DNA from: Tetradesmus obliquus
Lineage: Eukaryota; Chlorophyta; Chlorophyceae; Sphaeropleales; Scenedesmaceae
Direction of reading: 5' to 3'
NCBI GenBank assembly: GCA_030272155.1
Contig: CP126191.1
Location: 9,570,501 to 9,634,500, forward strand
Length of the DNA: 64,000 nt
Position numbers and translations under genes: made by a program. The notes beneath the pieces are model-generated. The model was not told the DNA's origin, made no database searches, and was given only the letters and a program-made list of their open reading frames with translations. Below, one piece after another: positions 1-64,000 of the stretch; the first letter of the stretch is position 1; every line of letters starts with the position of its first letter.

Positions 1-961
1 GTCTTCGGTTGAGTTGGTGGCTGTATAGCTGTGGGCGAAACTGGGCAGGTAAATGAAGCCAAAGTCGTGCTGGGAGGCAAACTCCCTCTGCAGTGAGGCA
101 GCAAAGGGTCAGGTGGTCAAGGCACGCAGAGGTAGCCAGCGTTTCAGTTCAGCTTAGTGCTCAGGGCAGCAGCCTTGCTGTGTTACTCAGCAGAGGCAGC
201 TGCGAATTAGGTAAAGATGCAGTGTTCAGTGCTCCTTGCTCAGTGCTCTGCTTGCTGCATGTTTCTGGAGTGTCACACATGTGGTAGTAGGCAGCAGCAG
301 CAGCAGCAACTGCTGCAGGTGCAGACCTGCTTGTTTGCTAACCCAGCTTGCCACTGCTGTGCCTTTTCGGCCCAGATCTGCTTCCCTCTTGTCAGCTCAT
401 ACAGCTGCCACATCACACCAGGGAACAGCCCACTCATCCAGTGGCCAGCAGCCACTGTCTCCCATGTGCCATCAGATTGGGTCGCAATCGGGTAGCGATC
501 TGTACTAAGAACCTGCATATACATCGAAAATTAAGATTGGAGGCTCATCTCGCCAGAAGTTGCTGGTGCGAGCTGATGGGGTGGCACAGTGCAGGATGAA
601 CATGCCTGCTGAGCAGTAGCACTTTGACATGCCGCTGCTGCAGCAGCAGTAGCGCCCTCACCTGAGTAGCTGCCAGCGCTTTGTTCTCAGCTACATCAGT
701 TACGCGCTTGATAAGGCTGCTCATAGGCTCCTCTTCTCTGTAGGCAGCTGCAGGGCCATTCGTTGCTGCTTTCGAAGGCACCAGGACCGAGCTCGCAGAG
801 TCACGGCCGTTCGTTGTCAGCGACCCAAGATTACGAACATTGTTGAAATCACAGGGCGATTTGCATTGCAGCTGACACGGGGGGATGTTGCTGCAATGGC
901 CAGAGCAGAACACAGCCAACACGAGCGCCAACACCAAAAGGCACGAGGCCGGACCGATCAT
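1..961 (-). CDS. Secreted GH88-type glycoside hydrolase (unsaturated glucuronyl hydrolase-like), 3' part outside window
   Basis: Three exons are visible on the minus strand: 961-662, 512-327 and 87-1 (continues beyond the window), all joined in phase 0 at GT-AG sites. The protein starts with a clear signal peptide (MIGPASCLLVLALVLAVF, then a Cys-rich stretch), so it should be secreted or enter the endomembrane system. Exon 2 reads GHWMSGLFPGVMWQLYELT, which matches the Trp-Ser-Gly-Phe-x-Pro-Gly core of the GH88/GH105 alpha/alpha barrel. Exon 3 reads HDFGFIYLPSFAHSY, the conserved H-D-x-G-F block of GH88. Family members hydrolyse unsaturated uronic residues left by polysaccharide lyases. The substrate here cannot be inferred. 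Seen: signal peptide, motifs, splice sites. Known: GH88 function. Inferred: secretion and enzymatic class. The catalytic Asp pair cannot be fully checked because the C-terminal half is missing. Confidence 0.82.
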
Positions 962-2648
962 GGCAGCAGATAAACGTAGCTATTTTACAAAATGCTTTCT
1001 TTGCCCACGAACATGGCTGACGGGCACAGACGGCTTATGTAGGCCAGCTCAGAATCACCGACAACCCGGGAAAGTGTGGCGCGTCAACCAGGTAGCCTGA
1101 TGTCCGTTCAAAGTAAACGCATCAAGAGAGAACCACTTGAGATTTAAGAGTGGGATAACGACGCGTACAATACACACGGCAGAGGTTGAACAACCTGCCT
1201 GCCAGCAGCTGCAGGGCGCCATGCCAGCACAGCTGATGCATAGGCGCATGCAGCCAGCACAGCCAGAAGATTGAAGCCAACTTCGCTGTGCTGCTGGCAT
1301 GCTACACCACAACATAGGTGCAATGCATTGCATAGGTGGGCCTGCACTACCAAACATGGCTGGCACATGAAACTTGCTTGTTCAGCAAATGTCAATTGAC
1401 ACCCAAACCGACCTGCAACTCAGATGCTAATGCAGGGATACAATCAAATGTGTAGCCGGCTGGTTGGAGGTAACAGGACAATAATGATTTACTTGTTCGT
1501 CTGCAGCAACTCCTGTCAAGCGCTTGGCCACACCACACTGCAGATGCAGGACACCCAGCCACTGGTGAGGTCAGCAGCACACATCAAACCCTGCATGCAG
1601 AAAATGCACATATGCTTGCATAGCCGAAACACAACCGTTGCATGTGATATGCACTGCACCTGGACAGACGCACAGCTGCAGGTGACAGCCTCTGAAACCG
1701 CATGCAGATGACTAAATGGCGTTGGAGTCCCTGACATGGCTGCTGGTCCTGGCGGGACAACAGGATGCAGGAGGCATACTGCACAATTGCCGCCTGCTAC
1801 CAGGTACACATACAAAGCCATGTTACTTGAAATGCATAACGTTGCTCCCTGTGGAGAGACCCCAAAACAACTGCTAGAGCTACCACACTACACCCCTGCG
1901 ACACATGTTCAGTCTTGGAGCAGTGCGCTACATGCATTCGTTCTAAGATGCCCGGATACAAGCCTCGTGGCTTGGCAAGCCACCTGAATCTATCAAACAA
2001 TGAGTTTCGTTGCAATGCTGCCCTTGTCATGTCTGCACCAGGCGTGGCTGCAGCCTCTCTGTTACTGCCTGCTTTTTCTCCAGCATGTCAAGGCACAAAA
2101 GGTCAAGAGTCCAAGGTGGTCAGCAATCAATCACAACGGCCTGATAAAGGCACCATCAATGCCGCAAGCTGCCGACTGCAACACATGAGATGCCCCTATC
2201 CAGCAAGTCATAACAACTAGAGTCGCGCACAGATGCATCCTGCAAATACTACCACCGGTCAGTGTGTGGTGCACCGTGGGTGCAAGGAAACCACCCCACG
2301 CAGCGCCTCTAAAACCGTTTTCACTTGAGCGCAGCTCAGACAACACATGACTGGCAGGTGTGCTTCTGTCAACAGAGCTGATCAAGCACATATGCTGTAC
2401 AAACGCGCACGCAGCTGCATGCAGCTGGCTAGCTGTTCGGCAGCCTGCTCTGGTGGCATAGCAGACCGCATGCACGGCAGCAGGCAGCAATCAAAATCGT
2501 GGCTTGCGCAGATCATCAAACATATCAAGTCTGCACTGCTCACAAGACCGCTGGTGGTGCAATAGTACAGCAACCATGTCACGCACAGCAGTGAAAACCC
2601 AAGCGCCATAGCACAACCTACGTCACGCTGCTTGCACACAGCTCACCC
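962..2648. other. Intergenic, no gene recognised
   Basis: About 1.7 kb between the start of the GH88 gene and the last recognised exon of the receptor-like gene. Open frames on both strands are short, and I found none with convincing domain content or splice continuity. Part may be 3' UTR or a further exon of the receptor-like gene, because no minus-strand TGTAA signal is seen close to its stop codon. Confidence 0.5.
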
Positions 2649-5600
2649 TCACCAGCTGCCTCCAGGGGGTGGCGGGTACTGCCTGCTGCTGCTGTGCAGC
2701 ACGCCAGCCGCGCTGCCCAGCTGCTTTGCACGCAGCCGCGCAGTAAAACTCTCCTCACTGAGAGGGCACTCGCCCATCTCCACAGTCACACAGAGCTCAT
2801 CACTGCGCGCAGACTGGCTGCCTGATCCAGGCGACGACTCCCCGCTGCTGCTGCTGCCTGCATTGCTGCCACGTGCTTGCGGGAATGCACGGAAACCACC
2901 ACGTACGCCATCGCTGCTGCTGCTGTTGCCAGCGTGCAGCTCTACCTGTACACGCGATGACCAGAACCGCTGCCAGCCTCTACGCACCGCACCTCCCCTG
3001 CCCAGCCCCAACAGCCCCACAAGGCCTGCAGCAGCACCCGCTGCCCCTACATCGCTGCCGCTGCCGCTGCTGGCATCGTCGCTGCCGCTGCCGCTGCTGC
3101 CGCTGCTGCTGAGGTCCCTCAGCGGCCTCAACGCATACGACCGTTGGCTTGACGGGCTACCGTGCGCGGCAGCGCTGCTGCTGCCGCCGCCTGCAAGGCC
3201 GGACACCTTCAGGTAATCCCGCAGGTGCATTACGTGGTGCTGATGCTGATGCTGATGTGGCAAATGGCTGGCCCCGCCATGTACCAGGAACTGCCGGCTG
3301 CTGCTGCCGCTGCTGCGCCGCACCGCGCGCCGCCAGCGCCAGCACATGTACAGCAGCGCAGACAGCAGCAGCAGCGAGCCTAGCAGGGTGGGCCACAGCA
3401 CTGCATGCAGCCTGCCTTGGGCGCCGAGGCGTGCGCGGCGGGTGCGCTGCGTGATGATGTCCTGCACGGAGGCTGACTCTGCGCCCAGGGTTTGCGTGGT
3501 GCGCAGGAACGTGTTTGGATCGTCCACCAGACGCTGGATGAGCTCATCTATGCCACCAAGGTGTGGTTTGTGGTTTGATGGGGAGTGGCGACGTGGAGTG
3601 TGCAGGTGATACAGAACACGACAGCGGAGGCAGCAGCAAGAGCAGCAGCATATGTCAGAGGGTGTGCCGTAGCAGCACAGTCCTTGAGCCGCAAAGCCAT
3701 GCTGTTTGCTGATAATGGGGATCAAACAACAACGATGCCATGCGCGCCGCGCACAACAAGCCTTGGCTTGGCTTGGCTGCATCATCGCATGCTGATCAGG
3801 AACACACACCAAACACTGCCGACGTCTGCTGTGGTCCCACACCAACAGCAGCGCACGCTGCAAAGCAAGTGCAGAACACAGGCGCGTCTCACCTGCAGAC
3901 AGGTCCTGCGTGGTAGCAGCAGCAGCCTCTCCCTCGGCCTCCACTGGCACAGTGGCGCTCACATTCACCAACAGCTGCCTGCTGCCGATCTGCTGCACCG
4001 CCAGCACCTGCACACTCCCCAGGCTCACATTCAGCGCACTGGCAGTGTCACTGGCCACTAGCACAGCCACAATGCCTTCGCTGCTGCCATTGATGCCTGT
4101 GGTGGAGCGCGTGACTGCCTCCAGAAGTGTGCCGTCTAGTACGACACCGAAGCTGAGCAGTATGGCGTATTCTGAGGCGCCTTGGCTGTCGAGAACTGAG
4201 CCGCCGTCGCTGAGTGACACGTCGCAGGAGGTGGCGCCCTCTGAGGAGGTGGTGCTGCCATCCCTGGTGGTTTGCAGGAAAGTTTGCAGGAAAGCCGGTG
4301 AGATGCAACAGGGGTGTTGGTTACGCAGGAGTGGACTGGCATCTGGATGTGGTGCATTGTATCGGCAACATTGCTTAATTACTGTAATTGGTTGAACAAG
4401 CAACTGGAGCACGAGCTGCCCTGACTGACTGTGAGAAGGCTGTCAGGTGACATGAGTTTTACATGCCCTCACTAGCCAGACATCCACATGTTGTTTATGC
4501 GTGCCAGCAGCCATAACGCTGGATTCAACACACACAGGATATAGCGGCCACACAACAAAACCTCTGTCATTTACACCCTATGGCGACGCCATGCACACGT
4601 CGACACCACCAGCAGCAGCACCAGCAGCAGCCCGCGTACCTGCAGATGTTGCAGAACAGCGAGCCGGCCTCTGCAGCAAAGGTGCCTGGCAGGCAGGTGC
4701 GGCAGGCTGGCGCTCCCCAGTAGTAGCTGAAGCTGCCTGGCGGGCAGAACAGGCAGGAGGTGCTAAAGGGGGAGGCGGCATACTTGCCAGGGGGACACAC
4801 CTGCACAATTGCAGGGGATGGGGGTGACACATTTGGCCTGTCAGGACATAAGAGCACTAGCTGAACCTGCTTCAACAAGGCAACCATTGAGACAGCAACA
4901 TGCAAAGGCAAGGCTTGCAAGCAGTTCAGAAAGCACCTTGTTGACATGATGATTACATCTGCATGTTAGCATTCCAGCAGAGTAGTCAGCGGATAAGGCA
5001 GCCTTGTGCAGCGCAACGCTGAAGGATGGAGCCCAACCTCACCTTGCATTCATCAGCATCAACACGAGTGCTGTAGGTGCCGTTCGGGCACACCGTGCAT
5101 TTGGGGTTCTGTGCTGGCGAAGGCGGCCACTGGCGAGGCCTGCTGGAGAAGAAAGCAGCAGAGAGCCGGGCGGCATCCTGCTCAGGCGTGCTGCTGCTGC
5201 TGGTGCCGGCCGCAGCAGCAGTCTTGGCTGCTGCAGCTGCTGCCGCTGCTTCCTGTGGCAACACAAGCCGCCGCACAGTTGCTGCTGCGCTCTCATTGCT
5301 GTACAGCAGCAGAGTGTAGGTCTTGGAGGACATGCCTTCATCTGCTGTTAGGATGATTGGCAGCTCTGCTGTCACCCCAGGCAACTGCAGGCCGCAGTCA
5401 TCGCTGTTACCGTCACTGCTGCCGCTAGCTGTCTTGTTGCCGCCAGCTGCTGTGCCATTCCTGCTGCCATTACTGCTGCTGCTGTGGTTGCTGCTTGCCC
5501 CAAGCCCCACCATCCTGCTGCCCCCTAAAGCACTGCCAGCTGTTCCCACTGGCGTGCTCCTCCTGCCGCTGCTGCTGCACCAAACGCCACCCCCCAAGTT

Positions 5601-7315
5601 CTTACTGCCAAACCCACCATACCCGCGCCCGCCGTCAACAGCAGCAGCAGCCGCTGCAGCAGCATCCCCACCCACCCGTGCTTTTCGAGCTACCGCATCT
5701 GGCAAGCCGGGTACGCCCCTGCTGCTGCTCTCATATTCATCACTGAACAAGCCAGCTCCATGCCCACTGCTGCTGCCATTGGCAGTGCTGCTGGCGTTGC
5801 TGCTGCCATTTGCGCTGCCTGCAGCACCAGCACCACCTGACAGTGCCAGTGCTGCCTCACTCATTGAGATATTGACACCTGCTGCATCAGCATCCACAAG
5901 CTCAGCAACCATCTTCATGTCTGGCCGCATCTGCGCCAGCGGCAGCAGGATATAGTGATCCTGCGCACAGTCTGCGGTGGTGAAGCGGCTCCACACAACT
6001 GTCTTGTTACTAACAGGGTCATGTAACGAGTACTGCTCCTGGCGGCTGCGGCCGCCAGCTGCTGCCACAGATGCTACTGGCGTTGCAGCGGCGCGTTGCT
6101 GCTGCTGCTGGGCATTGCCGCTGCTGTCACCGGCCTGCGCATCTGCTGCTGCTGCGCCAGGGTTGCGTACAATCAGGTACGCAACTTGCACAATCCGGCC
6201 AGCAGCAGGCACCAGAGGCCTTGGGCTATACTGACCTGCCTCCTGTGCAGCACTGCTGCTGTTGCTGCCAGCAGCAGAGCTGTCACGACTGGCGGCTGCA
6301 ACAGCGGCGGCAGCTGGAGCGAAGCCACCCGCAAATGCACTCCTGCTGCGCGCGCTGCTGCCAGCGCTGCTGCTGCTGGTGCCTGCGGCCATGCCGCTGC
6401 TCATTACGCTACTCATGCGTGCTGGCGGCGCACTTTCAAAAAGATGCGACAGCGACCGCGGCACGCCGCACGCAATCACAGTTGTGCCACTGTTGCTGAA
6501 TGTGATGGCGCGCAAGCTCAGCTGCTCTGGTGGCCGAAGTGGGATGAAGCGGATTGTGTAGGACCTATACAGCACAAAGTCGGCTGGCAGGTCCCACATG
6601 CTGCTGCTGGTCTTGTTCTGCTCATTGCTGCTGCTGCTGCTGCTGCTGCTGCTTGGCTGCACGTCAGCAGTGCTAGCTGCGCCAGCCAAGTCAGCATCGT
6701 TGCGTGTGAACACGTGCACGCGCAGCCAGCAGGGGCTGCGCTGGCCGGTGAGGGGGTAGCGCTGCCGCCACATACGCTCCTTGCGCCTCCACGCCACCTG
6801 GAACCTGCTCGCATGCACACACGACACGTGTTTACTGCAGCCTTTGTGGGTGTATCAATAGCTTGCTTGCATGCAACTGACTGTAGCCTTTATGTCACAA
6901 CACGTGTCACAACAGCCCAGCAGCCGCAAGACAACCAGACAAGCTCAGACACTGCCACGACAAGCTGTTGCTGCGCCATCAGCCCTACATACTACACATA
7001 CCGCAGCTAGGCATGTCGGCAAGCCTGCAAGCGTGCACGCATGTGCAAGCACAACGCTCCATTCAGAAACAGCAGCACCCACCTGTCACTTTGCAGCTCA
7101 TCGCATGCAGTGGCATCCACCACGACCACGTCACCCCAGCGGCTACTGGCCAGCAGCAGCTTCCCTGCCCCAGAAGGCTTTGGCGGCAGCAGCGCAATGT
7201 AACGATCCACCATGGGCCGGAAAGGAGGGTCCATGTCCATGACAGTGCTGGCTGCTGCTGCTTCTCCAGCTGCACCAGCGCTACTGCAGTTGGCCCTGAT
7301 GCTGGCGTTGCAAGG

Positions 7316-7348
<33 letters not shown>

Positions 7349-10300
7349 GGTGCCATCCAGAAGCAGGTTCCTGCTGATGCTGCCAGCTGCTGCAGCTGCT
7401 GTGTTGCTGCTGTTGCCTGTGATCCTGCTCCTGCTGGTGCTGTTTGTCCTGCTGCTGTTTGCCATGCTGCTGCTGTTGTCTGGCTCAGGGAACAGAGCCA
7501 ATGCCAGCTCCTGCAGAGCTGCAACGTCTGTGTAAGTGGGCCCGTCATGGCTGTTGTTGTTGCGGCTCACAGCATCACTAGACAGCAGCGTTGAGCCTGA
7601 AAGAAACACAGCGCAGCAGCAGACGCGGAGGAGCAGCAGTGGGGACAAGCGTTGGGCCGTGCTACAGCTGCCAGCAGCTCACTACATCACGAGGCATAGG
7701 AACAAAAGCAACATGCAGCAACTGCTGCTGCAACAAGCAGCAAAGTTCCCAGCGGCTCGCCTATTTCATTCTGATGCAGCCGAGGCAAGCCTGCATGCTC
7801 ACCTGGTGGGCAGCGGCCTGGCGGTGTACCGAACACAATGACAGCAACCTGGCCTGCTTGCGGAGCCACGCGTGTGTTGAACTTTGGCTCGATCCTGACT
7901 GCCACGCGCAGCTCTGCCTCTGGCGGCAGCCTGCCCCAGTTGATGGGCAGGTCGATCGGCTCCAGCTGCTGCTGCCCAGGTGCCAGCCAGCGCATGCCTG
8001 CAGGCACGGACGCATGCCAGCACAGGGACATGATCAGCTACACACGTATGTTCAGCCACCGGATAGAGTTGCTGGTTAGAGTGCTACAGAAGACAATCAG
8101 ATGTGGCGCCCTCCATTGCATGTATGTGCTGTGCTGCACCCGTTGCGTGTCACAACATGCATGAAGAAAAAATATGCGGTGTCCTCCAGTGCAAGTATGT
8201 GCTGTGTTACATCCGTTGCGTGTCATGACAGGAGCTCACCTGTGACTGTTATGTTGTTCACTGCCTCCAGTTCAGCTACTGAGCAGGAGGAGGCCAGCGG
8301 GTGGCAGGGCACAGCAGCGGGCCGGCTGCCAGGCAGCAGGAATGTGTGGAACACAAACTGCGAGGAGAACGCTGACGCGCCTGCCACTGTGAGGTACACG
8401 CGTGGGGTACTGTTGTTCACACCACGGTAGTAGCCCTGCAAGAGGTTAGACAAATGCAACAGTAGTGGTTGGTCCGCAGCGCGCACACCGATAAAAACCA
8501 CGCAGCAGAGCGCCAGCTGTAGGGTGCCGCAGCATTAAGGGGACTGCTGTTACTGCTGCTGTACAGCCCAACAAAGCATGAAGGAGTGTCATCAAGTCAA
8601 CATGCGCTGGTGGCTGGCACCAACACAGGTATGCAGTGCAGCAGCAGCAGCAGCAGCAGCAGCACCCACCAGGTCCGTCTTGAACCCCACGACCGGCGAC
8701 TGCACCTCCACCACTGTTGACGTCGCACTGCGGTCCAACACAGCGCCCTGCGGCTGCTGCAGCTGCACCAGCAGCTGGCCGCTGCTTGGGGAGTTCTGCA
8801 GCGCCAGCCAAAACGCCTGAGAGCCAGAAGCGCCTGCTGCCCACGTCACAGTATCCCGGAACACCTGCAAGCACAGGCAGCAGAGGGCAGAACGCCGTCA
8901 GCAGCAGACACAGTCAAGACATTGCTGCTTGCTGTGAACACCCAACAGCTGGGAATCTGTCCTGCTGCTGTGTTGCTGGGCTGCTGGGCAGTGGAGGACG
9001 TGACAGGGGCAACTGCACCTGGCAAGCTATGAAATTTGATGCCTTCAAGGTGTGGCCTGCTGCTGCAATGCTGGAACCCGCGCTGCCATGTTCCTGCAGC
9101 CTCACCCGAACAGCTCCCGCATCGTTCATCAGCTGCAGCCGCACTGTCACCCCGCCGGGTCCTGCAGGGGCGTTCAGCTGCACGCGCACTGCAAACGCGC
9201 TCGTGTCGGCAGATGCATTGACGGTGTGCGACCGCATGGACAGCAGCAACGGCACCTCCACAGCGATGGGGCGCGGCAGGCGCAAGCTTACACGCTGCTT
9301 TGGCAGCACCAAGTATGCTGCAAAGCTGCCGGGTTGTGCCGTGCCATTCGGCTGCACTGTGAAGTCCCAGCTGCTGCAGTTGCTGCTTCCACTGGTGCCG
9401 TGGAAGGTAAGGTTGCGGCCGCCTGCTGCTGCACCTTGCAGGACAAGCTGCAAGTCTCCAAGTGGTACCTGCGGCTGCAAAGAACAAGCATGCACGTAAT
9501 ACGCACTTGTAGCAGCTCTCGGGGAAGCATAAAAGTTGCCTCTGCAACGCTGTTTACCCCATGCCCATTGGCCACATGTCACTGCATGCAGACTAACAGC
9601 ACTTTGGTAAACAGCAAGCTGCTGCTACAATCGCTATCAGCTTTTAATGCATTGTGCAGCACGACCTCAGCAGGTGAGTCTCAGCTTGGCTGGATCAGCA
9701 CATTGCTGCTGGTGCATGCAATGGGACAGCACCATGCAGACAGACACGCTGCACCATCTCAGCTCTGACACGATTGTGGCCCGAGCAAGGCACGCACCTG
9801 CCCCAGCTGGTCACAGAGGCTCCCATTGAGGACAACAGTTAGCTGAGTGCGTATGTACTGAGTCACCCTAGCAGGCTGCACATGCTGCACAGCCACGCCG
9901 CCCGGTACTAGCACGGAAGCAACGTTTGATTGCACCTCCTGCGAACAACAAGGCAGCAACGTGCACACGGCAACCAGATCGTGGGTTTCGTTGAGGGGGG
10001 TGACAGCTGGCTCCATGAGACAGGCTCGAGGCACCTTATGCACAGTAAAGAACTCACTCTGCACAAACAGGAGCTCCATAGCAGCAGCAGCACCGGGAAG
10101 GCCAGGCACCACCATGCTCGACACCAACCCCCTGGCAACATGATCATCCACTGCAGAACGATCTTTCCATGACTTTAACAGCCATTTCTTTCATGCAATG
10201 TGCTGGTTCACACGACCCTTGCCATCAACAGCGACCGGTCAAACTGCGAGTGCAGGAGCAGGGGCAGCTCTGAAAATTTTGTGAAACCGATGCCAATGAG

Positions 10301-10450
10301 CACAGGACGTGCGAGTTCGATGTCCTGCAAACCCGCAGAGAGGGCAGGGTCTGCACCAGCAAAACACCAAGCGACATGCGAGTCTCCAAGACGCTTTCCA
10401 ATCGCTGAAAACTTTCTTATCAAAACTGCTAGGCTGTCTGTCTGCACCAT
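2649..10450 (-). CDS. Large receptor-like membrane protein with Cys-rich (ephrin-receptor/GCC2_GCC3-like) repeats
   Basis: Phase-consistent exons on the minus strand are: about 10450-10205, about 10150-10035, 9938-9798, 9474-9019, 8864-8670, 8435-8240, 7997-7803, 7596-7083, 6804-5043, 4800-4640, 4263-3893 and 3547-2649. The last ten alone encode about 1,630 residues. The N-terminal part has several beta-rich modules; VTWAAGASGSQAFWLAL resembles Calx-beta domains. A Ser/Gly/Asn-rich region follows, then four C-x-P/N-G-x-Y/F units (CPNGTYS, CPPGKYA, CPPGSFS, CLPGTFA) typical of ephrin-receptor-like Cys-rich repeats. A single transmembrane helix (WPTLLGSLLLLSALLYMCW) precedes a basic, Ser/Gly-rich cytoplasmic tail. 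This suggests a type I surface protein; the ligand is unknown. The start is uncertain: a hydrophobic stretch reads in frame upstream of Met at 10450. The stop overlaps a good donor (CTG/GTGAGG), so the 3' end may also be incomplete. Confidence 0.7.
8101..8228. repeat. Two imperfect direct copies in an intron
   Basis: Two tandem, diverged copies of a roughly 65-75 bp segment lie in the intron between exons 8435-8240 and 7997-7803. Shared blocks include GTATGTGCTGTG and CCGTTGCGTGTCA. Confidence 0.6.
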
Positions 10451-10509
10451 TGCGAGCAGTGCTGTAGTCGCCAGGACCCACAGGCAGAGCAGCAGCAGCA
10501 GCAGGCAAG

Positions 10510-12018
10510 ATGCAGAGCGTGCTCAGCCGGCCGCAGACAGTCACACAGACAGCTGGTGAGTGTTGGTCCCATGCCTGGAGGCTGGCATGAATGCATGGCT
10601 TGGTGGTCACGGAGAGCCATCCCGGCCGTCTTTCTACTGGGACCCGGATGCGTTCTATAGCTCATTGTCATTTGAGCGATTAGCGCGTTTGAAGTCGTTC
10701 TGCGTGGCCACGGGATCCTGAAGGCACAGCCACAGCATTGAAGTGCCGGCACAACTAGTGGCCTGGGAGCAGTGCTGAGCAGCAGCAGGCCTCATGTTCC
10801 GGTTTGCAGCAAGAATTGGTCAGCTTGCGGTCATTGGAGCTCAATGTGCCTCAAGAGGTGGCTGGAGGTTGTGCGGGCAAGCCACAGCAGCAGTGACGCT
10901 GGCAGCAGTGGCGAGCCTGACATCACAGCTGCATCACTTACAGGCCGCCCCAGGTCATGGGTGGACTATCTGTCTGCAAGCAAATTGAAGTAAGGATGCT
11001 TTTACTGATGCGCCCGGTTGCCTGTGTGTGCCTCCGCGCTCTGCTGTCCTTGCTGCAGCTGCCAGCAGGCGCAGTGCAGTCCGTGTGAGCGCCACATACC
11101 AGCAGGACGACGGTGGACGCAGCAGAGGACCACGCGGAAGGGGCAGGTTCTCACGCAGGTGCGCAGCGGGAGCAGTTTGGCACAGCAGCAGCACAGCAAC
11201 AGGCGGTGGGCACAGCAGCATGCATGGCCCAGCATGGCAGCTGGCGCACAGCAGAGCTGGCAGGGGTTGGGGACAGCAATGGTGTCTTGCACAGCTGCCA
11301 ACGGCTGTGACAGCAGTGTTGGGCATTTCACAATCAGCAGAATGGAGCAGCTGCCTTGAAAGGCTGCTGCTGCTTGCGCAGCAGAGCGTGCGCATGCTTG
11401 CAGATGCGACGCTGGCAGCTTGTTGCAGGCCAGTGGTTACTGTGCAAGGACAGCAGCAGTCGCTGAGCAACTGGGCTGTTGTCAGCTGGATCATCTAGGC
11501 AAATCAAGGGGTCCCGCAGCATATGTTATGCAACCGTCAGGACATTGCTAACACAGCCGCTTCACATTCGTCCCATGGCATGCCGCCTACACGTTTGTTG
11601 TGGACAGTGACACTATCTGGAACCAGCGCAGCTCCACCAGTGCTGTTTTAGAACAAATCGGCACACTGCGGCGGGCTCTATGAGCGCTGCTACACTACAC
11701 GCAGCCGGCGATCGCACTCTCGCCATCTACATTCGCGCACAGCTGCCTGCCACTGATCGTGCTTCAACCTGCTGTCATTGTTGTACACATCACATCGTCG
11801 TACTGCCCGTCCTGCCTCTGTCCTGCAGGCCCCAGGAGGAGCGCGTGGACCACAAGGAGTTCCTGTACCTGCCCAAGCCCAACCACCTGGTGTACATCAA
11901 GCCCACAGTGGCTGTGGTTGCTGACGTGGCCAGCAGGGCCAGCGTGGGGCTCAAGATGACCATCGGCAACAACCAGCTGGAGCGATACGTGATCGAGTAC
12001 TACTCCAAGCGCCTGTAA
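10510..12018 (+). CDS. Small, probably plastid-targeted basic protein of unknown function (111 aa)
   Basis: Three exons fit in phase: 10510-10555 (ends phase 1 at G/GTGAGT), 11059-11158 (ends phase 2) and 11829-12018 (stop TAA), 336 nt in total. The first about 25 residues ([15 protein letters not shown], then [12 protein letters not shown]) have the composition and terminal V-R-V-S-A of a chlorophyte chloroplast transit peptide. A short Arg/Gly-rich stretch ([16 protein letters not shown]) follows, then a compact conserved-looking C-terminal half ending [13 protein letters not shown] do not recognise a domain. The RG-rich segment would fit nucleic-acid or ribosome binding, but that is inference. 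A TGTAA signal lies 381 bp past the stop. Its start is only about 60 bp from the start Met proposed for the divergent receptor-like gene. Confidence 0.68.
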
Positions 12019-13716
12019 ACAGCAGCAGCGGCAGCAGCAGCGGCGATGGTGTTTGGTGTTGGTGCGGTGGCAGCTGCGCCTGCTCTGGTGCGGTGTGCGG
12101 TCAAGGAGCTGCTGTAGGGACAGCAGCTCGTGATGGCAGCTGCTGGAGTGAGCGGGAGGTGGCTGTTGCCTGGGGGAAGCGGGGAGGGGTTGGGGTGGGG
12201 TGAAGTATAGATGGAGGGGCGGGAGGGCGTTTAGATTTTGAGCATGTGTGCGTCAGGGGCGGGCTTGTGGACGCTACCGGTTGACAACAAAATCTGGGGA
12301 AGTGCGTCACATGCCTTGTCAGAGAACACCGCAGCAGGTTGTGCAGCGTGGTGTGTGCACAACATTGTCAGCTGCTGTTGCGCCGGCAGCGATGGCTCTG
12401 TAACAGATTTACTTGGTTGTGGACAATTGAATTGTCCACAAAACAGTGTTTTCAGGCTGTTGTGAAAGCTGAAGGGGATTGCAGGCTATCACAGATGGTA
12501 GCCATGGTAGTTAGAACATCAGCTTGGCATGTTGGACATTATCGCTGCCAGCTTCCTTCCTTCCTGCCAGCTTCCTTCCTGCCAGTGACGGGGCACCTGC
12601 TGCTATGCAGTGAGAGCAAGCTTACCATCAGCAATTGCAAATGACAGCTTCAGCAATTGAGTGGCTGCCGCAGAGGGCATTGTCAGCAGGCTTGTACTGA
12701 ATGCAATCGGCAACTTTCTTTATCAGACTGGGTTCTGAAGTGCCAGCAAGGAAGGCAGGAAAGTTACACCACCTCCTTGACACCGCCCTGATGCAATAAT
12801 GTTAACAGCTCCTGCAGGAGCGGCTGCTAATCAGATGAAACAGGCTCTTGCGCAAGCCTGCATGCAGGCTGCAACGTATTTCCCACTGTACGGCAGGCTT
12901 GCAACTGCCAGATAAACTCTGAACTGCAGCCTGGGCAACCGCATTCAAAGCAGCTCCATCAAAGGGCTTACTGCCTGAGCATCAGCGCAACAGCAACAAA
13001 CAAACGACATGCCTCCACACCGACAACACACACATGCTAAACAACTCTGAAAACTCCATTTCAACACACTTGGAGTCATACAAAGCCAGTTCTTTGTCGG
13101 GTCACGCATGCCCAGCCTGTGGCTACTGTGCCAGCAACAAAACGGCCCATGGACAACATACTATGCTGAGACGGCATGGGTCAAAATGTTATGCAGTCAT
13201 CCCGGCATCCAAGAGCCTTGACCTGCCATGACGCAAGACAACAATCAAGAAGCTGCTGTCGTCACAACAGACGAGCGCATCAACACCAATCTATAAAGCC
13301 AAATGACAGGAGGCCATCATGCGGTCGATTCAACAAGTCAAGTAGCCTCTACTGTACAGCACTGTATGCCGTGCGCCAAAACACAGGAAGCACAATCCTG
13401 CACAAGTATTGCCACAGCACGCATCACCGTGGCAAACTGCGCTGCCCACGCAAGTCCTGCTGCAACCATGCCACCCGGGCACTGCCCAGGCTATCACCTG
13501 CGCCAATGCACACACCTGGCAGCCCATTGCACGCTGGTACAGAGTATCATGCACAGGACCTTCACACGGCACTCGCAGCACTTTTGCCGACATGAGGGGA
13601 CAGCAGCAGCTCGCGGCAAGTCCATTTGTCAGCGCAGCAATCCCCCCCACCCAACCAGCGATCTTAATGCATAGCGTACGTATGCGGAGCGAACGCAAGC
13701 ACGTAATAAAACCAAC
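12019..13716. other. Intergenic between two convergent genes
   Basis: Holds the probable 3' UTR of the plastid-type gene (TGTAA at 12399-12403) and that of the PurK-PurE gene on the other strand. A minus-strand TGTAA at 12768-12764 is a distant candidate signal. No other gene is seen. Confidence 0.55.
12399..12403 (+). terminator. Poly(A) signal TGTAA of the 111-aa gene
   Basis: TGTAA is the usual polyadenylation signal of chlorophycean algae. This one lies 381 bp after the stop codon at 12018. Confidence 0.5.
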
Positions 13717-14598
13717 TCACAGCTGGATGGCTGCCCCACGCTCAGCTTCTACCTTTGCTGCCTTACCCAGCACCATCTCACGCATGCCATCCTGGTACGC
13801 CAGCATCTGCTGCAGCAGCGCAGCATCTGTGCCAGCCAGGATCCTCACTGCCAGCAGCCCCGCATTCGCTGCATTGCCAATAGCCACGGTTGCCACTGGC
13901 ACCCCCTTAGGCATCTGTACAATGCTCAGCAGCGCATCCATGCCATCTAGATAGGCACCAGCTGGCTTGACTGGCACGCCGATGACTGGCAGGGGCGTCA
14001 TCGCTGCCAACATGCCTGGCAAGTGTGCGGCGCCGCCAGCGCCTGCAATGATTACCTGTGCAGGAAGTTTGATAGGAGAAAAGGCAGCATACAGGAGGGC
14101 ATGAGGCAGCGGTTAGAGCTGACGAGGCAGCTGATGGAGCTGTGCGACATGTGTTTGATGAGAAGGGCAGATGAAGGTACAAGGCAGGGCAAGGACACAC
14201 AACAAACACACCTGATGTTTTGCAGCGATGCCAGGCGACAATGCACTGCCGGTACACAACGGGTGCATGACTCAGGTGATGCAGTGCATGCTGAGCAGGG
14301 TATGGAGCACAGACCCAAGAACAGTGCTGCCAGGTGCCACACAGGGCGCTCCAACCAACGCATGTCTCTCAAATGCAGCAGCCACACGTACACACATCCC
14401 ATGAAAAGAAACCACTGGCACACACCTGCAGGCCGCGCTTGTGTGCGCTGCGCGCGTAGTCCATCATGCGCTCCGGCGTCCTGTGTGCAGACACGATGCT
14501 GAGCTCGCATGGCACGCCAAACTCTCGCAGCACGTCCTCGGCTGCCTTCATAGTGGGCAGGTCGGAGTCGGAGCCCATGATGATGCCCACCTGCGCGG

Positions 14599-14640
<42 letters not shown>

Positions 14641-15392
14641 GCATGAGTGGCCAGGGCGAGGACAGTAAGAAGTGTTGTGGCAGAAGGGAGGGTGTGACAG
14701 CAAGAGTGATGGAGCAGGAGAGCCGCTGACGACAGCCAGGAGGCAATGCCGATGCAAGTCCTAGTGGTCCAGTTGGTTTTGCAGACACATTGTGCCTGCT
14801 GTGCGCAAGCAAAAACCTTGATTTGTGTTTGTTGCACACACCTTCACTGCTGCCGCCCAGCACCCTGCACAACGCTTCATCTCTCTCACCTTTGCGCCAG
14901 AGCAGCTGCCGCCACTCGAGCTGCCAGCTGCTGCTGTCAGCACCTCAGCTCGCCGCGCTGCCTCATCACTTCGCCGCAAGCTGTCTGCAGCAGCAGGATC
15001 CAGGACCGCAAGCTTCTGCCGTCCCTGCTCCCTGCTGCCAGCCACAATGTTGATGTGCCCGATCTTCCGGCCCTTGCGCATACCGGCTTTATCATACCAG
15101 TGCACGCTGGCGCCCGGGGTTTTGTATGCTTTTGCCATGAGGTCATGTGCAATGCGCACACCCTCATCATCATCTGCCTCTCCCAGCATGTTGAGCATGA
15201 GGGAGCTGCCGCAGTTGAGGGAAGTGTCACCCAGAGGCCAGCCCAGCACTGCCCGCAGGTGGTTTTCAAACTGGCTGGTGACGCAGCCGTCCATTGTGTA
15301 GTGCCCGCTGTTGTGCGGGCGCGGCGCGACCTCGTTCAGCAGCAGCGAGCCGTCCGACAGCAGGAACATCTCCACTCTGCACATGCACATGC

Positions 15393-15430
<38 letters not shown>

Positions 15431-18064
15431 GAGCGAGTTTGTGTTGAGTCTGGCCGCAGAAAGAAGGTCAGCAGCTCACAACCATGCACCGCAAGGGGCG
15501 AGGCCAGGTGCCAGCCGCTAGTGTGCGCAGCTCTGAAGATAAGTGCAACCGCCAGCAGCTACCCCGATCACCTACACGGTTATGCTCACCAAAACATGCG
15601 CTGCCATCTACGGCGCAGTATTCACAATCTACGGCGCAGTAACTACACTTTTGCATTGCTTGCCATGGCGCTCAAATGCTGCCACATCCCCGCACCCACC
15701 CGAAGATGCCAGCGCCATTCAGGCACGCAACAGCCTTCTCAGCCACTGCCGTGGCCTTTGCCTGCAGCGCAGCAGGCACGCCAGCCGGCGCCTCTGTAAC
15801 ATGGCAGATGTTATCCTTGTGGATAGTTTCGACAACTGGGTAGGAATTGACGGTGCCATCCCTGCTGCGCACAACCATGACTGCGAGCTCCTTGACGAAA
15901 GGCGCCCACTGCTCTGCGTAGAGGCCGTGGGAGAAGCCGCCGAGTGCTGCCACGCCTGATGCGAGGTCGTCTGCGGTGCGCACCACAAAGTTTCCGCGGC
16001 CGTCGTACGCAAGCCTGTGTGGAGAGCGGCGAGTGTTGGATGAAAGCAAAGGACAGAACAGAGCAGTGAAGGGTTATATTAGTGCTGCATTGACATCATT
16101 CACAGATGTGCCGGTGACGGCAGGGCAAAGCGGCAGGAATCAGACCCACTAGTGCGCTGGGAATCCACATGTGAAAGGGGATACCAAGAGATGTCCGGGT
16201 TAAAGGAGACGTGCAGGCAGTGTGGGTCTGCCAGCTCGCTGTAACGTACCGTTGTCACATGCTGTGCCCAGCCGCCACCGCCCACGCACGCACAGCAGCT
16301 TGCCTGGGACACATCGCGCGCAGCACGAGGCCACACACGCCGGGTGACAACTGGGCTTTGCGTCCTCACAATGCCTTACTGTCACAACAGTGTGACCAGA
16401 CAACACAACTGTGCTGATGATGCGCTGCTGCTGATGTTGCACCAAAAACATCCGGCAGTCAATGGCAACAAGGCCTGGAGAAGCCACCTACTCCCGCATC
16501 CATGCGGCATGACCACAACCCCACACCAAAGACTCTGCTTCCAAAAGGTAACATCAAAGTGTAGAGTTGTATTTTTGCATCAGCATTGCACGCACCGCTT
16601 GCTTTTGAGCATGAGTGGGTAGCCAAAGGAGGCAGCTGCGGCCTGCAGGCTGGCCTCATCTGCCACCTCTGCATAAGGCGCCACAGGCACACCGGCAGCC
16701 TCAAAGTGCTGCTTCTGCAGGAACTTGTCCTGCAAGCAGTACAGCATGAGGCAGTACAGAAGGAAAGCCAGCAGCAGGAAGGCCCACACAGGTAGGTTGG
16801 TACACAGAAGCCAGGCATGCAAGCAGGCACACATGAAGGTTTGTGACGAAGCCATGACATGCGGCACATGCAGGGGGATGCAAACAGGCAAGCTGACACG
16901 CGGTAGACAGGCGATAATAATAATAGTCTTCTTGTAAGCCATACCTTGTCATCGGCATCGGCAACCGCGCCCCGTACGGAGCGTAGACAGGCGATGTGTT
17001 GCAGCATTTGAGCACTTATCACTTGACACAACAGCCAACTTGCACAGCACAGCGCATCAACAACGATAGCAGAAGCACAGCCTCACACCCTACCTGAATT
17101 GTGCGCAGTGTGAAGGGTGTGGGCTCCACATCCACACCAGACGCCTTTCCTGCAGCCTCCATTGCATCTGCATCAATGTGCTCAATCTCAACTGTAAGCA
17201 CATCGCAGCCTGTTGCAAAGCTGCTGATAGCAGCGGCGTCCCTGAAGTGGCCCACTGTCTGGTCTGCTGCTACTGCTGCTGGTGCATCTTCCTGAGGGTC
17301 TAGGAACTTCACTGCAACGCCCATGTTGGCCTGCAGGACACAGTGATATCGCCAGTTACTGTAACAATGTCAGATGTTGTGCCACCTGCAGCTACTGACA
17401 AGTGTACGCGCCTGCACCCTTACAGGAACGCTTTAAGAGGTGTGGGCCGCAAGCATACAACAGGCACAGGCCTCCTGCAGCTCATGGGGCTGAAATACTT
17501 GACGTCATATTGATGTGAACGCAGCCACGGCATCTGCTGGGTGTGCCACTCACTGCAGCCAGTGCCATCATCCGCCCAAGCTGGCCGCCACCCAGCACGC
17601 CAACCACTGCTGTGCGCGGCAGCCCAGCATCGCTGCGTGCGGCAAATGTGACAGCAGCAGGGCAGAAAGTGAGCAAAGTCACCGAGTGTGTAGTGAGTCT
17701 TGTCATTCACAGAAGGCTGCCGCAAGTTTCTTCCACATCAGCATTGCAGAGGTGGAGCATTTATAGTTCTCATCAACGAGGCTTTCTATTGTGTGAATGC
17801 CGAGAAGAGCAAAGCTGCTGCGTATGTTCCTTACCTTACTGCTGTGACGTGCCTGTCGGCTGCGACAGCGGCAGTCCTGCTGCCGTGCTCTATGGCTGCT
17901 TCTGCTGGCTGCATGGCTACCCTAGAAACAGCAAGGTGCGGTGCACGGTATCCAGCGCGCAGCAGGCGCCTGCTGCCAGCTGCAAAAGACCTGCAGGACT
18001 GCAGCTGCAAGCCAGCATGCTGCTGCTGCTTTACATGCCGAGCTGCCGGGCTAGACAGCAACAT
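13717..18064 (-). CDS. PURKE: Phosphoribosylaminoimidazole carboxylase, PurK-PurE fusion, plastid-targeted
   Basis: Eight phase-consistent exons: 18064-17835, 17632-17554, 17330-17094, 16729-16596, 16014-15700, 15376-14890, 14590-14426 and 14055-13717, giving 661 residues. Residues 1 to about 80 form an Arg/Ala/Ser-rich transit peptide. The PurK (ATP-grasp) part starts at [12 protein letters not shown] and contains [12 protein letters not shown] and [17 protein letters not shown], motifs of the ATP-grasp active site. The PurE part has [14 protein letters not shown] and the catalytic-His block [12 protein letters not shown], and the last exon carries [14 protein letters not shown] and PVIGVPV. 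The fused enzyme converts AIR to CAIR in de novo purine synthesis, in plastids in plants. Length fits plant and fungal (ADE2) fusions plus a transit peptide. Two introns contain long CTG arrays next to the acceptor. Identification is firm; the transit peptide boundary is inferred. Confidence 0.93.
14599..14640 (+). repeat. (CAG)n in PURKE intron, beside 3' splice site
   Basis: About 13 CAG units on the plus strand, which are CTG units in the sense of the gene. They end about 10 nt before the acceptor of the exon starting at 14590. Confidence 0.9.
15392..15430 (+). repeat. (CAG)n in PURKE intron, beside 3' splice site
   Basis: About 12 CAG units (sense CTG), ending about 15 nt before the acceptor of the exon starting at 15376. 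Confidence 0.9.
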
Positions 18065-18555
18065 GACAGCTGCCGCAAGCTTTCACGATCGACTTTGTAT
18101 ATGATTTATAGGCTTAGTGAATTGGTGCGGGCGCCAAACAAGAAGGCAGGAGGCTATAGTGACTGGGATCAGCGCTGCAGACGGCTGTGCTGCAGCGGCC
18201 GAGACTCGATTATAGCAGGAAACAGAATCGATCTCGGCTTCTGCTAGCAAAACGGAACCTCATACACTCCACGTCGTTCAACACGCCGAAACGTGGTGTT
18301 ACTTTCGAAAGGGTTGTGTACTGCACACGCTTATGACCTAATATATGGCTTTTCTGATAAAGATATTTATAAAATTTTAGCCAGCCTTGTCTTACCGCAT
18401 GTGTAACCCAAGTTGGCACTACACTCTCACACATTCCTGCCTGTCCCTTGGCCGTCACGCCTTTGCCACAAGCGATAATTGTAGGATTTTCCATTCTCAA
18501 CTATTGAACCTGCTGTTCAAGAGCCGAGCTCGGGGCAGCTAGTCGTACAGCAACA

Positions 18556-20631
18556 ATGCCACCAAAAGCCAAAAAGGGCAAGAAGAAGGCCCCGGAGATT
18601 GTAGAGCCAGAGCACGACCCAACATGGGATAGAGTGAGTGCCAATGGCACCTTAGCCGCGGCTGCTGCGCTGTGAAGCTGTTGGCCATGTGCGCATGAAC
18701 TGAAATCAGGCTGTGCATCAGGTGCCTGAGTAGTGAGCTGCAGCAAATACGGCGAGAGGCTCAGCATCCTGACAAACTGTTCACACGTGCAGGTGGTCAT
18801 CAGTGGTCTGTGGGACAGACCCATCACAGCGCTGCCTGGTGAGCAGGTTGCTGAACTGCTGTTGTGGGCACAGCGAAAGCCAGCTGAGGGAGCCGCAGCA
18901 TACAAAGCTCGGTGATGCTGTTGGTGCCTGCTGTTGAAGCACAGCTGTACCGCGCAAGCAGCTGCTCAGAGCACGCCTTAGGCTACTGCACCGCCAGGCT
19001 GAGACACTGAGTCTGTTGCCATGCAGATGCAAACACCTGGCCATCTTGGGGGGCACTGAGGGAGCGTGTGCTGTCGGCATGCCGGGAGGTGAGACAGTGA
19101 CAGCAAAGCCTGCAATAGCCACAGCCAAGGCGGTCCACCCAGGCACTGGCAGAGCAGTAGCAGCTGGCGAAGTATATACGGTCTTGCCAAGGTTGGCAAC
19201 CGCTGGTGCAACAGCTGCAGACACGCACATGCAGGCAGTCACTCAACAGAGGCGTGTCAGCGCCTGCAGCAATGGGTGCAGCATGTGAATGTGCAGCTGC
19301 AGCAGCTAAAGCAGACCATTGCAGCAACGGAAGCAGCCCCACTGCGCCTCACCCAGCTGTGAGTGCATAGAAGAGACAGAATGGGCGCAGCAAAGAGGAG
19401 GCGCACATCACGCGTGCTTCACCCGCCTGTGAATGCTAAATCTCCAGCGCTGCACAAGCAACAACAGCTGACAGGCCACACAGCAGCACAGCAAACATGC
19501 TGCCGCTGCCGCTCACCTCTGTTGCCGGTTGCGCAGATCCGTGTGGTCAATGCACCCTCGGTGCGGGACGCCTTTGCAGCAGAGGTGGTCAAGCTGTCGC
19601 CGCCGCTGCTGAAAGCCGTGGACTTTCGCGGCTGCCACAACCTGCACAAGCTGGTGCTCAGCCCGCAGAGCTCCTGCCCTGCGCTGGAGACCCTCAACCT
19701 GAGCAGCTGCCCAGGCCTGGAGTATGTGCTGCTGCAGAGCAACAGCGTGAGGCAGGTGGACCTCAGCAACTGCGGCGCGCTGACCAAGGTGGGGCCTGGG
19801 CTGAGGGTGCCACCATGCTGCAAGTGGCTTCTCAGTGTGAAGATACTTTGCTTGCCATGCAACCAAGAGCAGAGGGATGACACCACTTATTGCCACCTGC
19901 TCAGGCGCTGAGCTGACGCGCCCTGCAACGTTGCTGCTGCCTGGTCATCATCGCCTCCGGCAGTAGCTGTCGTTACTGCTGCTGCCACTTCTGCCTCTGA
20001 ACTCGCTGCTACTGGCGCTGGCTCTGCAGGTGCTGCTGCAGTGCCCCAAGCTGCAGAGCCTGGCCATCACTGGCTGCAGCCAGCTGGAATCGCTCATGCT
20101 GTGGAGTGACGAGATCACTGAGCTGGACCTGACTGGTAAGCAGATACTGTGGCAACATCTGGGGCTGCAGCAGCAGCTGCTGCGCACAACACTGCGTGCA
20201 ATAGAGAGCTTGCGCCACATGTGAAATGACAGTTTTGCATGTTGGCACTTGGGCTGCGGTTGGCAGAGCGGCCACACATGCAACTGCACACATGCTGCAG
20301 CTGCTGGTACCCTGCCAGGGTGCTGCGTGTTCTGCTGCACAGAACGTGTCAGGGCTGAAGCCGCTGCTGCATGCCTGCAGGTGCTGACAAGGTGACGAAG
20401 CTGGAGCTGCAGTGCCCGCAGCTGAATGCAGAAGCCAGCAAGCTGCCGCAAGTGCCTGTGCCGCCGACTGCTGTGCGGCCGGTGCACCCGCCCATTGCAG
20501 TTATGCTGCGGGAGAACGCGCGCGAGGCAGCCTTGGCAGCAGCAGAGGCGCGCGAGCGGCAGTGGAAGGCAGCCACTGCCAGCAGCGGGCGGTACCCGGC
20601 AGTGTACAGGTCGCTCACCGGGATGTGCTAG
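18556..20631 (+). CDS. Leucine-rich-repeat protein, lysine-rich N terminus (possibly ciliary)
   Basis: Supported exons are 18556-18633 (MPPKAKKGKKKAPEIVEP...), 18793-18838, 19537-19788, 20030-20135 and 20381-20631 (stop TAG). A probable coiled-coil exon near 19248-19355 (LQQLKQTIAATEAAPLRL) fits exon 2 in phase but leaves a phase mismatch with 19537. A short exon or a slightly different boundary is therefore missing. The middle exons show Cys-containing LRRs of the AMN1/F-box type: LETLNLSSCPGLEYVLL, VRQVDLSNCGALTK, LQSLAITGCSQLESLMLW, VTKLELQCPQL. The C terminus is Ala/Glu/Arg-rich. The Lys-rich start resembles several algal flagella-associated proteins, which is only suggestive. LRRs imply protein-protein binding; the partner is unknown. 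A TGTAA signal is at 21092. Confidence 0.72.
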
Positions 20632-21442
20632 CAGTGATACAGCAGCTACTGGGCTTGTGATGGTGTGTTCTTTGCTTTGCTGCATATGCTTGCTCGAGTA
20701 CAGGCATATCCAACTTACTTGCCTACACCAGCAATGTACGGAGGCAAGTGTGAACTGTCTTACCGCCTGACAGTGCTTCGCCGGCTGATCTAGACGCCAT
20801 GAAGTAATCATACTACAAGTTACTGAGTTGCCTGTAGGCTGATCAGCATGATAACGGCAACAACTCAAGTCTCTGTGTTGTGCAGCCACAGCAACAGCAA
20901 GGTGACACGGCTTGCAAGGACACTGCATGGTCAACATCGCAGGCTGTGTTGCGGATCTGTCAACAAGATCAGACTTACGACACTTCCACTGCTCAATTGC
21001 AAGTGACAGAGTAGGGGCAGGCGTGCAGACGCTGATGTGCTCCCTGGCTGTGTGCAAACGCGGTGTTTATGCTGATGATGACACATGATGTTGTAATAAA
21101 CGCATCATTAATATACTTGTGAATGGTTGGAGACCATAGCAAGCAGACATGGCGGGTGTTCGGTGTTTGAGTTGAAACAGCAACAGGTCTCAGGCCATCC
21201 GTGCTCAAACAATCCTCAAGCATCACCCGCTTGACAAGCTTGATTACTTCGTTAGACACAATAACGCGCTCTTGCTGCTGGTTTGAAGCACCTGTTTGCA
21301 CCACCGACTTCACTGCAGGCTGGTCTTCTCCATTTGTTTCAGTTGCAATCTTTCGTATCGGTCATTTTTGTTTGTTCGGTTCCTTCGCGCCTTCGCTTGT
21401 CGCCGGTGGTGTTGAGCCATCCTTCTCGAGTCTGTACCAGCA
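20632..21442. other. 3' UTR and intergenic region before NOT4
   Basis: Contains the putative poly(A) signal TGTAA of the LRR gene (21092-21096) and the 5' flank of NOT4. A plus-strand pyrimidine-rich stretch directly precedes the NOT4 start. No other gene is recognised. Confidence 0.55.
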
Positions 21443-22919
21443 ATGAGCGACCATGAGGAGATGGATTGCCCTCTGTGCATGGATCCTCTGGATGCCACAG
21501 ACCAGGTGAGTGCTTGCAGGCCGGAGCCCCGCAACTCTGGCACCACTCCTGCTGTGTGCCCAGCAGCTGTCTGGTTTCTGTGCAGAGACCAGCTGCCCGA
21601 TCCAGCAACGAGGCTCGGCTTTGAAACCATTATAGCGCCTAAGACTGTGGGAGTGCTTGCAGGACGCCATCTGTGTGCACCACAGCCCAGAACACACCAG
21701 CTGCAGCACAGGGGACTGCCTGTCAGGGCATGTGTGCTCCTGGCAGGGCATGCGCGCCTTCTGGATATTTGTGCTTCTTATAAATGCTGTTTCTCGTACA
21801 TCTATGGTGCTGGTGTTGCAGGCTATCAACTTCTGCCAGTGCGGCTACAAGATGTGCCTGTGGTGCTGGAACCAGCTCATGGAGACAGCCAGCAGAGAGG
21901 CGCTGCCGGGACGCTGCCCCAACTGCCGCACAGAGGTATGCAGCAAGCTGTGCGCACGTCAGTTCAATGTCAACTACTTGTGACATGGTGCACACGTCCT
22001 GGCTTGGTTGGCTGCCTCTAGACGTATGCATGCCACAGTTGTCCGCATGGTAGCAGTTTGTCCCCATGACGTGCATGTCTTAGTGCAGTGCAGCAGCAGC
22101 AGCGGAGGCGTATGAAGCCTCCTACTCAGCCTTGCTTTGCCAGCAGAAAGGTCAACTGCTCTCTACTTGCGCAACCTGCGTGCCGCGCCCGTCAACGCCG
22201 CGCCTGTGCTGCTGCGTCCTGCTGCTATGCCATGCTGCCAAACAACACACAGTATGACAAGGAGAAGATCACCATGGCGCAGCTGGACCCCGATGTGGTG
22301 CAGAAGGAGCAGCAGCGCCGCAAGGAGCAGCAGAGCAAGAAGCGCAGCGTGGCGGACGGCCACCACCGGCCGCCGCGCGCGCTGGGCCAGGTGCGCGTGG
22401 TGCAGCGCAACCTGGTGTATGCTGTCGGCATGCCGCTTAGCATCTGCCGGGAGGATGTGCTGGCGGACCGGCACTACTTCGGGCAGTTTGGCCGCATCAA
22501 AAAGGTCAGCGTGAACCGCAGCACGCCCTTCAGCCAGGTGCAGAAGAGCGGGCCCAGCGGCAGCGCGTACGTCACGTACTACCGGCCCGAAGATGCGCTG
22601 CGCTGCATTGAGGCAGTGGATGGCAGCGTGTGGGAGGGCAAGTCCATCAAGGCGTGCTTCGGTACTACCAAGTACTGCAACGCGTTCCTGAAGGGCGTGC
22701 CGTGCAACAACAGCGACTGCCTGTACCTGCACGATATTGCGGAAGCGGGTGACAGCTTCAGTAAGGAAGACATGATGGCGAATGGTGTGGTCAGCGGGCG
22801 CAGCACGTTCTTCGACATGGTGCACCCCACCTGCACCAAAGAGGCGACAGCGCACGCGCACGCCGTGCTCAGCAGCATGGGCAGCGGCGGCAGCAGCAGC
22901 GGCGGCGGCGCGGGGCCCA

Positions 22920-22950
<31 letters not shown>

Positions 22951-25745
22951 TGGAGCGTGTGCGAGCGGCAGGCCGGCGACGCAGCCGATGGCTATCACAG
23001 GGGTGAGCGCATGTTGGCAGTATTGTGGCATGCTCAGTGCTCAAGTGCAGTGCTGCAGCAAGCCTGGCTGTATGTTGGTGGTGCATCACTGGAAGGGTTA
23101 CAGGCAGGCAGGTGCTGCGTGCTGTGCTGAGCTGAAGCAGCTGCATGTGCGGCGAGGCCTCCCAAACGCAGCGTGGTGCGGCATTGGCACAGCCATGACG
23201 TGCAGCATGTACTGAAGCTTGCGCAGCTCATGGATAGTTTCAAGCTGCCGGCCGCTCGTGCCTGGAGTAAGCTGGTGTGCGCGTGTGTGTGCCGTTTTAC
23301 TGTCGTTGTGTGCAGGCGCGGCGCAGCAGCAGCTCGACGCCGTGGGCTGCTGCTGCTGGCGACAGCGGCGCGGTAGCCAGCCCCAGCAGGCCTGGAGCAG
23401 CAGCCATGATGGCAGCAGCTGGCCGCTGGGGCTCTGCTCCAAAGGCAACCCCACCTGCTGCGCTGCCACTCAACTCTCCGCTAGCTGATGTGGAATGGCC
23501 AAGCCTAGGCGATGCTGTTCCAGATGCACCCAGGCATGCATCAGACGGCCAGCCAGGCGTAGCAGCAGCAGCAGGGCCAGGGCATGTGTGCGGCTGGGGT
23601 GCAGCAGCAGCAGCAGCGGCATCGTCAGCGTCCTCACAGCCGCACCCGCAGCACCCTAGCGCCAGTGCCAACACACACCCTGTCAGCCATCCTGTGGGGC
23701 AGCAACAGCAGCAGCAGCAGCAGGGCGGTGCTGCTGCGCCGACGGTTGCTGCTGTAGTAGCTGGGAAGGTGCCAGCAGCAGCAGCGAAGCAGCAGCAAGG
23801 CAAGCAGCAGCAGCAGCAGCAGCAGAAGACCATGGCTACTCTTGCAAAGGGTGGCAAGGTTGCACCACAGCCTGCAGCAGCAACAGCAGCCAAAGCTGAG
23901 CTGGCGCCGGCAGCAGCAGCAGCAGCAGCTGCTCCAGCAGCTGGCAAAGGCAAGCAAGCCAAGGCTGAGGCAGCAGCAGCAGCTAGGGCGGAAGCAGCAG
24001 CCAAAGCTGAAGCAGCAGCAGCTGTCAAGGAGCAGCAGCAGCAGCCTGATGGCAAGCAGCAGAAAGCGGACGCAGCAGCTGCTGCAGCTGACAGCAGCAG
24101 CAACGCCAGCAAGGCTGCGCAGAGCAACGGCAAGCTCAGCAAGGCTGAAGCAAAAAAGGCAGCAAAGGCTGCAGCCAAGCAGGCAGCAGCAGCTGCTGCT
24201 GCAGAAAAGGAGGCAGCCAAAGCAGCAAAAGAGGAGGCAGCAGCAGCAGCCAAGGCAGCCAAGGAGGATGCGGCAGCAAAGTCAGGTGCAGCAGCAGCAG
24301 CAGCAGCGGCAGCCGGCCCTGCTGCTGATGGTGCAGCAGAGGCCGGGAAGCCGTCTGCTGCTGCTGCTGCCGCTGCTGGGGCATCTCCTGCAGCAGCTGG
24401 CAAGGCCCCTCCCCCGGGCTTTGCAGGCGCGCGGGTCAAGGGCCCGCCACCCGGCTTTGGAGCCCCTGGCGCAGCAGTGCAGCAGCGGCAGCCCCCGCCT
24501 GGCTTTGAGCCGTCGCTGCTGGCGCTGGCGCGCGGCGGCAGCAGCAGCAGCTTGACCGGGCTGGGCGCTGGGCAGGGCAGCAGCGGCGGCGGCGCTCCAC
24601 CCCCTGGCATGGCTGCTGCTGTGCCTCCAGGCCTCCATCTGGGGATGAGCCCTCTGGGCCCAGCAGCAGCAGCAGGTGGGGCTGCAGCAGGTGCAGCAGC
24701 AGCAGCAAACGGCAGCGGCATGGGCAGCAGGCGCAGCAGCGATGTCGGCAGCAGCGCAGCAGGGGCTGCGGCTGGCATGGCGAGTGAGGACTTGGGCATG
24801 AGCACTGGCACGGCCAGCAGGCCACACTCGCGCGCAGGCTCGGTGCATGGTGCTGCAGGCGCGTCGCCGGCGCGTGCGCAGGCCAGCACTGCTGCCGACG
24901 CAGCAGCTGCGTCGCCGTCGCCGCTGCCGCAGCAGCAGCCGCAGCAGTCGCTGTTTGGTGGTGCTGCTGCAGGCGGGCTGTCGCCTCTGCTTGGCTTCCG
25001 CACGCACACGCCGCCGCCGCAGCAGCTGTTTGGGCCGCCTGGTGCGGCGCCCCCTGGCGCCGCCAGCAGCAGCGGCGGCTTTGACATCAATGCATTCTTT
25101 GCGGGGCCGTATGTTGGAGCTGGCTCGGTCGGCTCGGCAGCTGCTGGTGCTGGCAGCTTGTTTGGAGGCAGCCTGATGGGCACTTCACCTATGGCACAGA
25201 GTCCCATGGCATCTGCCACACCCACTGCAAGCGGCCTGGGCGGCGCAGCGCGCGGCAGCAGCGACGGTGCAGCGCTGAGCAGCCGCAAGCAGAGTCGGTG
25301 GGGCTTCGCACAGCAGCCACAGCAGCAGCAGCAGTCCATGCCACTGGCGGGTCCTTCAGGAGTGCCAGCGCCTGTTACGCCTGGGCTGCAGCAGCAGCCT
25401 GGCATGCGCACGCCGCCCGGCTTTGCTGAACCAGTGCCTGCCACACCAGCAGCACCCTTGGCTGGGTTTGGAGGCTTTGGCGGCGGTGGCGTCGGTGCGT
25501 TTGCTGGGCAGCAGCATGCAGCGTCGTTCTTCAAGAGCCTGCTGCCAGGCGTGAATGTGCATGTGGCTGCATCACCACCCACGCCCCCAGGAATTGGGAT
25601 GGCGCCGCCAGCCGTTGGTGTTGCTGGCGTGGCTCCCTTCCCCATGTCTGGGCCGCCCGCAGCAGCGCCTAACCCGGGGCTAGCGCTGCTGCAGCAGCTG
25701 CAGCGGGGCCAGCAGCAGCAGCAGCTGCACCACCAGCACCACTGA
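21443..25745 (+). CDS. NOT4: CCR4-NOT complex subunit 4, RING-type E3 ubiquitin ligase (NOT4/CNOT4)
   Basis: Four exons in phase 0: 21443-21505, 21822-21935, 22253-23002 and 23316-25745, giving 1,118 residues. The N terminus is the C4C4 RING of NOT4: CPLCMDPLD, then FCQCGYKMCLWCWNQL and CPNCRTEYDK. A linker helix follows, then an RRM starting at VVQRNLVYAVGMPLSI and containing FGRIKKVSVN and GSAYVTYYRPEDALRCI. The C3H1 segment TKYCNAFLKGVPC...DCLYLHDIA follows. From about residue 310 the protein is a long low-complexity tail rich in Ala, Gln, Pro and Gly with CAG-encoded Gln runs. Known role: ubiquitination coupled to mRNA decay and co-translational quality control in the CCR4-NOT complex. 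The 3' end of this gene has been copied in decayed form at about 36.7 and 47.5 kb. Identification is firm; the final exon's first residues depend on the acceptor at 23315. Confidence 0.93.
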
Positions 25746-28054
25746 AGCTGCACAGCTATCCTGAGGGATGGGTGTTCCGGCTATGGTTGGTGTCTTGCGA
25801 TGGTGGCGTGTGCTGCCGGCTTTGGTGGATGCTGCAGCAGCAGGGGCTCCGGCAGTTACTGCAGCTGCTGGCTTGCAGTTTGGGTTGCTGCTTGATCATT
25901 CTAGCATGGTCTCGCTGTGCAGCGCCACATCGCTGTATTGCAGTCCCGCCTGATGCAATGCATGCCGTTGGTGGACTGCCGCAGGAGCCACGGCTATGAG
26001 GTTATGCTTGTGCTGCATCAGATGCGACACATCAGCTGCAGATTGTCATACAGTGGCGTTGTTTTGTACGATGCTAGATGCACGCCGATTGGCAGCTCTG
26101 TCACGCTGTGCTGCCTGGTTTGCGGGTGCTGTGTGTGCGTTTGCTTCACTATGCACGCAGTGCGGCCCGTCACAGTAGGCTGTGGGTGCAGACCGTGCTG
26201 TCGCGGTTCTTGGGTTGGTATTTTCGTGTCTTTTGTGTTCAGCTACAGCTTGATTCTGCAAAGCAGCACAGGCCCATCATGCTTGGGATGCTATCACAGA
26301 GGGCTTCAGCAGAGTTGCCCCGTAGCATCACTTGCTTGACATTGTGCGGCTGTGGCAGCGAGAGCAAGGCTGTGGACTGCTCGCCAGCTGTGTTGCTGGT
26401 TGTAACGAGAGTGATAGCAGTGTTCGTTGCAGGGTTCACTGTTTCGTGGTTTTGGACAGCGTGTTACACAGCATCGCACGTACACAGCGTACAAGATGAA
26501 TGACGTCAGGTGTACGCTGTCCTCAATCTAAAGTTGATGCGCTGGTCAAAGAAACAGCTGCAGCAAATGCAAACGTGACGCGACTGTTTTTCACAAGGCT
26601 GCAGCAAGGCTGAGACCTCGAGGGCCTGAACAAACGCCTGACGCATATCACTACACAAAGCGCATACACACATGCAGCAATCTCCATACCCAACAGAAAT
26701 AAACGGGGGGAAGTGACAGGCAAATGCAATCAAGTAATAAGAACGTGTGCAAGCAAACAACAAACACAAGCCTGCATTGCTGACAGCGTTTGCCGCGTGC
26801 CATTCAACAGGAGCAGCAAAGCATAGGGAGTCGAGCAGTCCCATACTGCTGCAGTACAAAATCGCACCGTGCAATGGAATCTTGCAGTGACAGTGCTGCA
26901 AGCACCCCTGACAGCACGCATTGCACAGCATATGTTGTGGCACCATGCCGCCATTGAGCGTTCGCATGCGGATGCTATGTCAGTCTGTCAACACAGTCCC
27001 CCGCCCCCTTTCCTTATGCCTGCTTGGAGCAGCAACACGGCACCCAGCAACTTCAGTCCTCCTATGGCAGCAAACATGCATTGATGATGCAGCAAGATGT
27101 AGCTTAATATATTATGAATCCGAGCAGTGCTGGCTGATTGATTTCGTCCCACCAAACATGGCATGTTCACTGCTTAGCCTGCATGAACTCAGCGCAACTC
27201 AGGGCCGCAACCCCATCAAACTAGCCTGTTTGAATGGCAGATGTGGGTTAACATACCAAACTGGTACTGAACCTTGTCCAACCTGCAGATAACTGCACGC
27301 AAGAATCGGTCAAGTTCACGGCACCCCACAAACAGGCGACCACCTGCCCCCAAATCAATCACCTAACAAAAAGGCAACCCCGTGCCCCCACAACATTCAC
27401 CCCACAAACAGGCCACCCCCTGCCCCCAAGTCATTCACCCCACAAACTGGCAACCCCGTGCCCCCACAACATTAACCCCACAAACAGGCCACCCCCTGCC
27501 CCAACAACAATCACCCCACAAACAGGCAACCCCGTGCCCCCAAATCATTCACCCTACAAACAGGCAACCCCGTGGCCCCACAACATTCCAGTCCCAGGGA
27601 ACTCCACGATGCTGCACTGACTTTTGCACATCACACCTGGCGCTGCAGTGTTGCACAGCACACGCGACTGCTGTTCTGCCTCCTTCAAGTCGCAAGGGGC
27701 CAGTAACTTACTGAGTGTTTTCACTGGCCAAAAAGTAACAACTTGATGGTCACACACATGCTTACAGTTGTACTGGCAACACCTTAAATGTAGCCACACC
27801 ATGCAGCCATGATCTTGCAGCTGTTGCCATGCCACCCCATCTTCCCCTGCACTGCACATCATTTGGCAACCGGCCCCTTTCAAACCCACCCACGTTGAGC
27901 CAACATTTGTGCCACTCCATCAGGGACTGTAGCGCACACCGCTTCACAACTTTAACAACACTCCCTGGTACTTTCAACGGACGATTGTCGAACAACATTT
28001 TCCACCTGCATCATCCAAAGCTATGCATGGCTGCACCGACTGACTTGTGAGAGC
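25746..28054. other. NOT4 3' UTR, minisatellite and convergent intergenic region
   Basis: Holds the probable NOT4 poly(A) signal (TGTAA at 26401-26405), a minisatellite (27318-27595), and on the minus strand a TGTAA at 27766-27762 that would serve protease copy A, about 290 bp past its stop. No coding region recognised. Confidence 0.55.
27318..27595. repeat. C-rich minisatellite, unit about 36-38 bp
   Basis: Seven or so imperfect tandem units built around CACCCCACAAACAGGC and CCCCGTGCCCCCA alternate between ..CATTCA.. and ..AATCAT.. spacers. Confidence 0.9.
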
Positions 28055-31000
28055 TCACACCTTGATTTGGGTGGTAAATGGGGCGTAGTTAGGATGAGTC
28101 ACACCCGTAACAGTGTAACTGCATGTGCCACTGTTGAACTTGTTGGACGTCAAGGTTGCCACCCCGGTGCTGAGAGTTGTGGCAGACATGGTCTGGGAGG
28201 ATGTGCCCACTTGCCACGTCAGATTGACAGTAGCACCGCTGACGAGTGTGCTAGTGCCAGCGCGTCTCACTGTGACTTTTGCTGTGCACTTGAAGCCATT
28301 GCCGCTGTTGGTACGCGTTGGCGGTGCGGGAGAGATGGCCATTGTCGGCAGTGGGGCGGGGCTGCGGCACAAGCAGCAGACGTGCGTGCAGAAACTGAGT
28401 GCCAAACACTGCTGTCTCTAGAAGTGTACATACACGTCAGCGGCAGTCATTACATTACATTGCATTACATGCTCCACTCAACGAGGAGTGGAAACCCCAG
28501 TCAGGAGCCAACGAGAGGCTCATAGGGGGAGGAAACATCGACGAACAACTCATCATCGTCCAAACCGTCAGATGAAAACGCAGAAAGAAAAACTCATCAG
28601 CATCATCAATAGCTTGAGCAATAGCCTGAGAGGACAGAAAGACCTCAGGATCAGTGTCCGGGTGACACCGCATCAGATAGCAGCAGTGCACAAAAGCGGC
28701 CACCATAGCAGGTGCCTGCTTCATAAAAGTGATCATGTCATCGCCTGCTGGGTGGCAACCAGCAATAGTAGCCCATGTTTGTGACGAGTCCCCGAAGGGT
28801 TCGAACAACATAGCAAATCGCTCGCGGACTGGTGCATAGAAAGGGCACTCAAAGACCATATGAAACTCATCCTCAACAACCTCAGACTGGCAGCCAGGGC
28901 GTAGGCACACCCTGTCACTTCGCGGCACAGGTGGTCGCTGCCACCTGCCACTGCAGACACGTAAATCATGAGCACCCAAACGGAAACGGGTCAAGGACCC
29001 CAGATGCTCTCTGTTGATCCCAGCAGTTTGAGAGACATAATCTGGGCACCATAAAGCTGGGCTCACAAACAGCATGTCAGCAGAAGAGCATGCCGCAAAC
29101 CACCGCTCATAAGTACTGTAGACACCATGACCACTAGCAGCATCACGCGGGTTGACAGGGCACCCCTGCCACTGCTGATACAAGACGCCATCAAAAGCAC
29201 GCGCTATGGTTTTCAGATCCAGAGACTGGAAGTTTTGCAGCCTTTGCACGGCATCTCCCAGCTGCTGTGAGTGGGCATGCACATATTCAAGTACACGTCG
29301 CAACTGTGTGCACCACACTAATGATCATTGACCCATTTGAATTGCTGTCAATGGAGCCGCTGCAGCTGCGTGTGCATCAGCAAGAAACTAGCACAAATAA
29401 ATGACACGTATACGTACGGCTACGTAGCCCGATCAAAGCCAAATGAAACAGCGCAACCGTCTGCATCTGTCACAAACACAGATCTGGGGGATGCTGTGGG
29501 TGCATGCCTGCTGGAAGCTGCTGCTGCGCTGCATGCAGACGCCCGCGAGAGCAAATGATATTAACACACCTTGGGGAAGGAGATGGTGATGGGGATGGGG
29601 AAGGCAGCACCGCCTGCGGAGGCTGCCAGGCAGGAGGATTGCCCACAAACGGTGCTGACAAAGCAAGCGTGAGCGCGTACTGGCCAAGACAGCCGTAGTT
29701 TGAGTAGTCGCCTGCTGATGGGTCGACTGCGCCAGTGCCTGCCACAGACACGTAGTACCAGCCTGGCAATGGCAAATTGACAGTTGTAGCAGGCACCCCA
29801 AGGGTGGTGGCTGTACATGTGGCACATGTGCTCCCTCCTCCGGCGTTGATGCTGGCGGTTGGGTTGGCCGTTGCTATCGGCTGGCCTGTGGAGTTGAACA
29901 CTGTGATCAGCATGTCCAGATTGGTGCGCTGATGATACACACCGTAAGCAACGTTCCACAGATCTGCCCAGTCAGCGAGCACCTGGAAGCAACAAGAAAG
30001 GCATGTACAGTAGCAGGGTTGGTTGTGCGTCTACTGTCGGAATCCTGAGTAAATGTATGTTTGTATGTGCAGTGCAGTTACGCGCAGCTGCCAGGGGCAC
30101 CAGCACCAGAACTTGATTTTGATTTATGCAGCAGCATTGAATGTGCTGCATGTTGTGGAGATGTCGATGGATCAACCTCAGGCCCAATGATAGCTGATAT
30201 AGCCGCCAGACGCTGCAAGGTGTGCATAGTTCTAACATGCGGTACAATGTCACACCGACATGCCGCTTGCCGCACACGAATGCATCAGTCATAAGAGCGG
30301 TGTGTGATCCAATACATGCAATGCAGTTGTGTTATGCCAACTGTAATAGCTCCTGCCACAGGCCGCTTCCATCAGGATTAGCAGCGGCCGGGACACCTCT
30401 GTGGTGTCACTGTGGTGCCACTGTGGTGTCACTGTGGTGCCACTGTGGTGTCACTGTGGTGTCACTGGTGTCACTGTGGTGTCACTGTGGTGTCACTGGT
30501 GTCACTGTGGTGTCACTGTGGTGTCACTATGGTGTCACTGTATACCCAGGAGGCTCACCTGACCCGTGATGCTGGCGGTGCCGCCAGTTGCATAAAACCT
30601 GAAGACATCTGCCACGTTAGCCTGCGCGACAACGCCTGCTGCGCTTGCCGTGCCGTCACTGGCTGTGGCAAGGAGCGTTGCTGTTGCCAGGCTGGTGCCA
30701 ATGAGGGAGGGGGCGCGCCCGAGTTTGGAAGCAAGTATGAATGTGTCATCTTCGGGCTGTTGGTTTGTTGGACCCCAGGGGATGCAGCAGCGCGAGAGCG
30801 GAAAGAACAAGAGGAGAGCAGGAGAGGCAGAGAAAAAGGCAGGCGCAGAGTGTGTTGAAAGGAAGGAGAAAGATATGTGCCGTCAATGATTTGAACTGCT
30901 GCGGTCGATGCAGACACTTACAGCTGCAGCTGGGCACAGTTGTGCAAGCGCACACACACACGTTGTGAGCTGTGCATTGCAGCTGCCGCACAACCATGCC

Positions 31001-31546
31001 AGCACGAGTGCATTCAGGCATGGTCCCCCTTGCGAGACTCAAAGACGCTTTACACTGTACTCACGTTGGTTGCCCCAGAATAATCGCCCTTGCTCCACTG
31101 CGACAGCGGCCTTTCGTACCCCACGCCCATGATCTGTGCAAGGCGCAATGCATCAGAAGCAGCAGCAGCAGCATCAGCATCAGCATCAGCATCAGTGAGC
31201 AGTGTATGGAGAAGTGTGCTGGTGCAGATTTCCTGTTAACAGCAGCAGCAAACATGTGAAAGGCCAATGACAAACCGATGGCACTCGGGGCTCAGCTAGC
31301 AGCTTTGCAAAACACACAAGACACATGGGGAGACAAATGCCATGTGCTGTGCTTGCATGCAGACACATCTGAGCATGCTCACTCGCTCACTCACTTACTC
31401 ACTCGCTCACTCACTCACTCACTCACTCACTCACTCACTCACTCGCTCACTCACTCACCGGTGCCCAGTCACCCCACCCTCTTGAATATACTCCACTCAC
31501 TGCATCTCCATCATGGGAGAGACCAAAAGTGTGCCCAAGCTCTGTT

Positions 31547-31599
<53 letters not shown>

Positions 31600-33950
31600 G
31601 CAGCGGCAGCATTGGCGGCAGCAAAATGTTTGAGTGCAGGCAGCCACAGCCGAAACACTGCGCGGCAGTGCAGTATGCTGCACAGGGGCCGTTGCGCGGG
31701 CGGCTCACCGCAGTGCATACACGAACACAGGTCTGCCTATAATATCACGACCACATGCATATGTGCATGTGGCTGACCCTGGGCATTAACAACGGTGCTG
31801 CTGCAGGCGGTCAAGCTGCAACCCATCCATGCCTGGTGAACCGGCGGAGCAGCACTACATCCCCAACCAGCAATTCGCAAACCAAGTTTTGCCCACCATG
31901 TGATATTGCCTCCCAGACATACTTCGGGATGTTGTAGTTTTTCTGCAAAATGCAAGTGCCATGCAAATGGTACACGCTGAAGGTGAGTGTAGGCGTTGAT
32001 GATGTAATGTAATGTAATGTAATGATGAATGGAGGTGCTCCCAGGTGCGAACAAAACCGATGGGGCGGTAGCGCGCAGGTCGGCGCAAGTGCCGTCACAT
32101 GAATCGCCACAGCAGTATGCAGCCTACTGCGCATGTCTGTAATGAGAAACATCTGCCCAGCAACCAAGCATCAGCTTTGAAACTTTCAGTGATGTATGAC
32201 CAAGCACATTGGAGCCATGATGCAATCTTCTTCTGTTGCAGTATAGCGCAGGGCTGATGACATTGTTGCAGTAGCTTCCACGGGAACAAAATGAGGATGA
32301 TGCTGGCAAAACATGCGTGTAAAAGCTTTTGTTATGCATCCCTCCTTCAGCCGATGCTCTTTCCGTGCGTCAATCAGAGAAAAAGAACATCAGTCATGCA
32401 CGCCAGAGAGCACCCAAACAGACTGCGCCAGACGAGGATGCACAAAGAACCAAACTCAACCAGGGTTCAAGCAAGTCTGTAGCAAGAGGCAGGCATACAG
32501 TAACACACCTGTGAAAATATCAGCACAGGTGGGGGATTTGCTTCGCCAAAGGTGTTGAGACGACTCCACCCAGCTGCACCGTCTGCGATAACAAGATACA
32601 CACATGTCAGTAGCCAATATGACCAACTATTCTGCTGCTGAAGGCAAGCTCACGACGATGCACAAAACAACAATGCGTCACGGCAGCCACTGCATTGACG
32701 CAGGAGATTATATAGTGCTATGCGGTCCCACCTGAGCAACAGCAGCAGTGCAGGGCTGCTGATCCAAAGCGGCGCATACCCAGTTGCTTGAGCTGTTCAA
32801 ATGCGCCATGCAGTTGCACACTGCATAGATCTACGCTGCCTACACATCATGCGTCCTCAGCAGCTGTGCATGTACAAACTAGGAACAGAGGGCCAGCTGC
32901 GACGTAACTTTCTAGGCTTCTCCTTTTCTGTGTGCATGCTGCCCCAACACAGCCGCATAACTACATCCAGAAGAAGATAGGCCATTACGCAACCTACATT
33001 GTTCTAATCCTGTGCCAGTGCCATCGCCACCAATGCAGGCACGGAAGATGTACCGCGACTCAATGGTTGCTCCAGGGGGTATGGTGGTCACGTCCACATC
33101 AAAGGGTGCATAGTCCTCAGCCACCGCACGCCACATCGCCACTGTAAGCACACATACACACACAGAGCACGAAACAGAATGGGTTTGAGAAGCAGGGTAG
33201 CAGATCACAGTGTCGCGCTGCTCCGCTGCTGCTGTTGCTGGCGCACTGCGTGCTGCTCCACGCACTGCTGGCTAGCAGCATGTGGACAGGAAGCTATGTA
33301 TTTGGTAATTATTGGTGATAATTGGCGATTGTTATAACAAGGAGGCAACCTTCCTGAGTGCCAGCTGCGTTAACATTGTGACACAAGCATCTGCGCAGCC
33401 GACAGCGCACCGCGCACCTATGTCTGACCGCTCCTCACTGCAGCAGAGCAGCAGCAGGCACAGCAGCAGCAACATCAGCAAGTTTCTTGGCGCTGCGGTG
33501 GCGACGTATATGCAATGTGTTCTACGGTGCTCACTCTCCTTTTCTGGTCTCAGACCTGTGTTCAACCTGCTGTGGCTCATACCATCAAAGATGGTGCTAG
33601 CACCCACATGTAACTATCCTCTTTCAAAAGTATGCGTCATGCGTATCGCTGCGTGAAGCACAGCACAGCCTTACTTCCCCTTTCTGCAGCTTGCACTGCT
33701 CAGGCTGCTGCTTACTAATATTTACAAGGGTGGTCAATGTTTGATGCAAACTTCTCATATTGCAGGCAAAGAACAACGGCAAATTCTGACAGTGTGTCGC
33801 TGCGGTCATGTTGCAACCTGCACAGCTGCGGCTGCTGGGCTGCAAGCGTGCAACTTGATGGCGGAATCAATGTACGGCTGCTACATGAACAGCACGTCAA
33901 CACATCTGCGCCTAATGCAAATGTAAGCTGATAAACTGCTGTCCGTAAGC

Positions 33951-33991
<41 letters not shown>

Positions 33992-34658
33992 GTGCCACAG
34001 CCAGCAGGAGCTGCTGCCACACCCTGCTGCAGGCTATGACAGTCAATAGCTGAGGCTTGCCATCTGTGCTGGACAGCAGTACAACCAGCAAGGCGGTCAG
34101 GTGGCTGGCTGAATCAAGGTTCTGCAAGTGTTGCTCAGTGCTAGCCATGCCTCGTTATGGTGGGGTGAATGCGCACCTGTTGAATGTGGTGTTGATGCCG
34201 TCCTGATTCCCGAACGCAACAATGGACCAAGGGCACGCACAGAGCAGATGGCCGCAGCAAAAGCAGCACAACAGTAACTCTGTGTCAGGCCACCATCTGA
34301 ACACCATCACGTGGCATATGCGGCAGATGAAGGGGAGAACACACCAGTATCATTTGCATTCCTGTATGCATTGCAGGGAGGCTGCTGCCAAAAGAATGCC
34401 ACGCATGGAAGCAGTTGGCTCTGCCAGCAGTGACGTGGCCATGCCATACAGCGGCTGTACATCCTGCACACCTTGTCGTAGGGGGGTATAGTGATTACTG
34501 GGTAATTGTCGTTGTTCCAGGAAGTGCCTGTGAGGATGCAGCCATCGAAGTCCAGCCTGCACACAAGCAGCAGCAGCAGCAGCAGACACAGAAGCAGCAG
34601 CAGCAGCAGCAGTAGCAGATGCAGATGCAGACGCAGCAGCAGCAGCGGAGGCAGCGGT

Positions 34659-34694
<36 letters not shown>

Positions 34695-35911
34695 TAACAG
34701 GACATGAGACAGGCTACAAGCAGTGACAAGCACGATCGCTTGCGGACGGGGAGACTACTGAGGGATCCTATGCACAGCATGGCCTGCTGACTCTGCAAAT
34801 GCTGCCATGGCCTGTCTGCCGTTGCAATTGCCTGCGTGCTGGAGTGCATTCCAGCAGTGTTGCTAGCGCCACCTTTGCAAGCAGCAGCACAATTGCAGTG
34901 TAAAGATGGACATTCTAGCATGAAAAATGCAAATCTGCGCACCTTCAAGCATTGCTGGACCAGGAGACCCCATGCAGTGTGCTGCATACATGGCACAAGC
35001 CTGGTGTGCTCAGCCAGGCACAGCCTGCCCAGCAGCACTGCTGCCCTGCTTGACAGCGCTGCCACAAGATGTTATAACATGTTATAACACATGATCAGGT
35101 GCTGACTCAGCGCTGCACTGCCCTGGGCAGCACAGCTCAGGTGAGGATGCAGCACCGCTCACCAGATCTTCTTGGCGGATGCACTCCTGCTGCTCAAGTT
35201 GAAGGCTTGTGCTGCAAGAGGGTCTGGCTCATTGGCAACAGCGTTTGCTGCTGTGGCAGAGCGCGCGCGTGCTCGGCGTGCAGCGCGCTGCACAGTGCTG
35301 GTACCGGTGCTGCTGCTTGCTGCCAGGCCCTCACAGGCGAACAGCAGGCCGCTGTTGGTGACATCAATGCCCTGGTGTGGAGCAGTGCAGGACAGCAGGA
35401 ACAGCAGCCAAAGAGGTGGGATCGGAAATGGGAGGGTTATTCTCGTGGGCTGAGCAGTTGCTTTGCTGTCCACACACAGTACCAGACACGGTACAGTACT
35501 GCTGGCAGCAGCAGTCTGTTGCAGGCCTGGTGACTGGACCCCCTTCTGTCAGACTTCTAGCTGGCACCTATGTCGCGATCAGTACGCTGTAACGTTGCTT
35601 ACGAAGTCAGGGTCAGCATCCAACTGGTCCGCCAGGCTCCTGAGCCCTTTTTCCGGGCCGAAACTTTCCATCAGTTTGGCCACCAGCCCAGGCTCAGAAG
35701 TGGCCAAATAGGCCATTGCGCCGCCAAAAGTTGAGAAATCAAAAATACGGCCATCTTTGTTGCGGCTGCTTTGGTCCTTGGGGGGCCCGCGAGACAGACG
35801 CCTCGTGCGTGGGTCACTGCTCTGCAAAGTGTTGCGTCTGTGGCTGTGGCCAGCAACTACGCAACTTGAAATCAGGATAAGAACAATAAACAGCACCGGT
35901 TGAAGCCGCAT
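28055..35911 (-). CDS. Secreted metzincin-like zinc metalloprotease, tandem copy A
   Basis: Thirteen exons in phase: 35911-35603, 35371-35163, 34556-34472, 34202-34177, 33437-33418, 33141-32998, 32582-32509, 31942-31897, 31541-31459, 31133-31065, 30756-30559, 29982-29570 and 28361-28055 (660 aa). Order: signal peptide (MRLQPVLFIVLILISSCVVA), basic propeptide-like region, KIWLDFDGCILTGTSWN, VAEDYAPFDVDVTT, then HELGHTFGLSHD (HExxHxxGxxHD zinc site, near residues 304-315) and the Met-turn IMGVGY. Next come the jelly-roll pre-peptidase C-terminal domain ([12 protein letters not shown]...GWYYVSVAGTG), a short PSPSP linker and an Ig-like C-terminal domain. The codon for the catalytic Glu is split by intron 8. 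Bacterial proteins share this domain order; the substrate is unknown (cell wall or matrix is a guess). Exon 7 is shorter and diverged (74 nt) compared with copies B and C. A LINE lies in intron 12. The exon 6 donor (GTAGGT) is the weakest site. Confidence 0.82.
28440..29298 (-). mobile_element. 5'-truncated LINE (non-LTR retrotransposon), copy 1, in intron 12 of protease A
   Basis: Minus-strand open frame of about 285 codons matching copy 2 (38.9-39.8 kb) almost base for base. The protein resembles the C-terminal end of a LINE ORF2: it has a CCHC-type motif C-x4-C-x9-H-x4-C (CLRPGC ... EFHMVFEC) followed by basic and hydrophobic segments. No reverse transcriptase core is present. The 3' end carries short TGTAA/TGCAA-type repeats in place of a poly(A) tail. 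The element lies in the same orientation as the host gene. Similarity to copy 2 breaks off at about 29298, taken as the truncation point. Confidence 0.75.
30398..30541. repeat. 11-bp minisatellite TGTGGTGTCAC in intron 11 of copy A
   Basis: About a dozen units of TGTGGTGTCAC or TGTGGTGCCAC, some shortened, begin just beyond the donor of exon 11. Confidence 0.9.
31155..31195 (+). repeat. (CAG)/(CATCAG) run before exon 10 of copy A
   Basis: Mixed AGC and ATCAGC units (CTG-rich in the sense of the gene), 20-60 nt upstream of the acceptor of exon 10. Confidence 0.7.
31379..31456. repeat. (CACT)n tetranucleotide array in intron 9 of copy A
   Basis: About 18 CACT-type units, some CGCT, directly after the donor of exon 9. 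Confidence 0.9.
31551..31606 (+). repeat. (CAG)n before exon 9 of copy A
   Basis: About 17 CAG units (CTG in gene sense), ending 7-10 nt upstream of the acceptor at 31542-31544. Confidence 0.9.
32006..32030 (+). repeat. (TAATG)n, LINE-tail-like remnant in copy A intron 7
   Basis: Four TGTAA units without any recognisable LINE body. They are identical to the tail repeats of the LINE copies but on the plus strand. This could be a very short dead-on-arrival insertion or an independent microsatellite. Confidence 0.5.
33951..33990 (+). repeat. (CAG)n in intron 4 of copy A
   Basis: About 13 CAG units (CTG in gene sense) between microexons 4 and 5. Confidence 0.9.
34564..34692 (+). repeat. CAG-rich tract before exon 3 of copy A
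   Basis: Interrupted CAG/GCAGAT units (CTG in gene sense) starting a few nt beyond the acceptor of exon 3. Copies B and C have the same kind of tract at the same place. Confidence 0.85.
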
Positions 35912-35942
35912 AGCGACCTTGTGCTGAATGTTGCCGCACTTG

Positions 35943-35954
35943 CGATACGATACG
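35943..35954 (-). promoter_or_regulatory. Conserved promoter motif of copy A
   Basis: CGATACGATACG lies 31 bp upstream of the ATG. The same motif occurs at the same distance in copy B, and as CAATACGATACG in copy C once the inserted 5-kb element is discounted. It could be a core promoter or 5' UTR element. Confidence 0.55.
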
Positions 35955-36472
35955 GGAAGTTGACAGCAGCAAAAGTGAATGAAATATGTGTTTGAACGAT
36001 TGAGTGTACTTTTAAGATTGAATTTTGACAGATGGAAGTGGTACTGGCCCTCTCTTCACGAGCAAAGCTCCTGTGACTGTCTGACAACATGACACTGCCA
36101 TGACACGGACTCAGCGCAGTGACCGGGGCCAGCAGTGCAGGGAGCAGGTAATCTCGTTCATCAATCATTCGTTGTTCAAACTCTGTTGTACCAACAGGCA
36201 CAACCCACGCGAATCTCCAGCGTTGGAGCTTCCTTGCACGTGGTACAGGGCCTGAAGGCCTGTCCTTCAGCCTGTAGGCCTTACAGTGTAGGGCTAGGCC
36301 CTGCAGTGCAAGCTCACAGTTACCATAAGGACAGCATCCTGTTGCTGCACTCATTGCAACTTTATGTGAAAGCACACAGATATGCTGCCAGTGCAGTCTA
36401 TCCGTAGTCTTAGGCGAGGGACACGCCATGAAACAAACAGAGTAGGTGGCGCGTCCCACGGCAATCACAGCC

Positions 36473-36632
<160 letters not shown>

Positions 36633-36694
36633 TTCACGTCACTGGAGACCTGCAGGCCTGCAGGACTAGGCCTGGTCTGCAGGACTAGGCCCGC

Positions 36695-36865
36695 CTGCGC
36701 CTGCCACGCCTGGGCTGCAGCAGCAGCCTGACACTGCCAGCCTGCCACTGCGCATGATGCGCATGCCGCCTGGCTTTGCTGAACCAGCGCCTGCCGCAGC
36801 ATCAACACCCATGGGAGGGGCTTGGAGGGGTTGGCAGCGGTGGCGGCGGTGTAATGAATGTAGCG
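36695..36865 (+). pseudogene. Decayed fragment of NOT4 3' coding sequence (1)
   Basis: Matches NOT4 near 25370-25500: ACGCCTGGGCTGCAGCAGCA, then a GGCTTTGCTGAACCAG block, then GGCGGTGGCG-type sequence. Insertions and substitutions close the frame. It sits between the promoter of copy A and the 3' end of copy B. Confidence 0.72.
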
Positions 36866-38886
36866 TTGGCGCTGGCATGTAAAATGAAGAATTCTCGACA
36901 AAGCCAGGATCCCAAAGGACGCTGGTCATGTGTGGATCCAACGAACCCTATCCACCCGAACCCATGCCCTGCGCATTAAAGCGCGTCCTTGCTGTCTGCT
37001 GTGCGCTGGGCTGTAGTGGCTCCGGGCTGGTATGTGCTGCTCGTGCTAGCAGCGCTGTACCTGTCTGCTGTCCCAACAGCAGCAGCGCCAGGCCTTGGCG
37101 GTTGATGTCAACATGCTCAGTATGCTTGCTTTCTGAGGGCCCCAAGCTACAGCAGATTGAGCTGCTGCATCACACACTCGGCCTTACGCAGCTGACACGA
37201 CAAGTGTTGGGTAACGCGCAGATTGGGCAGCAAATGGGGCACAGCTTTGGACTGCTGTTACTGAGAGCAACCACAGATATGGGCCACAGCAGATCTGACG
37301 TGCTGCAACCACTTATGTCTTGAGCCTGACTCACAGCCCTGCTATGCGTACGGTTGTGACTATCGTTGTCAGACACATCCCTGGCTGACCACGTCGCTCA
37401 AATGCTCACATGCAAACTAACTAATCTTCCCTTCAACAACACACAACCAGATGCTTATGTGACCAGCATCCTTGGATGCCCTACATTGCTGCAAGCATCT
37501 CCTTGGAGGTGAAACGTTTGCTACAACAGCAGCAGTAGCAGCCACGGCCAGGCACCTTGGAAGCTAGATGCTGAAAACACACACCCTCTGCATGCTCTGT
37601 CTGACAGCAGCTCAGTAGCCCAATCATTTGCTGTTTTAATCCAAAGATCCGCTGCCATAATCTTTCTTCTTGCCAAGAATCATACGGACCGCTGCCTGCG
37701 TCGCTGACAACCACTTGCTTGTTTACAATTGCCAAGTTGGTCCACCAAACAGCTTCCTCCGTACATGCACACGACAACAATGGATCCAACAAACTGCGTC
37801 GAGCCCAACTTATGTGCATGGCATTCACAAGGCGTGTAACAGGAGCTGTTACTTTCCGTGCAGTGGATGATTAGACACTTGTGACTCACACCTACGTGTG
37901 AGGCACGCGGCAGTCAAAGTGATATTGTGCCGCCTTGTTACAACTACGCGTGCCTTGCAATGTAGGTGGCATATATCAGCTATCGCTGGGCCTCGGGCTT
38001 ATCATTGGTTATCCAACCTTACTTCCATTACGCTTCCACACACTCAGTCCTGCCACAAGGCAGGCCTAATGCTAGGCTCTGCAACCGCACAGCGTGCGTC
38101 GCTGACATGCCTGATATGACGATGACTCAGCATGCAGCATCAACAACATGCTAAAAAAACTCTGAAAATTCCATGTTAACGACAGCAAGACCTCTCTGCT
38201 GTCTGCAAAGGCCTGCTGAGAGCAGCCAGTCCATACACAGCAATGAGAGATCACAGGAAAGCCGCTCTATCATATGACACTCACACAGATCTTCATGCTG
38301 CAAACCCACCACGTATCACACAAAGTTTGTGAGGATGCAAACACGCCGATGGATGGCACAACCCCAAGCATGCCATGCATCACCTTGCCCATGCAGCAAT
38401 CGCACAACACAACATACCGCACATGCGTTGTGGACACAAGTTCTGCGATGCACTGTCTGACAGTATGGCTTGCAGCGCTGACAGTATGGATGTTGGTTTT
38501 TTGCACTGACATGCGGGTGCTGCTGCAGCAACCCATATCTCGCCAGATCAACCATCTTTCACCAAAACTAAATCGGTTTTAAGGTTCTCGTTCACCTGAT
38601 CAAATTGAGCTCAAGCATCAAATGTCCATCCCAGCGCGCAGCCGGGCCTGTTCACACTGCGACACAGCAGGCACAAATGCATTGCACTACCAAAGCTGTG
38701 AATGCAGCCACACCCCATGCCTCTCCACTAAATATATACTGTTTAAGCATACTTGCACCACGCCTGGACATCCGGGATGGCTGGCATTGCTGGCAATGAG
38801 TGATCACCCACACACATCACTATGCTTTCCCGCATGACTTGCAACCTGCAATGTATGTATGCATACCCATTATGCAATGCACTTAA

Positions 38887-39840
38887 TCTACATTACATTA
38901 CATTACATTACATTACATGCTCCACTCAACGAGGAGTGGGAACCCCAGTCAGGAGCCAACGAGAGGCTCATAGGGGGAGGAAACATCGAAGAACAACTCA
39001 TCATCGTCCAAACCGTCAGACGACAACGCAGAAAAAAAAAAAACTCATCAGCATCATCAATAGCTTGAGCAATAGCCTGAGAGGACAGAAGGACCTCAGG
39101 ATCAGTGTCCGGGTGACACCGCATCAGATAGCAGCAGTGCACAAAAGCGGCCACCAAAGCAGGTGCCTGCTTCATAAAAGTGATCATGTCATCGCCTGCT
39201 GGGTGACAACCAGCAATAGTAGCCCATGTTTGTGACGAGTCCCCGAAGGGTTCGAACAACATAGCAAATCGCTCGCGGACTGGTGCATAGAAAGGGCACT
39301 CAAAGACCATATGAAACTCATCCTCAACAACCTCAGACTGGCAGCCAGGGCGTAGGCACACCCTGTCACTTCGCGGCACAGGTGGTCGCTGCCACCTGCC
39401 ACTGCAGACACGTAAATCATGAGCACCCAAACGGAAACGGGTCAAGGACCCCAGATGCTCTCTGTTGATCCCAGCAGTTTGAGAGACATAATCTGGGCAC
39501 CATAAAGCTGGGCTCACAGACAGCATGTCAGCAGAAGAGCATGCCGCAAACCACCGCTCATAAGTACTGTAGACACCATGACCACTAGCAGCATCACGCG
39601 GGTTGACAGGGCACCCCTGCCACTGCTGATACAAGACGCCATCAAAAGCACGCGCTATGGTTTTCAGATCCAGAGACTGGAAGTTTTGCAGCCTTTGCAC
39701 GGCATCTCCCAGCTGCTGTGAGTGGGCATGCACATATTCAAGTACACGTCGCAATCTACAGATGGCGGCTCCGTCCTCTTTGTCCTTGAGTTTTTTTATC
39801 TCGCTGTGTTCTGCTGCCATGCAGGGCTGCTGCGGCGCCT
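38887..39840 (-). mobile_element. 5'-truncated LINE, copy 2, directly downstream of protease B
   Basis: Minus-strand open frame (38903-39820) with the same LINE ORF2 C terminus as copy 1 (C-x4-C-x9-H-x4-C) and about five TGTAA units at its 3' end. Sequence from about 38903 to 39755 is nearly identical to copy 1, so both are young. The 5' junction is uncertain; it may reach to within about 20 bp of the stop codon of copy B. It therefore forms the 3' UTR or immediate 3' flank of that gene. Confidence 0.75.
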
Positions 39841-39856
39841 GCTGTCTGGCGACCCT

Positions 39857-46599
<6,743 letters not shown>

Positions 46600-46630
46600 A
46601 GAGTCGGTACCTTTACTACTGCCCCACTTT

Positions 46631-46642
46631 CGATACGATACG
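46631..46642 (-). promoter_or_regulatory. Conserved promoter motif of copy B
   Basis: CGATACGATACG, 31 bp upstream of the ATG at 46599, as in copy A. Confidence 0.55.
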
Positions 46643-46975
46643 ACGAGCTCGATGTGGAATAGCGAAGGTGGTTGGTGTTCAACTGATTAAATACATATCA
46701 AAAAGCCTTGTTTGACTGTTGAAGGTGTTGCTGGCCGTTGCATCGTGGGCAGAGCTCCTGTGACTGTCTGACAAACTGACACACGCAAACAAGAGCGCAG
46801 TGACTGCAGCAGTAAAGGGGGCAGGCATTCTGAGACAGCAACATTGATTGCTGCGGCTCTATGATGATATCAGGGCGGCTATACATGAACCTCACTTATC
46901 TCCAGCATGGGAGCTTCCTTGAGTGATTGAGTGACTACCCAGGCAGCTCTGCAGCTCCTGGGTAAGTTAAGGCTA

Positions 46976-47023
46976 AGAGGGTGTGTGTGGCCAGGGGCGG
47001 CGCCCCTGGGCTCCACACCCTCT
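46976..47023. other. GC-rich stem-loop
   Basis: AGAGGGTGTG pairs with CACACCCTCT, and inside it CCAGGGGC pairs with GCCCCTGG, leaving almost no loop. CCTGGGTA and TACCCGGG just outside extend the pairing imperfectly. It lies about 380 bp upstream of the copy B start. Confidence 0.8.
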
Positions 47024-47128
47024 ACCCGGGGAGCTTCCTTGCACCTGTCCTTCCTCAGGGACTGCCAGCCTGAGGTCACCTGCCCTTGCGCTGCAGGCCC
47101 TTTAAAGAAATTTCTTACGGAAAAGTAT

Positions 47129-47166
47129 GCTAAGTATACTTACAGCATGCTATAAGTATACTTAGC
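47129..47166. other. Perfect 14-bp inverted repeat
   Basis: GCTAAGTATACTTA (47129-47142) and its exact reverse complement (47153-47166) flank a 10-nt loop. Confidence 0.85.
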
Positions 47167-47379
47167 GTGCTGAGCAGGCTGCAGCCCAATTGCAAGGCTT
47201 CAGCTGCTCATGCTATGGCCGGATGCTGCCTGCAGCCGGGCTGCACTGCCAATCTTGCGAGACTAGCGGCTTGTGCCTGATACGAAGCACCCACAGGCAG
47301 CTGCAGCGCTGAGCCGCCGCCAGGTTCTTCAATTGAATTGAAGAATTGCAAGTTGAAGTACTAGCAGATCTCTAGAGTG

Positions 47380-47715
47380 ACAGGGTCTGCACAGCAGCCA
47401 TAGCAGCCACAACAGCAGCAGCAGCAGCAGCCCATGCCACTCGTAGGACCTGCAGAAGTGCCGGCAGGATGCTAGTGTGCTGTAGCAGCCACATCAGCAG
47501 CTGCTGCTGCCATAGGAAGGTTTGGCGGGTTTGCGGCGGTGCCACCAGCGGCAGCGGCGGCGCATTTTTGCTGGGCAGCAGCATGCAGCATCGTGATTTG
47601 GTGTTACCAGTCATGCCGCGTATGCTGTTCTTCTTAGAGGCACCAGAGTGAATCCGTTGCAGCTCACACTAGATCTTGCGCAGTTGCCGGAGCAGCAGGG
47701 GCAGCAAGAGCGCAA
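47380..47715 (+). pseudogene. Decayed fragment of NOT4 3' coding sequence (2)
   Basis: Collinear with NOT4 from about 25305 almost to its stop. Matching blocks: a CAGCAGCAGCCCATGCCACT-type segment, TTTGGCGGGTTTGCGGCGGT, and CTGGGCAGCAGCATGCAGC. A weaker match to the final Leu/Gln-coding region follows. The frame is broken by stops and gaps. It lies between the promoter of copy B and the 3' end of copy C. Confidence 0.75.
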
Positions 47716-47944
47716 GATTAGGACCATTGTTGGTCGAGAGCAACAACGGACCTGTCATTGTAATCATGTCACCCAATTTTCCATAAACAGCAGACTTTTG
47801 TCGCAGCTGATTGGCAGGCTGCACACGTAAAACTCACAACCCTTGCCATGAGCCTGCCATACTTGACAAGACCACATGCGCAACCCACCAATGTCTTGAT
47901 GGACCCCATGACTCGCATGCGTAACGCAAGCACTGAGTCTAGAA

Positions 47945-48240
47945 CAGCAATACAATACAATACACTTTCGGGACTGAACCCGCCCCCAGGCACTAGCCCA
48001 GCGAGCCGCTAATCCGCTCATGGGGGGTAGTAGTAATTGTACCCAGTCTTTCCTTCGTTGTTTGGGCGATCGAAACCACCCGCGCAAGTCCGTCAATTCC
48101 AGTTGCTTTTTATCCCCAGCCACGGGCCATAGTCGCAAGCTTTTTAGGCCCAGCCACGGGCGGTTGGACCAGGATTCGAACCTGGGTCTCCAGCATGCTA
48201 AACAAGGTGAACAACTGAACAGCATGCTAACAAGGTGAAG
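47945..48240 (-). mobile_element. tRNA-derived SINE-like repeat
   Basis: On the minus strand a tRNA-like head contains a perfect Pol III box B (GGTTCGAATCC, in a T-arm with CCAGG/CCTGG stem) near 48182-48168. An upstream box-A-like TTAGCATGCTGG is present. A body with a second T-arm-like GCGGGTTCAGTCCCG follows, and the 3' end is a (TATTG)n tail at 47964-47948. The acceptor and anticodon stems do not fold into a complete tRNA, so this is not a functional tRNA gene. Confidence 0.55.
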
Positions 48241-48793
48241 CGTGTGTGTTGGCAGTATGCTTTGCTGGGATTGGGTTGCAGGGGGGTGCATCCACAAAGT
48301 AACACAATGCTGGCAGATACCAAGGCACGCATCGATTGATGGAGGTCGTAAGCAACATCCACGACCGGCAGCTGAAAGCTTGCTGCCACCAAGCACAACT
48401 AGTCAACAGGTGCACCTTCATCATCCTGGCAGGATAAAAGGGTTGAAAACTATGCAAGTACAGCCATGTGGCAGGTGTTCAGCAGCCGCCTGGTTGGTTT
48501 AAACCCCCTGCTAGTCCGCAATGCACTCGGTGACTTGGAAGTCCATTGGCCAATCTCAGGCTTCTCTATGGCCCTTTCAGTCCAGCAAAGCAACAGTCAT
48601 GTGCCCACACGCCTCAAGCGACCTGCTGTAAAGAATCACGCCACCCCTGGTAAATTAAAAACCCCTTAGTTGTGTTCGCCAGCCACACTATAAAATGAAG
48701 TGATCACCCAAGGACACAATGCTCAATCTTGCACGCCAAATCTCATATGTCACACGAAAGAAAGCAAGGACAGGCCTGCTGTGAGCCTGTGGT

Positions 48794-50687
48794 TCACGGC
48801 CACGTGGCATACCCATCAGCAGTCACGCTGTTGACAGTTATAGAACAGCTGCCACTGCTCAACTTGTTGGAAGTGAAGGTGGCGCTTCCATCCACACCAG
48901 TTTTGGCAGTTGCCGGCTGCACAGTTGCAGCTGTGCCCAGCGTCCAGGTCACCCCAACGGTGGCGCTGCTGACAGGTGCACCCAAGCTTGCCACGGTGAC
49001 TTTTGCTGTGCAGGAGTACTGCATCTTAGAGCCGTTGCCGATTTTTGTGCGGCTAGGAAGCGTTGAGTTCGCGTCCAGGGGTGAGGGGCTGAAGGACAAG
49101 CAGCAGGTGCAGCAACAACATCAGCAGCAGCAGCAGCACAGCACCAATCACTCTTTAGCTGTGTTAGCAGCCATCAATGATTGACTCAGCTGGGATTGAA
49201 GTGTTAAGGCATGCCTGCGTATTTCAACCCATGCTTGAATGCCTGTTAACAGTTTTGTTCTAACGTTACAAGCCGCCGCACCGCATGTTGTGCATCAGGC
49301 TGCTCTTTCAAGCAACTGAGCTGCAGTTTGCCGTGCTGCAGCATGGACTGGTAGCTGCGCAAGTCGCTGGCACTGCATCTGCATGTTTGAGCTGCGCAGC
49401 ATGCTGGCAGCAGTGTCCACACATGTGTGCAGCTCTGTGCAAGCAGTCTTTTGTCAGGGGAGGCTTGCAGGGATGCCAGCAGCATTGAGAACCTGCTGAC
49501 TTGCAAGCAGATGTTGCGCTTGCTAAGAGCTCACCTAGGAGAGGGGCTGGGGCTGGGGCTGGGGCTGGGGCTGGGGCTGGGGCTGGGGCTGGGGCTGGGG
49601 CTGGGGCTGGGGCTGGGTGACGCTGCTGTCTCGTCAGTAGGGAAGGTCACAGTGAGCGCATACTGCCCCAGAGAGCCATAATTTGAGTAGCCAGTGACAG
49701 CTGCATCGCCAGCACCCGCACCAGCCACAGACACATAGTACGTGCCTGCTGCAGGCAGAGTTACGCTCACTTGCACCACACCCAGCCAAGCAGCTGTGGA
49801 GGTTGAAGATGGGTTGATGGCTTTGATTGCATTGCCAGTGCCATCGAGCAGTGTGATGACCATGTCCAAGTTGCTGCGCTGGTTTGAAGCCCAGCTGCCA
49901 GTCACCTGCAGCATGGTGCAGTACAGATTCATTACATAGTCGACGAAGTGGCAGCTGCCGGATGGAATCCCAGCGTCCCTGGTGCGGGCTGTGTGGTACT
50001 TTTCAGGTGAAATGCAGCACTGGCAGCTATGCACCAGCAGCCAGGCGGATTCTGCTTTCAATCTAGCCTTGCGAGCAGCGTTGCCAGTTGCCCTCCTCAC
50101 CTCTCCCGTAATAGAAACTGTTCCAGCTGCAGCAGCAAAGCTGAAGAAGTCTGCCACCCCTGGCTGTGCCACAATGCCTGTTGCGGTGCCTGTGGCAGTG
50201 CTGCCAGAGTGAGTAATCGCCAGCGGTGTGGCTGTGGCAGGCACGTATGACAGCTTGCCAGCAAGCATGGCAGTGTCTCGTCTTCCTGCTGCAGGGAGGG
50301 AAAATTTATACAGCACAAACCAGCAACATGACAACAAAGTGTCACTCACACTGCGGCGACGTCCAGCACAACGAGACAGATCAAAGGCGCACAGCCTCAC
50401 AGTTCATTACAGGCACTTTGTGAGCACCTGATGGCAAGAGCTACACATGCCAGCAGCTGGATGCCACAATGTGCATGCCTCACAGCAAGACGTGCATGCA
50501 TCTGTTTCTTCTACATGCCGTGCACCACAGGTGGGCTGCTCTGCAGATTTGCAGCACCGCAGGCTGAAGCTCATCAGAGCGGCAAGTAATAGCATCGAAT
50601 GCGCTCACGTTGTTGGCGCCGCTGTACTCGCCCTTGCTCCATTGGGACAGCGGTGTGTAGTAGCCGACACCCATGATCTGGACACAG

Positions 50688-50744
<57 letters not shown>

Positions 50745-51019
50745 TCAGGGGGCAGCAACACCTGCAGCAACTGCACCCTCTGCAGCTGTGGCAGCAGCAG
50801 CAGTGATGTCCTTGTATGACAGAAGGACAGCTGGCCAAGATATATTCTGCTTGTAGATGAGCAGTCTGATCCTCCTTTAAAGCTATAGGCAGGCAAGGTG
50901 GCCGCTGTCAAGCTGTAGCAAGAGCAGCTGCTCACCGGTGCCCAGTCTCCCTGGCCTTCGTAGTAGCCCACTGCTGCAGTGCCGTCATGGCTCAGGCCCA
51001 TGTTATGGCCAACCTCTGC

Positions 51020-51061
<42 letters not shown>

Positions 51062-53432
51062 TACAGACTTTTTGCATAGATGTTTCTCAGGAAGGCAGGG
51101 ATGTGACACATGATGCAACATGCAGCAGACGGCATGCATGATACAAGGCCGTGAGGGTGCACGTGCAGCAGTTGTTGCTGCAGCAGGCTGAAATGAAGTG
51201 TGGTCGTCCATTCCTTCTTCAGGTTGAGCGTGCAACACTGCTGGCAGAAGTTGGCACCTCGCAACAGCTGCGCGTGCAGCAGCTCACCGTGCGACACAGC
51301 TTCCCAGATGTACTTTGCATGGTTGCCCAGGTTCTGCAGGAAAGCGCAGCAACAGGCAAGTTGTCGTCAGCGTCGTCCACTGCCACTGCCACTGCCACAG
51401 CACTGCATTATGACAAGCGCGGCAGTTATTTGCATTGCCAGCAGAGGTGTTCGTGGTGGTTGTAAAGGGTGAGTTTGCATTTTACAACATGTAAGCAGGA
51501 CTGAAACTGGCGCTGGGGCTGAAAGACTGTATCCTACGATTGTAATATGTAACATCACGGCGTGGAATGCTGCTGCAGCTGCCGGTTGGAAGGCAGCTCT
51601 AACGGAAGCTGGCTGTCAGCAGGCAACACATGTTAAGGGTGTAAGCATGAGAATGCTTGTTACAGTTGGTGTCAAGCAAAGGCATATGCAAAGTGCAATG
51701 CAACACAGGTTGCGTGCACTATGCTTACTTCATGTGCTTCCGTACGGTGTGTACTGTGTGCATTACATGGTGACAGCAGCTGTCTGAGGTTGTCGCTGCA
51801 GCCAGCAAGCCTGCCAGGTGGGCTGCAGGTGGAGGGCAGCTTATGCTGCCAGCAAGCAATGCAGGCTCACCGCAGTGAATATGAAGGCTGGGGAGTAGTA
51901 TGAGTTGTAGCTTGTGCCAAACACGTTGACGTACGCAATTCCACCATCTGCAGTCAGCATGGCTGCACTCAAAGTTGTAAGTAGAGGTGAATCTGGCAGA
52001 CAAAGCAGCTGACCAGCAGCAGCAAAGGTTGTGTGAAATGTGTCAGCTGCACCCCAACATACCTTGGTGAAGACAAGCGCGGGCTGGTAGTAGGTGTTGT
52101 CAGCTCTGCCAAACACGTTGACATATGCAACACCGCCGGCTGCAACAGCAGGTGCACACACAACGTATCATCAATACACCAACATCCAGCTAAACACGAT
52201 TTGTGTGTTACACGACGGGAACACAGCCCGTTTAAACATCCTGTCAGGACTGACTGCAGGCTGGTGCACGTCATACGTTTAGTGATTATTGCCAACAGCT
52301 ACTGCACGTGTGCAGTGTCAGCGAACATATCACACACATGCTGGCGCTATGCTGCGGGCATTCCAGCAACAGCAGTGCCCAAGCGGCTTGGCTGATGAAT
52401 GCAGGGCTCGGTCTTCAATTGGCTGTCACTGGCTCTCGCTAACTGGCCCTGCGTGTTGATAGGCATCACTGCGTGCGCGCTCACCAGATATGCAGACTGG
52501 TGCACAGCTGCAGCAGGTCAGATTCTCATATCATCAGCATATGTATATAATGTGGAGCAGCACCTGTTCCGTCACATAACAGCACTTTAGGCATCCCCTG
52601 TCTGTGGGGGTGGGTGCCAACAAATGGGATGTTTGAACAAATGCCTCCAACACAATCCTCACATGTTTCAAACCCGGTGCCAGCGCCATTGCCGCCAATG
52701 CAGGCATGCGAGACGTACGCAGGATCAAGGTCGGCAGCTGGAGGGATGGTGGTCACGTCCACATCAAAGGGTGCATAGTCCTCAGCCACCCCACGCCAGA
52801 TCGCCACTGCAAGCATTCGTGCAGCCATGCAGCAACAGAACACGTATTGCGGCGTCAGGACAATTAGAATAGAGTGCATGCGATGAATTTACTCAGATGT
52901 GGGCCAACTCTGCTGCCGTGTGTTGGATCTGTTGTGAAATTTAAAAGATGGGCTGTGTTTGTAGAGTCCCTCTAGCACTTATACAGCAGCACCATGACGT
53001 GCTACACCTCAAAACAACCGTTACTAAAATAACATGATGACAGTGTACTTGGGCACAAGGGTGGTGCAAGCACAGATCACACAGGGCCAAATCTCAGCTG
53101 CATTGTGGCGAAATGTAAGCGCACACAGGTATTTATGGTACTGAACACCTAATAAACAAGCAGGCTTGCAAAAGCCGTACATATGGCTGCATTAGTTTCA
53201 AGACACTTTTGCTGCACAAGGGTTACGAGCACGCCACCCAACCAGCTGCGTAAGTGCGACTGTTGATAATATGCACACCTAGCAGCAATGCACATACCTA
53301 TGTCTGCCATCTCCGCGCTGCAGCAGAGCAGCAGCAGCACCAGCAAGCAGCAGTAAGCAGCAGTAGTCATAGCACCACCAATAAGAGCAACAGCAGCAGT
53401 TTGCTTGTGTGAAGTTGTCTGTGCCCCGCTAA

Positions 53433-53470
<38 letters not shown>

Positions 53471-54479
53471 GGCTACAAGCACAGGCTTGTGTATGATGGC
53501 TCGTCAGCACACGGCTGATGCAAGCATAGCGTATCAACAGCACATGCTGTGACCATGGCAAGCCACTGTCATGCTACAAGCCTGATCTTCCAGCCGTGTA
53601 GCAGGGGCATATCATATGGCTGTAGCTGGGGCACATAATATGGCTGTAGCTGGGGCACATCATCTGGCTGTAGCTGGGGCACATCATCTGGCTGTAGCTG
53701 GGGCATATCATCTGGCTGTAGCTGGGGCATATCATCTGGCTGTAGCTGGTGGAACAACAGCAAATTGTATGAATGCTGTTGTCAGCTTGGTCTGCCTTGC
53801 GGGATGTGTTCAGCTTAGTACAGCGCATCTGCTCGCATGCATGCTTGCCAAGTCAAAGTGAGCATATGCACACCTGGTGAATGTGCTGGGCCTTCCGTCC
53901 TGGTAGTTGAACGTATGCCTTGAACCCATGGCAGGTGTTTAACACAGCAGTACAACAGAGGCAGCATATGAGTCATTTGCGTCAGGCCACTGTCACATTG
54001 TCCAGCTGCCGAGTTATGCAGGAGTGCCATGGTGGCATGATGTTGATATCCAACACCTGATAGGCGTGCGTTGTAACCGCCATAAGCGCACAGTATGCAA
54101 GGCTGCAGCCTTTGCCAGGCAATGGTTCCAGGTGGCTGCAATCTTGCAGTTAATGATTGGCGTTTCTAAACACAGTAGCGCTCACACACTGAACTGTGCG
54201 GCGAAGCGTGAAGCAGCAACAGATCAAGAACAGCTTCACAGTTTTAAGAAGACGGCATATGCCGCACAAGATACAATTGTTCATGCCAGTCAGTGTGACC
54301 ATGATTCGGTCACACGTTTGTCACCCATCACCACACAGTGGTCACACCGATCACACTTCCCACCTTGTCATATGGAGGTATTGTGATCAGCGGGCGAGTG
54401 GCGCTGTTCCAGGCAGTGCCGGTGATGTTGCAGCCCGTGAAGTCAAGCCTGCGCACAGCAGCAGCAGCAGCAGCAGCAC

Positions 54480-54523
<44 letters not shown>

Positions 54524-55744
54524 GCAGCAGCAGCAAACCACAGATCCCGAGGCAGGGTCACACAACATGCAGGCTGCGGGTGTGGCAGCTTGTGTTAGGG
54601 GACGCAAGTGACTGATTAATTCTAGAGTTCTCTGCAGCACAGCCCCTTTGGACTCAGCAGCAGCTGCCATGGCCGCCATGTAACACTGTGTTAACTTTGC
54701 CAGCGCCCAGCAACATCACCGCTGTTGGGAGCTTTACAAGCAGCTGCAGTGCACCGCCTGTGAACTGACACGGCTAGCCTGTGCATCCAGGCTCTCCTTT
54801 GTCCAAAGCCACACTGCTAGCGCCAGCAACAACACGGCGCGTGTCAAACCTGCATTGTGTTGAGCAGCACGCGCCGTGTTGGTACGCTTCAGAAGCTTTT
54901 CAATGTGGTTTGCAGCATGAGCACAACAAGGCCACTGCTTCCTCACCAGATCTTCTTGCGTGATGAACTGCGGCTGGCCAAGTTGAAGGCCACTGCAGGA
55001 TCAGGCTCACTGGCCAGTGAGGTAGCAGCAACAGCAGCAGCAGCAGCAGCAGTAGGTGCTGTGGCAGCACGTGTGTGGGCGCGGCGTGCTGCGCGCTGCG
55101 TGCTGCAGCTCATTGCCAGGCCCTCACAGGCGAACAGCAAGGCGCTGTTGGTGACGTCAACACCCTGGCAGGGCAGAACGTGGGGTTACAATGGCAGCAA
55201 ATGAGGCAGGAATGCCAGCTTGACACAGGCAGTGTTTGGTTGAGCGGTATCTACTGCTGCTGTTGCTGCTGTTGCTGCTGTTGGCCAATTACACAATTCC
55301 CTGAAATGTGCAGCAGCAGGCGATGCATCTGGCAATCTGGCAGGCAGCAGTTGTAACCCAGGTGACTCAAGCCCCTTCTGTTAGGCTTCCAGCTGCTTGT
55401 CTGTACGCACGCAGCTACTGTAAAGGATGACTTACGAAGTCAGGGTCTGCATCCAGCTGGTCTGCGAGGCTCCTGACCCCTTTGTCTCTTCCGTAAGTGT
55501 TCATCAGTTCAGACAGCTTCCCAGGCTCAAGCCTTGCCAGGTAGGACATTGCACCGCCAAAGGACGAGAAATCAAATATCGTTTTATCCTTGTTGCGGCT
55601 GCTTGGGTCCCTGGTGGGCCCGCGAGCCAGACGCCTCGTGCGAGGTTCACTGCTTTGCAACTGATCGCGTCTGTGGCTGCTGCCAGCAGCTATGCTGCAA
55701 GACATTAGAAGATAAATGAGCACTAATATCGGCTGAAGCCGCAT
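48794..55744 (-). CDS. Secreted metzincin-like zinc metalloprotease, tandem copy C (frameshifted; duplicated exon 7)
   Basis: Exons: 55744-55436, 55164-54947, 54448-54364, 53899-53874, 53317-53298, 52806-52663, exon 7 as either 52139-52063 or 51947-51871, 51333-51288, 51015-50936, 50677-50609, 50285-50101, 49905-49535 and 49088-48794. Signal peptide MRLQPILVLIYLLMSCSIAA. HEVGHNMGLSHD zinc site and Met-turn IMGVGYYTPLSQW are intact. The PPC domain reads RSNLDMVITLLDG and YYVSVAGAGAGDAAVTGYSNYGS (shown in parts), followed by a Pro-Ser linker and an Ig-like domain. Exon 11 is 185 nt, not a multiple of three. After EDET the frame of the conserved PPC sequence is resumed two bases out, so the gene may be a recent pseudogene, or there is a sequence error. 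Its promoter is split by a 5-kb transposon. Exon phases elsewhere agree fully with A and B. Confidence 0.78.
49543..49618 (-). repeat. (CCCCAG)n hexanucleotide repeat coding for Pro-Ser
   Basis: About 12 units of GGGGCT on the plus strand in exon 12 of copy C. The coding strand reads CCC AGC, alternating Pro-Ser. Confidence 0.95.
50691..50745 (+). repeat. (CAG)n before exon 10 of copy C
   Basis: About 17 CAG units (CTG in gene sense), ending about 10 nt from the acceptor of exon 10. Confidence 0.9.
51019..51060 (+). repeat. (CAG)n before exon 9 of copy C
   Basis: About 14 CAG units (CTG in gene sense), abutting the acceptor of the zinc-site exon. Confidence 0.92.
51871..52139 (-). other. 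Duplicated alternative exons 7a and 7b of copy C
   Basis: 7a (52139-52063) reads GGVAYVNVFGRADNTYYQPA...; 7b (51947-51871) reads GGIAYVNVFGTSYNSYYSPA.... Both are exactly 77 nt, enter in phase 1 and leave in phase 0, and have their own AG acceptor and GT donor. Including both would shift the frame. This is the arrangement expected of mutually exclusive exons. Copy B has one exon 7 of the same length (43698-43622). Confidence 0.8.
53605..53755. repeat. 24-bp minisatellite in intron 4 of copy C
   Basis: About six tandem units of GGCTGTAGCTGGGGCA plus an 8-bp variable part (CATCATCT or TATCATCT). Because the unit is a multiple of three, both strands stay open, but no gene is implied. Confidence 0.92.
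54458..54540 (+). repeat. CAG-rich tract before exon 3 of copy C
   Basis: Interrupted CAG units (CTG in gene sense), ending within 10 nt of the exon 3 acceptor. Confidence 0.85.
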
Positions 55745-55775
55745 CGAGTCGGTGCACCAACTGCTGACGCACTCT

Positions 55776-56498
55776 CAGCTGGGCATGGTACAAACGTAGC
55801 ATCTGCATTTTGCAACAAATCAACACAGCTTGCAAGCAGACAGCCATGCTGGCAGAGCAACCTGCTGTATGTGGCAGGCACAGTAAGGCACAGCTGCCAG
55901 TGCTGCTGCTTTGGTTTGCTTGCATCCCAACTGCACAGCAGGGCCCCCACCTGCCAGCAGCAGCAGCTTCAAACTGCTAGTAATTTTGAGCTCCAGAATT
56001 CGCCTTGATCACACAAGAAGGATGTTTGCAGGAAACTGTGTAGAATACTAGTCCTCAACAAACTCTGTGCAGCCACACTAGCTGTACGCGCGCAGCAGCT
56101 GCCGGTGGGCCTGAAGCGGTGTTGCGCACCATGTAACAGATATGACAGCTGAAACTGTATGTGCAGCGCACAGCGCCAAGCAGCAGAGCGCAACAGCAGC
56201 GGCAGGGCACTTGGCACACCAGAACTGCAGTGCCTGATCAGCCAGCAAGGGAAGCCCAGAAGTAATACATTACACATCAAAACATGTTGCAGGCAGCAGC
56301 ACCCACAGCAACACTCTACAGCGCAAGTTAACATATGTAACAGTCGAGTCGGGGCACTTCAGGGCAACGTGTTTTTAGCACTTTTCTTGCAGCACACTGT
56401 GCCACTGCTAACAGCTCAAATTGATTTAGATTCGTCGTTGAAAGCTTGACATTTATAGGTAGGCCACTTGTTCGCTACGTTTGTACCATGCCCAGCTG
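55776..56498 (+). repeat. Left terminal direct repeat, 723 bp
   Basis: Appears identical to 60052-60774 by eye. Ends are CAGCTGGGCATGG... and ...CCATGCCCAGCTG. No coding capacity recognised. Confidence 0.9.
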
Positions 56499-56843
56499 AG
56501 ACCGGTCAAACTCCACGATGCCGCAGGCTGTTGTTTGACCTGACCAGTTACTTCTGTTCACACTGCTGCTAGAAGCACAGCTAACATATCCATATGTTTT
56601 GGATTCATGCCTGCAGGGGGGCTGTCCATGGTGCGCAAGCACCCTTCGGGATGGAAGAGCAACCGCAGCACCACGGCCATGAGGGTGGCGGCGGTGGTGT
56701 GTGTGATAATGGCTTTGACCACAGCTGACGAAAAGTTTACGCCCGCATATTATTACAGAGAGCAGACCCTGACTACGCCAAGGAGGTACACGGGGACCTG
56801 AACCGGTTCTGCAAACTTCAAGAACTTCACAGCAAACGGCACA

Positions 56844-58804
56844 GTGGCTACACCCAAGCATGGCGGCAGGCCCTCAAATGTCCCACATGCTGTCGCCTTC
56901 CATGCCAGCACAATATTCAAGGCTGGCAAGGTGGTAAAGGCCTACCCATCTGCAGATTCAAAGAGAAAGGTTGATGTGCACGTGTGGTGGACTTCAATCG
57001 AAGTCGCATGTCAGGAAAATGACACACTGCGCCAGCTGTGCACTGACTACAACATCACACCCAAGAGACTGCTGAAGTACATGAAATGGGCTGACCCCGA
57101 CCTGGTGCGCAGGAGAATAGATGTGAAGCTGGACTTGACAAAGATACAGAAACAAAGGCAATAAGCAGCAGCTGCGGCGCTGTGGCAGAAGTACCAAAGT
57201 GACCCCGACATGCTGCAGCGCATATATTTCATTGATGAGTGCAAATTCTGGATGTCAGACCTGGCAGGCGGCTCCGTCAAGGTCTATTGTGATGCACACG
57301 ATGAAAACGTGCATGCTGTGCTGCCATGCAAATGGATGCGCAAGGGCAAGGACGCAGAGCCGGTCAAGTTGCACTTTGTCTGTGCCGTCAACGCTGTGCA
57401 CGGGCCCGTCTACTGCAAGTTTGTCACCGGCACAACAGACAACAAGGACCATGCTGGCAACCTCAATGTACCATACATGGTGAGTGTGCGCTGCTACTGC
57501 GCAGGCGCCTGCCATTGAAAGACATGCCAGCCCTGCTGTACTGTGTAGTAACAGTCCCGCAGTGCTTTTTTTAGTGCTGTAGTGAAGCTGCAGCGCTGCC
57601 CGTCCTCTGCTGTGAACATAACAGCAGAGTAACTTGGTGACAGTACAATGACACTACCTGCAGCAGCAAGCTGGAAACCAATGTGCAAGGATTGGTGCAT
57701 GTCAAATCCGCGCGTGCTCACGCGCAGCACAGTGCCCCCTGGCTGCAGCCAGTTGTCATATGCTGCAGCGCAGAACTCAAAGTCGCGCTCCAGCACCTGC
57801 TGCCTGCTGCTGCTGTAATAACCCTTGTCATGACATGAGCCATCAGCTTGAATCAGCATGTTGTGCTGTGCATGGAAGAAATCAATCCGCCCATCCCACC
57901 AGTCCACTGCTACCTGAGCACACATACTGCTGCTGATGCCTAACCAGTACAGCATGCACACCAGCTGCTCCTCGCTTGTGTGCATGTAGCCCATGCATGT
58001 GCCAACCATATCAGCCAGCACACATGCACACATCTTGCACTGAAGCGCTGCTGCTGTGGCGACTGCACGCGGCGCGCAGAACTTGAAGTGCTGCACACCT
58101 GGCAAGCAGCCAGTCAAGCCCCAGAACAATCTCTGCCCCCTCATAGACTTGGTGATGTATCTGACCTTGTCTGCACTAAGCCTGATGTAGAAGCGTCCCA
58201 TCGCATCCATCCACACCGCTGCTTTGCGCTCCTGCGCTGCTAACAAGGCTGCGCGCTGCCAATCCGACAATTCTTGCACCTGCAGTTGAAGGACAAACCA
58301 ACCCAGCAGGCCAAGAGCATGACTCAGCTGGAGTTTGTTCAGTGCATGATGGAGATCAAAGACATAGCCAACCAACAGCAGGCGCAGCGCGGCACTACGC
58401 CGCTGTACATCTTTGACAACCCAAGTGTTCACCTGGGGAAGGATGGCCTACAGATGTTGGTTGCAGGTGGCATCAATGAAGATCAACTGCTGCACATTGC
58501 ACCCTACTCCCCAGATTTCAACAAGCCCATTGAACATGCATTTGGCAGCCTCAAAGCAGCCTTCCGCAACTACTTGTATAACAGCTGCCAGCTGGGTGGT
58601 GCTGATGTGAAGCCGCGAGACCTGCAGCACGGCCTGTACAACACCTTTATGAAGATCACAGCTGCATCTGTCATGGCTGATGTATTGAAGCTGCCAGATT
58701 TGTGGAACATGGTGCGCAGCCGCAAGAGGAGTCTTTGTGTGTGCCGAGACGGGAAGCAGCGCCGCGGCACTGCTGGCGACTACCCCAGGAAAGACCAGCG
58801 CTGA
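56844..58804 (+). pseudogene. IS630/Tc1-mariner-like DDE transposase, interrupted by a stop
   Basis: Two coding blocks: 56844-57479 and 58286-58804, joined in phase 0 across a GT-AG intron of 806 bp. The first contains the N-terminal region (NITPKRLLKYMKWADPDLV) and the first catalytic Asp in IYFIDECKFW. The second has LYIFDNPSVH (second Asp) and APYSPDFNKPIEHAFGSLK (Glu), the classical P-Y-S-P-D-x-N-x-x-E signature. Spacing is DD38E. An in-frame TAA at 57162-57164 separates the N-terminal region from the catalytic core, so this copy should not make a full protein unless the stop is bypassed. The N terminus is unclear: another in-frame stop at 56799-56801 closes a possible upstream extension from 56607. 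Known role: cut-and-paste transposition. Confidence 0.75.
57494..58432 (-). CDS. Nuclease-like ORF (VSR/DUF559, PD-(D/E)XK-type), antisense in transposase intron
   Basis: Uninterrupted 312-codon frame on the minus strand, nearly filling the transposase intron and overlapping its second exon if the first Met (58432) is used; a later Met near 58217 would keep most of it in the intron. The central part reads GRIDFFHAQHNMLIQADGSCH, followed by SSSRQQVLERDFEFCAAAY and VLRVSTRGFD (listed in parts). The order Asp - hydrophobic strand - Q-x-D-G-x-x-H - R-D - L-R-V resembles the core of VSR/DUF559-type endonucleases, in which that Asp and the E/Q-x-D pair bind metal. Partner of the transposase is an inference. 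A spurious ORF is possible but unlikely given length, composition and motif order. Confidence 0.55.
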   Translation of the reverse strand: MNTWVVKDVQRRSAALRLLLVGYVFDLHHALNKLQLSHALGLLGWFVLQLQVQELSDWQRAALLAAQERKAAVWMDAMGRFYIRLSADKVRYITKSMRGQRLFWGLTGCLPGVQHFKFCAPRAVATAAALQCKMCACVLADMVGTCMGYMHTSEEQLVCMLYWLGISSSMCAQVAVDWWDGRIDFFHAQHNMLIQADGSCHDKGYYSSSRQQVLERDFEFCAAAYDNWLQPGGTVLRVSTRGFDMHQSLHIGFQLAAAGSVIVLSPSYSAVMFTAEDGQRCSFTTALKKALRDCYYTVQQGWHVFQWQAPAQ

Positions 58805-60051
58805 GTCTGCTGTTGTGCTGCTGCATGGCATGTAGGGATTGTGGCTGTCAGCTGCATGCAAGATGGCTGGCCAGCAGTGCACAGGGTGTCACCCAGAGAG
58901 CCCTTGAGCTCACCTGTTTGAGGGCACCTGCGCTTGTCGCCGTCCTGCATGTTCGCACCGCCCGGGGCTTGGGAGGTGCTGGCACCATGCTGCTGTAGGG
59001 TGGTTACTTCCTGGTGTTCACCTGAGAGCGAGTGTGGGAACAAAATGGCATGTTCAGAAGCTTATTGTATGAGTAAACTACATGTGGATGTTGTGCTTTG
59101 GTGCTCAGACTTGTCAGGAGTGGTTCCTGCTTCAAACAACTGCTGCAAGGCAGCAAGGCACTTGGTGGCCATTTCACATACAGGCATTTGCAGTCATGCT
59201 GAATTGCCGAATGTAATGGTAAAACTCCTGGCATAATTCAACTACGCTCGTAGCTCTTGAACATGGCTCCTGCTGCTGTCACTCGCGTTAGTTGTGACGA
59301 CTGTTGGCCTGCCAAGCGATATGCACGGAGCCTGCAAGAAACCTCGCGGTAAATCATCTTTTATATTTGATGATTGATCTAAGCATGGCTTGAGCCGAAA
59401 TAAACTGCGGTATGGTGAAGAACTTCAAGACGGAAAGGTGCCCTGAAACAAGCCTGCTCCGAGCCACACAGCTGCCACGCTCCCAACTTATCATCGTCGA
59501 CACATTATGCAACGTACCTTTGGTTGAAGCACAAAACCAATCCTGAAGGGCCCTCGCAAGCCCACGTTGCAGGTGAGCCTGACGGGTCAACACGGATGTC
59601 CAGAGCACTGCAGCTCGATCGCGTTGCTGCAGCACCTGTAAACAATTTGTAATGAACATTAAACGACGTTAAACACAGCGCTGTACTGAAAGCCTTCGCA
59701 AATAAATTAGGTAGCAGCAGTGAGGCACCTGCTGGCACATGCTGCTGCTGTCACGCCCACCAACAACTGCTGTTGAAAAACACATGCCACCGTGCTTCAA
59801 AGCACACATAGCTGTAACGTTTCCTGTTGTCTGCTGCTGCTGCTGCTCCTGCCCAGGCAGATATCATATATTGCAAACAGTGCTACTGCCGCAGTAAAAT
59901 CAGCTGCATACCCAGCAGCAGCAGGAGCACATCAGCCATAGCATAAAAAGGTAGGTGTGCACTTCAGGCACCAAGTCCAGGAACAGCAACAGAAGGGATG
60001 CAGTGCAGGCTAAGAACTGCTGCAGCAAAGGCTGGCATGCAATTACAGTCT
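58805..60051. other. Non-coding interior of the 5-kb element
   Basis: No gene recognised between the transposase end and the right terminal repeat. Ends with TACAGTCT, while the interior begins AGACCGG, a 4-bp inverted match. Confidence 0.5.
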
Positions 60052-60774
60052 CAGCTGGGCATGGTACAAACGTAGCATCTGCATTTTGCAACAAATCAAC
60101 ACAGCTTGCAAGCAGACAGCCATGCTGGCAGAGCAACCTGCTGTATGTGGCAGGCACAGTAAGGCACAGCTGCCAGTGCTGCTGCTTTGGTTTGCTTGCA
60201 TCCCAACTGCACAGCAGGGCCCCCACCTGCCAGCAGCAGCAGCTTCAAACTGCTAGTAATTTTGAGCTCCAGAATTCGCCTTGATCACACAAGAAGGATG
60301 TTTGCAGGAAACTGTGTAGAATACTAGTCCTCAACAAACTCTGTGCAGCCACACTAGCTGTACGCGCGCAGCAGCTGCCGGTGGGCCTGAAGCGGTGTTG
60401 CGCACCATGTAACAGATATGACAGCTGAAACTGTATGTGCAGCGCACAGCGCCAAGCAGCAGAGCGCAACAGCAGCGGCAGGGCACTTGGCACACCAGAA
60501 CTGCAGTGCCTGATCAGCCAGCAAGGGAAGCCCAGAAGTAATACATTACACATCAAAACATGTTGCAGGCAGCAGCACCCACAGCAACACTCTACAGCGC
60601 AAGTTAACATATGTAACAGTCGAGTCGGGGCACTTCAGGGCAACGTGTTTTTAGCACTTTTCTTGCAGCACACTGTGCCACTGCTAACAGCTCAAATTGA
60701 TTTAGATTCGTCGTTGAAAGCTTGACATTTATAGGTAGGCCACTTGTTCGCTACGTTTGTACCATGCCCAGCTG
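60052..60774 (+). repeat. Right terminal direct repeat, 723 bp
   Basis: Same length and, by eye, same sequence as 55776-56498, in the same orientation. Followed by TCT and the displaced promoter of copy C. Confidence 0.9.
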
Positions 60775-60778
60775 TCTG

Positions 60779-60790
60779 CAATACGATACG
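60779..60790 (-). promoter_or_regulatory. Displaced promoter motif of copy C
   Basis: CAATACGATACG directly follows the transposon's target duplication. Without the element it would lie about 32 bp upstream of the copy C start, exactly where CGATACGATACG stands in copies A and B. Confidence 0.6.
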
Positions 60791-63450
60791 GTGAGTTCAA
60801 ATTCGGTCCGCAGGTTGTATGCCTTTATTTCACCAATTTTACTTTGAAAGTAAGACGTGCTATGTTTATGCAACACATGCCATTTGGCAACAGATACAAT
60901 GGGGCGGAAGCTGCCTGACAAAATGACACCAACACTGCAGGCAGCAGCCTGCAGTGACACTGCCCCTTCGTGCAGGGAGCAGGCCCAAAGCAACATAAAT
61001 GCAGACATGTCTTCGACACAAACATTGACGGCAGGCGTGCCTATTGGCTGCCTCGAATTTACATGGGTAATTTCCCTGGAAAGCTGATCAGTGATCATCA
61101 CTGATGCGTCATGATGACGCATGGGATCACCACAAGGAGGTGTTCATGTTGGTACCAGCGTAGGCGCATCAGCAGGCCAGCTGCTGTTGCATTGAACCCT
61201 TAAACTCCGTTTCTGCAGCAGGTATCTTTCACTGCAGAATATATGTATCGTGGCAGCAAGGCATTGTCGCACTCCTTGCATGTCTGGTCAGTCGATTTTT
61301 TGTGCCGCAACCGCTGCGGGCGGCCCTAGGACCAGGGCCTGTCCTACAGCGGCTGCTGTGTAGCCCAGACCTGTCTATGCTCACATATCAACAGCCGCTG
61401 AAGTATAGCCGCATCAGAGGGTAGCTGTGCCACAGCAGCTCCAGTTCCGCTGCATTTGCGTGTTGGGTGACGCACATGGGTGCAGGCACAGCTGTTGTAG
61501 CTGCTGCAGCAGCACTATGGCACTGCGCGGCTGCAGACAGACTGCGTGTCACAGGTGACATCACACGATTAAAAGTGGTTGCATTCACGCGCCCGTCATA
61601 ATTAACCTAGCTTGACCCTGAGTCAGCACATGCTAGAATTCGTCACTTTAACATTGACAAGCACGTGATCACGATGCCGTATGACATGCGAAAGAACACG
61701 GCACTGGCTGCATGAAAAGCACATCAGATGCGCACAGAGGCTGCCCTAGGCCTTGCGCATGCAGCAGCGGGTGCATTGAAGCAGCTACATAAGAAGCTGC
61801 CATACAGACAGGGGCATATAGACGACAGTGCTTTGGGCAAGGGTTTGCCACCTGCCAGCTAGCACACCCGCATGCAGCACCCCTGCATGTAAATGGCATA
61901 CATGCATCGAACAAAACGGATACCAGCAGCTGTTCTCATGATCAACTGCAACACATGTTGTCCAAGGTTAGATCGATAACATGCAACGGTTGCATGTGCC
62001 GGGAACTTGTGCAGCTGATGCTGCAGTGCATTGGCAGCATGTGCAGTTCGCACCACTGCTGTTGGCAAGCATACCTCTGCTTGAACAATGTCAAACAAAA
62101 ACTTCTTGCGCAGTTGCAGATGAATGGAATTCAGCCATCCTGACACAGTTCCTTGCAAGTTGCTGAGCATAGGGATATGCATGCAGCACACAAGCAGCAA
62201 CAACCTGGTGGCCAGAAGATGTATTGTGCTGGGCAGCAGGTTGCTGCTTGCATCATGATACAGTGTGTGGGTGCTCTGGTGTGTGTTGTACAAACATGAG
62301 TGCCCTGCCGCCACGCATCCACACCACAAAAGGGTAGAAGCACTGTGGTTTGGTCAAACTTTGGAAGTCAGCAGTATGCTGCATTTGGTGCTGCATCAAA
62401 GGTATGCTATGCGGGCATACACGACGAAAGCCACAGCCCTGCACACGAACACATGCTGCTTATGGATTGCACAACATGGGTCAACCGCCATCATGTGGCT
62501 AGACATGACATCAAAGCAGTCTTTACGTGATATATTGTGATGGTCGCATGAAAAACATAGGTGTAGTGAAAGATGGTCTCTGCCAGCGATCCCTCAAACC
62601 CCTCAAAACATGAGCTGAAAAGACATGAAAAGACACACACATTAACAGTCGCAGCTGCACACATAGCAGGCAAGTTTATGTACCAGCCCGTGAAATCAAT
62701 CGGCAGCAATGTACACCATTGCTGCGTTGAGCGACCCACTGACAACAGCTGCAGTGAATACACGGGGAGCAACACCAAGGTTAGCACCAACAAGTGCTGC
62801 AGAAATGCTGTGCGAGCAACCACCTGAAGCAAAGGCATTGCACTGTTGGCTGCATGCATGTAGCGTTGCACCAGACGAGAGAAGGCACTGCGTGCTGCGC
62901 AGTTGTCTACATACCATGTCAAAGATGTGGCGTCAAGAGCTCATATGCAAGAGCCTTATATATATGTGAATCTGCAGGTGCTGCACAACCAACAGTGACA
63001 GCATGCGCAGTCCTGGCAGCTTGCAGCAGGTCCTGCTCGAAATGAGAGCTGCTGAAATATCATCTTGTATTGCCTGTGGCGCAGAAGCCAGCAAGGCATT
63101 TGTGATGGTCCTGCAGAAACTGTGCCAAGTAGTTGCTGGTAGAGAAAATAGGATAGTGCTGTGCTGATGTTGCTGCTGGACCCCAACGCCCAGTTGTCAC
63201 CTGGTAACGCCCGACACCCTGATACACTGCGGAGCACCACAGTCATCCCAATGCTGAGCTCCCCAAGCAACATGCCACTGTCAAAAGGGTGCTCATAACA
63301 CCCTATCATTACTTTGTAAGCAACCATTCACTAGCATGACACCACTTTTGTAAAAACCCATGTGCTGCTTCTTGCAGAATCATTCACTTCCCAACACCCT
63401 TTGTGTAGGCTGCATAAAGTCACACAGAGCAACAGCAGGGCCAAGCACAC
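60791..63450. other. Displaced 5' flank of copy C and spacer to copy D
   Basis: No gene recognised. Short frames on both strands lack family features. A near-palindrome (ATGCGTCAT / ATGACGCAT) lies at about 61103-61122. No NOT4 fragment was found here, unlike in the two other spacers. Confidence 0.45.
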
Positions 63451-63796
63451 CTAGAAAGAGATCTGCCTGGAAACCGAACCCCCAGTGGAAAGTGTAGCGT
63501 AGCCGGCAGCTGCCACAGCCGTCACAGTGTATCTGCAGCCCCTGCCGCTCCTGATGCTGCTGGAAGTTATTGTGCCAATGCCATTGGAAAGTGTGGTGAC
63601 TTGTCTGTCGTAAGGGAAGCCAGTGAATGAGGTCAGAGTAGACCACGTGATATACACAAAAGCGCCACCAACAGGTGTTGTGGTGCCTGCACGGTTAATG
63701 GTGACGGTTGCGGTGCATGTGAAGCGGTTGTTGCCGGCTGCTGAGGGACCGGCTATGTTGGCAGAGACGATGGCAAGCGTTGGCAGAGGTGCAGGG
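63451..63796 (-). CDS. Last exon of metalloprotease copy D (rest outside window)
   Basis: Starts after a CTGCAG acceptor with phase 2 (AG/C), exactly like exon 13 of copies A-C, and encodes the Ig-like C-terminal domain: PAPLPTLAIVSANIAGPS, then RFTCTATVTINRAGTTTPVG and YTVTAVAAAGYATL (in parts), ending SRQISF-stop. The family pattern is C-T-A-x-V-T-V ... T-T-L-S-x-G-x-x-T-x-T-S ... C-x-Y-T-V-T. The upstream exons must lie beyond 64000. Whether the copy is complete cannot be seen. Confidence 0.85.
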
Positions 63797-63859
63797 CTGC
63801 AGCAGCAAAAACAGCAGCAAGCAGTATATTGTTGTTAGCGTGAGGCATGCCGTAACTCA

Positions 63860-64000
<141 letters not shown>

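Follow-up and report, generated by a model that had tools for sequence, protein, structure and literature searches.

A Probable Composite-Like DDE Transposon With Long Direct Terminal Repeats in Tetradesmus obliquus

Introduction

What kind of mobile element places a DDE transposase gene between long, identical direct repeats and duplicates three bases of its target? The question is raised by an insertion of 5 kb in a 64,000-nucleotide stretch of the chlorophyte Tetradesmus obliquus genome (contig C1, positions 9570501-9634500; hereafter the window) in an assembly of 104.66 Mb and 17 contigs. Direct terminal repeats of great length are usually read as a sign of an LTR element, and the IS630/Tc1/mariner transposons have a TA target and its duplication as their hallmark. 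An earlier note, made from the letters of the window, had offered two possibilities: that the transposon type is undescribed, or that a pair of small inverted-repeat elements mobilizes the interior as a composite. The comparison of copies across the genome presented here indicates that the locus is probably a composite-like cut-and-paste DDE transposon, with short mobile elements as its ends and arrays formed by recombination between its direct repeats.

Results and Discussion

Anatomy of the Element and Its Insertion Site

The element proper occupies positions 55776-60774 of the window (4,999 bp) and consists of a 723-bp repeat (U), an interior segment (I), and a second U in direct orientation, designated U-I-U. 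The span of 55773-60777 given by the earlier note has real boundaries and includes both copies of the target-site duplication (TSD) TCT, at 55773-55775 (from flank reading and empty-site comparison) and 60775-60777 (from flank reading). Its description of identical direct repeats with inverted ends of their own, flanked by TCT on both sides, was borne out: self-comparison matched the left U (55776-56498, + strand) and the right U (60052-60774, +) at 723/723 bases, an identity that extends to 726 bases when the TCT ahead of each U is counted. Perfect 25-bp inverted ends were listed for both copies, at 55776-55800 (+; CAGCTGGGCATGGTACAAACGTAGC) and 56474-56498 (-) in the left U and at 60052-60076 (+) and 60750-60774 (-) in the right U, such that the outer U ends also bound the whole element with terminal inverted repeats (TIRs), a trait of the IS630/Tc1/mariner group. 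U is thereby a short TIR element itself, with termini CAG...CTG (terminal sequence CAGCTGGG), in which no gene was recognized and neither of the two open frames scanned had a Pfam match.

The interior segment, delimited by copy alignment at 56499-60051 (+), begins with AGAC and ends with GTCT (inner borders U/AGAC...GTCT/U) and measures 3,553 bp in the window versus 3,559 bp in five other aligned copies. Its stretch at 59201-59900 (700 bp) differed by about 3-5% among three copies (window, L034, and L035), compared to about 0.2-1.2% in the transposase exons and intron of the same copies, suggesting mosaic copies or constraint. A nested TA-flanked element inside I was considered and rejected, as the 25 that were listed among 72 inverted pairs held only U ends and CAG-rich low-complexity pairs. 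The window has a G+C content of 55.9% with abundant CAG repeats.

The comparison of empty and filled sites proposed earlier was possible within the window. The joined flanks aligned over the insertion point with two element-free paralogous stretches, at 35502-35961 (+; unoccupied site near 35940, 74%) and 46292-46650 (+; unoccupied site near 46628, 78%), both alignments extending about 20 bases beyond the junction, and the unoccupied site is accordingly one seen in paralogues. A small open frame on the minus strand (55415-55744) has the insertion about 30 bases upstream of it, in a stretch for which both paralogues exist; the element landed beside one member of a set of three such copies. The surrounding sequence from about 25000 to 55750 is a repeated gene region with many self-matches of 67-88% between 25-36, 36-47, and 50-55.7 kb. 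It also contains an 859-bp repeat of 98.5% identity (28448-29303 and 38896-39754, with partial copies near 43.4 kb) that is accompanied by TACAT/ATGTA repeats at 38889 and 43503 and is perhaps another mobile element.

Transposase Gene and Antisense Frame

The transposase gene on the plus strand of I was delineated as exon 1 (56607-57479), carrying the first catalytic Asp and recognized by copy comparison; a predicted GT...AG intron of 806 bp (57480-58285), across whose splice the similarity to other DDE_3 loci continues; and exon 2 (58286-58804), which holds the second Asp and the Glu of a DD38E DDE_3 core according to domain match and spacing. In copy L034, joining the 293-residue exon 1 to exon 2 gave a predicted protein of 465 residues in which D212, D337, and E376 are what we take by motif to be the catalytic triad, 38 residues separating D337 from E376. 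The window sequence matched DDE_3 with an E value of 3.9e-5 and 24 bits (cut-off 28.6 bits), the spliced protein matched it at 5.2e-5, likewise below the curated cut-off, and the NCBIfam IS630 match (E 2.1e-4) fell far under its own. By tblastn, two other DDE_3 loci of the four searched in this genome were matched at E values of 2e-5 and 3e-5 by alignments that span the splice, the other DDE_3 loci of the genome being distant from this one, and a PDB search with the transposase gave no relevant match. These similarities point weakly to a DDE_3/IS630-type enzyme; the IS630/Tc1-like transposase reported earlier stands as a domain match, at sub-threshold strength and with exon 1 broken in this copy. 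A different DDE_3 family is represented by two open frames of equal score lying 9.3 kb apart (C17:1097277 and C17:1106553; L090 and L091), which could belong to one more element of repeat-bounded or tandem structure.

Exon 1 was full length and stop-free in all 134 scored copies, these being the best 134 of 473 first-look candidates and a biased sample, as copies with broken frames such as that of the window score lower. In the window, exon 1 is interrupted, so that this copy probably cannot produce the enzyme and was probably either mobilized in trans or broken afterwards. A broken gene in a cleanly inserted copy, along with the weak DDE_3 match, also favors an alternative in which a transposase from another genomic locus cuts the U ends and the DDE_3 gene of I is a passenger trapped between two short elements. 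The open exon 1 of the 134 copies, biased as that sample is, argues against this alternative, which we consider improbable in view of the searches and scars described below.

Identical direct terminal repeats, together with the solo repeats and the arrays with common repeats described below, would also suit a retroelement with 723-bp LTRs or some degenerate relative of it. This reading was rejected, and its probability appears negligible: only DDE_3 and a weak DUF559 similarity were found, with neither reverse transcriptase nor integrase, among 14 open frames of the element and the spliced protein (a scan that took in part of the short frames of I), U has CAG...CTG ends with 25-bp TIRs in place of TG...CA, and the copies display scars and flips.

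The DUF559 similarity belongs to an antisense open frame of 312 aa (57494-58432, -) found in the open-frame scan, which occupies most of the intron and was open over 310-317 codons in 6/6 copies read. DUF559 domains are restriction-endonuclease-like; the match (E 0.073) was below the cut-off, no NCBIfam match and no convincing PDB match were obtained for the frame, and structure prediction gave no reliable model (pLDDT 35.7). An open frame of this length arose in 1/300 simulated interiors, and the window holds 23 open frames of at least 250 codons. Between the window and L034 the frame has two synonymous and eight non-synonymous changes, in which constraint was not evident. The frame is a putative coding sequence, and a nuclease function for its predicted product is likewise putative.

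Solo Copies, Composites, and Arrays

The search for other copies suggested in the earlier note located the U left end at 177 genome places when up to one mismatch was allowed (85 on the plus and 92 on the minus strand; 100 places listed), and the TIR with up to two mismatches at 177 places on the plus and 181 on the minus strand. U was present in three states comprising solo copies, U-I-U composites of about 5.0 kb, and (U-I)n-U arrays with a period of about 4,282 bp. The largest array (C5:1158930-1270228) covers 111 kb and has at least 21 U left ends among those listed; array structures are given as assembled, and their contents between the borders were read in part. The array at C5:1.70 Mb terminates on the right in a piece of U joined to a portion of I (L124).

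Further copies illustrate local rearrangement. At C16:891806, 902364, and 912922 a composite plus host flank is tandemly duplicated with a 10.56-kb period, L052 and L053 having the same left flank and the same AGT border. A 345-bp U at C1:9134755-9135099 (L037 with L146) with both ends present and a TAT duplication appears to be an internally deleted derivative that either still moved or shrank in place. Relatives elsewhere were not confirmed in viral_contigs or genome_contigs, two collections in which searches detect only closely related sequences.

Loci at which I adjoins host DNA after loss of an outer U were searched for genome-wide with patterns that each see about half of such cases. The left-side pattern had no matches and the single match of the right-side pattern was a CAGTG scar itself (see below). 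Outer U copies may be rarely lost, or their losses may be repaired. The result of these two half-sensitive searches speaks against the DDE_3 gene being a passenger, and is at the same time a point against the composite reading preferred here, under which the departure of single U copies should have left some loci without an outer U.

Target-Site Duplications

Matching 3-bp TSDs were identified at 36/39 paired loci genome-wide, and chance is excluded because about 1 in 64 would be expected to match. The 39 comprise 37 tabulated loci, of which 36 match, and two putative pairs on C6. Outer ends were located by exact patterns for non-internal flanks, by U positions, and by exon-1 positions, after which the flanks were fetched. 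With locus classes resting on placed U copies, placed I copies, and spans, the duplication matched in 13/13 arrays, 17/18 single composites, 6/6 solo U copies, and 0/2 rearranged C6 pairs. Composite C16:4210713 was classed by its span and one exon-1 match, composite C16:4317053 has a truncated right U judged from spacing, and for the solo copies C7:2001, C13:3042, and C1:9134 (the last deleted to 345 bp) the reading covered the ends alone. Left out of the count were two segmental duplicates of C16:891806; the partnerless ends C16:280625, C17:1161182, and C17:1581000 (stretches L145, L143, and L144); the truncated copies C5:5968828 and C12:401329; and loci whose ends deviate from the patterns.

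The exception among the tabulated loci was C8:1662872 (TAT/TCT), whose two U copies differ at 30 columns. At C6:5866842-5870037 and C6:5917134-5921659, a U left end stands at both borders in inverted orientation, and the flanks read by eye (ACC/TCT and GGT/CTC; L147, L154, L155, and L156) are without matching duplication; these pairs appear to have been rearranged or to have arisen by another route.

The matching TSDs of the single composites suggest that U-I-U moves as one unit, and full copies of about 5 kb with 3-bp duplications, named in the earlier note as support for a single element, are thus numerous. The contrary outcome that it had considered, in which U occurs only as independent elements and the interior never moves with a pair of them, did not occur, and the independent-U reading was rejected on the same 17/18 loci. 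The data fit a unit that combines the two options of the note. Its proposal of a composite with two inverted-repeat elements mobilizing the interior holds for the composite as a whole; for U alone, mobility is less firm. U can apparently be excised, be reversed, and reside singly between target bases that it has duplicated itself, judging by the TSDs of the solo copies and by two single U copies flipped at C5:1.70 Mb, and the solo copies could in part be recombination products.

The 36 duplications were varied and followed no TA rule, the TA dinucleotide being present in 4/36. G was preferred symmetrically at the second base beyond the duplication, in 42/72 half-sites (binomial p 3.7e-8, uncorrected, for one of nine positions inspected). 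Duplications other than TA, and TSD-flanked solo U copies that carry no recognized gene, also weigh in favor of a transposase encoded elsewhere.

Scars and Flips at U Ends

Direct I-I junctions, searched for with exact I ends and 0-20 bases allowed between a right end and the next left end, were found 30 times, comprising 18 CTG, 11 CAG, one CAGTG, and no clean junction. Six contigs (C3, C5, C8, C12, C14, and C16) carry them, at about ten loci in all, and neighboring scars in one array may go back to a single event. The three bases at the ends of U are CAG and CTG, and the excision of Mos1 leaves a 3-nt scar derived from either element end; 29/30 junctions carry the form expected of a Mos1-type scar, and we infer that they are excision scars. 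A scar of mariner type is a further argument for the DDE_3 gene of I as the source of the cutting enzyme, and against a passenger.

The I segments flanking array U copies were found in both orientations. At C5:1.70 Mb, the two single U copies are reversed and the neighboring I segments unchanged in orientation (L122 and L123), and at C5:6.50 Mb both U copies are reversed relative to I. Blocks were reversed at C5:4.68 Mb (U3-I-U4; L117 and L118) and twice on C3, where they comprise U2-U6 (borders and inner members L110, L113, L158, and L149, the flanks of U4 excepted) and U8-U9 (L114, L150, and L151). Flip junctions were seamless wherever read. Recombination between TIRs or inverted U copies was considered as their source; it is possible for single U copies and takes extra steps for blocks whose outer U copies are flipped. 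Together, scars and flips fit 3-nt-staggered cuts at U ends, as in Mos1.

Long arrays of near-identical units are hard to assemble and the evidence is the assembly in place of reads, which would allow arrays, flips, and scars to be artefacts imposed on a simple 5-kb element. This is very improbable, as the scars recur at about ten loci on six contigs with the two expected sequences and all 13 arrays have a TSD at their borders.

Identity of U Within and Between Loci

Among 19 loci with at least two full-length U copies compared (a subset in the larger arrays), 15 had identical copies; of the other four, two differ at one column, L032 (C16:891806) at five, and C8:1662872 at 30. Between loci, full-length U copies differ at 0-49 columns, some pairs of loci having the same U. 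The U copies of one locus thus appear to be kept or made alike, where plain descent within a moving composite would permit drift. The earlier note had taken the identity of the repeats as a sign of recent insertion, which no longer follows; identity is common to most loci, by itself gives no date for the insertion in the window, and would reflect homogenization or block transposition.

Identity within 15/19 loci, though most loci differ from each other, and the single flanking TSD of 13/13 arrays also suit a replicative route. A circle with one U and one I would be copied into the target for a single turn, yielding U-I-U, or for several, yielding (U-I)n-U, with the U copies remade identical at each insertion like LTRs. 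We regard this as rather improbable, given that the 3-bp scars and in-place flips resemble cut-and-paste products, that a second mobility enzyme gene was not recognized in the open frames scanned, and that recombination between direct U copies, or block transposition from homogenized arrays, yields equal identity without replication. Block transposition from arrays homogenized through unequal exchange would explain the within-locus identity, and the solo copies and arrays likewise.

Proposed Mechanism

In the composite-like cut-and-paste reading, the transposase encoded by I would cut any outward-facing pair of U ends, such that U alone, U-I-U, or a longer U-bounded block would depart as a unit, and its insertion into a weakly palindromic target would duplicate 3 bp. 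Cuts three bases inside the 5' ends would leave a 3-nt CAG overhang on each flank, and joining flank to flank would produce a central A:A mismatch resolved to a CAG or CTG scar. Because both ends of the excised block would bear the same overhang, re-sealing in reverse would give a seamless flip. Recombination between direct U copies would expand single copies to (U-I)n-U arrays, leave some solo U copies, and keep the U copies of a locus identical.

This reading is the one we hold to be probable, and several observations weigh against it: the domain matches lie below their cut-offs, TA duplications are absent, 3/39 loci have no matching TSD, and the window copy is broken, in addition to the missing outer-U-loss loci. 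A more far-reaching version is unlikely, if not negligibly so. It would make U-(I-U)n the working unit of a distinct eukaryotic DDE transposon type in which every insertion renews the terminal direct repeats as identical copies, tens of units arise or travel together as one array, any pair of U ends is usable, and copies cycle between solo, composite, and 100-kb array states.

Comparison With Known Systems

The U-I-U family unites direct terminal repeats, a DDE_3 transposase, and a variable 3-bp duplication. At known positions, its arrays preserve apparent cutting outcomes, namely two kinds of scar and the reversal of single or multiple units, from which the geometry of cutting and the choice of ends could be read in the genome. 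With IS630/Tc1/mariner elements such as Mos1 it has in common the DDE_3 core, the Asp-Asp-Glu triad in DD38E spacing, short TIRs, and 3-nt scars from either element end; it differs in the variable 3-bp TSD, the weak palindromic target, TIRs located within 723-bp direct repeats, tandem arrays, and a weak family match. CACTA/EnSpm and PIF/Harbinger, the groups with 3-bp TSDs, have transposase types and termini of their own; no Pfam match to such a transposase was present in the frames scanned, and the U-I-U termini are CAGCTGGG.

LTR retrotransposons, with their solo LTRs and tandem LTR arrays, are similar in having direct terminal repeats identical per locus, solo repeats, and arrays with common repeats, and are dissimilar in that U-I-U has a DDE_3 transposase and apparent excision scars and that reverse transcriptase and integrase were not found in the frames scanned. 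U resembles MITEs in its 723-bp length, lack of a recognized gene, TIRs and TSDs, and occurrence alone, whereas most placed U copies belong to composites or arrays with the transposase gene. The bacterial Tn9-type composite transposons likewise have two direct short elements around a segment, movement of the whole, tandem amplification via the repeats, and solo copies; in contrast, the U-I-U transposase is encoded in the flanked segment with a predicted intron and no gene was recognized in the flanking elements. U-I-U would be a case of a DNA transposon residing in arrays of up to 111 kb, and would be a eukaryotic counterpart to the direct-repeat composite transposons.
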